DNA from: Haloarchaeobius sp. HME9146
GTDB lineage: Archaea; Halobacteriota; Halobacteria; Halobacteriales; Natrialbaceae
Assembly: GCF_025399835.1 (NCBI RefSeq)
Contig: NZ_JAODVR010000001.1
Location: 1,364,001 to 1,428,000 of the forward strand
DNA: 64,000 nt
Direction of reading: 5' to 3'
Made by a program: the position numbers and the translations under genes. Numbering within the stretch: the stretch's first letter is position 1; every line of letters begins with the position of its first letter. The notes beneath the pieces were generated by a model, which saw nothing but the letters and a program-made list of their open reading frames with translations, did not search any database and was not told where the DNA came from. Positions 1 through 64,000 of this stretch are shown piece by piece.

Positions 1-1
1 C

Positions 2-1270
2 GACCCGATGGTGATCGGTCGCGAGTTCGCCACCAAGGTGAACGCGAACATCGGCAACAGCGAGGACTCGAGCGACCCCGACGAGGAACTACGCAAGCTG
101 CACACCGCGGTCCACCACGGGGCGGACACGGTGATGGACCTCTCGACGGGGAGCGACCTCGACGCCATCAGGCAGACGAATCTCTGTCACTCGCCGGTTC
201 CCATCGGGACGGTGCCGCTCTACGAGGCGCTCAAGCGCGCCGGGGGCAGCCCCGAGGACATCACACCCGAGGTCCTGTGCTCGGTCGTCGAGAAACAGGC
301 GAAACAGGGCGTGGACTACATGACCATCCACGCAGGAATCCTGCTTGAGCACCTGCCACTGACCGACGGGCGCGTCACGGGCATCGTCTCTCGCGGCGGG
401 TCCATCATGGCATCGTGGATGGAGGCCCACAGCGAGCAGAACCCCCTCTTTACGCACTTCGACGACCTCTGCGAGATATTCGCGGAACACGACGTCACGG
501 TCAGCCTCGGCGACAGCCTGCGCCCTGGCTGTCTCGCCGACGCCTGCGACGACGCCCAGTACGCTGAACTCGACACCCTCGGGCAGCTCACCCGACAGGC
601 CTGGCGACACGACGTGCAGGTCATGGTCGAGGGGCCTGGTCACGTCCCGATGCACAAGGTCCGCGAGAACGTCGAGCGCCAGCAGGAAGTCTGCGATGGC
701 GCGCCCTTCTACGTTCTCGGCCCACTCGTGACCGACGTGGCACCCGGCTACGACCACATCAGCAGCGCTATCGGGGGCGCCATCGCGGCCGAGGCCGGCG
801 CGGCGATGCTCTGCTACGTCACGCCCAAGGAACACCTCGGCCTGCCAGAGGAGCAGGACGTGCGGGACGGCCTCGCGGCGTACCGTATCGCGGCCCACTC
901 CGCGGACGTGGCCGCGGGCCGGGAAGGTGCCCGCGACTGGGACGACGCGCTCTCGGCGGCCCGGTACGAGTTCGACTGGCGCGAGCAGTTCCGCCTCGCG
1001 CTCGACCCGGAACGCGCCCGCGACTTCCACGACCAGACCCTGCCCGGCGACAACTACAAGGAGGCCCGCTTCTGCTCGATGTGCGGCGTCGAGTTCTGTT
1101 CGATGCGTATCGATCAGGACGCCAGGGCGAACAGCGACCGGGAGCGTCGCGTGGAGGTCCCGGACCTGGCCGATTCACCCGCCGCGGCGGTGAACCAGCC
1201 ACCGGTCGGGACCCACGAAGGGGCCGACGTACCGGAACAGGGCCCAGAGGAGTTCGTAGAGCAGGACTGA
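2..1270 (+). CDS. thiC: Phosphomethylpyrimidine synthase ThiC (5' truncated by window edge)
   Basis: Radical SAM enzyme that converts aminoimidazole ribotide to the HMP-P pyrimidine of thiamine. The reading frame is open from base 2, and the first visible residues ([20 protein letters not shown]) are an internal ThiC core motif, so the true start lies outside the window. The C-terminal part has the ThiC iron-sulfur motif CSMCGVEFC (CX2CX4C, near 1078-1104) that binds the 4Fe-4S cluster. It is followed by an acidic, Pro-rich tail of about 55 residues, as in other halophile proteins. Any upstream TPP-responsive control would be out of view. Identity is secure; only the N-terminus is missing. 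Confidence 0.96.
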
Positions 1271-1341
1271 CCTCGACAGGGCGATCTCGCTTCGCGCACC
1301 TCACCGGATGAATTGATATGTCCTCCGGCGCGACAGCCGGT

Positions 1342-2775
1342 ATGGACGACGCCCTCCCTCGCAGACGCATCCTCCGCGCCCTCGCGGCGACCGGCACGGT
1401 CGCCCTCGCCGGCTGTTCCGGCGGCGGAGCCGAGACGGAGACCACGACCCGACCCGGGACCGACACGACGCTTCCGACCGGCACGCCCACCGCAACGGAC
1501 ACCGGGACCACCCGGCAGCCCACCACCGAAGCGCTCTCCCCCGAAGAACTGACGACCCGCGCCCGCGAACTCACCCTCGACCTCGGCAACGGTGCGTACG
1601 ACAGCCTCACCGACGAGTTCGTCGGGCAGGCCGCAGAGCAGGTCTCTGCTGATGTGCTCCGGCAGGCGTGGACGACACAGACCAGCGGGAAGGGCGAGTT
1701 CACCGGCATCGCCAGCGCCGACTACGCGGAACAGAACGGGGTCCAGCTCGTCGTGGTGCGCGCGACCTTCCAGAGCGGCGTCCTGCTCGTCAACTGGGCC
1801 TTCGACGACGCGGGCGGCGTGGTCGGACTGCGGCTGAATCAGCCGTCCTCCGCGTGGGGCGCGCCCGAGTACGCGGACCAGTCCAGTTTCACCGAATCCG
1901 AACTCACGCTCCCGTCTCCGGCCTGTGACCTCGGCGCGACGCTTTCGATGCCGACCGGCTCGGGACAGGTGCCCGGCGTCGTACTGGTCCACGGCTCCGG
2001 TCCGAACGACCGCGACGAGACGGTCGGCCCGAACAAGGTGTTCAAGGACCTCGCGTGGGGACTCGCCTCGCAGGGAATCGCAGTGCTGCGGTACGACAAA
2101 CGGACCTTCGCCTGCGAGGTTGTGCGGACCGACGCGACCATCGACGCCGTGACCGTTGACGACGCAGTGACGGCCATCGACCGGCTCGCGGCCGAGGACC
2201 GGATTGCGGACGTGACCGTGGTCGGGCACAGCCTCGGCGGGCTGGCGGCCCCGCGCATCGCCACCCGGGCCGACGTGGCTCGCGTCGTCATGCTCGCTGC
2301 CCCGCACACCCCGCTGTGGCGGCTCATCCCCGAGCAGGTGCGCTACCTCGCGGAGCTCGACGAGACCGTCTCCGACGCCGAGCGCGCGCAGATCGAGCAG
2401 TTCGACCAGGCCGCGGACCGCATCGCGGCGGGCGAGTTCTCCGACGACGACTCGCTGATGGGCTTCCCGGGGACGTTCTGGCGCAGCCTGACGCAGTACG
2501 ACCACGTCGCGGCGGCGCAGGCGCTCTCGGTGCCCACGCTGCTCGCGCAGGGTGAGCGCGACTACCAGGTGCCGCCCAGCGAACTCGACGCCTGGGCGGG
2601 TGCACTCACGCGAGAGACGGTCTCGTTCAGGTCCTTCGCCGCCCTGAACCACCTGCTCATGCCGGGCGAGGGCCCGGCGAACCCGAGCGAGTATTTCACC
2701 CAGAACCACGTCGGGGTCGACCTCGTGGCCGAGGTCGCGGAGTTCGTCGCCGGGTCGCCTGCCCGAGTGGTGTAG
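1342..2775 (+). CDS. Tat-exported lipoprotein: DUF3887-like domain plus alpha/beta hydrolase
   Basis: The N-terminus has twin arginines (RRRILRAL), a hydrophobic stretch and a lipobox ending LAGC, so a Tat-exported lipid-anchored protein is predicted. After a Thr-rich linker (about residues 25-65) comes a DUF3887-like domain of about 100 residues, then an alpha/beta hydrolase with nucleophile motif GHSLGG (Ser about 297) and an upstream HGSGPND oxyanion region. The substrate is unknown; a secreted esterase or peptidase-like activity is inferred. Start 1342 is preferred to the in-frame ATG at 1318 because a TATA-like TTGATAT sits about 25 bases upstream, fitting a leaderless transcript. The next gene carries a homologous DUF3887-like domain, so the two look like a duplicated pair. 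Confidence 0.85.
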   Translation: MDDALPRRRILRALAATGTVALAGCSGGGAETETTTRPGTDTTLPTGTPTATDTGTTRQPTTEALSPEELTTRARELTLDLGNGAYDSLTDEFVGQAAEQVSADVLRQAWTTQTSGKGEFTGIASADYAEQNGVQLVVVRATFQSGVLLVNWAFDDAGGVVGLRLNQPSSAWGAPEYADQSSFTESELTLPSPACDLGATLSMPTGSGQVPGVVLVHGSGPNDRDETVGPNKVFKDLAWGLASQGIAVLRYDKRTFACEVVRTDATIDAVTVDDAVTAIDRLAAEDRIADVTVVGHSLGGLAAPRIATRADVARVVMLAAPHTPLWRLIPEQVRYLAELDETVSDAERAQIEQFDQAADRIAAGEFSDDDSLMGFPGTFWRSLTQYDHVAAAQALSVPTLLAQGERDYQVPPSELDAWAGALTRETVSFRSFAALNHLLMPGEGPANPSEYFTQNHVGVDLVAEVAEFVAGSPARVV

Positions 2776-2842
2776 CGTCACCGGCGGAAACCCGGATACC
2801 ATAGGCGATTGCCTTTACCGGCAGGAGTGCCCTAACATTGAT

Positions 2843-3739
2843 ATGGCCGACGCCCTCCGCCGCCGGCAGTACCTTCGGGCGTGCACCCTCGCAGCTGTGG
2901 GTGCACTCGCCGGGTGTTCCAGTTCCAGTACCGACGAGGACGAGGAGCCAACGAACGTGACGGTCGACCGGAGCGCGCTCCCAGTGATTGGGCTGCGGAC
3001 GAAGACAGCAGCGACGAGGGCCGAAGGCTCCCGGACCGCCTCTGCGACCGAAGGCAGTACCCAGCGGGAGACGACGGCGGGACCGGCGGACACACCCACG
3101 ACGGCGAAGACGGTGACGACACCGGACCGAACGACGACAGCGTCGACGACTCGGCAGGACACGAGCCCCACCAGTGCCACGACCGGGACCGGGAGTCGGA
3201 CCACGGGGACCACGACTGGACCGACGAGTGGGAGCGGTTCGGGGGGTGGTGGTTCGTCAGGTGGCGGTTCGTCAGGTGGCGGTTCGTCAGGAGGCAGTGG
3301 TTCGGGCGGCGGTTCGTCAGGCGGTGGTTCAGGAGGCAGTTCGTCAGGCGGTGGCTCGTCGGGCGACAGCTCCTCCACGACAACCAGCCAGGCGACGGCG
3401 AGCACGGCGCTCCCCGACCCCTCACCCGCGGAGCTGCGGTCCAGAGGCCGCGTACTGACCGAGGCGCTCGCGGCCGGCCAGTACCAGCAGGTCGCGGACG
3501 CGGTCGTGGGCCCGGCGGCGGAACGCATAACCGTCGCGGCGCTGCGGGACGCCTGGGAGACCCAGACCGGGCCTCTGGGTGCGTTCATCGGGGTGGCGAG
3601 CACGGGACACCTCGTCTCCGAGGGGTACGACGTCGTTCTGGCAGAGGCGACCTTCCAGCAGGGGCTGCTGTTCGTCGCCTGGACGTTCGACGCGGGCGGG
3701 GTCGTCGGCATCTGGCTCACGGAACCCATCACGGACTGA
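2843..3739 (+). CDS. Tat lipoprotein with Thr- and Gly/Ser-rich linker and C-terminal DUF3887-like domain
   Basis: The signal region has RRRQYLRA and a lipobox LAGC, so it is probably a lipid-anchored extracellular protein. Residues about 40-125 are Thr/Ala-rich. About 130-180 are almost only Gly and Ser, encoded by near-identical GGTTCGTCAGG-type units (3240-3370). The last 100 residues match the DUF3887-like domain of the gene just upstream (shared AWETQT/AWTTQT, ATFQ and GGVVG motifs). There is no hydrolase domain, so it may be a binding or accessory partner, or a paralog that lost it. GCCTTTACC about 27 bases before the ATG is a plausible TATA box. Confidence 0.8.
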   Translation: MADALRRRQYLRACTLAAVGALAGCSSSSTDEDEEPTNVTVDRSALPVIGLRTKTAATRAEGSRTASATEGSTQRETTAGPADTPTTAKTVTTPDRTTTASTTRQDTSPTSATTGTGSRTTGTTTGPTSGSGSGGGGSSGGGSSGGGSSGGSGSGGGSSGGGSGGSSSGGGSSGDSSSTTTSQATASTALPDPSPAELRSRGRVLTEALAAGQYQQVADAVVGPAAERITVAALRDAWETQTGPLGAFIGVASTGHLVSEGYDVVLAEATFQQGLLFVAWTFDAGGVVGIWLTEPITD

Positions 3740-3829
3740 GGGCGGCTCCCGCCGACCCGTGCAGGGACAGGCCCGACCGCTGGGCCGGCCGACGCCACTT
3801 TCTTGCCCCGACCGTTCCTCGTGAGGCGC

Positions 3830-4729
3830 ATGGATACCTATCGTGCGCTGCAGGTCGACGCCTTCACCGACGAGCCGCTGGCCGGGAACCCGGCGGGGGT
3901 CCTTCCCGATGCCGAGGGGCTGACCGACGAGCAGATGCAACAGGTCGCGCGGGAACTCGCAGTCTCCGAGACCGCGTTCGTGCTGCCCAGCGACGAGGCC
4001 GACTACCGACTCCGGTACTTCACGCCGACCCAGGAGGTCGACCTCTGCGGGCACGCGACGGTAGGGGCATTCGGCCACCTCCACGAGGACGGAGTCATCG
4101 ACGCGGGCGAGTACACCGTCGAGACGAACGTGGGCGTCCTCGACGTCGCCATCGACGCCGACGGCACGGTCTGGCTCACGCAGGACACGCCACACGTCAG
4201 GGAGGTCGAACCGACGTACGAGCGCGTGGCCGAGGCGCTGGGCGTCGACGTGGCTGCCCTGAAGGACGTGGGTGCCGACCTGCCGCTCGCAGTCGCATCG
4301 ACCGGGGTCCGCTACCTGCTGGTCCCCGTGAACTTCCTCGAACACCTCGGGAACGCGGACCCGGACCTCGCCGCGGTCGAGGCACTGACCGACGAGTTCG
4401 ACGCGCTGGGCGTGTACCCGTTCACCTTCGACGCGGTCGGCGCGGACGCGACCCTCCACGCCCGGATGTTCGCCCCCGGCGCGGGAGTGCCGGAGGACCC
4501 GGTGTGTGGCACTGGTGCGGGCGCGGTGACGGCGTACCTCGACCACTACGGCGCGTTCGCCGACGAGTTCCCGGAGGAGGTCGTGGTCGAACAGGGCCAC
4601 TACGTCGACCGGCCCGGACGGGTCCGGGCGCGCGTCGACCCCGTACGGGTCGGTGGGAGAAGCGTCACGGTCCTCGACGGGTCGCTGGTCGTTCCGGACG
4701 CAGAAGAAGACGAGATTCTCGAGGTGTAG
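3830..4729 (+). CDS. PhzF family isomerase/epimerase
   Basis: A full-length PhzF-fold protein (299 residues). It shows the N-terminal signature FTDEPLAGNPAGV, a SETAF motif holding the family catalytic Glu (about residue 47), the CGHATVGA motif, and the C-terminal half motif PEDPVCGTGAGAV. Family members catalyse proton shifts on small acids, and many are of unknown substrate; nothing here suggests real phenazine synthesis. The ATG at 3830 is preferred to 3803 because the family begins directly with the MDTYRALQVDAF strand. Function is assigned only at family level. Confidence 0.88.
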   Translation: MDTYRALQVDAFTDEPLAGNPAGVLPDAEGLTDEQMQQVARELAVSETAFVLPSDEADYRLRYFTPTQEVDLCGHATVGAFGHLHEDGVIDAGEYTVETNVGVLDVAIDADGTVWLTQDTPHVREVEPTYERVAEALGVDVAALKDVGADLPLAVASTGVRYLLVPVNFLEHLGNADPDLAAVEALTDEFDALGVYPFTFDAVGADATLHARMFAPGAGVPEDPVCGTGAGAVTAYLDHYGAFADEFPEEVVVEQGHYVDRPGRVRARVDPVRVGGRSVTVLDGSLVVPDAEEDEILEV

Positions 4730-4732
4730 GTC

Positions 4733-5377
4733 CTACTGCAGGGGGTCGTCGGTCCCGCCGTCGCTGGCCGGGTTGCCACGACCGCCGGAGCCCCCGTTGC
4801 TGTCGTCGGAACCACTGCTCGAACTTCCAGTGCGCGAGCCGGAGCTGGTCGAGGAATCCGAGGTCGACCCGGAGCCCGACCCTGACCGCGAGCTACTCCG
4901 CGAACTGCGCGTCCCCGAGGACCGGCTGGACGAGGACCCGGCAGTGCTGGTCGAGGTGGTCGTGGTCCCGCTGGTGCCGCCCGTGCTGGCACTCGATTTG
5001 ATCTCCGAGCGCAGGTCGGACTCGAGGCTCGACAGCTGGTCGTTCACCACGTCGAGGACCTCGCTTTTGACCTGCTGGTCGTCCTGCTGACCGCCACCTC
5101 CGGTCTCGATCGCCTTCCCCATCGTCTTCACCATCGCGAAGGACTTGCCGAACTGCCAGACGACGACGCCGAGGACGCCGAGTGCGACCGAGGTCACCGG
5201 GCTCGCCGCGGCGATGGCGGCGTCGAAGTTCTTCGGGAAGTCCTGCAGGAGAATCTGGAACGTCTCACCGAGTCCGAGGTAGAGACCCACCCCCGCGATA
5301 CCGATACCCACGACGAAGGAGAGGAACGCCAGGGCGCGGTAGTACGCGACGAGTGTAACCGTCTGCTTGGTATTCAT
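4733..5377 (-). CDS. Membrane protein with Ser/Gly-rich acidic tail
   Basis: Conserved haloarchaeal-type membrane protein of unknown function. Residues about 8-35 and 60-80 are hydrophobic helices. They are followed by a short cytoplasmic or coiled segment and then about 90 residues of almost pure Ser, Gly, Thr, Arg and Asp, a low-complexity disordered tail. Start 5377 (MNTKQTV) is chosen over the longer frame because a TATAACC-type box lies about 27 bases upstream at 5401-5408 on the minus strand. The 3' end converges on the PhzF gene with 3 bases between them. Confidence 0.7.
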   Translation of the reverse strand: MNTKQTVTLVAYYRALAFLSFVVGIGIAGVGLYLGLGETFQILLQDFPKNFDAAIAAASPVTSVALGVLGVVVWQFGKSFAMVKTMGKAIETGGGGQQDDQQVKSEVLDVVNDQLSSLESDLRSEIKSSASTGGTSGTTTTSTSTAGSSSSRSSGTRSSRSSSRSGSGSGSTSDSSTSSGSRTGSSSSGSDDSNGGSGGRGNPASDGGTDDPLQ

Positions 5378-5457
5378 GTGCGAAGGGTCACAGTCCCTGA
5401 CTATAACCGCTGCGGCTATCACCCACATGGGCAACACTTGCCGAGCGGCCGAATCGT

Positions 5458-5475
5458 TCACTCAGGGCCGAGTGA
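5458..5475. promoter_or_regulatory. TrmB-like palindrome upstream of ppsA
   Basis: TCACTC, six bases, GAGTGA form an inverted repeat (CACT-N7-GAGTG) directly upstream of a TATA-like CCATAGAC at about 5480. The layout matches the published haloarchaeal TrmB motif TACT-N7/8-GAGTA except for the outermost bases, and a stricter copy precedes pyk. A sugar-responsive operator for PEP synthase is inferred. Confidence 0.5.
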
Positions 5476-5534
5476 GAATCCATAGACGGCGTCCGGAATC
5501 TTCATGGTCGCGCCGGGATTGCCTCCGAATAGAG

Positions 5535-7853
5535 ATGGCAGTACTCTGGCTGGACGAGATACGGGCCAGCGATCTTGAAGCCGTCGGCGGTAAAGGCGCA
5601 TCCCTCGGCGAGTTGACCGCCGCAGGGCTCCCTGTACCACCCGGGTTCGTCGTGACCGCGGGCACGTACCGCAAATTCATCGAAGAAGCAGGTATCGACG
5701 AAGAGCTGTTCGAGGCCGTCGACGTCGACGTCGACGACTCGAAGGCCCTCGCCGCGGCCGAAGAGCGCGCGAGTGAACTCATCCTCGGCACGCCGTTCCC
5801 CGACGAGCTCCGCGAGGAGATCCTCGCGGCGTATCGCGAGGTCGACGACGGCGAAGCGTTCGTCGCCGTCCGTTCGTCCGCGACCGCCGAGGACCTCCCG
5901 GACGCCTCCTTCGCGGGACAGCAGGAGACGTTCCTCAACGTGACCGAGGACGAACTCCTCGAGCGCGTGCGGGAGTGCTGGGCGTCGCTGTTCACGCAGC
6001 GCGCCATCTACTACCGCCAGCAGCAGGGGTTCGACCACGCCGACGTGAACATCGCGGTCGTCGTCCAGCTGATGGTCGACGCCGAGAAGTCCGGCGTGAT
6101 GTTCACCAGCCACCCGTCGACGGGCGAACCGAAGATGATCATCGAGTCCGCGTGGGGCCTCGGCGAAGCCGTGGTCTCCGGGACCGTCTCGCCCGACAAC
6201 TACGTCCTCGACCGGGAGAACGACGAGGTGCTCGAGGTGACGGTCGCGGACAAGAAGATACAGATGATAAAGGACCCCGACACCGGCGAGACCGTCGAGG
6301 TCGACGTCGATGCAGACCGGCGCAACGCCCGGGTCCTTTCGGACGAGGAGCTCTCGAAGCTCCGCGAACTCGGCGAGACCGTCGAGGACCACTACGACAC
6401 GCCCCAGGACGTCGAGTGGGCCATCATCGACGGCGAGGTGTTCATGCTCCAATCCCGGCCCATCACGACCATCGCCGAGGGCGACATCGGTGAGGCCGAC
6501 GAGACGCGCGTCGACGCCGAGATGGCCGAGGAGGCCAACGCGACCACCGACGGCAGCGGCGCTGTCGGCGTCGAGAAACAGCAGATTCTGGTGCAGGGCC
6601 TCGGCTCCAGCCCGGGCGTCGCGTCCGGGAAGGCCCGCATCGTCAAGAAACTGGACCAGCTCGACAAGGTCGGCGAGGGCGACATCATCGTCACCGAGAT
6701 GACGACGCCGGACATGGTGCCCGCGATGAAGCGCGCCGCCGGTATCATCACCGACGAGGGTGGCATGACCAGCCACGCAGCCATCGTCTCGCGCGAACTC
6801 GGTGTCCCCGCCGTGGTCGGCGCGGGCAACGCCACCTCGACGCTCGACGACGGCCAGCTCATCACCATCGACGGCGACAAGGGCACCATCCGCGAAGGTC
6901 GCGTCGAGCCCGACGAGGAGGAGCGCGAACCCGTCGAGGAGGTCCGCCCGCAGGCCCCCGTCAAACCGATGACGGCGACGGAGGTCAAGGTCAACGTCTC
7001 CATCCCGGAGGCCGCCGAGCGCGCGGCCGCCACGGGAGCCGACGGCGTCGGCCTGCTCCGCATGGAGCACATGATCCTCTCGACGAACAAGACGCCCGAG
7101 AAGTACATCGAGGACCACGGCGAGAAGGCGTACGTCGACGAGATCGTCGAGGGCGTCCAGCGCGTCGCCGAGGAGTTCTTCCCGCGGCCGGTCCGCGTCC
7201 GCACGCTCGACGCGCCGACCGACGAGTTCCGCCAACTCGAGGGCGGCGACAGCGAGCCCAAGGAACACAACCCGATGCTCGGCTACCGCGGAATCCGCCG
7301 CAGCCTCGACAAGCCCGAGCTGTTCAAGCACGAGCTGGAGGCGTTCCGTCGCCTGTTCTCGATGGGCTACGACAACGTCGAGATCATGTTCCCGCTCGTC
7401 AACGACGCCGAGGACGTCATCCGGGCGCGCAACCTGATGCAGGAGGTCGGCATCGACCCCAACAAGCGCCGCTGGGGCGTGATGATAGAGACGCCCGCAT
7501 CGGCGCTCGGCGTCGAGCAGATGGCCGAGGCCGGCATCGACTTCGCCTCCTTCGGCACGAACGACCTCACCCAGTACACGCTCGCGGTCGACCGGAACAA
7601 CGGCAACGTCGCCGACCGGTTCGACGAACTCCACCCGGCCGTGCTCGAGCTCATCGGCCAGACCATCGAGACGTGTCGCGAACACGACGTGGCCACGTCC
7701 ATCTGCGGGCAGGCCGGCTCGAAGCCCCAGATGGTCCAGTTCCTCGTCAACGAGGGCGTCTCGTCCATCTCGGCGAACATCGACGCGGTCCGTGACGTCC
7801 AGCACGAGGTCAAGCGGGTCGAGCAGAAGCTCATCCTCGAATCGGTCCGCTGA
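5535..7853 (+). CDS. ppsA: Phosphoenolpyruvate synthase
   Basis: Makes PEP, AMP and phosphate from pyruvate, ATP and water for gluconeogenesis. The domains run in the usual order. The N-terminal ATP-grasp (PPDK-type) domain has the GGKGASLGEL signature. The swivelling phosphohistidine domain has GGMTSHAAIVSRELG, with the phosphorylated His about residue 414. The C-terminal TIM barrel ends with CGQAGSKPQM. At 772 residues it is normal for archaeal PpsA. The ATG at 5535 starts the conserved MAVLWLDEI sequence; longer frames are not conserved in character. Its palindrome at 5458-5475 and the similar one before pyk suggest shared sugar-dependent control of the PEP/pyruvate step. Confidence 0.97.
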   Translation: MAVLWLDEIRASDLEAVGGKGASLGELTAAGLPVPPGFVVTAGTYRKFIEEAGIDEELFEAVDVDVDDSKALAAAEERASELILGTPFPDELREEILAAYREVDDGEAFVAVRSSATAEDLPDASFAGQQETFLNVTEDELLERVRECWASLFTQRAIYYRQQQGFDHADVNIAVVVQLMVDAEKSGVMFTSHPSTGEPKMIIESAWGLGEAVVSGTVSPDNYVLDRENDEVLEVTVADKKIQMIKDPDTGETVEVDVDADRRNARVLSDEELSKLRELGETVEDHYDTPQDVEWAIIDGEVFMLQSRPITTIAEGDIGEADETRVDAEMAEEANATTDGSGAVGVEKQQILVQGLGSSPGVASGKARIVKKLDQLDKVGEGDIIVTEMTTPDMVPAMKRAAGIITDEGGMTSHAAIVSRELGVPAVVGAGNATSTLDDGQLITIDGDKGTIREGRVEPDEEEREPVEEVRPQAPVKPMTATEVKVNVSIPEAAERAAATGADGVGLLRMEHMILSTNKTPEKYIEDHGEKAYVDEIVEGVQRVAEEFFPRPVRVRTLDAPTDEFRQLEGGDSEPKEHNPMLGYRGIRRSLDKPELFKHELEAFRRLFSMGYDNVEIMFPLVNDAEDVIRARNLMQEVGIDPNKRRWGVMIETPASALGVEQMAEAGIDFASFGTNDLTQYTLAVDRNNGNVADRFDELHPAVLELIGQTIETCREHDVATSICGQAGSKPQMVQFLVNEGVSSISANIDAVRDVQHEVKRVEQKLILESVR

Positions 7854-7922
7854 GGGGTTCGGTAACTCCCCTCAGGTTATCGGGATTCGTGCTTATCACC
7901 GAACCTGTCCATTCTCTGGAGC

Positions 7923-8987
7923 ATGAGAGCTATCGCCAGCGTCGCAGTCGTCGCGCTCGTCGTCCTCGCCGGCTGCATCGGCGGCCTCGGGGCGGTCGAT
8001 TCGACAGGAGCCAGCACACCGGACTACGCGCCCGGCGTGGCGGACGACGGCATCACCGACCCGACCGAACTGCTCGCGGCCCACGAGGAGATCCTCGCGG
8101 GTATCGGCTACGAACTGACGTTCGCGCTCGAGTACGAGTCGGGTGACGACACCATGCGCCAGTCGAAGCAGGTCGACGTGGGGACCGACGGGAAGTTCTC
8201 CGTCGACGAGCAGTCCACCTACGGTGACCAGACCGTAACGCGCGCCCTGTTCAGCGACGGGACCGTCGCCTACGAGCGCGACGATTTCACCGGTGAGACG
8301 ACCTACAGCGGCTACGACGCCGCCATCGCCTACGGCGAGCTGACGGGCAGCGAGATACTCGAGACGTTCCTCTCGGCGGTGTCGTACGAGGCGTCCGAGA
8401 CCCAGCGCGACGGCCAGACCGTGACGCTACTCCAGGCAGACAGCGTCTCCGCGGACCCGTTCGGGTTCGGTGAGGAGACCACCGTAACCTCGACCATCGT
8501 GGTCGATGCGGAGGGCCTGGTACAGTCGCTCGACGCGACCGTAACGAACACCGCTGGTGAAGAAGCAAAGTCCGTGACGGTCACGTACGCCGTCACGCCC
8601 GCCGCGCCCACCGTCACCGAGCCGAACTGGGTGAGCGAGAACCGGGACGAGATGACCATCGCGGACCTCGAGTACGCCATCAAGGGTGACGCGGTGAAGA
8701 TCACGCACGCCGGCGGTGACACCCTGCCGGAGGGGACCGAAGTGACCCTCGTCGTGCAGCAGTCCGAAGGCGAGGTCATCGTGACCTACGCCACCCTGAA
8801 CGCCGACCTCGGCCCCGGTGAGACGGCGTCCGTCCACAACGTCGGCTCCGAGGAGCCCGCGACCGCGTACGTCGGCAGCCACCAGGACCCTGACGGCGGC
8901 ACGGTCATCGACGGCATCGTCGAGGTGACGGTGCGGGACGGCATGTCGCTGGTCGACCTGTCGTACCTGTCGAGCGACGACGAGTAA
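7923..8987 (+). CDS. Haloarchaeal lipoprotein, unknown function
   Basis: An N-terminal hydrophobic helix ends in the lipobox LAGC (about residue 18), giving a predicted lipid-anchored surface protein. Residues about 45-215 resemble outer-membrane-carrier-like folds found in haloarchaeal lipoproteins: repeated beta strands with patterns such as GTVAYERDD and VDAEGLVQSLDATV. The last 110 residues form a separate beta-rich domain. No catalytic motif is visible. The start is supported by a GCTTATC box about 27 bases upstream, consistent with a leaderless message. Confidence 0.72.
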   Translation: MRAIASVAVVALVVLAGCIGGLGAVDSTGASTPDYAPGVADDGITDPTELLAAHEEILAGIGYELTFALEYESGDDTMRQSKQVDVGTDGKFSVDEQSTYGDQTVTRALFSDGTVAYERDDFTGETTYSGYDAAIAYGELTGSEILETFLSAVSYEASETQRDGQTVTLLQADSVSADPFGFGEETTVTSTIVVDAEGLVQSLDATVTNTAGEEAKSVTVTYAVTPAAPTVTEPNWVSENRDEMTIADLEYAIKGDAVKITHAGGDTLPEGTEVTLVVQQSEGEVIVTYATLNADLGPGETASVHNVGSEEPATAYVGSHQDPDGGTVIDGIVEVTVRDGMSLVDLSYLSSDDE

Positions 8988-9059
8988 CCGAAGTCGGACC
9001 GGTCACCGTTCCTTTCTGAGAACGCAATCCCTAAATTCCGCAGGCCGCACCGTATGGAT

Positions 9060-10133
9060 ATGCGCGGCCAGCCACAGGACTTCGACCGGGTTCTCTCCTC
9101 GATGTGCACACCACCACACCCGGTCGCTCGCGAGGCCGCAGAGCGCTATCTCGCCACGAACCCCGGCGACCCCGCGACGTACCAGACGGTCGCCGACCTC
9201 GAAGACGACGCCGTCGCCATGCTCGGCGACATCGTCGGCCTCGACGACCCCGCGGGCTACATCGCCAGCGGCGGCACGGAGGCCAACATCCAGGCGGTCC
9301 GGATGGCGCGCAACCGCTCGGTGTCGAGCGACCCGAACGTCGTCGTCCCCGAGAGCGCGCACTTCTCGTTCCAGAAGGCCGCCGACGTGCTGGCCATCGA
9401 GTTGCGAATCGCGCCACTGACCGACAACTACACGGTGGACCTCGGCGCTGTCAAGCGATTCTGTGACGAGGACACCGCCGGAATCGTCGGCGTCGCCGGC
9501 TCGACCGAGTACGGCCGGGTCGACCCGATTCCCGAACTCGCGAACATCGCCCACCGCCACGACGCGCTGTTGCACGTCGACGCGGCCTGGGGCGGGTTCT
9601 TGCTTCCCTTCACCGACCACGACTGGCACTTCGGCCACGCCGGCGTGGACACCCTGACCATCGACCCGCACAAGATGGGTCAGGCCGCGATTCCGGCCGG
9701 TGGCCTGCTCGCCCGCGAGGACGAACTGTTCGACGCGCTCGCCGTCGACACGCCCTACCTCGAATCCGCGAAACAGGCGACGCTCACGGGTACCCGCTCC
9801 GGCGCGGGCGTCGCCAGCGCGGCCGCAGCGATGCAGGAACTCTGGCCCGACGGCTACCGCGAGCAGTACGAGACCTCGGTCGCGAACGCCGACTTCCTCG
9901 TCGACGCGCTGCGCGAGCGTGGCTTCGACGTGGTCGAGCCCGACCTTCCCATCGTCACCGCGGACGTCTCCTCCGAGCTGTTCGAGGCGCTCCGCGAGGA
10001 AGGCTGGCGGGTCTCTACCACCGGTTCAGACGAGATGCGCGTGGTCATGATGCCCCACGTCACCCGCGAGATGCTGTCGGCGTTCCTGACTGATATCGAC
10101 CGGCTTCGCCCCACCGTGAACATCAACACTTAG
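9060..10133 (+). CDS. mfnA: MfnA-type L-tyrosine/L-aspartate decarboxylase
   Basis: PLP-dependent decarboxylase of the group II / MfnA family. Visible motifs are SGGTEANIQ (phosphate binding), HVDAAWGG (Asp contacting the pyridine nitrogen) and DPHKMGQ with the Schiff-base Lys at about residue 205. In methanogens MfnA makes tyramine for methanofuran. In organisms without methanofuran, such as halophiles, the likely role is aspartate to beta-alanine for coenzyme A; that is inference from pathway need. ATG 9060 is preferred to 9054 because CTAAAT at 9031-9036 is then 26 bases upstream. Confidence 0.9.
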
Positions 10134-10159
10134 GTTTCGGCGGCGGTGAGGCTCTGTCA

Positions 10160-10738
10160 GTGACAGCCGTACTCACGACTGGTCCCCACATGCTCCTCGA
10201 TTCCATCGTGCTCGCCCCGTGGTTCGACTACCACTGGCTCGAAGCGGCAGTCGAAACCGCGACCGGCTGGGTCGGTCTCGGTATCATCGCCATCTACTCG
10301 TTCCTCATCGCGTTCGTGTTGCCCCTGCCCAGCGAGATCGTCCTCGCGCCGAAACTCCAGCTCGGGGTCCCGCGCACCCTCGAACTCGGGCTCATCATGG
10401 TCGCGAGTGGCCTCGGCAAGGCCGGTGGCAGCGTGTTCGCGTTCCACATCGGCCAGGAGGCCAAGGAAGCCGGCCCCGTCGTCCGGTTCCTGAAACGCTC
10501 GCGCTTCGATGTCATCGAGTGGTCGGAGAAGCAGACGGTCGAACTCGCACGCAAGTACGGGTACGCCGGGCTCGCGATGGCGCTGTCGGTTCCCTTCTTC
10601 CCCGACACGCTCTCCATCTACGCCTTCGCCGTGCTCGAAGAGGACTACCTGAAGTTCGCGGCCGCGACGTTCGTCGGCAGCGTCGGGCGGCTGCTGGTCA
10701 CCGTCCTGTTCTTCAGTGGCGCGTTCGCGCTGCTGTGA
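10160..10738 (+). CDS. DedA/VTT-like (YqaA-type) membrane protein
   Basis: Small integral membrane protein (192 residues) with about four hydrophobic segments and the SNARE-associated/VTT domain pattern: LPLPSEIVLAP, a Gly-rich re-entrant region GLGKAGGSVFAF, and later PFFPDT. Family members act in membrane lipid homeostasis or undecaprenyl-phosphate-type lipid flipping; the archaeal substrate is not known. The GTG at 10160 is chosen because a Shine-Dalgarno-like GGTGAG lies about 10 bases upstream. The ATG at 10190 is an alternative. Confidence 0.78.
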   Translation: MTAVLTTGPHMLLDSIVLAPWFDYHWLEAAVETATGWVGLGIIAIYSFLIAFVLPLPSEIVLAPKLQLGVPRTLELGLIMVASGLGKAGGSVFAFHIGQEAKEAGPVVRFLKRSRFDVIEWSEKQTVELARKYGYAGLAMALSVPFFPDTLSIYAFAVLEEDYLKFAAATFVGSVGRLLVTVLFFSGAFALL

Positions 10739-10786
10739 GCTGAGCCGACGATTCGCACGGTTCTCGACCCCCGAGAAGCAGCATCT

Positions 10787-10796
10787 CGATATATCG
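10787..10796 (+). promoter_or_regulatory. TATA box for the LiaF-like gene
   Basis: CGATATATCG centred at about 10792 lies 28 bases before the ATG at 10820, the spacing expected when transcription starts at the initiator codon. It decides that start over the earlier frame at 10808. Confidence 0.6.
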
Positions 10797-10819
10797 CTTC
10801 GGCGAGCGTGTTCTCACAC

Positions 10820-11524
10820 ATGAACCTCAGACTCAACAGCCGACTCGTCAGCGGTGGCGTCATCGTCCTCTTCGGCCTCCTGCTCCTGCTCGGGACCACT
10901 GAGACCTACGACACGGCCCAGCTCTGGCTGTTCGTTCCCAGCGTGTTCGTCCTGCTCGGGGTCTGGGCCATCGTCCAGAGCCGCGCCGCCAACCTCGTCG
11001 GCCCCGCAGTCCTGATACTCGTCGCCGGGGCCATCCAGCTCGCGGCGCTCGACATCCTGACCGACGCCATCGTCGAGACCTACTGGCCCGTGCTGGTCAT
11101 CCTCGTCGGCCTCACGGTCGTCTTCGGCCGGCAGCTCCGGACCCGGACGGTCTCGACCGACGCGGAGACCCTCGACATCTTCGCGATGTTCGGCGGCGTC
11201 ACCAAGCGCGCGACCGGCTCGCGGTTCGCCCAGGCCGACGTGACCACCCTGTTCGGCGGCTCCGAACTCGACCTGCGCGACACCGAGCCCGTCGGCACCG
11301 CCCAGGTCGACGTGTTCGCGATGTTCGGCGGCGTGGAACTCCACGTCCCCGAGACCTGGACCGTCCGCATGGAGGTCCTGCCCGTCTTCGGCGCGGCCGA
11401 GGACGCCCGCCCGCGGGTGATTCGGGAAGGTGGTGACGAGGTGACCGGTCGGGCCGCCCGCGGGGAGGAGGTAGACCTCATCGTCACCGGGCTTGTCGGG
11501 TTCGGTGGCGTCGAAGTGAACTGA
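10820..11524 (+). CDS. LiaF-type transmembrane/cell-wall-active-antibiotics-response-like protein
   Basis: Four hydrophobic segments fill residues about 10-100. They are followed by a soluble beta-rich half with repeated short motifs (FAMFGGV twice, LFGGSELDL, GFGGVEVN), as in LiaF C-terminal beta-helix domains. Bacterial LiaF proteins restrain the LiaRS stress system. No LiaRS pair is visible here, so only the fold is claimed. The leaderless start is supported by the TATA box at 10787-10796. The T-rich sequence after the stop may end transcription. Confidence 0.75.
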   Translation: MNLRLNSRLVSGGVIVLFGLLLLLGTTETYDTAQLWLFVPSVFVLLGVWAIVQSRAANLVGPAVLILVAGAIQLAALDILTDAIVETYWPVLVILVGLTVVFGRQLRTRTVSTDAETLDIFAMFGGVTKRATGSRFAQADVTTLFGGSELDLRDTEPVGTAQVDVFAMFGGVELHVPETWTVRMEVLPVFGAAEDARPRVIREGGDEVTGRAARGEEVDLIVTGLVGFGGVEVN

Positions 11525-11557
11525 ATTTCCGGTTTCTATCGTCTGTTCTCGATTTTC
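11522..11557 (+). terminator. T-rich putative archaeal terminator
   Basis: The bases after the stop at 11524 contain several T runs (ATTTCC, GGTTTC, GATTTTCC) in an otherwise GC-rich genome, as expected of archaeal U-tract termination. There is no stem-loop, and the call is tentative. Confidence 0.3.
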
Positions 11558-11586
11558 CGTCTGGCGCGTGCTGGTTCGCGTGCCGG

Positions 11587-11905
11587 AGGCCGCGAGCCGG
11601 CATCGCGCGAGGGATGCGCACTGGACTGGAGCGAAGCGGAAGGAAGCGCGCAATCGGCTGGGGAGGGCGTGGTGCGGTCATCACCACCAGCGTGAGTGGT
11701 CTGCTCGTCGCCACCAACGACCACCTGCAATTTCGTCTGTTGTGCTGTGGTGTATCGGGAGCGCACATCGACTCGTGCCGATGGCAATGGAACCGCACCC
11801 GCCCCGCACCGCATCCACAGCCTCCCCAGCCGACTGCGGTGCTCGTTCCGCTACCGCTCCACTGCGCTCCTCGTCCCTCGCGCGGCTCCGCCGCGGCCGT
11901 CTCGT
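11587..11905. repeat. Long imperfect inverted repeat element, no ORF
   Basis: Sequence around 11605-11677 reappears in inverted orientation around 11804-11884. Shared blocks include GCGCGAGGGA, GCGGAA and TCGGCTGGGGAGG, with small gaps between. Similarity weakens but continues outward (GGCCGCG...GCGCG). The centre of about 125 bases is unlike the arms. No transposase or other credible ORF lies inside. It could be a MITE-like element, a decayed duplication or DNA encoding a long RNA hairpin. It occupies most of the otherwise geneless 11525-11960 stretch. Confidence 0.55.
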
Positions 11906-11975
11906 GAACCTCGACGACCGCGTCAGCGCACGCCAGAGCCGGAATCACGACACCACATCGCACACACCACGACAC

Positions 11976-11984
11976 CTTTTTATC
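11976..11984 (+). promoter_or_regulatory. Orphan TATA box upstream of a 17-codon ORF
   Basis: CTTTTTATC is centred 27 bases before GTG 12008 and is the strongest box in the gap. It does not fit metG, which has its own TTTTAG at 12184-12189. It therefore marks a separate transcript, either a mini-ORF message or an RNA. Confidence 0.5.
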
Positions 11985-12007
11985 CGACTCACGACCAACC
12001 CCGTACT

Positions 12008-12061
12008 GTGACAGACACGACCCGTCACGTCCCCGAGAACCGCCGTATGCGCATGGCGTGA
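12008..12061 (+). CDS. Possible 17-residue leaderless mini-ORF
   Basis: GTG at 12008, 27 bases after a strong TATA box, opens a frame that reads MTDTTRHVPENRRMRMA and then stops. It is short and basic, unlike the acidic proteome. The stop falls in the loop of the GNRA hairpin at 12051-12068, so translation would open that hairpin. It may be a regulatory upstream ORF or chance; I do not recognise the peptide. Confidence 0.25.
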   Translation: MTDTTRHVPENRRMRMA

Positions 12062-12183
12062 GCCATGCCTGGCGGGTGGACCGGGGTTGCGGGTCGGTCA
12101 TACGACTTCTCCGCGCGGTCTGAAAGCTGGGCGCTGTCGAATTCCAGAGCGAACCGCCCACAGAGTAGACCGGAATCAGCGGG

Positions 12184-12189
12184 TTTTAG
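12184..12189 (+). promoter_or_regulatory. metG TATA-like box
   Basis: TTTTAG is centred 27 bases before the metG ATG at 12214. It sits in the loop of a GCGGG/CCCGC inverted repeat, which may only reflect flanking base composition. Confidence 0.45.
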
Positions 12190-12213
12190 GCCCGCACGAT
12201 AGCAGACGATACC

Positions 12214-14298
12214 ATGAGCAACGACGACTTTCCCACGGAGAACACCGCGGTGGTGACGTGTGGGTTGCCGTACGCCAACGGCGACCTGCACGTCGGCCAC
12301 CTGCGAGGGTACACGAGTGCAGACACGTTCAACCGCGCCCTCGGCAAGCTGGGCCAGCAGACGGCGTACGTCTGTGGCTCGGACATGCACGGGACACCCA
12401 TCGCGGTGAACGCCGAGAAGGAGGGCGTCTCGCCCGAGGAGTTCTCGCTCTCGTACCACGAGCAGTACGAGGAGACGTTCCCGCGGTTCAACATCGAGTT
12501 CGACAACTACGGGCACACCCACGACGAGACGAACACCGAGCTCACCCAGTCCATCGTCCGCAAACTGGAGGAGGAGGGCTACGTCTACGAGAAGGAGATC
12601 AAGGTGGCCTGGGACCCGACCGAGGACCAGCCGCTCCCGGACCGGTACGTCGAGGGGACCTGCCCGTACTGCGGCGAGCAGGCTCGCGGTGACGAGTGTG
12701 ACGAGGGCTGTGGTCGCCACCTCGAACCAGGTGAGATTGAGGACCCGGTCTCCTCGGTCACGGGCAACCCGGCGGAGTACCGCGAGCGCCCCCACAAGTT
12801 CTTCGAGGTCTCCGAACTGTCCGACTACCTCACGGAGTTCCTCGACGGGCTGGAGGGCACGAGCAACGCGAAGAACCAGCCCCGCGAGTGGATCGAATCG
12901 GGGCTGCAGGACTGGTGTATCACCCGCGACCTCGACTGGGGTATCGACTACCCCGGCGAGAATCCTGAAGACCTGGTGCTGTACGTGTGGGTCGACGCGC
13001 CCATCGAGTACATCTCCAGCACGAAGCAGTACTCCGACCGGGTCGGGAAAGACGAGTACGACTGGGAGCAGGTCTGGAAGCAGGACGAGGGTGAGATCAT
13101 CCACGTCATCGGCCGTGACATCATCCAGCATCACACCATCTTCTGGCCGGCGATGCTCCACGTGGCGGAGTACAATGCCCCGCGGGCCATCTGCGCGACC
13201 GGGTTCGTCACCATCAACGGGAAGGGCCTCTCGACCTCCCGGAACCGCGCCATCTGGGCACGTGAGTACCTCGACGAGGGCTTCCACCCGGACCTCCTCC
13301 GGTACTACCTGACGACGATGGGCGGCTTCCAGCAGGACCTCGACTTCAGCTGGGACCGCTTCCAGGAGCGCGTCAACGGCGAGCTGGTGGGGACGGTTGG
13401 GAACTTCCTCTACCGGAGTCTGCTGTTCGCCCAGCGGAACTTCGGCGGCACGCCCGACGTGGACCTCTCCGCGGAGGTCGAAGACCGCATCGAGCAGGCC
13501 ATCGAGGACTTCACCGACGCGGTCAACGAGTACGAGATCCGCCGGGCCGGCGACGCCGCGGTCAAGCTCGCCCAGTTCGGGAACGAGTACATCCAGCAGC
13601 ACGAGCCGTGGAAGCTGGACGACGAGGAGGCCGCGCCGGTCATCCGCGACTGCGTCCAGATTGCCAAGGCCGTCACGCTCCTCATCGAGCCCATCACGCC
13701 CGGGAAGGCCGAGCAGGCATGGGACCAGTTCGCCGGCGAGGGCGACGTCCACGAGGTCACGGTCGACGCGGCACTGGAGCCGCCCGCGGCCGAGTTCGGC
13801 GAGCCGACCGAGCTGTTCGAGAAGGTCGAGGACGACCGCGTCGCGGAGCTGAACGAGAAGCTCGAAGCGCGTGTCGCCGAGGCGGCTGCGGACGACGAGG
13901 CCGAGGAGGAAAGCGAAAGTGACGAGACCGACGAGGGCGAGGCTGGGGACGTGAGCGACGAACTCGAACCCCTGCTGGATTCGCGCATCGGTTTCGACGA
14001 CTTCCAGGACCTCGACATCCGCGTCGGCCGCATCGAATCGGCCGAGCCCATCGAGGACTCCGACAAGCTGGCGAAGCTCGAGGTCGACATCGGCTTCGAG
14101 ACGCGACAGGTCGTCGCGGGCATCAAGCAGCTCCACGACCTCGACGAGCTGCCGGGCACAAAGGTCGTGCTGCTCGCGAACATGGAGAAGGCCGAACTGT
14201 TCGGCGTCGAGTCGAACGGGATGGTGCTCGCGGCTGGCGAGCAGGCCGACCTGCTGACGACCCACGGCGACGCCGAGCCGGGCACGAAGGTCCGGTAA
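12214..14298 (+). CDS. metG: Methionyl-tRNA synthetase
   Basis: Class I aminoacyl-tRNA synthetase charging tRNA-Met. The HIGH motif appears as HVGH at residues 26-29 and the KMSKS loop as KGLSTS at 337-342. A zinc-binding knuckle CPYCGEQARGDECDEGC sits in the connective-peptide domain. The anticodon-binding helical domain is followed by an acidic linker (rich in E, D, S) and a C-terminal tRNA-binding OB domain (FDDFQDLDIRVGRI to the end) of the Trbp111 type. The 694-residue length fits a haloarchaeal MetG with fused OB domain. The preceding 690 bases hold repeats and a possible RNA. Confidence 0.97.
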   Translation: MSNDDFPTENTAVVTCGLPYANGDLHVGHLRGYTSADTFNRALGKLGQQTAYVCGSDMHGTPIAVNAEKEGVSPEEFSLSYHEQYEETFPRFNIEFDNYGHTHDETNTELTQSIVRKLEEEGYVYEKEIKVAWDPTEDQPLPDRYVEGTCPYCGEQARGDECDEGCGRHLEPGEIEDPVSSVTGNPAEYRERPHKFFEVSELSDYLTEFLDGLEGTSNAKNQPREWIESGLQDWCITRDLDWGIDYPGENPEDLVLYVWVDAPIEYISSTKQYSDRVGKDEYDWEQVWKQDEGEIIHVIGRDIIQHHTIFWPAMLHVAEYNAPRAICATGFVTINGKGLSTSRNRAIWAREYLDEGFHPDLLRYYLTTMGGFQQDLDFSWDRFQERVNGELVGTVGNFLYRSLLFAQRNFGGTPDVDLSAEVEDRIEQAIEDFTDAVNEYEIRRAGDAAVKLAQFGNEYIQQHEPWKLDDEEAAPVIRDCVQIAKAVTLLIEPITPGKAEQAWDQFAGEGDVHEVTVDAALEPPAAEFGEPTELFEKVEDDRVAELNEKLEARVAEAAADDEAEEESESDETDEGEAGDVSDELEPLLDSRIGFDDFQDLDIRVGRIESAEPIEDSDKLAKLEVDIGFETRQVVAGIKQLHDLDELPGTKVVLLANMEKAELFGVESNGMVLAAGEQADLLTTHGDAEPGTKVR

Positions 14299-14357
14299 GG
14301 CGGTCTGGACAGGGTCGACCACCATTCTTGACACCGTTGGCTATTCCCATTGGCCTA

Positions 14358-14365
14358 GATTTATC
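14358..14365 (+). promoter_or_regulatory. TATA box deciding a GTG start
   Basis: GATTTATC is centred 28 bases before GTG 14390 and indicates a leaderless start there, not at the upstream in-frame GTG at 14378. Confidence 0.6.
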
Positions 14366-14389
14366 AGTCGTCCGTCAGTGTGTGCAGTC

Positions 14390-15268
14390 GTGACTTCCAA
14401 CGAAGACGGCATCAGCCGACGCAGCGCTCTCCAGACACTCGCGACCACGGGGCTCGCACTGGGTGGGCTCACCGGCGTCGCAGCCGCCGGCGGGAGCGAT
14501 GGCGACTACCAGGCACCCGCGGACTACCCGCTCATCTCGACCCGGGGGCACTTCGACGACGACGGGAACCTCACGTCGAGCGGGACGACGTACAACTACT
14601 ACGGCGAGGGCGACTGGGCGAAGTACACCGAGTCCTGGCACGACGAGATCATCGTCTTCGTCCACGGCTGGAACCAGGACGACTCGGAGGACCAGGACAT
14701 CGACGGCGCGTACACCTGCGAACTCGCCCTGGAGCAGAACGGCGTCTCCCAGACGAACGTCGGCTACTCGTGGGACTCCGACCGTGGCTGGTGGACGGCC
14801 GTCGACATCGCCAAGCGGAACGGGCCGAAGCTGGCGAACTGGATCGCGAACTGGACCAACAACGGCGGCGACCCCATCCGCCTCGTCGGGCACTCGCTGG
14901 GCGCGCAGGTCGTCGCCAGCACGCTCGCCAACCTCCACGCCTGGGGCTACTACAACGCGGTCGAGACCGTCTCGCTGGTGGGGGCAGCCATCCCGGACCA
15001 GACCGTCTCGACAGAGGACAAGTACGGTGACGCCATCGAGTATTCGAGCTACAGCTTCGGGAACTTCTACAACCGCGAGGATTCCGTGCTGAACTGGGCC
15101 TACTCGTCGGCGGAGTGGGACACCGCTCTCGGCGAGCAGGGCATCCAGGACGGGCTCGCGGCACCCTACAACTACCAGGAACTGGACGTCACCCAGCAGG
15201 TGCCGGACCACGGCTCGTACTACGAACCGGGCGACGGCTGCATGCCCGAAGTCGTGGCGTCGTGGTGA
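14390..15268 (+). CDS. Tat-exported alpha/beta hydrolase
   Basis: The N-terminus has SRRSALQT followed by a hydrophobic stretch and VAAAGG, a Tat signal peptide without a lipobox, so a secreted soluble enzyme is predicted. The mature part is an alpha/beta hydrolase with an HGWNQ oxyanion region and nucleophile GHSLGA (Ser about 169). A candidate catalytic His lies near the C-terminal VPDHGSYYEPGDG. It resembles secreted lipase/esterase-like haloarchaeal proteins; the substrate is unknown. It is Tyr- and Trp-rich for this proteome (YNYYGEG, GYSWDSDRGWW). Confidence 0.82.
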   Translation: MTSNEDGISRRSALQTLATTGLALGGLTGVAAAGGSDGDYQAPADYPLISTRGHFDDDGNLTSSGTTYNYYGEGDWAKYTESWHDEIIVFVHGWNQDDSEDQDIDGAYTCELALEQNGVSQTNVGYSWDSDRGWWTAVDIAKRNGPKLANWIANWTNNGGDPIRLVGHSLGAQVVASTLANLHAWGYYNAVETVSLVGAAIPDQTVSTEDKYGDAIEYSSYSFGNFYNREDSVLNWAYSSAEWDTALGEQGIQDGLAAPYNYQELDVTQQVPDHGSYYEPGDGCMPEVVASW

Positions 15269-15292
15269 CGCGGCCTGAGACGCAGGCGACGC

Positions 15293-15580
15293 TCAGATGT
15301 CGGTGACGAGCTCGGCGAAGTCGTCGGTGGGGATGACCTCCATCGTCTGCATGTCCAGCCCGTGGCGCTCCATCGCGAGCGCGACCTTGAACGCCTCGTC
15401 GCGCCCGTCGGCGTCGAAGATGACGATGAAGTCGTAATCCCCGAGGACCGCGTACGTGTCTTCGAGGGTCGCGTCGTACTCTTCGACTTCGGTGTGTATC
15501 TCACCCCAGAGCGAGGCGAGCTCCTGAACGTTGTTGATGTCGCGGTCGCGGACGCGGACGAGGGACGTGTACATTCCCAT
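15293..15580 (-). CDS. GYD domain protein
   Basis: Short (95 residues) single-domain protein with the ferredoxin-like GYD pattern, here VLGDYDFIVIFDA, near the middle. The family is widespread, of unknown function, and probably forms small homo-oligomers. The start at MGMYTSL is chosen because the preceding residues in the longer frame are not protein-like; MYTSL (15574) is an alternative. It is divergent from pyk and shares the upstream region containing the TrmB-like site. Confidence 0.8.
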   Translation of the reverse strand: MGMYTSLVRVRDRDINNVQELASLWGEIHTEVEEYDATLEDTYAVLGDYDFIVIFDADGRDEAFKVALAMERHGLDMQTMEVIPTDDFAELVTDI

Positions 15581-15688
15581 TGGTGGTTGTTCACACGGAT
15601 GGCCAGAAAGGATACGGCATGACAATGGAAGGGTCGTCAGGTCTGGCCGCGTCGCCCACAGTGCCGAAACACGTCAGCGACAGTGGGG

Positions 15689-15704
15689 TACTCGGAACCG
15701 AGTA
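15689..15704. promoter_or_regulatory. TrmB-type operator upstream of pyk
   Basis: TACTCGGAACCGAGTA is a perfect 7-2-7 palindrome and an exact match to the haloarchaeal TrmB motif TACT-N7-GAGTA. It lies just upstream of the pyk TATA-like GGGGTTTTT (15712-15720). Assignment to TrmB rests on published motif knowledge; no trmB gene is in the window. Confidence 0.7.
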
Positions 15705-15745
15705 AAACACTGGGGTTTTTGCCGCCCTCCAGCGTAGACGGCCAC

Positions 15746-17500
15746 ATGAGAAACGCCAAGATCGTTTGTACGCTCGGACCGGCGACCGACACCGTCGGTC
15801 GCATCCGGGCATTGGCGGATGCCGGAATGTCGGTTGCCCGCCTCAACTCCAGTCACGGTGACCTGGAGACACGCGCCGAAATCGCCGATAAGGTCCGACA
15901 GGTGGACGAGGAGACGGAGAAACCGGTCGCGACGATGGTCGACCTGCAGGGGCCAGAGGTACGCACGGCCCCGCTGGACGAACCGATCGAACTCGAATCC
16001 GGGTCGACGGTCCGCTTCTACGAGGGGACCGAGGCGACCCCGGACGACATCGGGCTCTCGTACGGGATCTCCTCTGTCTCACCCGGCGACAGCATCCTGC
16101 TCGACGACGGCCGCATCGAGGCGACCGTCGAACGCGTCGATGGGTCGGACGTGTTCGCCACCATCGAGATGGGTGGCGAGTTGGGCGGGCGCAAGGGCGT
16201 CAACATGCCCGGCGTGGACCTCGACATCGACGTCGTGACCGAGAAGGACCGCGAGGACCTCAAACTCGCCGCCGAGAAGGAGGTCGACTTCGTGGCGGCC
16301 AGCTTCATCCGGAACGCCGACGACGTGCTCCACGTCAACGAGGTGCTCGAAGAGTTCGGGGCGGACATCCCCATCGTGTCGAAGATCGAGCGCGCGGGGG
16401 CCGTCGAGAACTTAGAGGAGATAATCGACGCCTCCTACGGCATCATGGTCGCCCGCGGTGACCTCGGCGTCGAGTGCCCGATGGAGGACGTGCCGATGAT
16501 CCAGAAGCGCATCATCCGGCGCTGTCGCGAGACCGGGACGCCGGTCATCACGGCGACGGAGATGCTGGACTCGATGATCCACGAGCGCCGGCCGACCCGC
16601 GCGGAAGCCTCGGACGTGGCGAACGCGGTCCTCGACGGGACCGACGCCGTCATGCTCTCGGCGGAGACCGCCATCGGCGACCACCCGGTCCGCGTCGTCG
16701 AGGCGATGGACCGCATCGTCCGGCAGGTCGAGAACAGCGAGGAGTACGCCGAGACGCGCGAACAGCGCGTCCCGGCCGCCAGCGACTCCCGGACCGACGC
16801 CCTCGCGCGGTCCGCGCGGTATCTGGCCCGCGACATCGGTGCGAGCGCGGTCGTCGCCGCGTCCGAGTCCGGGTACACGGCGCTCAAGACGGCGAAGTAC
16901 CGCCCCGGCGTGCCGGTCGTCGCGACGACCCCGACGGACCGAGTTCGACGCCAGCTCGCGCTCTCGTGGGGAGTCAACGCCCAGTACGCGCCGTTCGCCG
17001 AGGACGGCGTCGACGCCGTCATCCAGAACGCGGTGCAGGCCGCCCTGGACGCGGGCGTCGCCGAGAGCGGCGACACGGTCGTCGTCCTCTCCGGGATGAT
17101 GACCGACCTGGAAGGGGCCCAGACGACGAACATGCTGAAGGTCCACGTCGCCGCGGAGGCCCTCGCCATCGGTCGTGGCGTGGTCTCCGGGTACGTCACC
17201 GGCCCCATCAGGAACGTCGACGACGGCGACCTGACCGATGTCCCCGAAGGCGCCATCATCACCCTCGGGCCGGAGTTCGATGGCGAGTTCGAGGGCGACG
17301 TCTCGCGCGTCGGCGGTATCGTCGACGCCCGCCCGGGCATGACGGGCTACCCCGCGATGGTCGCCCGCGAGGTCGGTATCCCGATGATATCGGGTGCGGA
17401 CCTCTCCGACGTCGATGACGAGACCACCGTCACCGTCGACGCCGAGCGCGGCGTGGTCTACGACGGTGCCATCCACCGGCGACAGGACACCCGACGGTGA
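15746..17500 (+). CDS. pyk: Pyruvate kinase
   Basis: Converts PEP and ADP to pyruvate and ATP. The N-terminus MRNAKIVCTLGPA, the active-site region KIERAGAVENLEEI, ARGDLGVE and the signature ITATEMLDSMI are all present. After the usual C-terminal kinase domain there is an extra domain of about 110 residues (IGRGVVSGYVTG to the end) resembling a PEP-utilizing mobile domain, as in other haloarchaeal and some Bacillus kinases. The start at 15746 is supported by GGGGTTTTTG about 27 bases upstream. The palindrome at 15689-15704 suggests sugar-responsive regulation, matching ppsA 10 kb away. Confidence 0.97.
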   Translation: MRNAKIVCTLGPATDTVGRIRALADAGMSVARLNSSHGDLETRAEIADKVRQVDEETEKPVATMVDLQGPEVRTAPLDEPIELESGSTVRFYEGTEATPDDIGLSYGISSVSPGDSILLDDGRIEATVERVDGSDVFATIEMGGELGGRKGVNMPGVDLDIDVVTEKDREDLKLAAEKEVDFVAASFIRNADDVLHVNEVLEEFGADIPIVSKIERAGAVENLEEIIDASYGIMVARGDLGVECPMEDVPMIQKRIIRRCRETGTPVITATEMLDSMIHERRPTRAEASDVANAVLDGTDAVMLSAETAIGDHPVRVVEAMDRIVRQVENSEEYAETREQRVPAASDSRTDALARSARYLARDIGASAVVAASESGYTALKTAKYRPGVPVVATTPTDRVRRQLALSWGVNAQYAPFAEDGVDAVIQNAVQAALDAGVAESGDTVVVLSGMMTDLEGAQTTNMLKVHVAAEALAIGRGVVSGYVTGPIRNVDDGDLTDVPEGAIITLGPEFDGEFEGDVSRVGGIVDARPGMTGYPAMVAREVGIPMISGADLSDVDDETTVTVDAERGVVYDGAIHRRQDTRR

Positions 17501-17538
17501 CCCTGCCGGTTTAGTATCCTGGGCGCGTACTGTCTCCC

Positions 17539-17766
17539 GTGACAGACGACTCCGCCGACGACCAGTACCGGTTCAGCCTCGAAGACCTGGAGGACGACGA
17601 GGAGGACACTGGCCGTCACGACGCCCGCGCCGTCGAGATGGGGCCGTACGACCCCGACGAGGTCATCGAATCCGGCTCCATCGACGGTGAGAACGCGCTG
17701 TTCGTCGCCCTCGGCGTCCTCGCCATGGTCGCGTTCTTCGTGCACCTGGTGACCCTGCTCGGATGA
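17539..17766 (+). CDS. Small acidic single-pass membrane protein
   Basis: A 75-residue protein starting with GTG. Residues 1-50 are very acidic and soluble (SLEDLEDDEEDTG). Residues about 52-74 form one hydrophobic helix ending LVTLLG. This is a typical conserved haloarchaeal small membrane protein of unknown function. It lies 38 bases after pyk, possibly in the same transcript, and before the NfeD/stomatin pair. Confidence 0.7.
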   Translation: MTDDSADDQYRFSLEDLEDDEEDTGRHDARAVEMGPYDPDEVIESGSIDGENALFVALGVLAMVAFFVHLVTLLG

Positions 17767-17846
17767 CCCCGGGCACGCCAGCGACGTATCGTACCACGCA
17801 CCGCCGCCTGCAAAATTTTAATCAGGACGGGGCCTAACCGACCCAC

Positions 17847-18398
17847 ATGGCACCGCTACTCGACGTCGACCTGTTGCCCCTCCTCCTGTTCCTCGCCGGG
17901 ACGGGACTGATGATAGCCGAGGCGCTGGTCCCCGGCGCGCACTTCATCGTCATCGGCGTCGCGCTGTTCATCGCCGGCCTCGTCGGGATGCTGTTCTCAC
18001 CGCTCGGGACGCCCGTCGCCCTGGCGGCGATGGTGCTCGCCGTCGGCCTGCTCACGTTCTACGTCTACCGTGAGTTCGACTTCTACGAGGGCACGGACCG
18101 CGGTCAGACCAGCGGCTCGGACGACCTCCGCGGTGCGACCGCCCGCGTCACCGAGACCGTCACCTCGACCAGCGGGCGCGTTCGCCTGCTCGACCGGGGC
18201 GGGTTCGACCCCAACTACACCGCCCGGAGCGAGTGGGGCGACGAGATTCCCGAGGGGACCGAGGTCATCGTGACCGACCCCGGTGGTGGCAACGTGCTGA
18301 CGGTGGCACCGACGACCACCGAGGACGACATCGACCGGGAACTCCGCCGGGAGCGCGAGCGCCGAGACCGGGAAGATGGCGAGACGGAACCGGCATAA
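17847..18398 (+). CDS. NfeD-like membrane protein
   Basis: Three to four transmembrane helices in residues 8-75, including GTGLMIAEALVPGAHF, are followed by a soluble C-terminal OB-fold of about 80 residues (DLRGATARVTETV to VLTVAP) and a charged tail. NfeD proteins partner with SPFH/stomatin proteins in membrane microdomain quality control. The next gene downstream is indeed an SPFH protein, the classical pairing. A TTTTAATC box about 27 bases upstream supports the start. Confidence 0.88.
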   Translation: MAPLLDVDLLPLLLFLAGTGLMIAEALVPGAHFIVIGVALFIAGLVGMLFSPLGTPVALAAMVLAVGLLTFYVYREFDFYEGTDRGQTSGSDDLRGATARVTETVTSTSGRVRLLDRGGFDPNYTARSEWGDEIPEGTEVIVTDPGGGNVLTVAPTTTEDDIDRELRRERERRDREDGETEPA

Positions 18399-18461
18399 TC
18401 GTCCAGACAAATCAAACCTTCAACAGGAAGGCTTTTGTAATTTCCTTCCCGGATTGATATT

Positions 18462-19667
18462 ATGGAGCTACTTCCACTACAAGGGGCTGCGACCTTCGGG
18501 TTCGTGGCCGCGATTATCGGGATACTGATAATCGTGGCGCTGGCCTCGGCGGTGAAGATCGTGCAGCCGACCGAAAAGCGCACGCTCACCGTCCTCGGCC
18601 AGTATCGCGGACTCCTCGAACCCGGGTTCCACCTGGTCCCCCCGTTCGTGTCGAGTACGCAGAGCTTCGACATGCGTACACAGACGCTCGACGTCCCGCC
18701 CCAGGAAGCGATCACCCGCGACAACTCGCCGGTCGTCGCCGACGCCATCGTCTACATCCGCGTGATGGACGCGAAGAAGGCGTTCCTCGAGGTCGACGAC
18801 TACGAGAACGCGGTCCGTAACCTCTCCCAGACGACGCTCCGTGCCGTCATCGGTGACATGGAGCTCGACGACACGCTCAACAAGCGTCAGGAGATCAACG
18901 CGCGAATCCGCGAGGAGCTCGACGAGCCCACCGACGAGTGGGGTGTCCGTGTCGAGTCCGTCGAGGTCCGCGAGGTCAACCCCTCCAAGGACGTCCAGCA
19001 GGCGATGGAGCAACAGACCTCCGCCGAGCGCCGTCGCCGTGCCATGATTCTCGAGGCACAGGGTGAACGCCGCAGTGCCGTCGAGCAGGCACAGGGTGAG
19101 AAGCAGTCGAACATCATCCGCGCACAGGGTGAGAAGCAGAGCCAGATCCTCGAAGCACAGGGTGACGCTATCTCGACGGTCCTGCGCGCGAAGTCCGCCG
19201 AATCGATGGGCGAGCGCGCCGTCATCGACAAGGGGATGGAGACGCTCGCGGAGATCGGGACCTCCGACTCCACGACGTTCGTCCTGCCCCAGGAGCTCTC
19301 CTCGATGCTCGGCCGCTACGGGAAGCACCTGACCGGCAGCGACATCAAGGAGACCGAGGCCGCACTCGACAGCCGCGACTTCGACAGCGAGACCCGGGAG
19401 ATGCTCGGCCTCGACGACATCGAGGACATCATCGGGGCCATCGACGAGGAGGCCCAGCTCGACACCGAGAAGATGGAGAAGCAGGCCGAAGCGGTCAAGA
19501 TGGGCGACGACCCGACCGACATCAAGGACCCCGACGAGGTCATCGAGGAGGCGGACAACGAGATCGCTGGCGGCGACTACGACGTGAGCGACGACATGTC
19601 CGACTCGTTCACCAGCGCCGAGAAGAAGATGGAAGACCCCGAGAAAGAGACGGAGACCGAGAAGTAG
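18462..19667 (+). CDS. SPFH/Band 7 (stomatin-like) membrane protein
   Basis: An N-terminal transmembrane helix (residues 10-32) is followed by the Band 7 domain (KIVQPTEKRTLTVLGQYRG to VEVREVNPSKDVQQAM). A coiled region with five near-repeats of the form AQGE/AQGD follows (19050-19170), then a long acidic tail rich in E, D and K. It probably oligomerises at the membrane with the NfeD-like protein encoded 63 bases upstream. The acidic C-terminal third is longer than in short stomatins. The promoter GCTTTTGTAA at 18431-18440 fits the start. Confidence 0.92.
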   Translation: MELLPLQGAATFGFVAAIIGILIIVALASAVKIVQPTEKRTLTVLGQYRGLLEPGFHLVPPFVSSTQSFDMRTQTLDVPPQEAITRDNSPVVADAIVYIRVMDAKKAFLEVDDYENAVRNLSQTTLRAVIGDMELDDTLNKRQEINARIREELDEPTDEWGVRVESVEVREVNPSKDVQQAMEQQTSAERRRRAMILEAQGERRSAVEQAQGEKQSNIIRAQGEKQSQILEAQGDAISTVLRAKSAESMGERAVIDKGMETLAEIGTSDSTTFVLPQELSSMLGRYGKHLTGSDIKETEAALDSRDFDSETREMLGLDDIEDIIGAIDEEAQLDTEKMEKQAEAVKMGDDPTDIKDPDEVIEEADNEIAGGDYDVSDDMSDSFTSAEKKMEDPEKETETEK

Positions 19668-19710
19668 CGAAGGCGTTTTACGGCTGGGGAAGCATAGAAA
19701 GAAACGAACA

Positions 19711-20322
19711 ATGGGCGAACGCGGCGAGGTCGACGAGCAGAAACGCGCCACCCTGCGGCGCTTCGCCGCGGTCGGTGCAGCCAGCCCGTTCGCCCGCTTT
19801 ACTGACGACGACTCCACCGGCGAGAGCGACGTACGCGACGCCATCGCTGGCTACCTCGCGGCGACGCCCGGTGCCCACTTCTCGAAGCTCCGTGACGACC
19901 TCAAACTCGGCACGGGCGAGACCCAGCACCACCTGCGCCGCCTCGTCGACGGCGACGTGGTCGAGGTCCACCGTGACGGCGACTACAAGCGACTGTATCC
20001 TGCCGGGCAGTTCTCCGAGTTCCAGAAGACCGCATTGGGCTACCTCCGGCGGGACACCCCACGCGGGATGCTCGTCGAACTCCTGCGCGACCCGGACGCG
20101 ACCGGCTCCGCGCTCGCGGACGCACTGGGCGTCTCGCGCCCGACGGTGAGCAAGTACGCGAAGGAACTGGAGGGCGCTGGCCTGCTCTCTCGCGAGGACG
20201 GCTACCAGGTCGAACGCCCCGAGACCGTGCTGTTGCTCGTGGTTCGCTACGCGGATTCGTTCGACGCCAATGCGGCGCGACTCGCCGGACAGGCGGACCA
20301 GCTGGTCACGTTCGACCGCTGA
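19711..20322 (+). CDS. Winged-helix transcriptional regulator with two HTH segments
   Basis: The 203-residue protein contains two winged-helix segments. The first is around residues 50-100 (HFSKLRDDLKLGTGETQHHLRRLVDGDVV). The second is around 115-170 (MLVELLRDPDATGSALADALGVSRPTVSKYAKELEGAGLL). Such tandem-HTH regulators are common in haloarchaea; the target and signal are unknown. The region after the second HTH is short, leaving no obvious ligand domain. It is 43 bases after the stomatin gene with its own AT-rich upstream sequence. Confidence 0.82.
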   Translation: MGERGEVDEQKRATLRRFAAVGAASPFARFTDDDSTGESDVRDAIAGYLAATPGAHFSKLRDDLKLGTGETQHHLRRLVDGDVVEVHRDGDYKRLYPAGQFSEFQKTALGYLRRDTPRGMLVELLRDPDATGSALADALGVSRPTVSKYAKELEGAGLLSREDGYQVERPETVLLLVVRYADSFDANAARLAGQADQLVTFDR

Positions 20323-20344
20323 TCGAAAAACGGGAAAGAAGACC

Positions 20345-20860
20345 TCAGATGCTCGGGAGCGTGAGCTCCGTCTCGGGCTCCGGCGGTTCCTCCTTCGCAG
20401 TGTCGACCGTCTCGCCGAGACCGAGCGTGTCGAGCGGGTCGACGCCCTCACGGAGCGCGTCGAGATACGCCTGCACGCTCACGTGTTGGCCCTCGGCGAC
20501 CGTACAGGGGAGTACCGCTGCCAGCTCGTCTCCCTGCCGGACCGCGAGGCAGACGAACGGGGTGACGAGTTTCTCCGTCGTCTCGCCGGTGAGCAGGTTG
20601 TCGTCCCGTCTGGTGACGAACGACTGGTCGATACGGACGTCGGCCGCGCGAGCCCAGTCCCGGAACGATTCGTACTGCCGGGAGGTCTCGGTCGAGCGGT
20701 CCGCGCGAACCGCCTTCGGCCAGGTGTGGACGTCGTACGAGTCCACGATATCCATATCGCGCAGTTCGCGGACGGCGTCGAGCACCGTCTCCTGCGGGGC
20801 CGCAACTGGTGCGTATGCGCGCAGATAGACGTCGATGGTTAGTGGGTGGTTTGTGGTCAT
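20345..20860 (-). CDS. Conserved haloarchaeal protein, unknown function
   Basis: A 171-residue soluble, acidic protein starting MTTNHPLTIDVYLRAYAPV, with predicted alternating helices and strands and no transmembrane segment or clear catalytic motif. The first 45 residues look like a small alpha/beta fold (ETVLDAVRELRDMDIVDSYDVHTWP); the C-terminus is Pro/Glu-rich. It is transcribed divergently from a possible small ORF at 20912, and the AT-rich spacer supplies a plausible promoter. I do not recognise the family. Confidence 0.65.
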   Translation of the reverse strand: MTTNHPLTIDVYLRAYAPVAAPQETVLDAVRELRDMDIVDSYDVHTWPKAVRADRSTETSRQYESFRDWARAADVRIDQSFVTRRDDNLLTGETTEKLVTPFVCLAVRQGDELAAVLPCTVAEGQHVSVQAYLDALREGVDPLDTLGLGETVDTAKEEPPEPETELTLPSI

Positions 20861-20911
20861 CCTTCCCCCAGAGGAACCTTAATCATTGTTCATTATTAAA
20901 CTAGCCCTTCC

Positions 20912-21001
20912 ATGGCAACATCTGCCAGCGAAGCTTCCGGCTGGCAGTACTGTGTGAAACAGCATGTCGGCGGTGAGCCGACGGAATCCGGGGAGAAATG
21001 A
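20912..21001 (+). CDS. Possible 29-residue small protein
   Basis: ATG at 20912 opens a frame of 29 codons (MATSASEASGWQYCVKQ...TESGEK) with a TTAATCATT sequence centred about 27 bases upstream. The composition is soluble, with a central GWQYCVKQHVGG. It is too short to assign and unrecognised; it could be a real small haloarchaeal protein or chance. Confidence 0.35.
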   Translation: MATSASEASGWQYCVKQHVGGEPTESGEK

Positions 21002-21074
21002 CAGCGTGGGTGCAGCGGGGCGCAAGCGACAGCGGGGGATGACGGGTGCGGGGTCGACGGGGATGCCAACCTGC

Positions 21075-21314
21075 TCAGACGGACACCTTCCAGGTCGTCG
21101 AGGAGGAGTAGCCCCACTTCTCGACGTCGACGTCGAAGTCGCCGCGCTGGATAGCGGTCATGTTGGTGCCGACCTCCTTCGCGGTCATGCCGAGGTCGTC
21201 GCCGATGAGGCGGGACTTGAAGTACGTCTTCGTCTCGGCCTTCTCGCGGAGGTACGTGAGGATGCGGCGCTGCTTATCGGACAGGTCGAGGGTGGCGGCG
21301 GAACTCGTGCTCAT
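21075..21314 (-). CDS. Small haloarchaeal HTH-like protein (DUF7123-type)
   Basis: A 79-residue protein with an N-terminal winged-helix-like stretch, LSDKQRRILTYLREKAETKTYFKSRLIGDDLGMTAKEVG in abbreviated form, ending GYSSSTTWKVSV. It is probably a DNA-binding regulator, found widely in haloarchaea as a stand-alone small protein; this is recognised from general character and not proven. The start at MSTSSAATLDL is chosen because TATTAG lies about 27 bases upstream. The residues before it in the longer frame are not conserved in character. Confidence 0.7.
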   Translation of the reverse strand: MSTSSAATLDLSDKQRRILTYLREKAETKTYFKSRLIGDDLGMTAKEVGTNMTAIQRGDFDVDVEKWGYSSSTTWKVSV

Positions 21315-21493
21315 ACCTACAGGGAAGAGACGTGTTCTAATAGGGGGTTTGGTACAGGGAGTTAATCCGCCGCTGTCTTGCGATTTACTGGGGGCCAAAC
21401 ACCCCCGCACAACGTTTTGCAACGCTTCTTGGTACGGGTGGTTAATCGGGACGTTCAGAAGCTACTTAGGTGCCGATGGCTCATTTCCTCCCA

Positions 21494-23332
21494 ATGAGTA
21501 CGGTCGACGTGAGCGTCGTCCTCCCTGCCTACAACGAGGAGAAGACCATCCGCTCCACGGTGGAGACGACACTCGCCACACTCGAATCTTTCCTCCCGGC
21601 CGACAGCTTCGAGGTCATCGTCGCCGAGGACGGCTGCGACGACCGGACGCCGGACATCGCGGACGAGATGGCGGCTGCGGACGACCGCGTGCGCCACTTC
21701 CACTCCGACGAACGCCTCGGCCGCGGTGGCGCGCTCGAACGGGCGTTCGAAGCGAGCCACGGGGACACCCTCGTCTACTTCGATACGGACCTCGCGACGG
21801 ACATGAAGCACCTCGAAGAGCTCGTCGAGAGCATCCGGAGCGAGGGGTACGACCTCGCGACGGGCTCGCGCTGGATGGCGGGCCGCGAGGCGGACCGCCC
21901 TGCCAAACGCGGTATCCCGAGCCGCGGGTTCAACTTCCTCACGCGGCTGTTCCTGCGCTCGGACCTGCGCGACCACCAGTGCGGCTTCAAGGCGTTCGAC
22001 CGCGAGGCGTTCCTCGCGCTCCAGCACGAGGTCGAGGACAACCACTGGTTCTGGGACACCGAGATGCTCGTGAAGGCCCAGCGACGTGGCTTCCGGGTCA
22101 AGGAGTTCGCCGTCGACTGGGAGCCGAAGGGCGACACCAAGGTCGACCTCGTCCGCGACGTGTTCGGCATGGGGAGTCAGATCCTCCGGACGTGGTGGGA
22201 GCTGTCGATACAGCCGCGCGTGAACCGGCGCGTCAGCCTCGTCGCCGGGACGCTCCTCTCGACGGTCGCCATCCTGCTGATGGCGTTCTACTACCTGGAG
22301 TGGGAGACGGTGCTCGAGCACATGAGCGCGGCCGAGCCGACGCTCGTGCTCGCCTCGGCGCTCGTCTACCTGCTCTCGTGGCCCATCCGGGGGCTTCGCT
22401 ACCGCGACATCCTCGAGACCATCGGGTACGACAGCGACACGAGATTCCTGACCGGCGCGATATTCATCAGCCAGACGGGGAACCTCGTGTTCCCGGCGCG
22501 ACTCGGTGACGGGGTCCGTGCGTACGTGATGAAGATGCGACGGGACGTCCCGTATCCGTCGGGCTTCGCGTCGCTCGCCATCGAGCGGGTGTTCGACCTG
22601 CTGACCATCGCCGGGCTCGCCGGCGCGGTGATGCTCTCGCTCGTCGCGACGGGGAGCGCGGACGACATCGCCAACGCCCTCGCGGGCGAGGCGATTCCCC
22701 AGGAGTACGCCCAGTATCGCTCGGCGGCCGAGTACGCGTCGTATGTGGCAGCAGGCGTCGGTCTCGCGGCGGTCGCCGCGGTCACCGCCATCTTCGCCTC
22801 GGCCCGGTCCGACCGGGACCTCGTGAGCCCGTTCGTCGCGCGCCTCAGCGACGACTCCTACGCCATCATGGTCGTGAACGTCATCAGGGGGTTCGTCACG
22901 GACGTCCAGTCCGTCACGAAGGACAGCAAGGCGTTCGCGGTGGTCGGCTCGACGAGCCTGCTCATCTGGACGCTTGACGTGGTGACCGCGATGGTCGTGA
23001 TGGGTGCGGTCGGTATCGACCTCCCGCTGGCACTGTTCGTCACGGTCGGCTTCTTCGCGGTGAGCGTGGGGAACCTCGCGAAGGTCCTGCCGCTCTCACC
23101 GGGTGGCATCGGCCTGTACGAGGGAGCCTTCACTGCCCTCGCTGTCGGGCTGGCGCCCGGCATCTCGGTCGAACTCGCCATCGCTGCGGCGGTCGTCGAC
23201 CACGCGGTCAAGAACGTCGTCACCATCGTCGGCGGGCTCACCTCGATGGTGTCGCTGAACGTCTCGCTCACCGAGGCGGTCGAGGAGAGTACCGACGCCC
23301 GGGAGGCAGCGGAGCCGGTCGGGCAGGAGTAA
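21494..23332 (+). CDS. AglD-like glycosyltransferase fused to flippase-like membrane domain
   Basis: Residues 1-230 are a GT2 (dolichol-phosphate-sugar synthase) domain with VVLPAYNEEKTI, VAEDGCDDRT and the DXD-like YFDTDLATD. Residues 250-590 contain about seven or eight transmembrane helices of the UPF0104 / lysylphosphatidylglycerol-synthase-like family, ending GNLAKVLPLSPGGIGLYEG. This layout is that of Haloferax AglD, which charges dolichol phosphate with mannose for S-layer N-glycosylation. Orthology to AglD is inferred from architecture. No other agl genes adjoin it. The start at 21494 is preferred to 21470. Confidence 0.85.
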   Translation: MSTVDVSVVLPAYNEEKTIRSTVETTLATLESFLPADSFEVIVAEDGCDDRTPDIADEMAAADDRVRHFHSDERLGRGGALERAFEASHGDTLVYFDTDLATDMKHLEELVESIRSEGYDLATGSRWMAGREADRPAKRGIPSRGFNFLTRLFLRSDLRDHQCGFKAFDREAFLALQHEVEDNHWFWDTEMLVKAQRRGFRVKEFAVDWEPKGDTKVDLVRDVFGMGSQILRTWWELSIQPRVNRRVSLVAGTLLSTVAILLMAFYYLEWETVLEHMSAAEPTLVLASALVYLLSWPIRGLRYRDILETIGYDSDTRFLTGAIFISQTGNLVFPARLGDGVRAYVMKMRRDVPYPSGFASLAIERVFDLLTIAGLAGAVMLSLVATGSADDIANALAGEAIPQEYAQYRSAAEYASYVAAGVGLAAVAAVTAIFASARSDRDLVSPFVARLSDDSYAIMVVNVIRGFVTDVQSVTKDSKAFAVVGSTSLLIWTLDVVTAMVVMGAVGIDLPLALFVTVGFFAVSVGNLAKVLPLSPGGIGLYEGAFTALAVGLAPGISVELAIAAAVVDHAVKNVVTIVGGLTSMVSLNVSLTEAVEESTDAREAAEPVGQE

Positions 23333-23343
23333 GGAGACCGGGT

Positions 23344-23892
23344 TCAGGACCGGTAGTGCGACGTCACGAACGGCCCCAGTGCGCCAGCGACCGCGTTCTC
23401 CAGGGCGTCCTGTCGGTCGATGGCCCCGCCGGTGAACACGCCGACTGCGCCCTCGCTCCGGGCGACGTCGTCGCGGTCGAACTCGTCGTTCATCACCGGG
23501 CCGAGCTCTTCGCCGTCCCGGACGCGACTCGCGACGCCGTCGGGGAGGCGGATGCTCGGGCCGGCGGCGCGCTCGACACGGTTCCCGTCGAACACGGCCG
23601 CCCACATGATGAGGTGGAGGTCCTCGGGGGCGTCGGCATCGTCCGTGCGGGGCTCGGGCGTGAGGTCGGCCACGCCGCCTTCGATGCCGACGGCGAGGTC
23701 GAACGCGCCCGTCTCGTAGGCGCGCCGGGCCCGGTTCGCTGCGCCCATGATGGTCTGGTCGAGGCCGCGGGGCTGTTCGGGCACGCCCGAGTCCACGGCG
23801 ACGGGCTCGATGGCCACGCCGGGGAGTGTTTCGAGGGCACGCTCGGTCGCTGCCACCTTCACGGGGTTCTGGCTCCCGATGGCGACTCGCAT
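23344..23892 (-). CDS. Inosine/xanthosine triphosphatase (YjjX/DUF84 family)
   Basis: House-cleaning nucleotidase of 182 residues. Family motifs are the N-terminal MRVAIGSQNPVKVAA, the central VAVDSGVPEQP, and GIEGG around residue 68, with a metal/NTP-binding acidic cluster. It hydrolyses non-canonical purine nucleotides (ITP, XTP) to prevent misincorporation. It converges on the glycosyltransferase gene with 11 bases between stops and is divergent from tfb across a 231-base AT-rich spacer. Confidence 0.9.
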   Translation of the reverse strand: MRVAIGSQNPVKVAATERALETLPGVAIEPVAVDSGVPEQPRGLDQTIMGAANRARRAYETGAFDLAVGIEGGVADLTPEPRTDDADAPEDLHLIMWAAVFDGNRVERAAGPSIRLPDGVASRVRDGEELGPVMNDEFDRDDVARSEGAVGVFTGGAIDRQDALENAVAGALGPFVTSHYRS

Positions 23893-24028
23893 TGCAGGAT
23901 GACATGGGCGGCAGGCAAATGTGCGTTGTCATCGCCGCTCGGACAGACATATATTAAGTTTTCTATTTTATCACGAGTTTGGCCGTATCACATAGGAATT
24001 CGTGGCATATAGGGAAAAATTCCACAAC

Positions 24029-24037
24029 ATTTAATAC
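24029..24037 (+). promoter_or_regulatory. Probable tfb promoter within a long AT-rich upstream region
   Basis: ATTTAATAC at 24029-24037 is the best TATA box before tfb. It predicts transcription from about 24060 and a leader of roughly 60 bases. A GGAATT/AATTCC inverted repeat (23995-24000 and 24018-24023) lies just upstream, and a second AT block (ATATATTAAG, 23949-23958) probably serves the divergent gene. Confidence 0.4.
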
Positions 24038-24123
24038 CTGCCTCCACATCGCACATCTACAGCACCAGCGCTTCCGGGTTTCTCCAGGACAGCTCCTGCC
24101 CGGTAGCCCCCGCCTTCGCACCC

Positions 24124-25077
24124 ATGCCAAACGCACGAACCCGAACACGAGTAAGCAGTACCGAAGAGGAAACGACCGACAGCAGTCTCCAGTGCCCCGA
24201 ATGTAGCGGCAACGTCGTCAGTGAGGGCTCCGAGACGGTCTGTGGCGACTGTGGCCTCGTCGTCGAAGAGGACCAGGTCGACCGCGGCCCGGAGTGGCGC
24301 GCGTTCGACGCCCAGGAGAAGAACGAGAAGTCCCGCGTCGGTGCCCCGACGACCAACACGATGCACGACAAGGGGCTCTCGACGAACATCGACTGGCGGA
24401 ACAAGGACGCCTACGGGAACTCCCTGGGCTCGCGCCAGCGCGAGAAGATGCAGCGCCTGCGCAAGTGGAACGAGCGCTTCCGCACCCGTGACTCGAAAGA
24501 GCGCAACCTCAAACAGGCGCTCGGCGAAATCGACCGCATGGCCAGCGGTCTGGGACTCCCGAAGAACGTCCGCGAGACCGCCTCGGTCATCTACCGCCGC
24601 GCGCTCAACGAGGACCTGCTCCCCGGCCGCTCCATCGAAGGCGTCGCAACGTCTGCCGTCTACGCCGCCGCGCGCCAGGCCGGCGTCCCGCGCAGCCTCG
24701 ACGAGATCGCGGAGGTCTCCCGCGTCGAGAAGAACGAGGTCGCACGCACCTACCGCTACGTCGTCCGCGAACTCGGGCTCGAAGTCGCGCCCGCCGACCC
24801 CGAGAGCTACGTCCCGCGCTTCGCGTCCGGGCTGGAGCTCTCCGACGAGGCCGAACACCGTGCCCGCTCGCTCCTGAAGAACGCGAAGGAGAAGGGCGTC
24901 CACTCCGGGAAGTCCCCGGTCGGCCTCGCGGCCGCCGCGGTGTACGCCGCCTCCCTCCTCACGAACGAGAAGACCACGCAGGCCGCCGTCAGTGACGTGG
25001 CCGACATCTCCGAGGTCACCATCCGGAACCGCTACCACGAGCTGCTCGAAGCCGAGGACAACCTCGGCCTCGTCTGA
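24124..25077 (+). CDS. tfb: Transcription initiation factor IIB (TFB)
   Basis: General transcription factor that recruits RNA polymerase to TBP-bound promoters. The N-terminal zinc ribbon is CPECSGNVVSEGSETVCGDC. The B-finger/linker (RGPEWRAFDAQEKNEKSRVG) is followed by two cyclin repeats (about residues 120-210 and 215-315), each with VAAAAVYAA/VATSAVYAA helices. The 317-residue length is standard. Haloarchaea carry several TFBs, so this is one paralog. The unusually long AT-rich upstream region suggests that its own expression is regulated. Confidence 0.96.
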   Translation: MPNARTRTRVSSTEEETTDSSLQCPECSGNVVSEGSETVCGDCGLVVEEDQVDRGPEWRAFDAQEKNEKSRVGAPTTNTMHDKGLSTNIDWRNKDAYGNSLGSRQREKMQRLRKWNERFRTRDSKERNLKQALGEIDRMASGLGLPKNVRETASVIYRRALNEDLLPGRSIEGVATSAVYAAARQAGVPRSLDEIAEVSRVEKNEVARTYRYVVRELGLEVAPADPESYVPRFASGLELSDEAEHRARSLLKNAKEKGVHSGKSPVGLAAAAVYAASLLTNEKTTQAAVSDVADISEVTIRNRYHELLEAEDNLGLV

Positions 25078-25078
25078 G

Positions 25079-25612
25079 CTACAGGTCCAGAAACGCCGCG
25101 TCGTAGGTGACGCGGCCACCGATTCTTTCGTCTCTCTCCTCTCCGAGCCACCGCACCTGGAAGTCTTCGTCCGGTAGCTTGAACGGGTGGTCGAGCCCGT
25201 ACGGCGTCGCCGGTTCGAAGCCGAATCTCGAGTAGAACGCCGGGTCGCCGTGGAGGACCACGAGGTCGTATCCTGCCGCGGCACAGGCAGCCAGCCCGTG
25301 CCGAACGAGGTCGCTGCCGATGCCCTCGCCCTGTCGGTCGGGATGAACCGCGACGGGTGCGAGCGTGAGCGCCGCGTCGGAGTGGGCGGCGTCGCTTCCA
25401 GCGTCGCCAGCGGTGACCGAGACCTCGGTGAACAGGACGTGGCCGACGACCCGCCCGCCGTCGTCGGCGACGATGGACAGGTCGGGCACGAACGCCTCGC
25501 TCTCACGCAGGGCAGCGACGAGTTCGGCCTCGTCGTCGGTCGGGAACGCGGCGCGGTGGACCGCTTCGACTGCGGCCCGGTCGGCGGCCGTCTCGGGACG
25601 GTACTGGCACAC
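25079..25612 (-). CDS. GNAT family N-acetyltransferase
   Basis: The conserved fold runs from YRPETAADRAAVEAVHRAAF to GYDLVVLHGDPAFYSRFGFEPA. It includes the acetyl-CoA pyrophosphate loop HPDRQGEGIGSDLV and ends RVTYDAAFLDL. It resembles the YhbS-type predicted acetyltransferases; the acceptor substrate is unknown. No ATG precedes the conserved region: GTG 25612 is used here, and GTG 25642 is an alternative. The gene abuts tfb convergently with one base between stops. It is divergent from aroD. Confidence 0.83.
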   Translation of the reverse strand: MCQYRPETAADRAAVEAVHRAAFPTDDEAELVAALRESEAFVPDLSIVADDGGRVVGHVLFTEVSVTAGDAGSDAAHSDAALTLAPVAVHPDRQGEGIGSDLVRHGLAACAAAGYDLVVLHGDPAFYSRFGFEPATPYGLDHPFKLPDEDFQVRWLGEERDERIGGRVTYDAAFLDL

Positions 25613-25711
25613 GGGCGTTCCGAGGGGCGACGGCTGATTCACCGTTTCGGTGCCGCGACAAGGGATGACGGTTCGCGCAGGCTTTTGCCGGTCGCCACGC
25701 AACGCTCCCCT

Positions 25712-26407
25712 ATGGACTTCGACTCCTTCGTGCTGTGTGCGAGCACCAGCGACCTGCGCGAGGAGCCGGCGGCTCGGGACCACGCCGACGCCGTCGAGTT
25801 CCGGATGGACCTCGCGGACGACCCACTCGCAGCGCTCGACGAGTACGACGGCGAACTGCCGATTCTGGCGACGAACCGCGTCGACTGGGAGGGAGGCGAG
25901 GCGGCCGACGAACCGGCCCGGCTGGCGGCACTCGCGACCGCCGCCGAACACGAGGCGGTCGAGGCGGTCGACCTGGAACTCGCTTCCTTCACCGACGATG
26001 CAGATGCTGCTGCCCGCACGGCCGAGCAGGCCCGCGAACACGGGGCCAAGATCGTGGTCTCGGCACACGACTTCGAGGGGACCTACGACGCCGAGGAGAT
26101 GGCCGAGACGCTCGACGCCGCCGGCGACTACGGTGACGTGGCCAAGCTTGCCATCGCGGCCGAGGTGCCCCTGGACGTGCTGGAACTGCTCGCGGTGACC
26201 CGCGAGTTCGCGGCCGACGGGGAGTGCGTCGCGACCATGGCCATGGGCGAGGTCGGGAGTCACTCACGGGTCGTCGCACCGACGTACGGCTCTCGAATCG
26301 GCTACGCGCCGGTCGACCCGGCAGACGCCACGGCACCCGGGCAACTCCCCCTCGAGACGATGCGGGAGCTGGTGTCGACGCTGTCGACGAAACCCGAAAC
26401 CTATTGA
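25712..26407 (+). CDS. aroD: 3-dehydroquinate dehydratase, type I
   Basis: Third enzyme of the archaeal shikimate route, dehydrating 3-dehydroquinate through a Schiff base. It is a TIM barrel of 231 residues with AVEFRMDLADD early, VSAHDFEGTYD (catalytic His region), a Schiff-base Lys within DVAKLAIAAE, and the end GYAPVDPADATAPGQLP typical of the type I family. A GCTTTTGCC box 27 bases before the ATG supports the start. The 3-dehydroquinate synthase gene lies 450 bases away on the other strand. Confidence 0.94.
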   Translation: MDFDSFVLCASTSDLREEPAARDHADAVEFRMDLADDPLAALDEYDGELPILATNRVDWEGGEAADEPARLAALATAAEHEAVEAVDLELASFTDDADAAARTAEQAREHGAKIVVSAHDFEGTYDAEEMAETLDAAGDYGDVAKLAIAAEVPLDVLELLAVTREFAADGECVATMAMGEVGSHSRVVAPTYGSRIGYAPVDPADATAPGQLPLETMRELVSTLSTKPETY

Positions 26408-26430
26408 CGTAGTATCCATAACCCGGCTCC

Positions 26431-26832
26431 ATGGTTCGCGTGCGCGTCGTCGTGGCTGTCGTGCTCTCGTTCATCTTCCCGGGCCTCGGCCACGCCTATC
26501 TCCGCCGCTGGGCGCGTTCGCTGCTGTTCGTCGGCATCTTCATCACCGTCACGGCCCTGGCGGTGCCCGAGGCGGCGATCACCTCGTTCGACTCGATCAT
26601 CGCGGTCACCCAGCGCGTCTCCAACCAGGTGTCGCTCTCGGAGAGCATGGCGATGAGCGTGGTCGAGATCGCCGCGATGACCGACGCCTACCTGCTGGCG
26701 AGCAGCTCGCTCCGCGCAGAAGAGGGCAGCCCGCGGTGTCCGAACTGCAAGAAGGAACTCGACGGCGAGATCGACTTCTGTCCGTGGTGCGCCCAGGAGA
26801 TAGACGACCTTCGGCGCGTGCAGCGCGAGTGA
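26431..26832 (+). CDS. Small membrane protein with C-terminal zinc ribbon
   Basis: A 133-residue protein. Residues 3-25 (VVVAVVLSFIFPGLGHAYL) and 28-48 are hydrophobic helices with the PGLGH-Y pattern of TM2-like proteins; the middle is amphipathic. The C-terminus carries CPNC...CPWC (CX2C-X12-CX2C), a zinc ribbon. It is probably a membrane-anchored protein with cytosolic zinc knuckle; function unknown. It is 23 bases downstream of aroD and may be cotranscribed, although CCTATTG could be its own promoter. Confidence 0.75.
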   Translation: MVRVRVVVAVVLSFIFPGLGHAYLRRWARSLLFVGIFITVTALAVPEAAITSFDSIIAVTQRVSNQVSLSESMAMSVVEIAAMTDAYLLASSSLRAEEGSPRCPNCKKELDGEIDFCPWCAQEIDDLRRVQRE

Positions 26833-26859
26833 AGAAGACGGGTTTCGCGACGCGAGGAC

Positions 26860-28077
26860 TTACTTCTCGATGATGGACTCCTCGATAGCCTCGCCGAAGT
26901 GGCGAGCTTTGTCCTCGTGGTAGAGCAGGAGCTCGTCACCGGGTTCGAGTTCGGTGACGGCCTTGCGGCCCTCGCGGGTGTGGACCTTGATGGTCTCTGC
27001 GTTCTGGAGCAGCGTCTCGACGCGGTCCTCGCCCTCGTCGTCTTCGATGGCGAGTTCGATACGGAACATCGGCCGCTTCTCTATCTTCGCGCGGCCGACG
27101 ATGACCTCACGGGTGTTCCCGTCGGTGTCGACGACCTGCACCTCGTCGCCGGACTTCAACTCGGAGAGGTACTTGGTACCGCCGCCGGGCGTGCGGACGT
27201 AGGCGTGGACCGCACCGGCGTTGACCCGGAACGGTCGGGAGGCGACGTAGGGCGATTCGGCCGTCTCGGCGTGGACGAAGACGAGCCCGCGCGCCATCGA
27301 GCCGATGAGCATCCCCTCGTCGTGGTCGAGCAGCGAGCCGGTGTCGATGCAGACCCGGTCTGCACTGCCGGTCTGTTCGATGGCGGTGACCTCGGCCCAG
27401 CCCATGTCCAGCTTCTCGCGGTCGGCCGCGTCACGAGCATCGACGGTGTCGCGGATCTCGCCGGGGTCGTCGCTGTCCAGCAGGACGGCGTCGGAGCCGT
27501 GTTCGAGCGTCTCGAACGCGGTTCTCGCGTCTTCGGCGGTCTCGACGCCCGCGATGAGCGTCGTGTCCCCGCCGATGCGGGCGATGAGGTTCTCCAGCGG
27601 GATGATGGTCCAGTCCTCGCCGACGACGATGGTGTAGTCGGCGACGGACGCGACCTCCTCGGCCAGCTTCTCGTACTCCTTGCCGAGGATGCGGACGTAG
27701 CCGCCGCTGGCGTTGCCTCGCCGGATCGTCGAGAGGTCCGCGGACCCGGAGAAGTCGGTCGGGAAGTCGATGGTGCCGTCGCCCTCGCCGTCCTTGCCGA
27801 CGACGTAGGCGTCGGGCTCGGCGTGGCCACCGTCGCTCTCTATCTCGTCGCCCTCGTCGTCGCCGCTCTCGGCGTCGGTGATGACGTCGACGTCGCCCGC
27901 GGTTCGGAAGGCAGCGATGTTGACCGCGCCGAGTTCGCGGACCTTCGCCACGTCCGTATCGTCCACGAGCACCCAGTCGACGCCGGCTTCGAGCCCCGCT
28001 GTGATGCGTCGTTTTCGAGCCTCCCAGTCGCCGACGGAGCCGTCGGCTTTCAGCCAGACTTCGCGTTCTGTGGTCAT
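26860..28077 (-). CDS. 3-dehydroquinate synthase II (archaeal AroB')
   Basis: Archaeal enzyme that oxidatively deaminates and cyclises ADTH to 3-dehydroquinate, replacing the bacterial AroB. The match covers the whole length: N-terminal VWLKADGSVGDWEARKRRIT, central RGNASGGYVRILGKEYEKL, LIAGVETAEDARTAF, and the C-terminal GDEVQVVDTDGNTREVIVGRAKIEKRPM barrel. An acidic insertion (ESGDDEGDEIESDGGHAEPD, about residues 70-90) is a halophile feature. Together with aroD and the ADTH synthase at 32363 it gives three consecutive steps of the route. TTAAAGC about 27 bases upstream fits a leaderless start. Confidence 0.94.
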   Translation of the reverse strand: MTTEREVWLKADGSVGDWEARKRRITAGLEAGVDWVLVDDTDVAKVRELGAVNIAAFRTAGDVDVITDAESGDDEGDEIESDGGHAEPDAYVVGKDGEGDGTIDFPTDFSGSADLSTIRRGNASGGYVRILGKEYEKLAEEVASVADYTIVVGEDWTIIPLENLIARIGGDTTLIAGVETAEDARTAFETLEHGSDAVLLDSDDPGEIRDTVDARDAADREKLDMGWAEVTAIEQTGSADRVCIDTGSLLDHDEGMLIGSMARGLVFVHAETAESPYVASRPFRVNAGAVHAYVRTPGGGTKYLSELKSGDEVQVVDTDGNTREVIVGRAKIEKRPMFRIELAIEDDEGEDRVETLLQNAETIKVHTREGRKAVTELEPGDELLLYHEDKARHFGEAIEESIIEK

Positions 28078-28130
28078 ACCACGAAGTGGGACAGGGCGTT
28101 GCTTTAACGTGGCGGAAGTGGCGATTGTGC

Positions 28131-28697
28131 TCAGCCCAGCAAACTGCCAGCGAGGGCTGCCCCGAGCGCGCCGAGTGCCCCGGCGAGACCGCTGAGTGCG
28201 CCGTTCAGGAGGACGCCAGCGGTGTCGTAGGGTGGAACCGTGCTATCGAACGGGAACGCGTTCTCGACGACCGCGAACTGGGTGTGGGGAAGCCAGGTGC
28301 TCACGAGGAGGAACAGCAGACAGCCGACGAATGCGCCCGCCATCGCCGCGGGAACGACCGTGCGGCGTCGCCCGTCCTGGACCGCACTGGAGACGAACGT
28401 GACGACGGTCGCCAGCATGGGTGCCAGTATCGGGGCGAAGATGTACACCAGCCTGCCGATGTTGTTCTGGTTCGTCTGTGCCGTCTGCTCTGCGCCCGGC
28501 CCGCCGGCGAGCTGCAGGAGGTTGTGGTCGCCGTACTGCCCGAAGAGCATCGGAATCAGCCCGAAGGCGAGTCCTGCCGTCAGGAGGGTGAGTGCGACGA
28601 CGCCGAACTGCCGGAGGAGGGTCCGGTCGGTCAGGACGGCGGCGATATCGCCGAGCGTGAGGACATCGTCGTAGGGGGACTGTTCAGGGTTGGACAT
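28131..28697 (-). CDS. Membrane protein, tandem paralog A
   Basis: A 188-residue protein with four hydrophobic segments. It begins MSNPEQSPYDDVLTLGDIAAVLTD, and has GLIPMLFG after helix 1, FVGCLLFLLVST in helix 3, and a Gly/Ala-rich last helix (GLAGALGALGAALAGSLLG). Two neighbours (28760 and 29394) share the same N-terminal pattern, lengths and helix positions, so this is one of three tandem duplicates. Function unknown. Its own TATA box (AAAGATATAT) is centred 28 bases upstream of the ATG, so the three are not simply one operon. Confidence 0.75.
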   Translation of the reverse strand: MSNPEQSPYDDVLTLGDIAAVLTDRTLLRQFGVVALTLLTAGLAFGLIPMLFGQYGDHNLLQLAGGPGAEQTAQTNQNNIGRLVYIFAPILAPMLATVVTFVSSAVQDGRRRTVVPAAMAGAFVGCLLFLLVSTWLPHTQFAVVENAFPFDSTVPPYDTAGVLLNGALSGLAGALGALGAALAGSLLG

Positions 28698-28719
28698 GGT
28701 TCAGGACTCGCCCGCGAAG

Positions 28720-28730
28720 AATATATCTTT
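28720..28730 (-). promoter_or_regulatory. TATA box of paralog A
   Basis: Minus-strand AAAGATATAT centred 28 bases before the ATG at 28697. The same AAAAGATATAT sequence precedes paralog B at the same spacing. Confidence 0.6.
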
Positions 28731-28759
28731 TTCTCGTCACATATGTTCGACTGGACGAC

Positions 28760-29320
28760 TCACTCCATGATGCCGCCCACGAGCGCGCCACCGAGCGCAC
28801 CTACCGCCCCAGTGATACCGACGAGTGCGCCGTTCAGGAGCACACCTACCATGTCGTACGGGGGGATTGCCTCCTCGAAGCCCCACGACCCTTCGGTGAC
28901 GGCTAACTGCGTGTGACCGATTCCGGTACTCACGAGGACGAACAGGAGACAGCCGACGAACGCGCCGGCCGCCGCGAACGGGAGCACTTTTCGCCACGGT
29001 CCCTCGCGTCTGGACCCGGCGATGAACGCGACGGCCGCGGCCAGCAGCGGCGCGAGGTAGGGGCCGAAGTCATAGATGTTGCGCGACACACCGTTCTGGT
29101 GTTGTTGTGTCGTGGCCGCGAACCGCGAGGGTTGGTTCAGGATGTTCGGGTCGCTGAATCCTCCGTAGAGAACGGGTACCAGACCGAACGCGATACCTGC
29201 CGTCACTAGCGCGAGCGTCACACCGGCGAACTGCCGGACCACGACTTCGTCTGTCAGCGCGGACTCGATGGCATCGAGCGTGATGCGGTCGTCGGGGGAG
29301 GACTGTTCAGGGTTGGTCAT
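28760..29320 (-). CDS. Membrane protein, tandem paralog B
   Basis: A 186-residue paralog of the flanking genes: MTNPEQSSPDDRITLDAIESALTD, then GLVPVLYGGFSD, FVGCLLFVLVSTGIGHTQLAV, an EAIPPYD motif, and a C-terminal Gly-rich helix GALGGALVGG. Four transmembrane helices are predicted. The shared PPYD motif lies in the loop before the last helix in all three copies, so it is probably functionally important. The AAAAGATATAT promoter is 27 bases upstream. Confidence 0.75.
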   Translation of the reverse strand: MTNPEQSSPDDRITLDAIESALTDEVVVRQFAGVTLALVTAGIAFGLVPVLYGGFSDPNILNQPSRFAATTQQHQNGVSRNIYDFGPYLAPLLAAAVAFIAGSRREGPWRKVLPFAAAGAFVGCLLFVLVSTGIGHTQLAVTEGSWGFEEAIPPYDMVGVLLNGALVGITGAVGALGGALVGGIME

Positions 29321-29341
29321 GGTCCTGACCTCACCTTCGAA

Positions 29342-29353
29342 CGATATATCTTT
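29342..29353 (-). promoter_or_regulatory. TATA box of paralog B
   Basis: Minus-strand AAAAGATATATC centred 27 bases before the ATG at 29320 and nearly identical to that of paralog A, indicating that promoter and gene were duplicated together. Confidence 0.6.
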
Positions 29354-29393
29354 TGACCATCACGTCCGCCCGGACTCCCGTGAACCGGTCCCG

Positions 29394-29945
29394 TCATCTC
29401 ATGAGACTGCCAGCGAGGCTTCCACCGAGGGCACTGACTGCGCCCACGATGCCTGTGAGTAGCCCGTTCACCAGGTGAGAAGCCGTGTTGTAGGGTGGGA
29501 CTTCGTCCCGAAACCCGATGAAGTTCTCGACGATACCGAACTGGCTGTGTGCCAGCGCAGAACTCACGAGGACGAACAGGAGACAACCGACGAACGCGCC
29601 GGTCACGGCGGACACCGCCACGGTTCTATGGTTTGCAGCAGTGCGGGCACCAAGGGCGACGCCCACGACACAGGCAAGCGCCGGTGCGAGATAGGGTGCG
29701 TAGTTGAACACGATCAATGCGGTGAGGTTCTGTCGCAACTGCGGTCCGAACTCGGACGGGTAGAGGAACAGGTGATTGCCGAATTCGCCGTACAGTACCG
29801 GGACCAGTCCGAACACGACTCCGCCGACCGTGAGTAATCCGGCGACCACGGCGAGCTGCCGGAGTAGCCCCTCGCCTGTGAAGACTGCCGCGATGTCGCG
29901 GAGGGTAACGACATCGTCGTATGGGGAGTTCTCAGGGGTGGACAT
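29394..29945 (-). CDS. Membrane protein, tandem paralog C
   Basis: A 183-residue third copy: MSTPENSPYDDVVTLRDIAAVFTG, GLVPVLYGEFGNHLF, FVGCLLFVLVSSALAHSQFGIVEN, EVPPYN, and a final AVSALGGSLAGSLMR helix. Start 29945 aligns with the starts of the other copies. Its upstream region differs: AAAAGATACTG lies only 10 bases from the ATG, while a TCTATTTC sequence sits at the usual 27-base spacing, so its regulation may have diverged. Function unknown. Confidence 0.75.
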   Translation of the reverse strand: MSTPENSPYDDVVTLRDIAAVFTGEGLLRQLAVVAGLLTVGGVVFGLVPVLYGEFGNHLFLYPSEFGPQLRQNLTALIVFNYAPYLAPALACVVGVALGARTAANHRTVAVSAVTGAFVGCLLFVLVSSALAHSQFGIVENFIGFRDEVPPYNTASHLVNGLLTGIVGAVSALGGSLAGSLMR

Positions 29946-30033
29946 GTCACAGTATCTTTTCATAGACGTGAAATAGATTTCCTCCAGTCCCCCTCGACAG
30001 CCCTTTGTCCCTCTACCCGCTACTCCCGCCACG

Positions 30034-30711
30034 ATGACCGGTCCCGCTACCGTCCTCTTCGACCTCGACCTGACCCTCTGTGCATCCACACAGGACCGCG
30101 ACACGCTCCTCTCCCGGACATTCGACGCCGTAGGCGTCGACCAGTACTGTGAGCCCTCAGACCTCGGTGCGGTCGTCGGTGAGGTGGAGACGGCCGAGAC
30201 CGAACACGAGTTCTACGCCTCGATCTTCGCCGCGGCGGCCGACCGCGCCGGTGTCGAGGACGTGCCCGCCGACGCGCTCGCGAGTGCCCACGCCGACCTC
30301 GTGGACCACTCGGCGGTCGAGTTCTGCCCGGGCGCAGAGCGCGCCCTGGAACACGCCCGGACGCACGCCGAGAGCGTCGGGCTGGTCACGAACGGCGGCG
30401 AGGAGAGCCAGACCACCAAGTTAGAATCGCTCGGCATCGCGGACGCCTTCGATACCACGGTGTTCGTCGACCCCCGGAACGGCGTCGAACCGAAGCCACA
30501 CCCCGCCCCGTTCGAGCGGGCACTGGGCGCACTCGATGCTGTTCCGGAGGCGACCATCCACGTCGGCGATTCCCTGCGGTCGGACGTGGCCGGGGCGAAC
30601 GCCATGGGCATCGGCTCGGTGTGGGTGCCCTACGACGCGGCCAGCCACGACGGCAACCACGACCCCAGCCACCAGCTCGACTCGCTCCACGAGTTCGAGA
30701 CGGTGTTCTGA
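30034..30711 (+). CDS. HAD-superfamily hydrolase
   Basis: A 225-residue HAD phosphatase-like protein. Motif I is FDLDLTLC (nucleophile Asp and acid/base Asp). Motif II is GLVTNGG. Lys motif III is within GVEPKPHPAPF, and motif IV is HVGDSLRSDVAGAN. The cap region between motifs I and II is helical (C1 type), as in haloacid dehalogenase/phosphoglycolate phosphatase relatives. Substrate unknown. Its last 82 bases overlap the opposite-strand lipoprotein gene. Confidence 0.88.
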   Translation: MTGPATVLFDLDLTLCASTQDRDTLLSRTFDAVGVDQYCEPSDLGAVVGEVETAETEHEFYASIFAAAADRAGVEDVPADALASAHADLVDHSAVEFCPGAERALEHARTHAESVGLVTNGGEESQTTKLESLGIADAFDTTVFVDPRNGVEPKPHPAPFERALGALDAVPEATIHVGDSLRSDVAGANAMGIGSVWVPYDAASHDGNHDPSHQLDSLHEFETVF

Positions 30712-31178
30712 GCGGTTCTGGTACCTGTCTGGGTCGGTGAGTTCACGAACTCATCTTTGCGGACCGTCTCGTTCTCCGTCACCACGTAGGTCGCCCGCGA
30801 GTAGCCGTCGCCGACCACCGTGTTGCCGTCCTCGGTGTCGTACATCGAGATGCCACAGCCGACGCCCATCCGGAACCCGTCGTCGATTCGCTCGCGCCAC
30901 TGGACGCGGCAGTTAACGTGGACTTCGGCGTGGTCCTCGATTGCCTGGTTGTACAGGTACACTTCCTCGGACGATTCCACGTAGGTCTCGACGTTCCCGT
31001 TCGTGAACTCGGTTGGTCGCTCGGGCGTCGGTCGCTGGGTGGCCTGCTCGGTGGTGGGTGTGGTTGTCGCTGTCGGCGTTGCTGTCTCATCGATTTCACC
31101 GCCGATGGCACCGGTACAGCCCGCGAGCATGAGAAGGGCGACTGTGACCAGCACTTTGGGCATTGTCGTGGAAGGCAT
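30630..31178 (-). CDS. Lipoprotein, unknown function
   Basis: The signal peptide MPSTTMPKVLVTVALLMLAGC ends in a lipobox. A Thr/Pro-rich linker (residues 28-55) is followed by a compact domain of about 100 residues with two conserved-looking Cys (HVNCRVQW, GVGCGISMYD) that could form a disulfide outside the cell. The start is set by ATATCAAA about 27 bases upstream. The Trp/Ser-rich end (SWWLGSWLPSWL) is encoded in the region overlapping the HAD gene on the opposite strand and may be a read-through extension after loss of an earlier stop. Confidence 0.68.
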   Translation of the reverse strand: MPSTTMPKVLVTVALLMLAGCTGAIGGEIDETATPTATTTPTTEQATQRPTPERPTEFTNGNVETYVESSEEVYLYNQAIEDHAEVHVNCRVQWRERIDDGFRMGVGCGISMYDTEDGNTVVGDGYSRATYVVTENETVRKDEFVNSPTQTGTRTAQNTVSNSWSESSWWLGSWLPSWLAAS

Positions 31179-31239
31179 ACACCCCGGTTCGGTACGAGAA
31201 CATATCAAACGACCAGCAACCTGAAAGACTGGCTGTACC

Positions 31240-31809
31240 CTACCAGTCGTCGCCCAGTTCCGCCCTCGCCTGCTGGTACCCCTTCTCGGTCCGCCAGGTC
31301 TCACCCGAGTCGACGTGTTCGACCACGTATCGAGACTGGCAGACGCCACACCGGTAGCCGTCGGCAGGCTGTTTCACCGGGTTCGAGGCGCGGTGCCTGG
31401 CCGCCCGCCAGTCGCAGTCGCTCGCCGAACAGCGCAGGACGTACCGCGGCTCCGAGAACGTCTCGCAGTGTCGCGGGGCGTCGAGTTCCGCGGCCTTCTG
31501 GCGGAAGCGCGCGCCGTGTCCCGACTCGCCGAACTGCTGGAACTCCCAGGCGTGGACCAGTTCGTGCCGGATGGTGTCGGTGAACTGTCGCCAGCCGAAG
31601 GCACGGTAGGCCTGCCAGGTGAGGACGATGGTGCAGGTCTCGTCGCCGGGCTGGTAGCGACACGCCCCCGCCCGGCGCTTCGCCCGCTTCGACACCTCCC
31701 AGTCCACACGGTCCAGGTCCACGTCGATGTCGACCGTGCTGGCGTACGTCTTTGCCCAGGCACAGAGGTCCGCGGGCGTGTCGGGGTCTGGGGTGCCGGT
31801 CTCGTGCAC
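31240..31809 (-). CDS. SprT-like zinc metallopeptidase domain protein
   Basis: The central HELVHAWEFQQFGESGH contains HExxH (residues about 82-86) and the third zinc ligand in the SprT/Spartan arrangement. A C-terminal zinc ribbon follows (CSASDCDW...YRCGVC). Spartan relatives cleave DNA-protein crosslinks; a similar role is plausible but unproven in archaea. GTG 31809 is preferred because TTTAGG is centred 28 bases upstream; ATG 31842 overlaps that box and is the alternative. Confidence 0.82.
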   Translation of the reverse strand: MHETGTPDPDTPADLCAWAKTYASTVDIDVDLDRVDWEVSKRAKRRAGACRYQPGDETCTIVLTWQAYRAFGWRQFTDTIRHELVHAWEFQQFGESGHGARFRQKAAELDAPRHCETFSEPRYVLRCSASDCDWRAARHRASNPVKQPADGYRCGVCQSRYVVEHVDSGETWRTEKGYQQARAELGDDW

Positions 31810-31907
31810 GGTACCAAGCGTGACCGGCCCGGACCTAAACATTCCGGCGTGTCACGTCGAGACGGACCGGCACAAAGTTCATTCCGCACTGGCCAGAGCA
31901 TCGAAAC

Positions 31908-32366
31908 ATGTCCTCCATCACCGACAGGTTTCCGTCGTTCGCCCAGGTGGAGACCGCGCTCGCGCTCCTGCTCATCGCGAGTCTCGCGGGCATCCTGCTC
32001 TCCAGTGGGAGCCTCGTCGGGGCCGCCTTCGAGGGGAACTGGCTCCTCACCGTCCTCCTGATACCGGTGTTCCTGCTCCCGGCGGTGGTGATACTCCACG
32101 CGCTCGTCGACCTGTACCGGGTCATCGACGGGGCCGGCGCGACCATCGAGGACGCGCTCGGCCACCTGGCCCGCGTGCTGCCGGCCGGGACCTTCATGCT
32201 CGGCATCTGGCTCGTCACGCAAGTCGACCCGGACGCCGAGTTCGACCCGAGGGCCATCGTCGCGGTCATCCTCCTGTCCGTCGGAACCGTGGCGCTGGTC
32301 GGGATGGTACTGGCCCAGGCTGGCTGGCGACTGCTCCGAGGAACGAATACGAGAACAGAAACTTAG
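31908..32366 (+). CDS. Small membrane protein, unknown function
   Basis: A 152-residue protein with four hydrophobic helices: about residues 15-35, 45-70, 88-105 and 118-140. The connecting segment DLYRVIDGAGATIEDALGHLARV is helical and amphipathic. No catalytic motif is visible. Its stop codon overlaps the stop of the convergent ADTH synthase gene by four bases. It is divergent from the SprT-like gene. I do not recognise the family. Confidence 0.68.
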   Translation: MSSITDRFPSFAQVETALALLLIASLAGILLSSGSLVGAAFEGNWLLTVLLIPVFLLPAVVILHALVDLYRVIDGAGATIEDALGHLARVLPAGTFMLGIWLVTQVDPDAEFDPRAIVAVILLSVGTVALVGMVLAQAGWRLLRGTNTRTET

Positions 32367-33163
32367 ACTTCCATCGCGAAACCGCCGCGCTTGAGCGCCT
32401 CGTCGACGCTCACGTCGTCGTGGACGATGGCCGAGACGGCACGAGCGATGCTCTCCGGCGAGTCGTGCTGGAAGATAGAGCGACCCATCGAGACGCCTGC
32501 TGCGCCGCCGTCCATCGCGCCGCGGACCATCTCGACGGTCTCGCGGTCGGTGCCTTTCGCGCCGCCGGCGATGACGACCGGGAGCCGCGTCGATTCGGTG
32601 ACGTGCTTGAAGGAGTCGCCGTCGCCGGAGTAGCCCGTCTTGACGATGTCCGCACCGACCTCCTCGGCGAGGCGGACCGCGTGGCCGAGCGCCTCGGGGT
32701 CGTCGCTCTCGATGTCGGGGCCGCGGGCGTAGGCCATCGCGAGGACCGGGATACCGTAGTCGGCGGCCTCGGCGGTGACCTTCGAGAGTTCCTCGATCTG
32801 GCCGGGTTCGTAGTTCGAGCCGACGTTGATGTGGAAGGAGACGGCGTCGGCACCGACCCGGATGGCCTCTTTCACGGTGCCCGTCATGCGTTTGTCGTTG
32901 GCGTCGGGGCCGATGACCGTCGAGGCGTTGAGGTGGACGATGTAGCCCGCCCCGTTCTTGTGCTCGTGGACGCGGGGGGCGATGCCCTTCTGCGTGAGGA
33001 CGGCGTCTGCACCGCCGCGTGTTACCGCGTCGATGGTCGATTCGATGTCTTTCAGTCCCTGTACTGCACCGAGTGTGATACCGTGGTCCATCGGGACGAT
33101 GACGTACTTCCCATCTGTCCCGATACGGTCCAACCGTGTCTGGATTCCTGTGTCTGTGTTCAT
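32363..33163 (-). CDS. ADTH synthase (class I aldolase-like, archaeal AroA')
   Basis: 2-amino-3,7-dideoxy-D-threo-hept-6-ulosonate synthase, the first dedicated step of the archaeal shikimate route, related to archaeal class I fructose-bisphosphate aldolase. Motifs are VPMDHGITLG, the Schiff-base Lys region DIVKTGYSGD, VIAGGAKGTD and GVSMGRSIFQH. The product feeds 3-dehydroquinate synthase II at 26860. It lies 27 bases downstream of trpA on the same strand, so it is probably read with the trp operon, though CCTATTG in the spacer could be a separate promoter. Assignment over a true aldolase rests on this context. Confidence 0.88.
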   Translation of the reverse strand: MNTDTGIQTRLDRIGTDGKYVIVPMDHGITLGAVQGLKDIESTIDAVTRGGADAVLTQKGIAPRVHEHKNGAGYIVHLNASTVIGPDANDKRMTGTVKEAIRVGADAVSFHINVGSNYEPGQIEELSKVTAEAADYGIPVLAMAYARGPDIESDDPEALGHAVRLAEEVGADIVKTGYSGDGDSFKHVTESTRLPVVIAGGAKGTDRETVEMVRGAMDGGAAGVSMGRSIFQHDSPESIARAVSAIVHDDVSVDEALKRGGFAMEV

Positions 33164-33190
33164 GTATGTCACTGTGTAGCAAACAATAGG

Positions 33191-34018
33191 TTATGTCCCT
33201 TCTGGTTCGGGTACTCCTTGCGCGTAACCGGCCCGGACGCCCTCTGCGAGTTCTCTCGCCTTCTCCTCGAGGCGCTGGGGGACGTCGTCGCCCTCCGGGT
33301 CGCCGTACTCGGCGACGATGTCCACGAGGGCGCTGCCGACGATGACGCCGTCGGCCCCGCCGGCCACGATTCGCTTGGCATGGTCTCCGGTCGAAACACC
33401 GAAGCCGACGGCCTTGGGGATATCGTACTGACAGATGCGACTGAGAGAATCGGCCGTCTGGTCACTCACGTCGTCTCTGGCCCCTGTCGTGCCGAGTCGC
33501 GCCTGCACGTACACGTAGCCCGAGGTCTGTTCCATCATGCGTTCGAGGCGCTCGCCGCGGGTCGTCGGCGCGATGATGAAGACGAGGTCGAGCCCGTACT
33601 CGTCACACGCCTCGCGGAGCGGGTCGGACTCCTCGGCCGGCAGGTCCGGCACGACGAAGCCCGAGATACCGACCTCGGCGGCGCGCTTCACGAAGGGTTC
33701 CGGGCCCTCGTCCTCGCCGTACTGGTAGATGAGGTTGTAGTAGGTCATACAGACCAGCGGCACCTCGACGTCGAGCGACTCGACGAAGTCGAAGTACACG
33801 TCGGGCGTGACGCCGGCTTCGAGTGCGCGGACGACCGAGGCCTGGATGGTCGGCCCCTCCGCGATGGGTTCCGAGAACGGGAGGCCGAGTTCGATGACGT
33901 CGGCCCCGCCGCGTTCGAGCGCCTTCACGTACTCGCGGGTGCGCTCGACGCTCGGGTCGCCCACGCAGAGGTACGGGACGAAGGCGGGTTCGTCGAAGGC
34001 GTCGGCGAGGTCGCTCAT
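33191..34018 (-). CDS. trpA: Tryptophan synthase alpha subunit
   Basis: Cleaves indole-3-glycerol phosphate to indole, channelled to the beta subunit. The TIM barrel motifs are [17 protein letters not shown] (catalytic Glu and Asp-site region), [23 protein letters not shown] and [11 protein letters not shown]. At 275 residues it is full length. Its ATG overlaps the trpB stop by four bases, indicating translational coupling in the trpCBA operon. Confidence 0.96.
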
Positions 34019-35304
34019 AGGCCACCTCCGACTTCCTCGAAGACGTCCATGTCCGGTGCCCCGGGGATGTTCCGCTTCTCCGTCTCCTCGATGACCGCCT
34101 CGAGGTCCTTGTCACCGCGGCCGGAGACGTTGATGATGGTCACCTCTCCCAGCTGGTCCGGGTGTTCGGCCGCGAACGCGACCGCGTGGGCGGACTCCAG
34201 TGCGGGGATGATGCCCTCGTGCTGACTCAGATGGTGGAAGGAGGCGAGCGCCGCGTCGTCGTCGACGTTCACCGGAGTCACCCGTCCCTCGTCGACGAGG
34301 TAGGCGAGCTCCGGGCCGACGCCGGCGTAGTCCAGGCCAGAGGAGATGCTGTGGCTCTCGACGATGTTCCCGTCTCGGTCCTGCAGGAGCTTCGTCCGGG
34401 CCCCGTGGAGAATCCCTTCGGAGCCGGTCGAGAGCGACGCCGAGTTCGGGGCGACGCCCGTCTCGTCGTCGACCTCCAGCGAGGACCCGCCCGCCTCGAC
34501 GGCGAACAGGTCCACGTCTTCGTCGGCGACGAAGTTCGCGAAGGTGCCCATCGTGTTCGAGCCGCCGCCCGCGCAGGCGACGACCGAATCCGGCAGCCGA
34601 CCCGCCTGTTCCTGTATCTGGCGGCGAGCCTCCTCGCTGATGACGGCCTGGAAGTCACGCACCATCGACGGGAACGGGTGTGGTCCCACGACAGACCCGA
34701 TGACGTAGTGGGTGTCCTCGACGTTGGTCGCCCAGTCGCGCATCGTCTCGTTGATGGCCTCCTTGAGGGTGCCACGCCCGGCCGTGACTGGGTTGACCTC
34801 GGCCCCGTTCAGGCGCATCCGGAAGACGTTGGGGCGCTGGCGGGCGATGTCGCGGGTCCCCATGTATATCTCACAGGGGAAGTCGAGGTGGGCCGCCGCC
34901 ATGGCCGTCGCAGTGCCGTGCTGGCCCGCGCCGGTCTCGGCGACGATGCGTTCCTTGCCCATGTACTTCGCGAGGAGCACCTGTCCGAGCGCGTTGTTCA
35001 GCTTGTGTGCGCCCCCGTGGAGCAGGTCCTCGCGCTTGAGGTACACCTCTATCCCGTATTCCTCGCTGAGGCGGTCGGCCCGCTGGAGCGGGGTCGGGCG
35101 GCCGCCGAAGTCGCGAAGCCGGCGGCGGAACTCGTCCATGAAGCCGTCCTCGTTCTCCAGTACGTAGCGCTGGTAGGCGTCTTCGAGTTCCTGGATCGCA
35201 GGCATCAGGGCTTCCGGGACGTACTGGCCGCCGTAGCGGCCGAACGTGCCCGGTCGGTCGAGTGTCGATTCCTCGGTCGTCGTCCCGTCGTCGTCAGTAC
35301 TCAT
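34015..35304 (-). CDS. trpB: Tryptophan synthase beta subunit
   Basis: PLP enzyme joining indole and serine. Visible motifs are [16 protein letters not shown], the PLP-Lys motif [27 protein letters not shown], and the Gly-rich phosphate loop [10 protein letters not shown]. At 429 residues it is TrpB1-type, the kind that pairs with TrpA; the neighbouring trpA supports this. It overlaps trpC upstream and trpA downstream by four bases each. Confidence 0.97.
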
Positions 35305-36053
35305 GCGTTCACCAGGTCGCGTGTGTTCGTCTCCACGTCTCCGTCCATGATCGCGCTGCCGACGAGCAGTCCGTCCGCACCAGCGTCGCGCATCCGCCGC
35401 GCGTCCGCCGGCGTCGTGATTCCGGATTCGGCGAGCAGTGTCACGTCGTCCGGAACGTGGGGCGCGATGGACTCGAATGTGTCGAGGTCCACGACCAGTT
35501 TCGCGAGGTCGCGGTTGTTCACGCCCACCAGCGTCGCCCCGGCGTCGACGGCGGTCTCCAGCTCGGCCAGCGTGTGCACCTCGACCAGCGGCTCGAAGCC
35601 ACGGTCGCGGGCCGCCTGGAGCATCCCCTCGAGGTCGTCGAGGAACCGCACGATGAGCAACACCGCGTCGGCCTCGACGGCATCGAGGTGGGCCTCCTCC
35701 AGCAGGAAGTCCTTGCGGAGCACGGGGACGTCGACCGCCTCGCGGATGCGTTCGAGGTTCTCCGTGCTCCCGCCGAAGTGTTCCGGCTCCGTGAGAACCG
35801 AGATGGCGGCCGCGCCGCCCGCGACCATCTGTCTCGCCAGCTCGACCGGGTCGTCGGTCCGCGAGCCCTCTGTCGTCGGACTCGTCGGCTTCACCTCCGC
35901 GATGACGGGTATCCGCCCGTCGGCCGCGGCGGCCGCGAGCCCATCGACGAGCGACCGCGATTCCACCGAGACGCGCCCGTCAGGCGTCTCTCGCCGCGCC
36001 GCAGCGTCCAGAATCGACTGGACTGCTGGCGCAATATCCTCAGTAGCGTTCAT
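35301..36053 (-). CDS. trpC: Indole-3-glycerol phosphate synthase
   Basis: Converts carboxyphenylamino-deoxyribulose phosphate to indole-3-glycerol phosphate. TIM barrel motifs are [11 protein letters not shown] (catalytic Lys), [31 protein letters not shown] and [15 protein letters not shown]. Two adjacent ATGs (36053 and 36056) are possible starts. The earlier frame to 36113 covers the promoter and is rejected. It is the first gene of trpCBA; trpD, trpE, trpF and trpG are not in the window. Confidence 0.95.
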
Positions 36054-36057
36054 CATC

Positions 36058-36082
36058 GTACATTGATGTGCTAATATGTACA
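36058..36082 (-). promoter_or_regulatory. trpCBA promoter with TGTACA-type inverted repeat
   Basis: GTACAT (36058-36063) and ATGTAC (36076-36081) form an inverted repeat spaced by 12 bases. The distal copy extends to TGTACA, which is the TRP-box consensus of the methanogen regulator TrpY. The TATA-like TACATATTAG at about 36071-36082 lies between and over the repeat, so a bound protein would block TBP. A tryptophan-responsive operator is inferred. Confidence 0.45.
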
Positions 36083-36204
36083 TAAGCCTTGCGCACGCCT
36101 CAGGGAATCGCATACTACTGGTGCTGCTGGCACTGGAAACATTTTTGCACAGAAGTTCAGTTTAAAAGTTTAAGTTATTTCCATCGGTATCTGGTTGGTG
36201 TCGC

Positions 36205-36942
36205 ATGTCAACAGCCATCACGACTCCAGCGACACGACGAATCGCCTCTGTGACACTCGCACTCGTGCTGCTCGTCGGCGCGGTCGGCCCGGCAGCCGCG
36301 ACCGCCGATTCCGGGCCGGACAACGACCCGGTCCTGTTCGTTCACGGGTTCTTCGACACCCACGACACGCCCTGGTGGGACCTCGCCGAGCATCGCCTCG
36401 TCGAGCGCGGCTACGACCCCGGGAACGTCCACGTCCTCGACCTCGGCTCCATCCCCGGGACGACCGTCCACTCACCAGAGGACTACGCGCAGGTCGTCTG
36501 TGACCGCGTTCAGGAGATCGCCGCCGAGACGGGGAGCGAGGTCGACATCGTCGCCCACTCGATGGGCGGCCTCGACTCCCGGTACTGCGTCGAGAAGCTC
36601 GGCGGGAACGTCCACGTCGACGACCTCATCACCCTCGGCACGCCGCACCAGGGGACCTACGCCGCCTACCTCGCGTACCTCACGCCCGGCGGCTACGACA
36701 TGGTCCCCGGCAGTGACTTCCTCACCGACCTGAACGACGGCACCCTCGCGAAAGGTGTCGAGTACACCGCCATCTGGAGCGACAGCGACGAGATAATCAA
36801 CCCCGACGAGTACGCCAAGCTCCCCGCCGACTCCATGGACTCGGTCGCCGAGGCCCGGAACATCAACCGACACTGGGAACTTCACCTCCAGCTCGCCTGG
36901 GACGAGGACGTCTTCGAGGTCTGGTACCAGTATCTGGACTGA
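36205..36942 (+). CDS. Secreted lipase-like alpha/beta hydrolase
   Basis: A Sec-type signal peptide (ASVTLALVLLVGAVGPAAA) is followed by a compact triacylglycerol-lipase-like fold. The oxyanion motif is VLFVHGFFDTHDTPWW, the nucleophile motif AHSMGG (Ser about 119), and TLGTPHQGT follows. The active-site Asp is likely near IWSDSDEIINPDEYA and the His near NINRHWELH. The overall pattern matches extracellular bacterial lipases (class I.4-like, without a chaperone gene). The AT-rich 36121-36204 upstream region contains a TAAGTTATTT promoter. Confidence 0.83.
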   Translation: MSTAITTPATRRIASVTLALVLLVGAVGPAAATADSGPDNDPVLFVHGFFDTHDTPWWDLAEHRLVERGYDPGNVHVLDLGSIPGTTVHSPEDYAQVVCDRVQEIAAETGSEVDIVAHSMGGLDSRYCVEKLGGNVHVDDLITLGTPHQGTYAAYLAYLTPGGYDMVPGSDFLTDLNDGTLAKGVEYTAIWSDSDEIINPDEYAKLPADSMDSVAEARNINRHWELHLQLAWDEDVFEVWYQYLD

Positions 36943-36981
36943 CGAGGAACCTTCAAGTTGGTCTCGTGCGATTCCTCACGT

Positions 36982-37446
36982 ATGGACGACGCGGGAATCT
37001 ACGCGAGGCACTACCCCTTTCTGGAGCGATACGTGCAACTCGGCGTCGCGAGCGGGCGCGTCATCTCGGTCTCGTTCCCGGAACAACCAGACGACGGCGC
37101 GGGCGATGACCACCCACTCCTCGACCGCATCCAGACCTACTTCGATGGGGTCCAGAAGGTGAACTTCGACGACGTGACGGTCGCACTCACCCTCCCGACC
37201 GACCAGCGCGAGGTCTTAGAGACCTTACGCGAGAACGTCCCGTACGGTGAGCAACTGGACGTGAAACAGCTCGCCCGCATGACGCCCGGGCTCGACGCCG
37301 AGGACGAGGACGACCTCATCCTCGTCCGGACCGCACTCGACGCGAATCCCGCGCCCCTGCTCATCCCGTGTCACCGCGTCCGGGACGGGCCGAGCGCCGC
37401 CCCGCCGGAGGTCGAACAGCGCCTGCGCTCGGTCGAAGAACTCTGA
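36982..37446 (+). CDS. Methylated-DNA--protein-cysteine methyltransferase family (Ogt/MGMT)
   Basis: The C-terminal domain has the DNA-repair active-site motif LIPCHRV with the acceptor Cys at about residue 130. It is preceded by the helix-turn-helix region VPYGEQLDVKQLARMTPG, in which the usual Arg finger is less evident. The N-terminal part is short and acidic. It should remove alkyl groups from O6-guanine by a suicide transfer. The sequence after PCHRV is shorter than in many members and lacks a clear GYxxG segment, so reduced or altered activity is possible. Confidence 0.8.
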   Translation: MDDAGIYARHYPFLERYVQLGVASGRVISVSFPEQPDDGAGDDHPLLDRIQTYFDGVQKVNFDDVTVALTLPTDQREVLETLRENVPYGEQLDVKQLARMTPGLDAEDEDDLILVRTALDANPAPLLIPCHRVRDGPSAAPPEVEQRLRSVEEL

Positions 37447-37453
37447 TTCTCGG

Positions 37454-38305
37454 TCACGTCCACTCCACGCCCAGTCCCTCGTGGACGACGAACTCCAGTG
37501 CGTTCACCAGATAGTGCGCCACGACCACGGCCAGCAGGCTGCCCGTGAGGATGAACACCGCCGCGAGGACGAACCCCAGGGTGCCCGTGATGGCGACCCC
37601 AGCCGGTCCCTGCACGCCGTGGCCGACCGCGAACGCCAGCGACGAGACGACGGCCAGTAGCCACGGCGACACACCGAAGCCGACCGCGAGCGCCCCGACG
37701 AGCACGGCCCGGAACATGAACTCCTCGAACACCGCGACCAGCGGGAGCACCCCGGCGAGCAGGACGACCCAGCCCTGCGGCGTGTCGGGGGCGAGCAGTG
37801 CCCGCAGTTCCTCACCGGTCTCGATGTCGAAGCGCGCAGAGACGGACGTACCGACCTGGTTCGCGACGTAGAGCGCGACGCCGAGGCCGACACCCACCGC
37901 CAGTGCTGGCAGGCTGAAGTGTCCCCAGGCCACGCCCAGGGCGGCCGGTGGAACGTGCGCCAGCACCGCTGCCCCGACGAGTATCGCGAGGAACAGCCCC
38001 TGCGTGAGTGCGACGTTCGCCAGCAGCAGGCCGGTCGAGAGCTCGTGCTGTGCCCGGTCGGGCGCGTTATCGGCCAGCCACTGGTCCTGGCGCTCGGTTG
38101 CCCACTCGTCGCCCTGCTCGGCAACCCACTCCTCGTACAGTCCCTCGTGTTCGGCGAACTGCTCGCGGGCGTGCGCGTCGAGTTCCTCGGGCGTGGGCAG
38201 TGCAGGGTCCGTGGTCGTCACTGTCGAACTCGTGGCGTGTGCGAGAAATAACAAGAAACCACAGACGACCACCGCGACGGATGCGAAGGCCGCCCAGTTC
38301 GGCAT
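37454..38305 (-). CDS. CPBP (CAAX/Abi) intramembrane protease family protein
   Basis: An N-terminal helix, then a hydrophilic stretch of about 70 residues (ELDAHAREQFAEHEGLYEEW...), then six to seven transmembrane helices. The conserved EExxxR motif is FEEFMFR, with FAVGHGVQG and AHYLVNALEF supplying the putative catalytic His residues. It probably cleaves membrane substrates or acts in protein maturation. Its ATG directly abuts the lonB stop, so it is likely cotranscribed with that membrane-bound protease. Confidence 0.87.
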   Translation of the reverse strand: MPNWAAFASVAVVVCGFLLFLAHATSSTVTTTDPALPTPEELDAHAREQFAEHEGLYEEWVAEQGDEWATERQDQWLADNAPDRAQHELSTGLLLANVALTQGLFLAILVGAAVLAHVPPAALGVAWGHFSLPALAVGVGLGVALYVANQVGTSVSARFDIETGEELRALLAPDTPQGWVVLLAGVLPLVAVFEEFMFRAVLVGALAVGFGVSPWLLAVVSSLAFAVGHGVQGPAGVAITGTLGFVLAAVFILTGSLLAVVVAHYLVNALEFVVHEGLGVEWT

Positions 38306-40420
38306 CTACTGCGGGCTCGGAGACCCGCCGCTTCGACCGACGTTGTGTTCGAGCGCCGAGCCCGTGATGGACTTCAGGCGGTCGACGAGCGAGTCCTTCT
38401 CGGTCTCGCCCACGAGGGCCACCTCGAGGACCTCGCTGATGTGGCTGACCGGGATGATCTCGATCTGCTCCTTGTACTCGTCCTCGATCATCACGTCCTG
38501 CTCGTTCGCCTTCGGGATGATGACCCGGTCGAGACCGGCCTTCGCCGCGGCCTCTATCTTGTGGGTCACCCCACCGACGGGGAGCACGTCGCCCCGGACC
38601 GACAGCGAGCCGGTCATCGCCATCGACTGGTCGACGGGCACGTCTTCGAGCGCCGAGATGACCGCGGCCGCGACCGTGATGGACGCGGAGTCACCGTCGA
38701 CACCCTGCTGGCCCGCCTGGACGAACTGGATGTGGATGTCCTTCTCCGAGATGTCCTCGTCGGAGAACTTCTTGATGATGGCGGAGACGTTCTGCACCGC
38801 CTCCTCGGCCATCTCCTGGAGCTTCCCGGTCGCGATAACCTTACCCTGGCCCTGTGCCGGGACGACCTCGGCCATGACGGGGAGGACGATACCGCTGTCC
38901 TCGCCCATGACCGCGAGGCCGTTGACACGGCCGACCACGTCGCCGGAGGAGACGGTCAGCTCGTAGTCCTTGCGGCGCTCGATGTAGTCGTCGGCCAGCT
39001 GCTGCTCGATGGAGCGGCTGCGGCGCTTGGCGCGGAGCACGTCCTCGCGGTCCGTGTTCTCCTTGTCCTCGGCGCGTGCGATGTCACCGGAGACACGCAC
39101 CAGGCCACCGAGGTTACGCAGTTCGAGGGTCAGGTGCCCCTTGCGGCCCGCACGGCGGCGGGCTTCGAGGATGATCTCCTCGACGGCGTCGCGGGTGAAC
39201 GACGGGAGGCGGCCGTCCTTGGCGACCTCCTGTGCCACGAAGCGCGCGTACTTGCGGCGCATCTCGGGCGTGTCCTCGATGGTGTCGTCCATGTAGACCT
39301 CGTACCCGTATCCCTTGATACGGCTGCGGAGTGCGGGGTGCATGTTCTCCATCGCGTCGAGGTTCCCCGCGGCGACCATGATGAAGTCACAGGGGACGGG
39401 CTCGGTCTGGACCATCGCACCCGAGGAGCGCTCGGACTGGCCCGTGATGGAGAACTCGCCCTCCTGGATGGCGGTCATCAGCTTCTGCTGGGACCGGATG
39501 TCGAGGGTGTTGATCTCGTCGATGAACAGCACGCCCTTGTTCGCCTTGTGGATGGCACCGGGCTCGACGCGGTCGTGGCTCGGCGTCTCCATCCCACCGG
39601 ACTGGAACGGGTCGTGGCGGACGTCGCCCAGCAGCGCACCGGCGTGCGCGCCCGTCGCGTCCTCGAACGGCGCGGTCTGCTGTTCCGCGTTGTTCACGAT
39701 GAGGTTCGGAATCATCGAGTCGCTCGAGCGACCGGAGTAGCGGAACGCGAGGTAGACGACACCGGCTGCGAGGATACCCAGCAGCAGGTTGCGGGTGACG
39801 ACCGCGTACACGAGGACGACGGCCATGATGATGAGCATCAGGAACGAGCGCATCTGGTTGCGCTTTCGGGCCTCGTCCTTGTACGCCTCGATGATCTGGT
39901 CGCCCTTGCCCGCGGGAACGGTTCGGACCTTCGGCTCGTTGCCGTCGTCCGGGTTGTGGTAGACGAGGATGTCCTGGAGGTCCTCCTTCGGGAGGAGCTG
40001 GGACATCGCCTTCGCCAGCATCGACTTCCCGGTACCCGGGGAGCCGATCATCATCACGTGCCGGCGCTGCTTGGCAGCTTTCTTGACGATGTCACGGGCC
40101 TCGTCCTGGCCGATGACCTGGTCGACGAGGCGCTCTGGCACCTCGATCTCTTCGGTGCTGTCGATCTGGAGGCCACCGAGGAGGTCGTCCTCGGCGACAT
40201 CTTCGTCGATGTCGGCACCGATGTCGACTTCCACGTCGCTACCCAGTCGTTCGATGGAGTCACCGTCCTCGGAGGGGGAATCGTCGGGGACGACGGGGTC
40301 CGGGTGCTCGTCCTTCGGGACGCCCGGCATCTCCGTCTCGCCCGACTCGGAATCCCCGTCAGCCTCGGTCTCCTCGACCGTCTCCGGGATTCCGTCGGTG
40401 GTGTCACTGTCGTTGCTCAT
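38306..40420 (-). CDS. lonB: Archaeal Lon protease, LonB
   Basis: Membrane-anchored AAA+ protease, 704 residues. The acidic N-terminal region is followed by Walker A GSPGTGKS (126-133). An insertion with two transmembrane helices (about 191-228) is the hallmark of archaeal LonB. Walker B LFIDEI (about 298-303) follows. The C-terminal protease domain has catalytic Ser 578 in VDGDSAS and Lys about 621 in VTHKIEAA. In Haloferax, LonB is essential and controls lipid and carotenoid metabolism by degrading phytoene synthase; the same role is inferred here. Confidence 0.96.
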   Translation of the reverse strand: MSNDSDTTDGIPETVEETEADGDSESGETEMPGVPKDEHPDPVVPDDSPSEDGDSIERLGSDVEVDIGADIDEDVAEDDLLGGLQIDSTEEIEVPERLVDQVIGQDEARDIVKKAAKQRRHVMMIGSPGTGKSMLAKAMSQLLPKEDLQDILVYHNPDDGNEPKVRTVPAGKGDQIIEAYKDEARKRNQMRSFLMLIIMAVVLVYAVVTRNLLLGILAAGVVYLAFRYSGRSSDSMIPNLIVNNAEQQTAPFEDATGAHAGALLGDVRHDPFQSGGMETPSHDRVEPGAIHKANKGVLFIDEINTLDIRSQQKLMTAIQEGEFSITGQSERSSGAMVQTEPVPCDFIMVAAGNLDAMENMHPALRSRIKGYGYEVYMDDTIEDTPEMRRKYARFVAQEVAKDGRLPSFTRDAVEEIILEARRRAGRKGHLTLELRNLGGLVRVSGDIARAEDKENTDREDVLRAKRRSRSIEQQLADDYIERRKDYELTVSSGDVVGRVNGLAVMGEDSGIVLPVMAEVVPAQGQGKVIATGKLQEMAEEAVQNVSAIIKKFSDEDISEKDIHIQFVQAGQQGVDGDSASITVAAAVISALEDVPVDQSMAMTGSLSVRGDVLPVGGVTHKIEAAAKAGLDRVIIPKANEQDVMIEDEYKEQIEIIPVSHISEVLEVALVGETEKDSLVDRLKSITGSALEHNVGRSGGSPSPQ

Positions 40421-40558
40421 AGAATCGGGTTACTACCTGAATCGAAGGCTCAGGGACTGATATACTTTCTCCCCCCGTACCTCTGTACCACACGACCGGA
40501 TTCGATGGATACAAGGCTCCTACACGCCGTGAACGGCACCCACCCGATGCCGCCATCC

Positions 40559-40566
40559 TTATAAAT
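40559..40566 (+). promoter_or_regulatory. TATA box of nadM
   Basis: TTATAAAT is centred about 26 bases before ATG 40588, a textbook leaderless haloarchaeal promoter and the only one visible for the nadM / SAM hydrolase / TRIC trio. Confidence 0.65.
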
Positions 40567-40587
40567 GACACGGTCGACCAATGGAGT

Positions 40588-41109
40588 ATGACCCGCGGAT
40601 TCTACATCGGGCGGTTCCAGCCGTACCACAACGGCCACCACAGCATGGTGAAGACCATCGCGGAGGAGGTCGACGAACTCGTGCTTGGTATCGGGAGCGC
40701 GGGGGACTCCCACAGCACCCACGACCCGTTCACGGCGGGCGAGCGCATCATGATGCTCACGAAGTCGCTCCAGGAGTTCGACCTGACGACGTACTCGGTC
40801 CCCATCGAGGACCTGGACCGGAACTCGGTGTGGGTGAGCCACGTCCAGTCCATGTCGCCGTCGTTCGACGTGGCGTACTCCAACAACCCGCTCGTCATCC
40901 GGCTGTTCGAGGAGGCCGGCATCGAGGTACGCCAGTCCCCGATGTTCAACCGCGACGTGCTGGAGGGCACCGAGGTCCGCGAGCGCATGATCCAGGGCAA
41001 GGACTGGGAGAGCCTCATCCCGGACCCGGCCGTCGAGGTCATCCGCGAGATAGACGGTATCGGCCGCATCCAGCAGGTGGCCGCGAGCGACTCCAACGGC
41101 GGGGAATGA
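40588..41109 (+). CDS. nadM: Nicotinamide-nucleotide adenylyltransferase (archaeal NadM)
   Basis: Forms NAD+ from NMN and ATP. The nucleotidyltransferase motif is GFYIGRFQPYHNGHHSMV, with the GxFxPxHxGH signature. C-terminal nucleotide contacts lie in MFNRDVLEGTEVRERMIQG, the ISSTxxR-equivalent region. At 173 residues it is the normal archaeal NadM length. Its stop overlaps the start of the next gene (ATGA), so the NAD step and a SAM hydrolase-family protein are translationally coupled. Confidence 0.94.
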   Translation: MTRGFYIGRFQPYHNGHHSMVKTIAEEVDELVLGIGSAGDSHSTHDPFTAGERIMMLTKSLQEFDLTTYSVPIEDLDRNSVWVSHVQSMSPSFDVAYSNNPLVIRLFEEAGIEVRQSPMFNRDVLEGTEVRERMIQGKDWESLIPDPAVEVIREIDGIGRIQQVAASDSNGGE

Positions 41110-41894
41110 TAACGCTCGCTTCCGACTTCGGGTCTCCCTACCCTGCAGCGATGAAGGGCGTCATCTGTGCCCACTCCGACGCTCGCATCGAGGACATCGC
41201 CCACGACTTCCCCCGCCACGACGTGCGGGCCGCCGCCTTCTGGCTCCGCGAGCTTCTCCCCTATTTTCCGCCGGCGGTCCACTGCGTCGTCGTCGACCCC
41301 GGCGTCGGCACCGACCGCGACGCCATCGTCTTGCGAGTCGGTGACCACGCCCTCGTCGCGCCCGACAACGGGGTAGTCCTGCCGGTCGCCCGCGAGCTGG
41401 CTGGACTTGCGCCCGGCGACTCTCTCGAACACGACGACGTGTCCACCTTCGTCATCGACGACGCCGAGGCCGACAGCACCACCTTCCACGGCCGGGACGT
41501 GTTCGCCCCGGCAGCCGCCGCTCTCCACGAGGCAGGTGTCCAGAACGCCGAGAGCCTCGACAGGCTCACGCCGACCGATTCTGCGAACCTCGTCGACTGC
41601 ACGCTCCCCGAGGCCAACATCGAAAACGGCCGGGCTGAAGGCGAAATCCTCGTCGTCGACGACTTCGGGAACGCCATCACGAACATTCCAGGCGAGTTCC
41701 TCGCGGGCGCGAGCGCGGTGACGGTAAACGGGGAGCACACACCCGTCGGTGACACCTTCGCCGCCGTCTCCGAGGACGACCGGCTCGTCACCGTCGGCAG
41801 CCACGGCTACGTCGAGTGCGACGTGAACCAGGGACGCGGCGACGAGGCCTTCGGACTCGAACCGGGTGACGGGGTCATACTGGAACGATGCTGA
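41106..41894 (+). CDS. SAM hydrolase family protein (DUF62, SAM hydroxide adenosyltransferase)
   Basis: A 262-residue protein. It begins with the family signature MITLASDFGSPYPAAMKG, then has VVVDPGVGTDRDAIVLRVGDHALVAPDNG and VDDFGNAITNIP, as in archaeal members that split S-adenosylmethionine into adenosine and methionine using water. Related bacterial chlorinases and fluorinases use halide, but archaeal members characterised so far are hydrolases. The start overlaps nadM and the stop overlaps the TRIC gene, suggesting a fixed expression ratio. Confidence 0.9.
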   Translation: MITLASDFGSPYPAAMKGVICAHSDARIEDIAHDFPRHDVRAAAFWLRELLPYFPPAVHCVVVDPGVGTDRDAIVLRVGDHALVAPDNGVVLPVARELAGLAPGDSLEHDDVSTFVIDDAEADSTTFHGRDVFAPAAAALHEAGVQNAESLDRLTPTDSANLVDCTLPEANIENGRAEGEILVVDDFGNAITNIPGEFLAGASAVTVNGEHTPVGDTFAAVSEDDRLVTVGSHGYVECDVNQGRGDEAFGLEPGDGVILERC

Positions 41895-42496
41895 CCCCCT
41901 TCGCCGCGATGAACGCGCTCGGGACCGTCGCGTTCGGGGCTGCTGGCGCGTCCAAGGGCGTCGAGAAGGACCTCGACTACCTTGGTATCGCCGTCCTCGG
42001 CGTCGTCACGGCCCTCGGCGGCGGTATCACCCGCGACCTGCTCGTCAGGAAGGTCCCCGGGGCACTGCTCTCCGAATCGGACATGACCCTGGCGCTGGCC
42101 GGCGTCGGCGTCGCCATCGTCCTCACGCACCTCGAAGCGGGCGACATCGCGGACTCGCCACTGCTCACGATTCCCGACGCCATCGGCCTCGCCGCCTTCG
42201 CCGGGACCGGGGCCATCGTCGGCTACGAGGCCGGGCTCTCGCCCTTCGGCGTGGTCATCACGGCGACCCTGACGGGAACTGGCGGCGGCGCGATTCGGGA
42301 CTTGCTGGCGCAAGAGGTCCCGAGCATCCTCCACGAGGACTTCTACGCGACCTGCGCGCTGGCCGGCGGGGCCGCCTTCTGGGTCGTTCGAGAACTGGGT
42401 GGGCCGCAGGTGTGGGCGACGGCTGCGAGTGTCGGACTCGCGCTGGGCTTGCGGCTTGCGGCGATGCGGTACGACTGGTCGCTTCCGAATCCGTGA
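41888..42496 (+). CDS. TRIC-type trimeric cation channel / UPF0126 protein
   Basis: About seven transmembrane helices arranged as two repeats. Each repeat has a GGG motif followed by a basic loop: ALGGGITRDLLVRKVP and GTGGGAIRDLLAQEVP. These are the hallmark of prokaryotic TRIC potassium channels (UPF0126, formerly YadS). It probably forms a homotrimer conducting K+, which would suit a salt-in halophile. Its ATG lies inside the last codons of the SAM hydrolase gene. Confidence 0.9.
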   Translation: MLTPFAAMNALGTVAFGAAGASKGVEKDLDYLGIAVLGVVTALGGGITRDLLVRKVPGALLSESDMTLALAGVGVAIVLTHLEAGDIADSPLLTIPDAIGLAAFAGTGAIVGYEAGLSPFGVVITATLTGTGGGAIRDLLAQEVPSILHEDFYATCALAGGAAFWVVRELGGPQVWATAASVGLALGLRLAAMRYDWSLPNP

Positions 42497-42572
42497 GTGG
42501 GCTGGTTCGCCGTCGTTTCGACGGAACGCTGGTAGACCGAGGGTCAGTTGATTCTCCGGAGGACCGTTCGCG

Positions 42573-43937
42573 CTACGAGTCCGGCGCGAACTCGACGCCC
42601 GTTATCTGGACTCGAGCACCACCGCTCGCCTCCGCTCCTATCGAAATCTCCCACCCGTGTGCGTCGGCGATCGCCCGGACTATCGAGAGCCCGAATCCAG
42701 TCCCATCCTCACGGCCCGAGTACCCGAACTCGAACACCTGTTCGGGGTCGACCCCGGCGAACCCGGGGCCATCGTCCTCGATGTAGAACCCTGTATCGTC
42801 CGGGAGTGGCCCCACCCGAACAGTGACGTCGCTCCCGCCGTGCTCGACACTGTTGCGCAGCACGTTCTCGAACAGTTGGAGCAATCGGTCTCGGTCTGCG
42901 AGTATCGTCGGCACCGGGTCGTACACACACGTGGCGGTCTCTGGAACCGTCCCTTCCCGTGCCCGCTCGAACACCGCCCCGACGTCGGTCGGTTGCGTCG
43001 TCTCGACCAGCCGGCCCTGATGGGCGACGGTGAGCAGGTCGTCGACGAGTCTCCCCGCCCGCTCTAGCGCTTCCTCGGCGGCGTCGAGGTGTTCGTCCTC
43101 GCCCGTCTCCCGGTACAGATACAACCGGCCGTCGATGACCGCCAGCGGCGACCGCAGGTCGTGTGTCACGGTGCTGGTGAACTCCTCCAGCCGCTCGTTC
43201 TGTCGTTCGAGTCGCTTGCGCTGCCGTTCGAGTTTTCCCTCGCGGCGCTTCTGGTCGGTGATGTCCTGAACGACACCGAGCGCACGGTGCGGTTCGCCAA
43301 CCTCATCCTCGAACATTCGCCCGCGGGCGGCAATCCACCGCTGCTGACCGTCCACCCGGACGATCGGGCACTCGAACGCCCACACTCCCGTCCGGAGGCT
43401 CTCCTCGAAGCTCCGCTCGATGCGGTCGCGATGCTCCGGGACGACGTGGTCGAGGAACCGCTCGAAGCTCCAGTCGTCGGGCGGTTCGTCGTAGCCGAAT
43501 ATCTCGTCGTGTCGAGCCGTACGGAGGGGCGAGTCGAGTGTCTGGAGGTCGAGTTCCCAGATACCGATTCCCCCGATCTCGGTCGCGAGGTGGAGCCGTT
43601 CCTCGGACGCTTGCAATGCCTGCTCGGCCGTCTCGCTGTCCCCACGGGAGCTCGTCGCTGACGTGTTGGTAGACTCGACGATAGCACCAGTCCCGCGTGG
43701 CGTCTTCCGTTGGGACATCGGAGTGTCGACTGGTCGCCACCACACACGTCCGTGAGCGCCGACCTCCTTCGTTTCTAGAAATCTCTCGCCGACGAGGGTT
43801 TCAAGTTGTTCGGAGATGGCCCGGTTGGAGCAGTCGAACTTCGCGGCTACGTCGGATGTGGTCAGTGGAGTCCCGGGCGGGCCGAAGCCTTCAACCACCG
43901 CTCTGACCGCCGTGAGTGATGGTGCGGCAGATGGCAT
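42573..43937 (-). CDS. HTH-PAS sensor histidine kinase
   Basis: A 454-residue cytoplasmic sensor. The N-terminal winged helix (TTSDVAAKFDCSNRAISEQLETLVGERFLETKEVG) is followed by one PAS domain with PAC (GVVQDITDQKRREGKLERQ) and a short coiled coil. HisKA has the phospho-accepting His about 259 in VTHDLRSPL. HATPase_c has N, G1 and G2 boxes (LLQLFENVLRNSVEHGG, DDGPGFAGVDP, GTGFGLSIVR). There is no transmembrane helix or receiver domain, and no response regulator nearby. ATG 43937 is set by the TATA box at 43961-43968. Confidence 0.88.
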   Translation of the reverse strand: MPSAAPSLTAVRAVVEGFGPPGTPLTTSDVAAKFDCSNRAISEQLETLVGERFLETKEVGAHGRVWWRPVDTPMSQRKTPRGTGAIVESTNTSATSSRGDSETAEQALQASEERLHLATEIGGIGIWELDLQTLDSPLRTARHDEIFGYDEPPDDWSFERFLDHVVPEHRDRIERSFEESLRTGVWAFECPIVRVDGQQRWIAARGRMFEDEVGEPHRALGVVQDITDQKRREGKLERQRKRLERQNERLEEFTSTVTHDLRSPLAVIDGRLYLYRETGEDEHLDAAEEALERAGRLVDDLLTVAHQGRLVETTQPTDVGAVFERAREGTVPETATCVYDPVPTILADRDRLLQLFENVLRNSVEHGGSDVTVRVGPLPDDTGFYIEDDGPGFAGVDPEQVFEFGYSGREDGTGFGLSIVRAIADAHGWEISIGAEASGGARVQITGVEFAPDS

Positions 43938-43960
43938 GAGTAACATACGACACTAGAGAG

Positions 43961-43968
43961 CATATAGC
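43961..43968 (-). promoter_or_regulatory. TATA box of the sensor kinase gene
   Basis: Minus-strand CTATATG centred about 28 bases before ATG 43937; it selects that codon over the ATG nine bases upstream. Confidence 0.55.
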
Positions 43969-43971
43969 GTG

Positions 43972-44321
43972 CGCCCGGAGACTGGAACGGACGTAGGAGT
44001 CTTGACAGGCCCATCCTCCTCACCTGACCCTCCAGCTACTGAATGCATTCTCTGTATGCAGCAGGCGATTCCTCACGAGTTCGAGCCAGAACACTGGGTG
44101 AATCGACAGGTCGACCCCTCTGACTCTGTCACTGGCACGCTTCTCCATCAGGTCGCGCCCGTCCTGTATCCCCGGCCGGCAGAGCGAGTCGGCTCACCAC
44201 CTGAAGAGATTATCCCGCTCGCCCACCGAGTGGCTCCTATGCAGTGGTGTGTCCGGTCATCGAGAGCAGCCGGGGGCGAGAGTGAGCGCACCCGCGACCG
44301 AAGCCGGAGGGGGAACGTAGC
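43972..44321. other. Gap with no supported gene
   Basis: About 350 bases between the kinase promoter and the RNase H gene. An open frame on the plus strand (43969-44325) encodes Cys-containing but Pro/Ser/Arg-rich sequence without family character or promoter. GC is lower than in flanking genes. GGAGGGGG at 44306-44313 can serve as the ribosome binding site for the GTG at 44322. I see nothing else. Confidence 0.4.
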
Positions 44322-44972
44322 GTGACCGACGACCCCCTCCCGGTCGAACACCTCTCGCCGCTCGCCACGCTCGTCGAGGAGGTACTCGCGGCCGTCGGCT
44401 ACGAGGTGACGGCCGCCATCGAGACCATCGACGACGCTGTCCCCGGATTCGGCGGTCTCTTCGACCCCGCGACCAGCCGGACCGAGCTCCGAAGCACACT
44501 CGAAGACCTGCTGGCGTCGGGGGTCACACGCCCACCTGTCCCCGAGGCGACCGACGACAGCTTCATCCTCTACGTGGACGGGAGTTCACGCGGCAATCCC
44601 GGTCCCGCGGGTGCGGGCGCTGTCATCATGGACACGTCGGAGAACGAACTCGCACGTCTCGGCCGACCCGTCGGCTCCAGTTCGGGGAACAACACCGCCG
44701 AGTACGTCGCTCTCCAGCTCGGGCTCTCCGAACTGCTGACCCGGTACGAGCCACGCGATCTCGAGGTGCGTATCGATTCGATGACCGTCATCCGGGACGT
44801 CTGGGGCGGCGACGACCCGACGGAACCGGGCGTCGAGCAGTACAGCGAGGCCATCGCGGCGGCGCTGTCGCGCATCCCGGAGCACCGGTACACGCACCTT
44901 GCCGACAGCGACCCGAACCCCGCTGACGCGCTCGCGACGGTTGGTGCGGACATTGCTGCGCTTGGGCCGTGA
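44322..44972 (+). CDS. rnhA: Ribonuclease HI with extra N-terminal domain
   Basis: Degrades RNA in RNA-DNA hybrids. The C-terminal 145 residues carry the four acidic residues: LYVDGSSRGNPGPAGAGAV, NTAEYVALQLGL, VRIDSMTVI and, in weaker form, DPNPADALA. The N-terminal 70 residues (LSPLATLVEEVLAAVGYEV...) are helical and unlike the hybrid-binding domain of eukaryotic RNase H1; similar extensions occur in haloarchaeal RNase HI. The start is a GTG with a purine-rich GGAGGGGG about 9 bases upstream. Confidence 0.9.
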   Translation: MTDDPLPVEHLSPLATLVEEVLAAVGYEVTAAIETIDDAVPGFGGLFDPATSRTELRSTLEDLLASGVTRPPVPEATDDSFILYVDGSSRGNPGPAGAGAVIMDTSENELARLGRPVGSSSGNNTAEYVALQLGLSELLTRYEPRDLEVRIDSMTVIRDVWGGDDPTEPGVEQYSEAIAAALSRIPEHRYTHLADSDPNPADALATVGADIAALGP

Positions 44973-45020
44973 TGGTGGTGGCACGGAACGATACCTGAAC
45001 CGACCGTTTCAGTAGCTGGA

Positions 45021-45055
45021 AGGGGACAGCCCACGGCTCTATCCGTGGGAGGACT
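45021..45055. mobile_element. Possible IS200/IS605-type end remnant (subterminal hairpin)
   Basis: AGCCCACGG, a six-base loop and CCGTGGGAGG form a perfect 7-bp hairpin (45030-45036 with 45043-45049). This closely resembles the subterminal palindrome at the end of haloarchaeal IS200/IS605/IS1341-type elements. No tnpA or tnpB is present, so it would be a solo end or a small non-autonomous derivative. Recognition is from memory of the motif; a chance hairpin or terminator of rnhA cannot be excluded. Confidence 0.35.
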
Positions 45056-45136
45056 CCGACCACGCCGCGATTCACGGAGCGGTCCCACGTATCTTGGCCG
45101 CCGTCTCACGTGGCTGGCGGGTCCATCTCTCCGTGT

Positions 45137-46471
45137 ATGTCAGAGGAGAGTCTCGGCTTCACCGGAGCCACGGCTATCGGCCTCGGGGGGATGATCGGCG
45201 GCGGCGTGTTCGCGGTGCTCGGCGTCGTCGCGAGCATCGCGGGCGCGGCCGCCTGGCTGGCATTCCTCGCGGCCAGCCTGGTGTCGATGTGTGCCGCCTA
45301 CGCCTATCTCAAGCTGAACCGCATCAACGACCGAAAGGGCGGGTCCGTGACCCATCTGGAGACCTACCTCGACGACACGGACTACGCCGGGATGGTCGGC
45401 TGGACCCTTTTGTTAGGGTACGTCGGCTCCATCGCGATGTACGCCTACGCCTTCGGCGGGTTCGGGGTCAAGCTGCTCCCGTCGCTCGGACTCGGTGAGA
45501 GCGTGCTCCATCCGCTGCTGTCCGTGCTCGCGGTCGCGTTCTTCGTCGGGCTGAACGTCCTCGGGGCGCGGGCGACCGGGAGTTCTGAGAAGGTGCTGGT
45601 CACGCTCAAGGTCGTCATCCTGCTCGGCATCGGCCTCTGGGGGCTGTACTACGGGAGCACGAATAACGCCCTCCAGTTCGGCTTCTCGAACGTCGCGACC
45701 ACCGGCTTCGTCACCGCGGTCGCCGTCTCGTTCGTCTCCTTCCAGGGCTGGCAACTGCTGCTGTACGACCAGGAGAGCATCGAGAACGTCGAGACGAACC
45801 TCCCGAGGGCGGTGTACGTCTCCATCGTCGGCGCGATACTCGTCGACTGCATCGTCGCCGTCCTCGTGACCAGTCTCGTGAAGACGAGCGTCATCAAGGC
45901 CCACCCGGAGATCGCGGTCGCGCGGGCGGTCGAACCGTTCCTCGGCCAGCTCGGGTTCACCTTCGTCGCGGTCGCCGCGCTCTTCTCGACGGGCAGCGCT
46001 ATCAACGGGACGCTGTTCTCGGCGGCGCACTTCACCAAGGGGATGCTCGACGACGGGCTCGCCCCGGACCAGCTCGGCGACGCCGACGCGTCTGGTGCGC
46101 CGACCCGGACCGTCCTCGTCCTGGGCGCGGCAGCCGCCGCCTTCGCCGCCTACGGGAGCCTGAACGCCATCACCTCTTTCGGCTCGCTGGCGTTCGTCGT
46201 CGTCTTCGGGACGATCTGTGCGCTCGCGCTCACGGAGCGCGACCACGAGGAGATGAACCCGCTCCCACCGGCGGCGGGCTTCCTCGGCTGTCTGGCCGCG
46301 TTCCCGCTCATCCTCTATCACCTCTGGGTGGCCGAGCGCGGGACGTTCGTCACCGTGGTCGCCCTGGCGGTCGCGGTCGTCGCCATCGAGGTGCTCTACT
46401 TCAAGCGAGAGACGCTGCTCGCGGAGGCGGACGCCGTCGAGGACCGCGTGGAATCGGCGGTCGAGAACTGA
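45137..46471 (+). CDS. APC-superfamily amino acid permease
   Basis: A 444-residue transporter with about 12 transmembrane helices. The first helix holds GATAIGLGGMIGGGVFAVLG, the substrate-binding unwound segment GxGxGGGIF of the APC fold. Helix 6 region VAVSFVSFQGWQLLLYDQESIENVETNLPRA is typical of amino acid/polyamine/cation permeases. The short acidic C-terminus has no USP domain, unlike some haloarchaeal homologs. Substrate unknown. ATG 45137 is used; the upstream frame to 45110 is Gly/Ser filler. Confidence 0.9.
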   Translation: MSEESLGFTGATAIGLGGMIGGGVFAVLGVVASIAGAAAWLAFLAASLVSMCAAYAYLKLNRINDRKGGSVTHLETYLDDTDYAGMVGWTLLLGYVGSIAMYAYAFGGFGVKLLPSLGLGESVLHPLLSVLAVAFFVGLNVLGARATGSSEKVLVTLKVVILLGIGLWGLYYGSTNNALQFGFSNVATTGFVTAVAVSFVSFQGWQLLLYDQESIENVETNLPRAVYVSIVGAILVDCIVAVLVTSLVKTSVIKAHPEIAVARAVEPFLGQLGFTFVAVAALFSTGSAINGTLFSAAHFTKGMLDDGLAPDQLGDADASGAPTRTVLVLGAAAAAFAAYGSLNAITSFGSLAFVVVFGTICALALTERDHEEMNPLPPAAGFLGCLAAFPLILYHLWVAERGTFVTVVALAVAVVAIEVLYFKRETLLAEADAVEDRVESAVEN

Positions 46472-46529
46472 ACCAGGGGGCTGTCGCTCGTGGCTGCAGA
46501 AACGAGAGATAGAATCGAGGTCCGAGGGC

Positions 46530-48119
46530 TTACTTCGCGGCGATGATGTCGTCGATGCGGATGATCATCGTCGCGGCCTCGGTGGCGGACTCGACGGCCT
46601 CGCGCTTCACGTCGGCGGGGTCGATGACGCCGTACTTCAGCGGGTCGTCGATGCGACCCGACTCGCCTTCGCTGATGACGCCCATCACGTCACCGCCCTC
46701 GTAGGCGGCACGCAGCGAGACGAGTGCGTCGATGGAGTCCATGCCGGTGTTCTCCGCGAGGGTGCGCGGGAGGGTGTCGACCGCGTCGGCGAACGCCTCG
46801 ACGGCCAGTTGCTTGCGGCCCTCGATGCCGGCTGCACCCTGGCGGACCGCGTCGGAGATGGCGATCTCGGTCGCGCCTGCGCCGGGGACGACCTCCTCGG
46901 ACTCGGCCGCGAGTGCGACCACGTCGAGGGCGTCCGTGAGGGCGCGTTCGAGCTCGTCGACGACGTGCTCGGTGCCGCCGCGGACGAAGACGGTCACGGA
47001 CCTTGCGGCCGCACCGCCCTCGATGAACGCGAGTTCGTCCTCACCGAAGCCCTCGACGCGGATGGCGTCGGCGTGGCCGAAGTCCTCGCTGTCGAGGTCC
47101 TCGAGCGAGCCGAGGCGCTTGGCACCGACTGCGCGGGCGATTGCCCGGGCGTCCTTGTTCGAGAGCTTCTCGAACGCGAGGATACCCTCGTTCGCGAGGT
47201 AGGATGCGACGCGCCTGTCGATGTCGTCGGTGGTGAACACGACGTCGACCTTCGAGTCGGCGATGGTCTTCGCGTAGCCGCGGAGTTCCGTCTCCTCGGC
47301 CTCCATCACGGCGTTGAGCTGCTCGATGGAGTCGATGCGGTACTCGGCGTCGACGTCGGTCTTGCGGACCTCGAGGTCGAGGTCGAGGACGAGGATGTTA
47401 GCATCCTCGACCGTGCGGGGCATGCCGTCGTGGACGGGCTCCTTGTCGAGGATGATACCCTCGACGAGCTCGGTCGCGTTCGAGGACGCGCCGACCTTCG
47501 TGTGGATACGCACGTCGTCACGCTCGACGTCGGTGCCGTCCTGGACGTGGCGGATGGCTTCGACGACGGTCTCGGCCAGCTGGTCGGCGGTCAGGCCGCC
47601 GGTGCCCTTGCCGGTCATGCTGGACTCGGCGACCTTGTGGAGGGTCTCCTCGTCCATGCTGACGTCGAGGACCATCTCGTCGATGGCCTCGAGGGCGATG
47701 CGGGATGCCTCGCGGTAGCCCTCGACGATGGTCGTCGGGTGCACGTCGCTCTCGAGCAGGTCCTCGGCCTTCGCGAGGAGCTGGCCCGCGAGGACGGCCG
47801 CGGTGGTGGTGCCGTCACCGACCTCGTCCTCCTGGGACTGGGCGACCTCGACGATCATCTGTGCGGCGGGGTGCTCGATGTCCATCTCCTTCAGGATGGT
47901 CGCGCCGTCGTTCGTGATGACGACCGTGCCCGAGGTGTCGACGAGCATCTTGTCCATGCCGCGGGGGCCGAGCGTTGTCCGTACGGCTTCGGCGACCGCT
48001 TTACCGGCCATGATGTTCGACGACTGGGCGTCGCGGCCGTGTGTTCGTCGGGTGTCCTCTGCAAGGATGAACATCGGCTGACCGCCCATGCTACGCTGTG
48101 CGAAAGATTGTTGGGGCAT
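46530..48119 (-). CDS. Thermosome subunit (group II chaperonin)
   Basis: ATP-dependent folding chamber subunit of 529 residues. Motifs are [51 protein letters not shown] and [30 protein letters not shown]. It ends at AAK without the Gly-Met-rich tail that closes many haloarchaeal CCT1/CCT2 subunits, so it may be a third-type (CCT3-like) subunit. ATG 48119 is chosen because TATATATAG at 48153-48163 would start transcription about 12 bases upstream of it; longer frames include promoter sequence. Confidence 0.95.
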
Positions 48120-48152
48120 GATGGGAAACCTCGAATAGGTATTGTTTGCGAG

Positions 48153-48163
48153 CCTATATATAG
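48153..48163 (-). promoter_or_regulatory. Strong TATA box of the thermosome gene
   Basis: Minus-strand CTATATATAGG, a perfect TATA core in AT-rich surroundings. It predicts a transcription start about 12 bases before ATG 48119, a short leader rather than a leaderless message, and high expression. Confidence 0.6.
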
Positions 48164-48298
48164 ATTTCTTGGCCACAGGTTCGCTTGGCTGCGTTTATCA
48201 CGCTTTAGTCTGCAAGCCATAAGAAAACCGCGAACACTCTGGGCGGGGGTTCCCCGGCCGGTACCAAGAAATAGCAGCACCCGAATGAATCAGCATAG

Positions 48299-49126
48299 AT
48301 GCTGGAGTTGGAACACCGGTTCCGAGTCGTCGACGTCCACGCCCAACTCACCAGCGACGAGCTCGCGTCGACCCGCGGGCGCGCCATCTCGCCCGAGAAG
48401 CTCGAACGGGAGATGCAACAGGCAGGGGTCGTCCGGTCGGTCGTGTTCCCCGAGGCCCAGCCCGACGACGGTGACTACATCACGCAGAACAACACCGTCG
48501 CCCGGCTGAGCGTCGACCGGCCGTTCATCGCGTTCGCCCGCATCAACGGGCAGCGAGACCCCGGGGCGAGTGCGACGGCACGACTCCGGAACCTCACGAC
48601 GTCGCGGCAACCGTGGCACACCTCACCTGCGGACGTGGAACAGTACGCCTACGACGACCGGTTCAACGGGTTCGTGCTCGACGCGCCGAACGACGGGCTA
48701 CCCGACGAGCAGGTCCTCGACGAACTCGCCTCGGTCGGCCTCCCCGTCCTGGTCCGGGCCGGCCACGGCTTCGCCCCCGATGCCGTCGCCGAGACGGTCC
48801 TCGGACGCGGGTTCCCGGTCGTCATCGCCCACCTCGGCGGCTACCCGCTCGACCGCGACATGATGGACCGCACGATAGACCTGCTCGACCGTTACGACGA
48901 GACCTACGTCGACACCTCGTTCGTCCGGTTCCGCGACCAGCTCGAACGCGCCCTGCTGGAGCATCCCGACCGGGTGCTGTTCGGGAGCGGCGCGCCCTGG
49001 ACGCACCCGAACGTCGGCGTGATGGAACTGCTGACGCTCGACGTCTCGGAGGACAAGATGCGCAAGGCGTTCTCGAACAACGCGTGTCGGGTCATCGAGG
49101 CGCTTCGCCCCGCGGCCGAAGCCTGA
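48299..49126 (+). CDS. Amidohydrolase-like (TIM barrel) protein with altered metal motif
   Basis: A 275-residue protein of the amidohydrolase/TatD-like superfamily. It shows strand-1 VVDVHAQL, PVLVRAGHGFAPDAV, FPVVIAHLGGYPLDRDMM and VLFGSGAPWTHPNVGV near the end. Active members have HxH after strand 1; here the second His is replaced by Gln (DVHAQL), and the SGAP region lacks the usual SDxP Asp. Metal-dependent catalysis may thus be changed or lost. It is divergent from the thermosome gene. The substrate is unknown. Confidence 0.78.
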   Translation: MLELEHRFRVVDVHAQLTSDELASTRGRAISPEKLEREMQQAGVVRSVVFPEAQPDDGDYITQNNTVARLSVDRPFIAFARINGQRDPGASATARLRNLTTSRQPWHTSPADVEQYAYDDRFNGFVLDAPNDGLPDEQVLDELASVGLPVLVRAGHGFAPDAVAETVLGRGFPVVIAHLGGYPLDRDMMDRTIDLLDRYDETYVDTSFVRFRDQLERALLEHPDRVLFGSGAPWTHPNVGVMELLTLDVSEDKMRKAFSNNACRVIEALRPAAEA

Positions 49127-49140
49127 CCCACGCGACCGAC

Positions 49141-50052
49141 CTACTTCTCTGCGAGTTCGTAGCGACACACTGCCCGGTCCTGACGGGTCGAGATACCGTT
49201 CGGGTTGCGGCGGAGCGTCCGGTCCGCCTTCCGGGCCGCCAGACCGTCCTTCGCGCCGAGGACCATCCCCTTCGCCACGGAGCGCCCGCCACCGAGCCAG
49301 GACGAGGGCCGTTCGTGGCCGGTCACGACGCCCTTCAGGGAGCGTGCGCCGTCGAAGACAGCATCCCGGAGGGCGCGACCCGCCACGGTCGGGCGCACGC
49401 CGTAGTTCTTCACCATGCGGTACACGAGCGACCGGTACTTCCACTCCCAGTCGCGGACCGTGTGGCCGCCGTCGGTCTCGAATTCGCCACGGACGCACAT
49501 CTCGGACTGCCACGCCACCTCGTGTCGGAGCTGGGCGAGCCGGTGGGCACCGTCACGGGCACCACCGGTCTGGAGGTACTCGTCGAATCCGTCCATGTCC
49601 GACAGCGCGTCGCGCGAGAACGCGACGTTGTCGCCGTTGAAGTACGTCACATCGTGGCCCGCGATAGAAACAGCCTCCTTCTCCTCGGTCGTCATCCCCG
49701 CCCTGACGGTTCGATGTGTCGGTCCTGTCACGACGCTCGCCCCGTCGTCGATGGCCTGTGTCAGTCCGTCGTACCAGGTCGGTTCGACGACGAGGTCGTA
49801 GCTGACGAGGGCGATGACGTCGCCGGTAGCGACCTCGATACCGGCGTTGCGGGCGACGTTGATGTTCCGTTCACTGATCTCGACGAGCACGTCCACGTCG
49901 CTGCGCTCGCGAACCATCCCGGTCGTCCCGTCCGCCGACGGCCCGTTGACCACCACGACCTCGGCGTCGGGGACGTGCGCCGCGAGCGCGTCCAGTGAGG
50001 CGTGGAGTTCCTCTCGGCCGTTCAGCGTCGGTACGACCACCGAGAGTTGCAT
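49141..50052 (-). CDS. Family 2 glycosyltransferase
   Basis: GT-A fold: MQLSVVVPTLNGREELHASLDAL, VVVNGPSADGTTGMV and a C-terminal extension of about 100 basic residues. The usual DXD is replaced by ALVSYDLVVEPTWYDGL, and the acceptor region has GFDEYLQTGGARDGAHRLAQL. It probably transfers a sugar to a lipid or surface polymer. TTTTTAAG about 27 bases upstream supports the start. The methyltransferase gene immediately upstream on the same strand has its own promoter. Confidence 0.86.
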   Translation of the reverse strand: MQLSVVVPTLNGREELHASLDALAAHVPDAEVVVVNGPSADGTTGMVRERSDVDVLVEISERNINVARNAGIEVATGDVIALVSYDLVVEPTWYDGLTQAIDDGASVVTGPTHRTVRAGMTTEEKEAVSIAGHDVTYFNGDNVAFSRDALSDMDGFDEYLQTGGARDGAHRLAQLRHEVAWQSEMCVRGEFETDGGHTVRDWEWKYRSLVYRMVKNYGVRPTVAGRALRDAVFDGARSLKGVVTGHERPSSWLGGGRSVAKGMVLGAKDGLAARKADRTLRRNPNGISTRQDRAVCRYELAEK

Positions 50053-50105
50053 AATCTTTGCTTGCGGTTCCGATACTTAAAAACCAGTGTGTCAATTCAG
50101 TTCCA

Positions 50106-50819
50106 CTACTTTCCTTCGACGTGGGCGTTCCAGTAGGAAACCGAGGCGAGGCGTTCCAGCCCCGGTGCGTCGAGTATCTCCTTGTCGATGCCGCGGAAGG
50201 CGCTCGCCAGGTCGCCGGGAATCTGCCGGTAGAACCCGTAGGGAAGCACGAAGTCGTGGGACTCATCGGCGAGGTGGAGCCCGGCCTTCGAGAGCAGGGA
50301 TTCGACCTCGGTCCGGGAGTAGAGCCGCGAGCCCATCGGGAGCGCCCAGTTGTAGATGCTCCGCGTGGAGAAGCGGTTGAACGTGTCGAAGAACACCTGC
50401 TCTTTCGAGACGCGACACATCTCGGAGAGGAAGGAGGCAGGGGTATCGGCCAGATGGAAGAACCGCATCGCCATCACCACGTCGAAGTGGTCGTCCGGGA
50501 AGGGCAGGCGGGCGGCGTCGCCGCGCATGAACTCCAGGTGGTCGTCGACTCCGGCCGCGCGCGCCTTCCGGCGGCCCTGCTGAAGCATCGCCGCGGAGAT
50601 GTCGAGCCCGATGATATCTGCCCCGCGCTCGGCGAGCATGACGGTGAACCGGCCCGTCCCGCAGGCTATCTCGAGGATGTTCTTGTCCTCGACCGGGCCG
50701 ATGGCGCTCAACACGGCCTCTTTCTCGCGTCGATCGATGAGGCGACCGCCTCGAGAGAACCGCTTCTCTTCGTACTCCTCGGCCACCTCGTCGGTCTGGT
50801 ACCATTCCTGCCCCTTCAC
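50106..50819 (-). CDS. Class I SAM-dependent methyltransferase
   Basis: A 237-residue enzyme with motif I ILEIACGTGRFTVML, motif II GADIIGLDIS, motif III DAARLPFPDDHFDVVMAM and FHLADTPASFLSEMCRV, typical of UbiE/COQ5-like and Methyltransf_11 proteins. Substrate unknown. TTTTATCC about 27 bases upstream gives a leaderless start. It lies 53 bases upstream of the glycosyltransferase on the same strand, so a shared role in a cell-surface lipid or glycan is possible but not shown. Confidence 0.86.
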   Translation of the reverse strand: MKGQEWYQTDEVAEEYEEKRFSRGGRLIDRREKEAVLSAIGPVEDKNILEIACGTGRFTVMLAERGADIIGLDISAAMLQQGRRKARAAGVDDHLEFMRGDAARLPFPDDHFDVVMAMRFFHLADTPASFLSEMCRVSKEQVFFDTFNRFSTRSIYNWALPMGSRLYSRTEVESLLSKAGLHLADESHDFVLPYGFYRQIPGDLASAFRGIDKEILDAPGLERLASVSYWNAHVEGK

Positions 50820-50933
50820 ACTGTCCGATGCTACTCACCCGGTGGGATAAAACGGTATTGGACTCGTCTCGGTGTCGGTCGGTTCCGAGCCAGTTCGGGA
50901 AGCTTGTTGTAGTATGGTAACATAGAACACGAT

Positions 50934-51095
50934 ATGCCGACCTGCAAGAACTGCGCGACCGAAATCGAGACGGAGGACCTGGTCAGACACGACCGACTGG
51001 GCCTCACACTGGTCCATTGCCCCGAGTGTAACTGTCTGATGGGGCAGTACCGCGACCCTAGTTACCGGTCACCCGATCCGGTCGAATCCGAATGA
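50934..51095 (+). CDS. Small zinc-ribbon protein (53 residues)
   Basis: The frame starts MPTCKNCATEIETEDLVRHD and has CKNC near the N-terminus and CPECNC about 20 residues later, a CX2C...CX2C zinc ribbon. A polar tail ends in ESE. Small stand-alone zinc ribbons are abundant in haloarchaea. A GTAGTAT sequence about 25 bases upstream could be the promoter. Its last 38 bases overlap the end of the opposite-strand PPOX gene. Confidence 0.65.
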   Translation: MPTCKNCATEIETEDLVRHDRLGLTLVHCPECNCLMGQYRDPSYRSPDPVESE

Positions 51096-51459
51096 TGACA
51101 CGGGGGCCGCCCTCCTCGCCGTGGTTCGGGTACGTATCCTGTCCCATGTAGCGCTGGGTCAACCGGTCGATGTGCTCGATCGCGCCCTCCTCGGTGACCT
51201 CGACGACCTCACCCCGGACCGAGAGGAATCGGTACGGGTCGTCGGGGTCGGTCATCTCGATGCCGACCTTCGGGTTCTCGCGCACGTTGCGCTCCTTCAG
51301 GCGGCCCTGTGCAGTGTTGACGAGCAGGTGGTCCGACTCGGTGTCGTAGTCGACCCAGACGGGTGTCACCTGTGGGGTGCCATCGGGCATCACCGTCGCG
51401 AAGTGTGCGAACGTCGCCTTCTCGAACAGGTCGTGATACTGTTCGGGAACCGGTTCCAT
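51058..51459 (-). CDS. Pyridoxamine-phosphate-oxidase-fold (F420-type) protein
   Basis: A split-barrel flavin/F420-binding protein of 133 residues. It shows FAHFATVMPDGTPQVTPVWVDYD, VNTAQGRLKERNVRENPKVGIEM, FLSVRGEVVEV, and the end GGPRVIIRIRPDRV, as in the PPOX class F420-dependent family (TIGR03618-like). It probably reduces a small metabolite with F420H2; substrate unknown. Start 51459 (MEPVPEQY) is fixed by CCTTTTGG about 27 bases upstream. Confidence 0.86.
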   Translation of the reverse strand: MEPVPEQYHDLFEKATFAHFATVMPDGTPQVTPVWVDYDTESDHLLVNTAQGRLKERNVRENPKVGIEMTDPDDPYRFLSVRGEVVEVTEEGAIEHIDRLTQRYMGQDTYPNHGEEGGPRVIIRIRPDRVTGN

Positions 51460-51595
51460 GTCGGGTGATTCGGGCCCTGGAACCAAAAGGGACCGTGTCG
51501 CACCCTACCGTGGCATATAATCACTTAATATTATCTTTACTATACCAACCACCATATAGCCAACCCTTAACACCGACCTCCCAAGTGCAACTGGT

Positions 51596-51877
51596 ATGAG
51601 CATGAGTACCGCAGACGACCGTGCCGAGAACGCAGAGGAGACCCTCTCCGACGCCGAATACCGTGAACGCCTCCGTGAGCTTCCCCCGAGCGCGAAGCTC
51701 GTCGCAAAGGTCCTGGAGTCCGACTCGCCCCTCTCGCAGGGGCAGCTGGCCGAGGAGTCGCTCCTCCCCGACCGCACGGTCCGCTACGCACTCAACCGCC
51801 TGGAAGAGGCCGGGCTCGTAAGCTCGCGCTACAGCTTCCAGGACGCACGCAAACAGGTCTACTTCCTGAACGTCTAG
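51596..51877 (+). CDS. Small winged-helix (MarR-like) regulator
   Basis: A 93-residue protein. After an acidic N-terminus, residues 30-90 form one winged helix: SAKLVAKVLESDSPLSQGQLAEESLLPDRTVRYALNRLEEAGLVSSR, ending YFLNV. There is no ligand domain. It is widely seen in haloarchaea as a short MarR/ArsR-like regulator. CCCTTAAC about 27 bases upstream suggests start 51596; ATG 51602 is an alternative. The AT-rich intergenic 51515-51575 is shared with the divergent PPOX gene and contains a TAATATTA palindrome. Confidence 0.8.
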   Translation: MSMSTADDRAENAEETLSDAEYRERLRELPPSAKLVAKVLESDSPLSQGQLAEESLLPDRTVRYALNRLEEAGLVSSRYSFQDARKQVYFLNV

Positions 51878-52051
51878 CGGCGACCGGCGGGGGCGACAGC
51901 CACGACCCCCTCCGACCGTCCCTCGATTCCGTCCCCCACTTCTCAGAGCGGGTGCTTCGGTCGACCCAGCACCGTCGACGCCGACCGGCTGGACGGCGAC
52001 GGATAGCGTCTGCCCCCTGTCGTTTTACCTGTCACCCGCCTTTGTCATCGC

Positions 52052-52837
52052 ATGACCGACGTCGTGCCTGCCGTCACGCGCATCGCCGTCCCCACGGAGA
52101 CCCGTGCGCCCACCGCCCGGACCAACGCCTACGTCGTCGGCGAGCGAACGGCCCTGCTCGTCGACCCTGCGACCGTCAACGAACGCCTCGACGAGGTCGT
52201 CTCGACCCACGACGTGCGCCACATCGCCCTTACCCATACGCACTCCGACCACGTCGGCGCGGTCGCGCACTACGCCAGGGAGACCGACGCGACCGTCTGG
52301 GCCCGGCAGGGACACACCGACCGGTTCGAGGCCGCGACCGGCGTCGAACCCGACCGGACCTTCCGTGAAGGGACCGTCATCCCGGACGTGGACGTTCGCG
52401 TGCTGGAGACGCCCGGGCACGCCCGCGACCACGTCTCGTTCGTCGCCGGGGATTCCATCCTCTGTGGCGACCTCGCTATCGCGCAGGGCAGTGTCGTCGT
52501 TGGCGGCGACGACGCCGACCTGCGCGCCTACCTGACGAGCCTGCGTCGGCTCTGGGCGATGGCCCCCGCCCAACTCTTCCCGGGTCACGGCCCGGTCCTG
52601 ACCGACCCCAGCGGTCAGTGCGAGCGACTCATCCGGCACCGGAACCGCCGCGAGAAGAAGGTCCTCGGCGCGGTCGTCGGTGGGGCCACGACCATCGAGG
52701 AGATACTCGAATCGGCGTACGACAAGGACCTCTCCGGTGTGCGCGACCTCGCGGCCGCGACGGTCGAGTGCCACCTGGAGAAACTGGCGCGCGCTGGCCG
52801 TCTCGAGTGGGACGGTTCGCGAGCGGCCCCTGTGTGA
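52052..52837 (+). CDS. Metallo-beta-lactamase-fold hydrolase with C-terminal winged helix
   Basis: The zinc motif THTHSDHVG is followed by further ligands ETPGHARDH, GDLA and FPGHGPVL, all present, so it should be an active dinuclear enzyme. The last 60 residues (EILESAYDKDLSGVRDLAAATVECHLEKLARAGRL) form a winged helix like that of LACTB2-type proteins, which suggests nuclease or thioesterase-like activity. GTTTTACC about 27 bases upstream gives a leaderless start. The 174 bases before it hold nothing else I can identify. Confidence 0.88.
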   Translation: MTDVVPAVTRIAVPTETRAPTARTNAYVVGERTALLVDPATVNERLDEVVSTHDVRHIALTHTHSDHVGAVAHYARETDATVWARQGHTDRFEAATGVEPDRTFREGTVIPDVDVRVLETPGHARDHVSFVAGDSILCGDLAIAQGSVVVGGDDADLRAYLTSLRRLWAMAPAQLFPGHGPVLTDPSGQCERLIRHRNRREKKVLGAVVGGATTIEEILESAYDKDLSGVRDLAAATVECHLEKLARAGRLEWDGSRAAPV

Positions 52838-52899
52838 AGTGTAACAGCCGTGCCGAATCGTCCATGGGATGAGGCGGTGGGTCCTCCCGTGGCAACCAG

Positions 52900-53292
52900 C
52901 TATGCTTCGACCAGGTCTGTCTCGACCGTCCCATCTTCTTTGATTTTGACCACATATCCCTCATACAGTTCTACACGTTCACTCCAGAGCGTTTCACCGT
53001 TCGACTCGATAGTGACGATTATCCGTTGATCAGCGGGCACACGTGAGCTGAGGTCAACCGTGCCGTGACCCGAATCGTTGAACGACCTGGTGAACAGCAC
53101 GTCATCGGTCTCGACGCCCCGGATGCTGACAGAGAACTCCTCCGGATAATAGTCCTCGATGAGCAGCAGTTCGTCTGTCGTGGACGTCGTTGCGGTAGAT
53201 TGCGGTTCAGTTCCCTGCTGCACAGTCCCGAGACAGCCCGCTCCAATCACGGAACAGCTCACAATCAGCACGAGCAATACGTTTCGTAACAT
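52900..53292 (-). CDS. Small lipoprotein, unknown function
   Basis: A 130-residue protein: signal helix MLRNVLLVLIVSCSVIGAGC with a lipobox Cys at about 20, a Thr/Ser/Gln-rich linker, and then an 85-residue beta-sandwich-like domain (FSVSIRGVETDDVLFTRSF to YEGYVVKIKEDGTVE). No catalytic residues are apparent. Its base composition is less GC-rich than the neighbours, as often seen in species-specific haloarchaeal lipoproteins. Confidence 0.65.
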   Translation of the reverse strand: MLRNVLLVLIVSCSVIGAGCLGTVQQGTEPQSTATTSTTDELLLIEDYYPEEFSVSIRGVETDDVLFTRSFNDSGHGTVDLSSRVPADQRIIVTIESNGETLWSERVELYEGYVVKIKEDGTVETDLVEA

Positions 53293-53372
53293 GAGATGCG
53301 TGGTACCGATAGCCGATTAGCGCTGGTTTCCAGAGCTTTACCGAGTTGGCACGTCTGATACATGTCTCTCTC

Positions 53373-53390
53373 GAACGATTTTCATCGTTC
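53373..53390. repeat. Perfect 7-bp hairpin in intergenic region
   Basis: GAACGAT, TTTC, ATCGTTC in the 274-base spacer between the small lipoprotein and the YkgJ-like gene. It is not followed by a T tract and does not touch a promoter, so its role is unknown. The rest of 53293-53566 shows no supported gene. Confidence 0.35.
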
Positions 53391-53566
53391 CTGCTTAGAA
53401 CCATCGGGTGTCTCTATATCCCCATCCGAGACCACCAGTGGGTTCTGCACGGTGCTAGTCTCGGCCGGTACACACCAGAATAGGACGAGCAGGGTCCGCA
53501 CAACGAACAGGTCACGCCCATCGAACGAACCGCTTTTTCCCGCTGGTCCCTCACCACCAGTCACGC

Positions 53567-54226
53567 ATGGAGTCACTCGAAGCGGAACTCAAGCGTGCCA
53601 GGGACCTCGACGTCGCCAGCCTCGCCGACGCCATCGAGGACATCGGCTTCGAGTGCACACGCTGTGGGGCCTGCTGCACGTCGGAAGCCGAGGACCCACA
53701 CACCGCGACCGTCTTCCCCGACGAGGTTCGCGAGGTGCAGGAGACGACGGAGTACGACTGGCGTGACGTGGCCCGGCCGATGCCCTACGGCCTGACCGAG
53801 AACTCCGATGGGAACGTGGAAGGCGAGACGTTCGAGTGGGCGCTCCAGACCGACTCCTGTGGCGACTGCACCTTCTACACCGAAGACGACGACGGCGTCG
53901 GTGCGTGTTCGGTCCACGGCTCTCGCCCGCTCATCTGCCAGACCTACCCCTTCAGCGTCGCACTTTCGGGGACGAGCCAGCCGATGGGCGAGGCAGTAGA
54001 CGAGTCCGGCATCGTTCGCGCCCACGAGTGCGAGGGCCTGGGCCGGGACATCACCCGCGACGATGCTGAAGAACTGGCCGCGGCGCTCAAGGAGCGGGCA
54101 GTGCGAGAACTCGAAGAAGCAATCGGTGTGCGGGACAACTACGACCCGGACGCGGCGGCGAGCGAGCCGGTGGTCGTCCACGACTCAGAAGGCGCTAAAC
54201 GGCCGGACGGAACGAGAACCGAGTGA
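53567..54226 (+). CDS. YkgJ-family Fe-S cluster/zinc cysteine-rich protein
   Basis: A 219-residue protein with the YkgJ cysteine pattern: FECTRCGACCTSEAED near the N-terminus, SCGDCTFY in the middle, and CSVHGSRPLICQTYPF, plus a late HECEGLG. These Cys residues bind a zinc or Fe-S centre. The family function is unknown, possibly flagellin lysine methylation-like or redox. The acidic C-terminal 60 residues include a helical segment (EELAAALKERAVRELEEAI). GCTTTTTCC about 30 bases upstream could be the promoter. Confidence 0.85.
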   Translation: MESLEAELKRARDLDVASLADAIEDIGFECTRCGACCTSEAEDPHTATVFPDEVREVQETTEYDWRDVARPMPYGLTENSDGNVEGETFEWALQTDSCGDCTFYTEDDDGVGACSVHGSRPLICQTYPFSVALSGTSQPMGEAVDESGIVRAHECEGLGRDITRDDAEELAAALKERAVRELEEAIGVRDNYDPDAAASEPVVVHDSEGAKRPDGTRTE

Positions 54227-54241
54227 GAAGACGAGACCGAT

Positions 54242-54643
54242 TCAAAACGTCTCTTCGATGATCTCGCCGACGGCGAAGTTCGACTTCACCTCGGTGATCT
54301 CGACCTTGACGCGCTCGCCAACCTCGGCACCGGGGACGATGATGACGTAGCCGCGCTCGACGCGCGCGATGCCGTCGCCTTGCTTGCCGATGTCCTCGAT
54401 CTCGACGTAGCGTGTTTCGCCGGCTTCCACCGGGGGCTGGGGCTCCGACGGTGCGGTGCCCGTGCTTTCGGTCGGCTCGGTCGTCTCGGTCTCCTCGCGG
54501 GCGATGAGTGCCACGCGATACGTCGAACCCGGTTCGACGGACCCGTTCTCGATCTCCTGACGCGGTACCTCGACGGTGAACGAACCCTCGTCCCCCTCTA
54601 TCTCGGCACTGAACAGACACAGTAGTTTATCAGATATTTCCAC
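54242..54643 (-). CDS. TRAM domain RNA-binding protein
   Basis: A C-terminal TRAM domain (ETRYVEIEDIGKQGDGIARVERGYVIIVPGAEVGERVKVEI) is joined to an N-terminal segment MEISDKLLCLFSAEIE that recurs in haloarchaeal TRAM proteins. The linker is Thr/Glu/Pro-rich. TRAM proteins bind RNA and act as chaperones or in tRNA modification. GTG 54643 is preceded by GGAGG at about 9 bases, which supports it over the upstream ATG at 54703. Confidence 0.85.
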   Translation of the reverse strand: MEISDKLLCLFSAEIEGDEGSFTVEVPRQEIENGSVEPGSTYRVALIAREETETTEPTESTGTAPSEPQPPVEAGETRYVEIEDIGKQGDGIARVERGYVIIVPGAEVGERVKVEITEVKSNFAVGEIIEETF

Positions 54644-54762
54644 AGTGAGTAGCCTCCACCCGAGTAGACAGGGGCCGCTCTCTTCAAATTTCCGCTGATG
54701 CATGAGATGAAAAGGACACTCTGTCCCGGACCGGGTGCAGCCGACGGACCGGGGTGGCGATG

Positions 54763-56484
54763 TCAGTCCGCCCCGGACTGACGCTGTGCCGTCGTGTACT
54801 TCGAGAGGTCCACGTCGGCCGTGACCTCGGCCGGGTCGGCGTAGGGGCGGTCGACGATGATGTCGCCGGCGGTGCCCTTGCCGATGCCCGGAATCGCGGT
54901 CAGTTCCTTCATCGACGCGCTGTTGAGGTCGAGGGGGTACGGGACCCCGGTGACGGAGCGATAGCCGTGTCCGACCAGGGACACGTCGACCGTCTGGCCG
55001 AGGTCGTACTCGCCCGGGAGGCCGACGAGTAGGGGATAGGTCCCGAGCTGGCGGCCGAACGTCGTGCCGTCCTCGTGGTACTCGAGGTGGACGTCCTCGA
55101 GGATGGTCCCCGGTGGTGCGAGCCGTTTCAGGAGCGGGTTGTCTATCTCCTCGCGCACCTGCTTCTTGTACCGCTTGAACAGCTGCTTGTGGTCGTGGGC
55201 GATGTGGGCACCCTCGCTGTTCATGTCGGTCCCGGCGAACGTCATCACCTGCCGGATGTTCACCCGTCGGAGCATCAGTCCCTCGTCGTACACCCGGTGG
55301 AGGAAGTCGAGGTTGTGCTGGAACGTCTCCTCGCGTTCTTCCTTGAGCCCGTGTAGCAGGTTGATTCCCGGGAGGAGTTTGGGCAGGCGGCGCGGGGCGT
55401 CGGGCCCGGTCGAGGGGCCGGAACCGGGCTCGTCACCCGGTCGCCAGCCGCCCTCCTCGTTGACTATCTTGACGGCCTGGAACGCCTCCTCGGCGGTGAC
55501 GTTCAGGTTGTTCGCCTCCTGGACCTGCGGGTCGGCGGATTCGAGGCCGAAGGCCGCGGTGTCGCCCGGCGTGTTGTGCTTCGCGATGATGCGGATGCCC
55601 TCTCTCGACAGCTCGGGCCACTCGACCACCGTGATGGGGTTCATGTTGTCGAGGTGGAGCGTGCCCAGGTCGGGCGCGACCTCCCGGATGCCGCCGTAGA
55701 GGTCGCGCAGGGCGTCCGGGTTCGGCTTCTCGCCGTTCCCGCCGTAGGCGAGGATGTCGGCCTGCCTCCCGAGGCGGAAGTGCCGGGCACCACGGTCGTA
55801 CAGTTCCTCGACCTCGCCGACGACGGACTCGGGCTGGCGGAAGGAGGGGTTCCCGTACAGTGGCTCGGTACAGAACGAGCACCGGTACGGGCACCCCCGG
55901 GACGTTTCCATCTCACAGATGAGGTACTCGGGATGGTTGGGATGCTGTTCGATGACGAAGGCACCCGCAGACGCCCAGCGGTCGATCTCCTGATTGTCCC
56001 GCATCCGGTTGTTGAAGCCCTCCAGTCCGGACTCCACGAGGTCGTAGGCGGCGGCCTCCACGTCGCCTTTCGCCACGAAGTCGTAGTCGAGGTCGTCGCG
56101 CTCGGTCTCGGTCGCACCGGCGTTCTCGTCGCCGACGCCGAACTTCACGGGCCCGCCCATCAGGGTCGTCCCCTGGGCGGTCCACGCGAGCTCTTTCACC
56201 TCGTCCGGTTCCGCGGGCGTGCCGCCGACGTACTTCCCGGGGACGGTCATCCCGCCGAGGTAGCACATGAGGTCGGCCTGTTCGACCTCGGCCCACAGCA
56301 TGCGGTCCTCGCGCAGTTCGTCGATGGTGAGGTACGTGACGTTCTCGGCCGGCACCCCCGCGTCGACCAGCGCCCCGGCGGTGTACCGGGGGTAGGTCGA
56401 GATGTACGGCGGCACCCCGAAGTGCGCCGGCTCGTCGACGTAGCCGTCGACGATGGTGACGTCGAGAGTCGCGGGGTCGGTCAT
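54763..56484 (-). CDS. Radical SAM protein with C-terminal helix-hairpin-helix
   Basis: A 573-residue protein. The N-terminal 180 residues resemble the Rossmann-like part of B12-binding-domain radical SAM proteins. The iron-sulfur motif CPYRCSFC (Cys 198, 202, 205; CX3CX2C) follows, then a TIM barrel with HLDNMNPITV and GLESADPQVQEANN. Near the end, LDLNSASMKELTAIPGIGKGTAGDI is a helix-hairpin-helix. The family is annotated only as an archaeal radical SAM protein; the HhH suggests nucleic acid binding. TTTTACC about 27 bases upstream confirms the start. Confidence 0.9.
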   Translation of the reverse strand: MTDPATLDVTIVDGYVDEPAHFGVPPYISTYPRYTAGALVDAGVPAENVTYLTIDELREDRMLWAEVEQADLMCYLGGMTVPGKYVGGTPAEPDEVKELAWTAQGTTLMGGPVKFGVGDENAGATETERDDLDYDFVAKGDVEAAAYDLVESGLEGFNNRMRDNQEIDRWASAGAFVIEQHPNHPEYLICEMETSRGCPYRCSFCTEPLYGNPSFRQPESVVGEVEELYDRGARHFRLGRQADILAYGGNGEKPNPDALRDLYGGIREVAPDLGTLHLDNMNPITVVEWPELSREGIRIIAKHNTPGDTAAFGLESADPQVQEANNLNVTAEEAFQAVKIVNEEGGWRPGDEPGSGPSTGPDAPRRLPKLLPGINLLHGLKEEREETFQHNLDFLHRVYDEGLMLRRVNIRQVMTFAGTDMNSEGAHIAHDHKQLFKRYKKQVREEIDNPLLKRLAPPGTILEDVHLEYHEDGTTFGRQLGTYPLLVGLPGEYDLGQTVDVSLVGHGYRSVTGVPYPLDLNSASMKELTAIPGIGKGTAGDIIVDRPYADPAEVTADVDLSKYTTAQRQSGAD

Positions 56485-56569
56485 ATGCCATGGTGGACGC
56501 CGAAGCGGTAAAACGAGTGCGGAACCGTCGTGGTGGGTTCGAAAAAACCGAGTCGCTGTGCGTCGCCGG

Positions 56570-57169
56570 TCAGGGCGCGACCATCGGCTGGTGGTCCAGC
56601 GTGATGATGGCATCGAGCGAGTCGTCGCTCAGTTTCCCGACTGCGAACGCGGTGTAGGTCTTGCCGGCCTCGACGGTGACGCTCGGCACCGTGAGGACTG
56701 GCTCGTCTTCACCTGCGGGCATGACCTGCAGCTCGTAGCTGCCAGCGTCGACGCTCGCGTACGCACCGGCCTTCCCGAACGGCATGTCCGCGAACAGCCT
56801 CGCCCCGTCGAACGCGACGTCGACGTTGCCGGCGTCCGGGGCAGTGTGGACGAAGCGGACCCGGCCCGCGTTCTGTTTCTCCTCGTTCTTGTCGTTCAGG
56901 ACGAGGGTATCGATGTCCGCGAGGTCACCGATGGCGAGGACGGTGAACTCGTGGTCTGCTTCCAGTTCGAACGACTTCTCGATGACCGGCTGGTCCGGCT
57001 TCCCGGCGGGACAGATCTTCACGTCGTGACTCCCCGCTGTGACCTCAATGTAGTCGCTGACGTCCTTGAACGAGACGTCGGAGGCGACCTTCTCGCCGTC
57101 GACGAAGACGTCGACTGCGGGGGCGTCCGGCGAGCAGTGCCCGATACGTACCTGTGTGTTTGTTGCCAT
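56570..57169 (-). CDS. DUF4397 domain protein (two repeats)
   Basis: A 199-residue protein made of two homologous halves of about 95 residues: VRIGHCSPDAPAVDVFVDGEKV... and VRFVHTAPDAGNVDVAFDGARLF... Each has a beta-sandwich pattern typical of DUF4397. It has no signal peptide, although bacterial members are often exported, so a non-classical route or a cytoplasmic role is possible. Function unknown. It is 85 bases upstream of the radical SAM gene on the same strand. Confidence 0.85.
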   Translation of the reverse strand: MATNTQVRIGHCSPDAPAVDVFVDGEKVASDVSFKDVSDYIEVTAGSHDVKICPAGKPDQPVIEKSFELEADHEFTVLAIGDLADIDTLVLNDKNEEKQNAGRVRFVHTAPDAGNVDVAFDGARLFADMPFGKAGAYASVDAGSYELQVMPAGEDEPVLTVPSVTVEAGKTYTAFAVGKLSDDSLDAIITLDHQPMVAP

Positions 57170-57329
57170 TGTACTCCCTCCGTGGGCAGTTCACTAGTGG
57201 GGCCATGCCGTATTCAGGTCGTTGTCACCCCTGTCGTCAGGTCACCCGGCGGTAACGTCGAGAACAACAGAAAGTTGTCATTCTCCGGGGCGGTCCGGTC
57301 GCACCGGGCCAGCACCACAGCCAGGCTCC

Positions 57330-59126
57330 TCAGTCGCGCCGCCCCAGCATCGTCGTCGCGCCAACCACGGCCAGCGCGGCCAGTGCTGTCCCGATGCCGA
57401 AGCCCGGAATCGCGCTCTCGGAGCCATCCGCTGTCGGGGTCGCCGTCTCGGTCGCCTCCGGCGTCGTGGTCGGGGCGTCCGTGGCAGACTCGGTCGGTTC
57501 GGGCGTGCTCGTCGCCGTCGCGGTCTGGATCGACGCGTCGGTCGGTGCAGCGTCCTCGCCGTCCGGGACCCCGTCACCGTCGGTGTCCGCTTTGGTCGGG
57601 TCGGTGTTCGTATCGTAGCGCTCGGTACCGTCGTCGAGGCCGTCACCGTCGGTGTCCGCTTTGGTCGGGTCCGTGCCGGCGAACTCGCGTTCGGTACCGT
57701 CGTCGAGACCGTCACCGTCGGTGTCCTTCTTCGTCGGGTCCGTTCCGATGTCGCGTTCGGTCTGGTCGTCGATGCCGTCGCCGTCGGTGTCCGGGTTCAG
57801 CCGGTTCAGCCCGAGGCGGTTCTCCTCGGCGTCGGTGATGCCGTCGTCGTCGGAGTCGAGCGGGCCCTCGGGCTCGGCGAACAGCGACTCGTTCTCCGGG
57901 ACCTCCGGGACGGCGTCGGTCGTCACGTATCGCTCGACCCAGTCGCGAAGGGACTCGTCACCGCTCACGTCGACCACCGCCTCCTGGAAGTTCGCGACGG
58001 TGACCTCCTCACCGCGGACGTTCAGCAGGTAGAACACGTCCTCGACCGTGTTCTTGCCATCGGTTGCCTGTCGAATCTCGGCGTCGAGTGCCGCGAGGAC
58101 GCGCCGGCCCTTCGTGTACTCGGCGTACTCGGAGGTCCACCGGTCCTCCGAACTCAACTGCGACGCGGCGTCGCGGTCGGTCGAGACGTGCTGGTAGAAC
58201 TCGTCGAACGTGATCCGGTTCTCCTGGTAGGTCAGCAGCGCGGTCATGTAGTCCGCGCTCCCCTCGAAGAACCAGTCCATCTTGTGGGTCGTGGTGAAGC
58301 GCTGGCGCGTGTGGATGTACTCGTGGACCCAGACGTTGTCGGGGTCGTTCACGTCGCCGGAGTGGTGAACCCACATGTCGGTGTTACCGGCCTGGAGACC
58401 GCCGCGGCGGATCGGGTCCGGGGCGACGAACACGCGGATGTCGTCGTTCCCGTGGTGGACGTCGAGGTTGTCCATCGCGTACGTCAGGGTGCCGAACACG
58501 GCCGAGGTGTCGACCTCGGTCGTGTCGGGGACGACGAGCGTCATCTTCCGGCCCTGTGACTCGTAATCGAGTGCCCTGTGGGGACCGAGGAACGCCATGC
58601 GGTCGCCGACGAGACCCTCACCTGCCGCCTCGTAGGTCGTCGGGAGGGTGTCGTCCTCCCAGGAGTGGTACGTCTCCGCACCGTCGGTGAAGAAGCGGGC
58701 GGGGAACCGGGTCGGCACCAGTGCCCAGTCGCCCGCGTCGTAGAAGTTATAGCTCCCGAACAGCTGCTGGTTGGCCTCGAGTCTGATGCGGATGCTCGGG
58801 GTCTGCGTCTCGCCGTCCCAGGTGTAGGTCCACTGCCCCCCGCGGGTCTCGAACCCGGCGCGCTCGATCACGGTCGCCCCCTGCGGGAGCGCGACGTCCA
58901 GCCCGGTGACGTTCTTGGCGACGTCGAAGTTGGCGACCAACTCGACGTGTCCGGGGTCGTCCGGTGTCAGGTGAACCACGAGGGTTCGCTCGACCGCGTC
59001 GTTCCCGGCGGTGGTTTCGGTCAGCGCTGGCGATGTGTCGGCTGCCGCCGGCACGGTCGTCGGGCCGGCGACCGCTGCGAGGAGGAGCGCCACCGCGACG
59101 ACGGTGGCAGACCAATTGGTACCCAT
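57330..59126 (-). CDS. Secreted zinc metalloprotease with TSP3 calcium repeats and PGF-CTERM
   Basis: A signal peptide (residues 1-28) precedes a beta-rich region and a gluzincin-like domain with HEYIH (268-272) and Glu 288 in EGSADY. Four thrombospondin type 3-like units (DTDGDGxDDGTE, DNA repeats at 57560-57800) probably bind Ca2+. A Thr/Pro/Glu-rich stalk and a C-terminal PGFGIG helix plus RRD follow: the PGF-CTERM tail processed by archaeosortase. It is a surface-anchored protease of about 600 residues. ATG 59126 fits the GCTTTTC box 27 bases upstream. Confidence 0.87.
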   Translation of the reverse strand: MGTNWSATVVAVALLLAAVAGPTTVPAAADTSPALTETTAGNDAVERTLVVHLTPDDPGHVELVANFDVAKNVTGLDVALPQGATVIERAGFETRGGQWTYTWDGETQTPSIRIRLEANQQLFGSYNFYDAGDWALVPTRFPARFFTDGAETYHSWEDDTLPTTYEAAGEGLVGDRMAFLGPHRALDYESQGRKMTLVVPDTTEVDTSAVFGTLTYAMDNLDVHHGNDDIRVFVAPDPIRRGGLQAGNTDMWVHHSGDVNDPDNVWVHEYIHTRQRFTTTHKMDWFFEGSADYMTALLTYQENRITFDEFYQHVSTDRDAASQLSSEDRWTSEYAEYTKGRRVLAALDAEIRQATDGKNTVEDVFYLLNVRGEEVTVANFQEAVVDVSGDESLRDWVERYVTTDAVPEVPENESLFAEPEGPLDSDDDGITDAEENRLGLNRLNPDTDGDGIDDQTERDIGTDPTKKDTDGDGLDDGTEREFAGTDPTKADTDGDGLDDGTERYDTNTDPTKADTDGDGVPDGEDAAPTDASIQTATATSTPEPTESATDAPTTTPEATETATPTADGSESAIPGFGIGTALAALAVVGATTMLGRRD

Positions 59127-59150
59127 CAACAACATGTTCGGCAAGTCGAA

Positions 59151-59158
59151 GAAAAGCG
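59151..59158 (-). promoter_or_regulatory. Promoter deciding the metalloprotease start
   Basis: Minus-strand GCTTTTC centred about 27 bases from ATG 59126, which favours MGTNWSATVV over the ATG nine bases upstream. Confidence 0.45.
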
Positions 59159-59205
59159 TTCCGCCCTCCGAAAACTGTTTTCCCCTGACGACCGAACCAT
59201 CGAGT

Positions 59206-59364
59206 ATGCCCGCGACGATGGAAGTCAAGTGTACCGACGGTGACTGCGAGCTGGACATGTTCGAACTGCACTACACGTACGACATGCCCGACGACACGAC
59301 GGTCGCGGACTTCGTCTGTCCGTACTGTCAGGGCGACGACTGCCTCGAGGAAATCGAACTATGA
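59206..59364 (+). CDS. Small zinc-finger protein (52 residues)
   Basis: It starts MPATMEVKCTDGDCELDMFELHY and ends VCPYCQGDDCLEEIEL, giving CX4C and CX2CX4C clusters that could bind one zinc. CTGTTTT about 27 bases upstream fits the ATG at 59206; the Met at 59218 is an alternative. Its stop overlaps the ATG of the Hsp20-like gene (ATGA), so the two are cotranslated. Small CPYC-type proteins are common in haloarchaea, with unknown roles. Confidence 0.7.
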   Translation: MPATMEVKCTDGDCELDMFELHYTYDMPDDTTVADFVCPYCQGDDCLEEIEL

Positions 59365-59810
59365 CGCTCCGAGACATCGGCAAGTCGGTGAGCAACTCGG
59401 TCCTGAAGCAGGTCGGCCGCGCGGCCAGCCAGATGCAGGAGAACCGCCCGATTCCCGTCGACGTGCTCGAATCCGACGACGCCTACCTCGTCGTGTTCGA
59501 CGCCCCCGGGGCCACGCAGTCCGACGTGCAGGTCCGCTACATCGACGGTGCGGTCGAGGTCCGAATCGACCGCTTCCGCCAGTTCTACGAGGACTACGAG
59601 ATGCGCGTCCCCGGCCGCGGCATGTCGCTCGACGGCCACGCGGAACTGCCCGACGACGCGCTCGTCAACGCCGAGGACGCGAAGGCGACGCTCCGGAAGA
59701 ACGGCACGCTGGAGATCGAGATTCCGAAAGAAGAAGGCGAGACGGACGACGAATCCGTCGACACCGTCACCATCGCCGAACCCGACGACGACGAGGAGAC
59801 GGAAGAGTAA
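59361..59810 (+). CDS. Hsp20/alpha-crystallin-like protein
   Basis: A 149-residue protein. It has an alpha-crystallin-type core: IPVDVLESDDAYLVVFDAPGATQSDVQVRYIDGAVEVRIDR, then VPGRGMSLDGHAELPDDALVNAEDAKATLRKNGTLEIEIPK with the A-x-x-x-n-G-v-L-like signature (ATLRKNGTLEI). The C-terminus is a strongly acidic tail. It probably acts as an ATP-independent holdase. It is coupled to the small zinc protein upstream and followed by a repeat-rich hairpin region. Confidence 0.87.
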   Translation: MTLRDIGKSVSNSVLKQVGRAASQMQENRPIPVDVLESDDAYLVVFDAPGATQSDVQVRYIDGAVEVRIDRFRQFYEDYEMRVPGRGMSLDGHAELPDDALVNAEDAKATLRKNGTLEIEIPKEEGETDDESVDTVTIAEPDDDEETEE

Positions 59811-59982
59811 CTCTCCTTCGAGGTTCTCACTCGCTTCGCTCGTTCCGAACCTCGCTCTCGCGGTTCCTCCCTGCGGCCGCGGTCGCGCCATGGCTCGCGG
59901 CTCCTACCTGCGGCCGCATTCGTGCTACTGCTCGCGGCTTCGCCGCTCGCCTTCGAGGTTCCTCCCTGCGGTCGGAACCTCG
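59811..59982. repeat. Intergenic repeat/hairpin cluster
   Basis: Between two convergent genes, the stem CGAGGTTC/GAACCTCG occurs twice (59819-59826 with 59847-59854; 59954-59961 with 59975-59982). TTCCTCCCTGCGG also occurs twice with a variant TCCTACCTGCGG between. The last arm ends exactly at the stop of the FAD oxidase gene. No ORF uses the region convincingly. It may be a bidirectional terminator or an interspersed haloarchaeal repeat family. Confidence 0.6.
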
Positions 59983-61113
59983 CTACTCCACATCCATCCC
60001 TTCCACAATCTCGAACTCCTCGTCCCCGTCGAACCGCGTCGGGTCGAACGGCTCGATACCCTCGCCACCGCGAATCTGTGCAGCAATAGCCTCACCCAGC
60101 GCCGGTGACCGCATGAACCCGTGGCCCTGGAAACCGGTCGCGACGTAGAGGCCGTCTCGTAATTCACCAAGCAGCGGGTCGTGGTCGGGGGTCGCCGTAC
60201 ACAACCCGGCCCAGGCGCGCTCGACGTCGGGCGAACAGCCAGCGCGGTGTTCCACGCCCGCCGAAACGTCCGAGACGAACCAGTCGTCGGCGTCCCGGTT
60301 CCAGTCGTCCGGGTCTGATTCGACCTCCTCGGTCCCGTCCCCCGCGAGCAGCCCGTCAGGGTGGGGCCGCAGGTAGAATCCGCCGGTTGCGTCGTAGCAG
60401 ATGGGAATCTCGAGTTCGTCGCTGGCGGTGAGCGCCTGCACGCGGTAGGGTTTCATCGCGATGGGAATGTCAACTCGGGCGAGCAACTGCTTCGAGTGCG
60501 CGCCGGCCGCGACGAGGACCGCGTCGAATTCCTGTACCTCGCCGTCGACCACGACACCGGTCGGGTCGGTGCTGAGTTCCACCGTGGTGTTGGTCCGGAC
60601 CGTCGCGCCCGCTTCGGCTGCTTTCTCAGCCAGTAGCGGCGGGTAGGTCGGCGGGATGACGTGGGCCGCGTCGTGGGCGACCGCGGCGACCGCCACGTCG
60701 TCGAGGTTGAGGTCAGGGAACTCCGAGTCGAGGGTTTCGAGGTCGGCCAGCTCGACGTTTCGTCCGTGTTTCTGCATCCGCGGTACCTGCTCGCGGATGG
60801 CCTCGGCGCGCTTCTCGTCGCCCTCGCGTGCCAGCCAGACGTAGGGCCACGGTGAGAGTTCGAAGTCGCCCTGGCCGTCGAACGCCCGGAAGCGCTCCAG
60901 GGCGCGCTGGGCGACCGCGGCGTCCACGTCCTCGGCAAAGGCGTCGTAGCAGATGCCCGAGGCACGGCCGGTGCTCCCGCTGGCGATGTCGCCGGCCTCG
61001 AACAGGGTCACCTCGGCCCCGTCGCGGGCGAGGTCGTAGGCCGCGGTAGTCCCGACCGCACCGCCGCCGACGACGGCGACGGTTTCTGGAATTTCGGATT
61101 CGCTCCCCGTCAT
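59983..61113 (-). CDS. FAD-dependent oxidoreductase (DAO / glycine oxidase type)
   Basis: A 376-residue protein: FAD-binding Rossmann motif VAVVGGGAVGTTAAYDLARDGAEVTLFEAG, GSTGRASGICYDAF, a middle FAD-binding domain with VLVAAGAHSKQLL, and the C-terminal WAGLCTATPDHDPLLGEL...GFQGHGFMRSPALGE motif typical of sarcosine/glycine/D-amino acid oxidases. It probably oxidises a secondary or D-amino acid. The ATG overlaps the stop of the creatininase-family gene, so they share a transcript and perhaps a pathway degrading N-methylated or cyclic amides. Confidence 0.9.
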   Translation of the reverse strand: MTGSESEIPETVAVVGGGAVGTTAAYDLARDGAEVTLFEAGDIASGSTGRASGICYDAFAEDVDAAVAQRALERFRAFDGQGDFELSPWPYVWLAREGDEKRAEAIREQVPRMQKHGRNVELADLETLDSEFPDLNLDDVAVAAVAHDAAHVIPPTYPPLLAEKAAEAGATVRTNTTVELSTDPTGVVVDGEVQEFDAVLVAAGAHSKQLLARVDIPIAMKPYRVQALTASDELEIPICYDATGGFYLRPHPDGLLAGDGTEEVESDPDDWNRDADDWFVSDVSAGVEHRAGCSPDVERAWAGLCTATPDHDPLLGELRDGLYVATGFQGHGFMRSPALGEAIAAQIRGGEGIEPFDPTRFDGDEEFEIVEGMDVE

Positions 61114-61874
61114 CGGTGGCCCTCCGGGAGGAGCGCCTCGAACTGGGTCTCAGAAAGCCAGTCGACCAGTGCGTCCAGTTCGTCGGTCGCCTTCTCGAAC
61201 AGTTGCTTGCCCGCGCCTGGCGAGCCGCTGGTCGGGTGCCCGACCGCGCCGGACTCGGAGAAGTCGGCGGTGTCGAAGCCGACGTTCGCGCCGTGGACCG
61301 ACTTCCCCCACGAGTCGGCCGCGCCGTCCTCGGCCTCCTCCAGATTCTCCTCGCGGACGAGGTCTCCCTGGATGTGCATGACCATGCTCGTCTCGACCTC
61401 GTCGGCGTGGCCGATGCCGGCCTGCCCAAACAGTTCGGCGTCCAGTCCTTCGAGGTTCGACCACCAGTTCCAGGGCGCGGCGAAGGCAGTTTCATTCCGG
61501 CGCAGTCGCCGGGCTGCCCGGGTGATGGCGTCGGTGTTCCCGCCGTGGCCGTTCACGATGACGGCCTTGCGGACGCCGTGGCTGGCCATGCTCGAAAGCA
61601 CGTCGGAGACGTAGTCCTCGAACGTCTCGGGGTCGGTCCACAGCGTCCCGTCGAACTGCCGGTGGTGCTCGCTGACCCCGACCGGCAGGGTGGGGAGGCA
61701 GACCACGTCGTCGCGGTCGGCCACCGCGTCGGCGACTGCCTCGGCCGCCATGAAGTCGGTGCCGAGTGGGAGGGCTGGCCCGTGCTGTTCGACGCTGCCT
61801 GTCGGCAGCAGCGCGACCTCGGCGGAATCGAGGGAGTCGCCGAGGGTCGTCGTCGTGTGTCGCGCGAGGTGCAT
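61110..61874 (-). CDS. Creatininase family amidohydrolase
   Basis: A 254-residue metal-dependent amidohydrolase with the family motifs LLPTGSVEQHGPALPLGTDF (metal-binding Glu and His), VSEHHRQF, VNGHGGNT and GHADEVETSMVMHI. Members include creatininase and formamide hydrolases of riboflavin/F420 biosynthesis (ArfB). Co-occurrence with an amino-acid-type oxidase (ATGA overlap) leans to catabolism of an N-methylated compound, but an ArfB-like role cannot be ruled out. GGTTTACC about 27 bases upstream sets the start at MHLARH. Confidence 0.88.
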   Translation of the reverse strand: MHLARHTTTTLGDSLDSAEVALLPTGSVEQHGPALPLGTDFMAAEAVADAVADRDDVVCLPTLPVGVSEHHRQFDGTLWTDPETFEDYVSDVLSSMASHGVRKAVIVNGHGGNTDAITRAARRLRRNETAFAAPWNWWSNLEGLDAELFGQAGIGHADEVETSMVMHIQGDLVREENLEEAEDGAADSWGKSVHGANVGFDTADFSESGAVGHPTSGSPGAGKQLFEKATDELDALVDWLSETQFEALLPEGHR

Positions 61875-62013
61875 ACCGGAGGTGCTTGTGGGGGTGAGGT
61901 AAACCTTCTGCCGTGGACGGGTTCTCGGTCGGAACCGGGTGCGTCCTCGAAGCGGGTGTGGCTGCACCACGATGCGCCAGCTACGGCTCCAGGTCGAATA
62001 GAACCGAAACCAC

Positions 62014-62033
62014 GAGGGCCGAAATCGGCCCTC
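62014..62033 (-). terminator. Hairpin at the end of the following gene
   Basis: GAGGGCCGA AA TCGGCCCTC is a perfect 9-bp stem overlapping the stop codon at 62032-62034. A downstream T tract is lacking, so it may protect the 3' end rather than terminate. Confidence 0.35.
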
Positions 62034-62814
62034 AGTTCAGGAACTCGTCCAGCCCGCGCGCCGGGTAGCCGACCACGTAGTCGGCTCCCAGTTCCTTCAG
62101 CTCCGCAACGCGCTCGCGGACCGTCTCGGTATCGCCGACCAGCGCGAAGTCGGTGCTCGCCGTGAGGAGCACCTCACGCGCCCGGCCGGTCGCAGTCGAA
62201 TCCGTCGCGCAGCCGTCGGGCAGTGCCCGCGCCACCGCACCGCGGCGGGAGATGTACCCGCCCACGGCGTCCAGCACCGCGTCCTCCTCGTCGGTGAGGA
62301 CAGTGGGCGCGTAGATGGCGACCTCGCCGTCGAAGCCGGCATCTCGGAGAGCCCGCAGGTCCCGCGCGGTCGAGCGCGAGAGCAGTTCGAACTGCGTGCC
62401 ACCGGCGGCCATCGCGATGCGCTCGATGCCCTCGGTGCCGACCCACGCCTCGGCATCGACCTTGCGGGCCGCGCCGAGTCGCGGTGCAATCGCCCGGCCC
62501 TTCTCGTCGTCGGTGAGGTAGGCGGGGTGGCCGGCGACCAGGATGCGCCGGATTTCCTCGGGCAGCGTCTGGGCCAGCGAGTTGTCGCCGAGGGGGTCGA
62601 ACCCGTCGGCGCGGACCGGCGTGGTGACCATGACTCGCGAGTGCTGGGCGAGGTCACGCAGGACCGACGCGTCGGGCAGATGCTCGCGGCCCTCGTAGTC
62701 CACCGCGAGCATGTCGACGTCGAGGCCGACTGCCTGGGAGATGTCGACCTCCTTGGGCTTGAGCGCGACGCCGTCGAGGCCAGTCCGGGGGAGAGTGACG
62801 CCTCTGGTTAGCAT
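62032..62814 (-). CDS. Luciferase-like (F420-type) barrel protein, haloarchaeal family
   Basis: A 260-residue protein with alternating strands and helices. The C-terminal FALVGDTETVRERVAELKELGADYVVGYPARG matches the end of F420-dependent methylene-tetrahydromethanopterin-reductase-like enzymes; the N-terminal half matches poorly. It is probably a divergent flavin/F420 barrel (DUF7388-like); substrate unknown. A strong Shine-Dalgarno GGAGGT (62823-62828) lies 8 bases before the ATG, unusual in this window, where most starts look leaderless. Confidence 0.68.
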   Translation of the reverse strand: MLTRGVTLPRTGLDGVALKPKEVDISQAVGLDVDMLAVDYEGREHLPDASVLRDLAQHSRVMVTTPVRADGFDPLGDNSLAQTLPEEIRRILVAGHPAYLTDDEKGRAIAPRLGAARKVDAEAWVGTEGIERIAMAAGGTQFELLSRSTARDLRALRDAGFDGEVAIYAPTVLTDEEDAVLDAVGGYISRRGAVARALPDGCATDSTATGRAREVLLTASTDFALVGDTETVRERVAELKELGADYVVGYPARGLDEFLN

Positions 62815-62981
62815 TTTGCGATACCTCCGCTAGTGAAACAGAATGATAGGCTATCGGTCGAGTGGAACTCGATCCATCGTCTGGGCGACCATGTACTGTA
62901 GGACAGGCCAGCTTCTGGGATAAGCGTGTCGGAGCACACGAAGTATCGCCGGGGGAAGCTGACGAGTTCGAGGTAACTCAG

Positions 62982-63155
62982 CTACTCCGGTGACCACTCA
63001 CACGAGGTCCCGAAGGTGAGCTCCTCGTCGTCGATGTACGCCGCGAGGCAGGCGTAGTTGCAGAACGGTTTCTCGTCGTCTGCGCCTCCCTCGCGGACGT
63101 ACACCGGGTCGTGTCGCTCGACGTCGCTCTCACAGTAGATGCAGGGTGTGGACAT
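62982..63155 (-). CDS. Small zinc-finger protein (57 residues)
   Basis: The frame reads MSTPCIYCESDVERHDPVYV, then FCNYACLAAYID, ending CEWSPE. The CX2C...CX3C arrangement suggests a treble-clef or MYM-like small zinc domain as in haloarchaeal DUF7576 proteins. It is acidic and has no transmembrane helix. It is not coupled to a neighbour. The 166-base gap toward the barrel-protein gene contains no other supported feature. Confidence 0.65.
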   Translation of the reverse strand: MSTPCIYCESDVERHDPVYVREGGADDEKPFCNYACLAAYIDDEELTFGTSCEWSPE

Positions 63156-63203
63156 ACTGGTCGCAACTGACGGTCGCCACCGCCAAGAACCTGTTTCCGG
63201 CTG

Positions 63204-63728
63204 TCAGGGCACGCGATACGTCGCGACCAGTTCGAACCCTCCTTCGGCGTCCGCCGCCTCGGGCTGGGCCACGGTCGAGAACGCCCACTGTCCGCGTTCG
63301 AGTTCGACCTCGTCGATGACCGTCTCTCCCGCGGCTCCGCTTCCGTTCGGCCCGATGACCCAGCTGTACCGGGCCGACGGCTGGAGCCTGACCGCCGTCG
63401 GCCAGACGTTGTCGGGAGCGACGTGTCGCCAGCCGACGGCGGTCCACTCGTGGAGGTCCCACGAGTTGGGCCCGACGAGCCACGGTTCCGAGGTCCCGTT
63501 CCGCACGACGAACCGGACCGAATCGACCCTGGTCTCGGGACCGACCGATTTCTCGACTCGAATCGTCACCGGGGCATCGTCGCCCTGGCAGACCGTGGCG
63601 CTGGGGTCCGACTGGAAGGAAGGGCAGTGTTCAGGTTCGGGGTCGGGCTGTCTCACGCCGTAGGCGACCAGGGGACTCGCGAGGAGGGCGGCCGACCCGA
63701 GTTCGGCCAACACGGCTCTGCGGTTCAC
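63204..63728 (-). CDS. Exported protein, unknown function
   Basis: The N-terminus MNRRAVLAELGSAALLASPLVAYG looks like a Tat signal or anchor. The mature domain is about 140 residues, beta-rich (VRFVVRNGTSEPWLVGPNSWDLHEW; WAFSTVAQPEAA; FELVATYRVP) and has two Cys near its start that could form a disulfide (HCPSF...TVCQG). No catalytic motif is seen. Immunoglobulin-like or invasin-like domains of this size are frequent in haloarchaeal exported proteins. Confidence 0.68.
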   Translation of the reverse strand: MNRRAVLAELGSAALLASPLVAYGVRQPDPEPEHCPSFQSDPSATVCQGDDAPVTIRVEKSVGPETRVDSVRFVVRNGTSEPWLVGPNSWDLHEWTAVGWRHVAPDNVWPTAVRLQPSARYSWVIGPNGSGAAGETVIDEVELERGQWAFSTVAQPEAADAEGGFELVATYRVP

Positions 63729-63774
63729 GAGTGCGGATTCTGGTGGGTGAGAGAAAGCGTTTGTGTCGGCGTCG

Positions 63775-64000
63775 TCAGATGCGCCGGTCGAGCCGCATCG
63801 GCGCGCGCCAGTCCGTCGTCAGTTCGAGCAGTTGCACGAGGATGCGCCCCGTCGCGCCCCAGACGGTGTAGCCGTTGACGTGGAAGTAGTGGATGACTAT
63901 CTCGCCGTAGTAGGGGTGGTCGCGGTGCTCGTACTCGTAGTTCTCGTCGTCGAGCAGGGCCGACACCGGGAGCAGCGCCACCTCAGCGACCTCGCGCTCG
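63775..64000 (-). CDS. NUDIX hydrolase, probable CoA pyrophosphatase (N-terminus beyond window)
   Basis: Only the last 74 codons are visible; the frame stays open to the window end. EVAEVALLPVSALLDDENYEYEHRDHPYYGEIVIHYFHVNGYTVWGATGRILVQLLEL is the C-terminal half of a YeaB/NUDT7-like CoA pyrophosphatase, with WGATGRI typical. The Nudix box itself lies outside. It ends in a basic patch (RAPMRLDRRI). Confidence 0.85.
   Translation of the reverse strand, partial: EREVAEVALLPVSALLDDENYEYEHRDHPYYGEIVIHYFHVNGYTVWGATGRILVQLLELTTDWRAPMRLDRRI

Follow-up and report, generated by a model that had tools for sequence, protein, structure and literature searches.

RESULTS

A probable TrmB-type operator in the pyk promoter

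The window, that is, the whole 64-kb stretch of DNA analyzed here, is part of a 4.19-Mb genome (G000), which among named records is closest to Haloarchaeobius. The window carries two forward-strand genes that would form the arms of a PEP/pyruvate switch. One of them, ppsA (positions 5535 to 7853), encodes a phosphoenolpyruvate synthase of 772 amino acids (PF01326 and PF02896; NF005057 and TIGR01418 over cut-off). The other, pyk (15746 to 17500), encodes a 584-amino-acid pyruvate kinase with a C-terminal PEP-utilizing mobile domain (PF00224, PF02887, and PF00391; NF004978 and TIGR01064 over cut-off). A gene for a 95-amino-acid GYD-domain protein lies divergently on the reverse strand (15293 to 15580; PF08734); in our judgment, it is outside the regulon described below. 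Between this gene and pyk is the sequence TACTCGGAACCGAGTA (15689 to 15704, no strand assigned), which spans −57 to −42 relative to the pyk ATG, within the core promoter of this gene of central carbon metabolism. It is followed after 11 nt by a T-rich TATA-like box on the forward strand (15716 to 15720). TATA-like boxes and start codons were assigned by conservation throughout, and with the box so placed, the edge of the site would come close to, or touch, the BRE region. A conserved AARTCAC-like stretch is also seen between site and box, at 15705 to 15710 in the window and in relatives (alignment columns 16 to 21), and may be the BRE.

The site has the exact N7 form of the published TrmB motif of Halobacterium salinarum, TACT-N(7-8)-GAGTA (PMC3794607). 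No other exact TACT-N7-GAGTA match occurs in the window, where a first-order Markov model predicts 0.027 matches per strand, or about 0.05 per 64 kb, by chance. The preliminary description had called it a perfect palindrome as well as an exact match to this motif; the match stands, and the symmetry was slightly overstated. Two perfect 7-nt arms, TACTCGG and CCGAGTA, flank a central AA, so that 14 of 16 positions are self-complementary; because the AA is asymmetric, the site is a perfect 7-bp inverted repeat and no strict palindrome. An apparent outer extension of the dyad (CAGTG...CACTG) was attributed to chance, as it is not kept in relatives. Dyad symmetry by itself means little, since dyads with 7-bp arms and a 2-nt spacer occur 18 times in the window. 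The rarity lies in the combination of an exact motif, a fixed place in the promoter, and conservation across genera.

Conservation and loss of the pyk site

The preliminary description had proposed aligning the pyk promoter across haloarchaea, and the alignment places the site at the same position in many of them. Of 79 named haloarchaeal pyk loci, 51 have the pattern W-ACTCG-N4-CGAGT-W at −59 to −55, compared to about 0.5 match that the background rate would give over 84 loci. This count is from the tally of 79 named genomes; an earlier summary count containing duplicate genomes was set aside. Some trends were apparent. First, the core is nearly invariant, with columns close to 2 bits and a mean pairwise identity of 96%, compared to 31% in the preceding 30 nt, so conservation of the site is not explained by shared ancestry of the flank. 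Second, the distance to the box is almost constant: 50 of 53 promoters have 10 or 11 nt between operator and TTTT. Third, the site is found in all or nearly all genomes of certain genera (5 of 5 Halobacterium, 6 of 6 Natrialba, 13 of 13 Natrinema-named, and 4 of 5 Haladaptatus genomes). A good example is H. salinarum, whose pyk carries AACTCAGTATCGAGTA at −57, the same place as in the window. Finally, a composite pattern joining the site to the T-rich box found matches in 124 of the 391 genomes in the class, with about 25 control hits in all; judged by position, the matches in the organism's own family are mostly at pyk.

The site was absent from the Halostella-type (f7) pyk promoters inspected and from those inspected on the Haloarcula side (f3, Halovenus, and Haloglomus). 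Family f4 has two layouts: the site is either near −58 as here (genera g38, g46, and g87) or directly after the T-rich box (genus g35, as CTTTTTAACTCGGTCCCGAGTA). Two named Haloferacaceae-type MAG loci (L088 and L089) also have the site after the box. These two loci and four of genus g35 (L132, L135, L142, and L144) share an otherwise similar core, CATCGTCGG-CTTTTTA. From the sequences, the after-box layout appears to be a relocation of the operator. In three other f4 loci (L134, L140, and L147), where the region upstream of pyk has only a weak TrmB site or none, a shared TTTTTACCACGANNGTA lies before the box, and another regulator, such as GfcR, may recognize it. The simplest reading of this distribution is an ancestral pyk site, kept in many Natrialbaceae-type genera and lost later in others. 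Control of pyk would then be old and widespread in haloarchaea and lost or rearranged in some lineages.

The genome encodes TrmB and carries the motif at other sugar genes

The preliminary description had made the assignment depend on the presence of a trmB homolog in the genome, and G000 encodes one at C1:2712327-2713031, so that this condition does not refute it. The protein matches PF11495 (E value of 2.1e-67), passes the NCBIfam haloarchaeal equivalog NF047392 (TransRegTrmBHalo) with 614 bits, above its cut-off of 500, has the PRVYD recognition motif, and shares 64% identity with the only PF11495 match in H. salinarum. The trmB promoter itself carries an exact motif 49 nt before the start (G000:C1:2713395-2713410; L010), which is kept in Haloarchaeobius and occurs in altered forms in Natrialba, Natrinema, and Halostella. 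A TTTAG box follows this copy after about 5 nt, a proximity that suggests self-repression of trmB. In contrast, Haloarcula TrmB is reported to show no autoregulation in vivo.

The regulon was read from genome-wide pattern searches, in which the exact motif occurred at 17 distinct places (24 strand hits), compared to 5 strand hits for a reversed control pattern and about 1.8 expected per strand. One exact copy precedes a ROK-family sugar kinase gene (G000:C1:959328-959343; L003) with the same 11-nt spacing as at pyk and is conserved in several relatives (L216 to L230). Others are found at a gluconate/galactonate dehydratase-like gene that scores below every NCBIfam cut-off, at a gene for a universal stress protein that lies divergently to one for an MFS transporter, and in the interval separating an alpha-amylase gene from a divergent glucoamylase-like gene (G000:C2:37174-37189; L015), the latter with no Pfam family match at the threshold used. 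The genome shows a single GAPDH gene, of archaeal type II (locus L209, G000:C1:896738-897199), preceded by a close variant, TACTCGACTCCGAAGTA (TACT-N8-AAGTA), 18 nt before a possible box; no type I GAPDH was found in the genome by PF02800. No site was seen upstream of fbp (C1:1778316), which another gene closely precedes. Such a set of genes is in keeping with a sugar regulon and favors TrmB as the protein that reads the motif.

Two groups of matches were discarded. Exact copies within coding sequence (e.g., L002 and L014) were not counted as operators. The broad pattern ACTC-N6-GAGTW gave 179 strand hits genome-wide, too many to read as sites, and its excess was not used as evidence because the reversed control differs in codon context.

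A related site at ppsA

The preliminary description had also pointed to a similar site at ppsA, and it is indeed there. A TrmB-type site, CACTCAGGGCCGAGTG, with two mismatches to TACT-N7-GAGTA, lies at 5459 to 5474 (no strand assigned), its center 68.5 nt from the ppsA ATG (5535). In the ppsA promoters of relatives, the corresponding position is occupied by ACTC/ATTC-N6-GAGT. The TATA-like position on the forward strand (5501 to 5506), located by alignment to relatives, reads TTCATG here and TTCTTTA in relatives. A TATA-like box follows the site at a distance of 26 to 34 nt in 22 of 26 ppsA promoters checked, among them that of H. salinarum (33 nt). Halostella has strong ppsA sites and lacks the pyk site. 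The earlier proposal that both PEP/pyruvate arms answer to the same regulator is therefore plausible, given a related and conserved ppsA site, though with opposite sign: the two arms probably form a switch in which pyk is repressed and ppsA is activated.

Proposed action of TrmB at pyk

We conclude, with a probability of roughly 0.85, that 15689 to 15704 is a TrmB operator of the pyk promoter, through which pyk is repressed when sugar is low and derepressed by sugar, ppsA being activated by the same regulator. The strongest reason for assigning this function is published work on H. salinarum, where TrmB represses pykA, expression of which rises 12.7-fold on glucose, whereas that of ppsA falls 3.6-fold (PMC3794607). 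TrmB binding, ppsA activation, and release by glucose are likewise known there (PMC3794607). With trmB encoded and the corresponding position of the H. salinarum promoter occupied by a site, the earlier suggestion of a TrmB site before pyk is supported, and we infer that the behavior of H. salinarum TrmB carries over to this organism.

By this analogy, a TrmB dimer would read the two ACTCG half-sites of the pyk operator when glucose or its signal is low. Its edge would then lie some 11 nt from the TATA-like box and overlap the BRE or crowd it. Bound TrmB would block TFB/TBP, so that pyk is off and carbon is directed from pyruvate to PEP, and TrmB bound 26 to 34 nt before the ppsA TATA-like box would activate gluconeogenesis. 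Binding of sugar to its effector domain would make TrmB leave, and pyk would be derepressed. The spacings at pyk and ppsA differ in the same direction as the signs of regulation differ, from which we infer that distance to the TATA-like box sets the sign.

One general rule speaks against this, as does the reported absence of the pyk/ppsA control point from Haloarcula hispanica (PMC10817205). In the TrmB family, sites upstream of the BRE/TATA region activate and those downstream repress (PMC4158304). Because the pyk site precedes the TATA-like box, the rule predicts activation and counts against repression; together with PMC10817205, it favors reading the sequence as a TrmB site that activates pyk as TrmB does ppsA. 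We consider activation unlikely. The same spacing is found in H. salinarum, where pykA is repressed, the pyk gap of 10 to 11 nt is consistently unlike the ppsA gap of 26 to 34 nt, and the site right after the TATA-like box in f4 genus g35 is in a repressor position. The case for repression is thus made from the H. salinarum data and the proximity to the BRE, the positional rule alone being insufficient. Motifs of repressed genes have been remarked to overlap the BRE (PMC10817205), and closeness to this element would account for repression at pyk.

Alternative readers and targets of the site

The palindrome could instead be the operator of a different sugar regulator, most likely GfcR, or be read by GfcR and TrmB together. 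GfcR is encoded in the genome (NF045507, 384 bits versus a cut-off of 300), and it activates the pyruvate kinase gene in Haloferax volcanii, according to Johnsen 2023 as cited in PMC11519228. We give this little credence, because the sequence is the published TrmB motif, and because the same motif occurs at the trmB promoter and at ppsA, a gluconeogenic gene that is no expected target of GfcR. GfcR may still act at this promoter as a second regulator.

Another question is which gene a TrmB operator at this place would serve. The preliminary description had raised the possibility that the divergent GYD gene shares the control, and the operator might act on that gene, alone or together with pyk, because it lies between the two and they are close neighbors in 53 of 85 loci (a set with some duplicate genomes), whether or not the operator is present. 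The divergent pair itself is kept across many haloarchaeal genera. However, operator and GYD gene do not occur together as a shared operator would have them: H. salinarum, with metG and no GYD gene upstream of pyk, has kept the operator, and Halostella has kept the GYD gene and is missing the operator. The operator is also about 116 nt from the GYD start, and its position is fixed relative to pyk, whereas its distance to the GYD gene varies. Control of the GYD gene is therefore improbable and the suggestion unsupported. That the site is a functionless chance palindrome, as the 18 equal-sized dyads of the window might invite one to think, is refuted for practical purposes by conservation, namely, a fixed position and a near-invariant core across many genera whose flanks have diverged.

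DISCUSSION

A motif match at pyk thus becomes a comparatively supported operator, and a PEP/pyruvate switch proven in one species that does not use sugars would extend to many haloarchaea, sugar users among them. Control of pyk by TrmB was already known from one relative, H. salinarum, and what we describe is regulon biology of a familiar kind, usefully refined on the evolutionary side. The two fixed spacings amount to a testable rule for how one archaeal regulator might both repress and activate. A broader scenario, to which we would give even odds, is that the pyk switch is ancestral in haloarchaea and independent of sugar eating, with a spacing code in which about 11 nt represses (pyk and the ROK sugar kinase) and 26 to 34 nt activates (ppsA). 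One lineage would have moved its pyk operator to just after the TATA box and so kept repression by another route, and the Haloarcula side and Halostella-type genomes would have lost the pyk arm while retaining the ppsA arm, at least partly.

The closest known system is TrmB of H. salinarum (VNG1451C) at pykA. The two share the motif, the gene, and the distances that separate the site from start codon and T-rich box, and the regulators are orthologues at 64% identity. They differ in that the motif here is found at several sugar-use genes (kinase, dehydratase-like, and amylase), whereas H. salinarum gains no energy from sugars (PMC10817205). The TrmB regulon of Haloarcula hispanica has the same class of regulator, a partly palindromic 19-bp motif, and binding near ppsA and gapII. 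There, binding near ppsA has no effect on expression, pyk is no target, and the pyk/ppsA control point is reported absent (PMC10817205), whereas it is predicted to be present here. The published picture sets this absence beside a sugar-using lifestyle; from the present comparison, the loss looks lineage specific. One idea is that a pair of GAPDH enzymes takes the place of pyk/ppsA control; the genome analyzed here has a single GAPDH. In Pyrococcus and Thermococcus, TrmBL1/Tgr is likewise a single TrmB-family regulator that represses glycolysis and activates gluconeogenesis without sugar, and its sign, as proposed for the haloarchaeal switch, depends on the position of the site. It differs in its motif, TATCAC-N5-GTGATA, and in having its repressor sites downstream of the TATA box (PMC4158304). 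Finally, the GfcR regulon of Haloferax volcanii also places pyk under sugar-responsive control, and GfcR is encoded here too, but it is an activator of the PyrE-like type.
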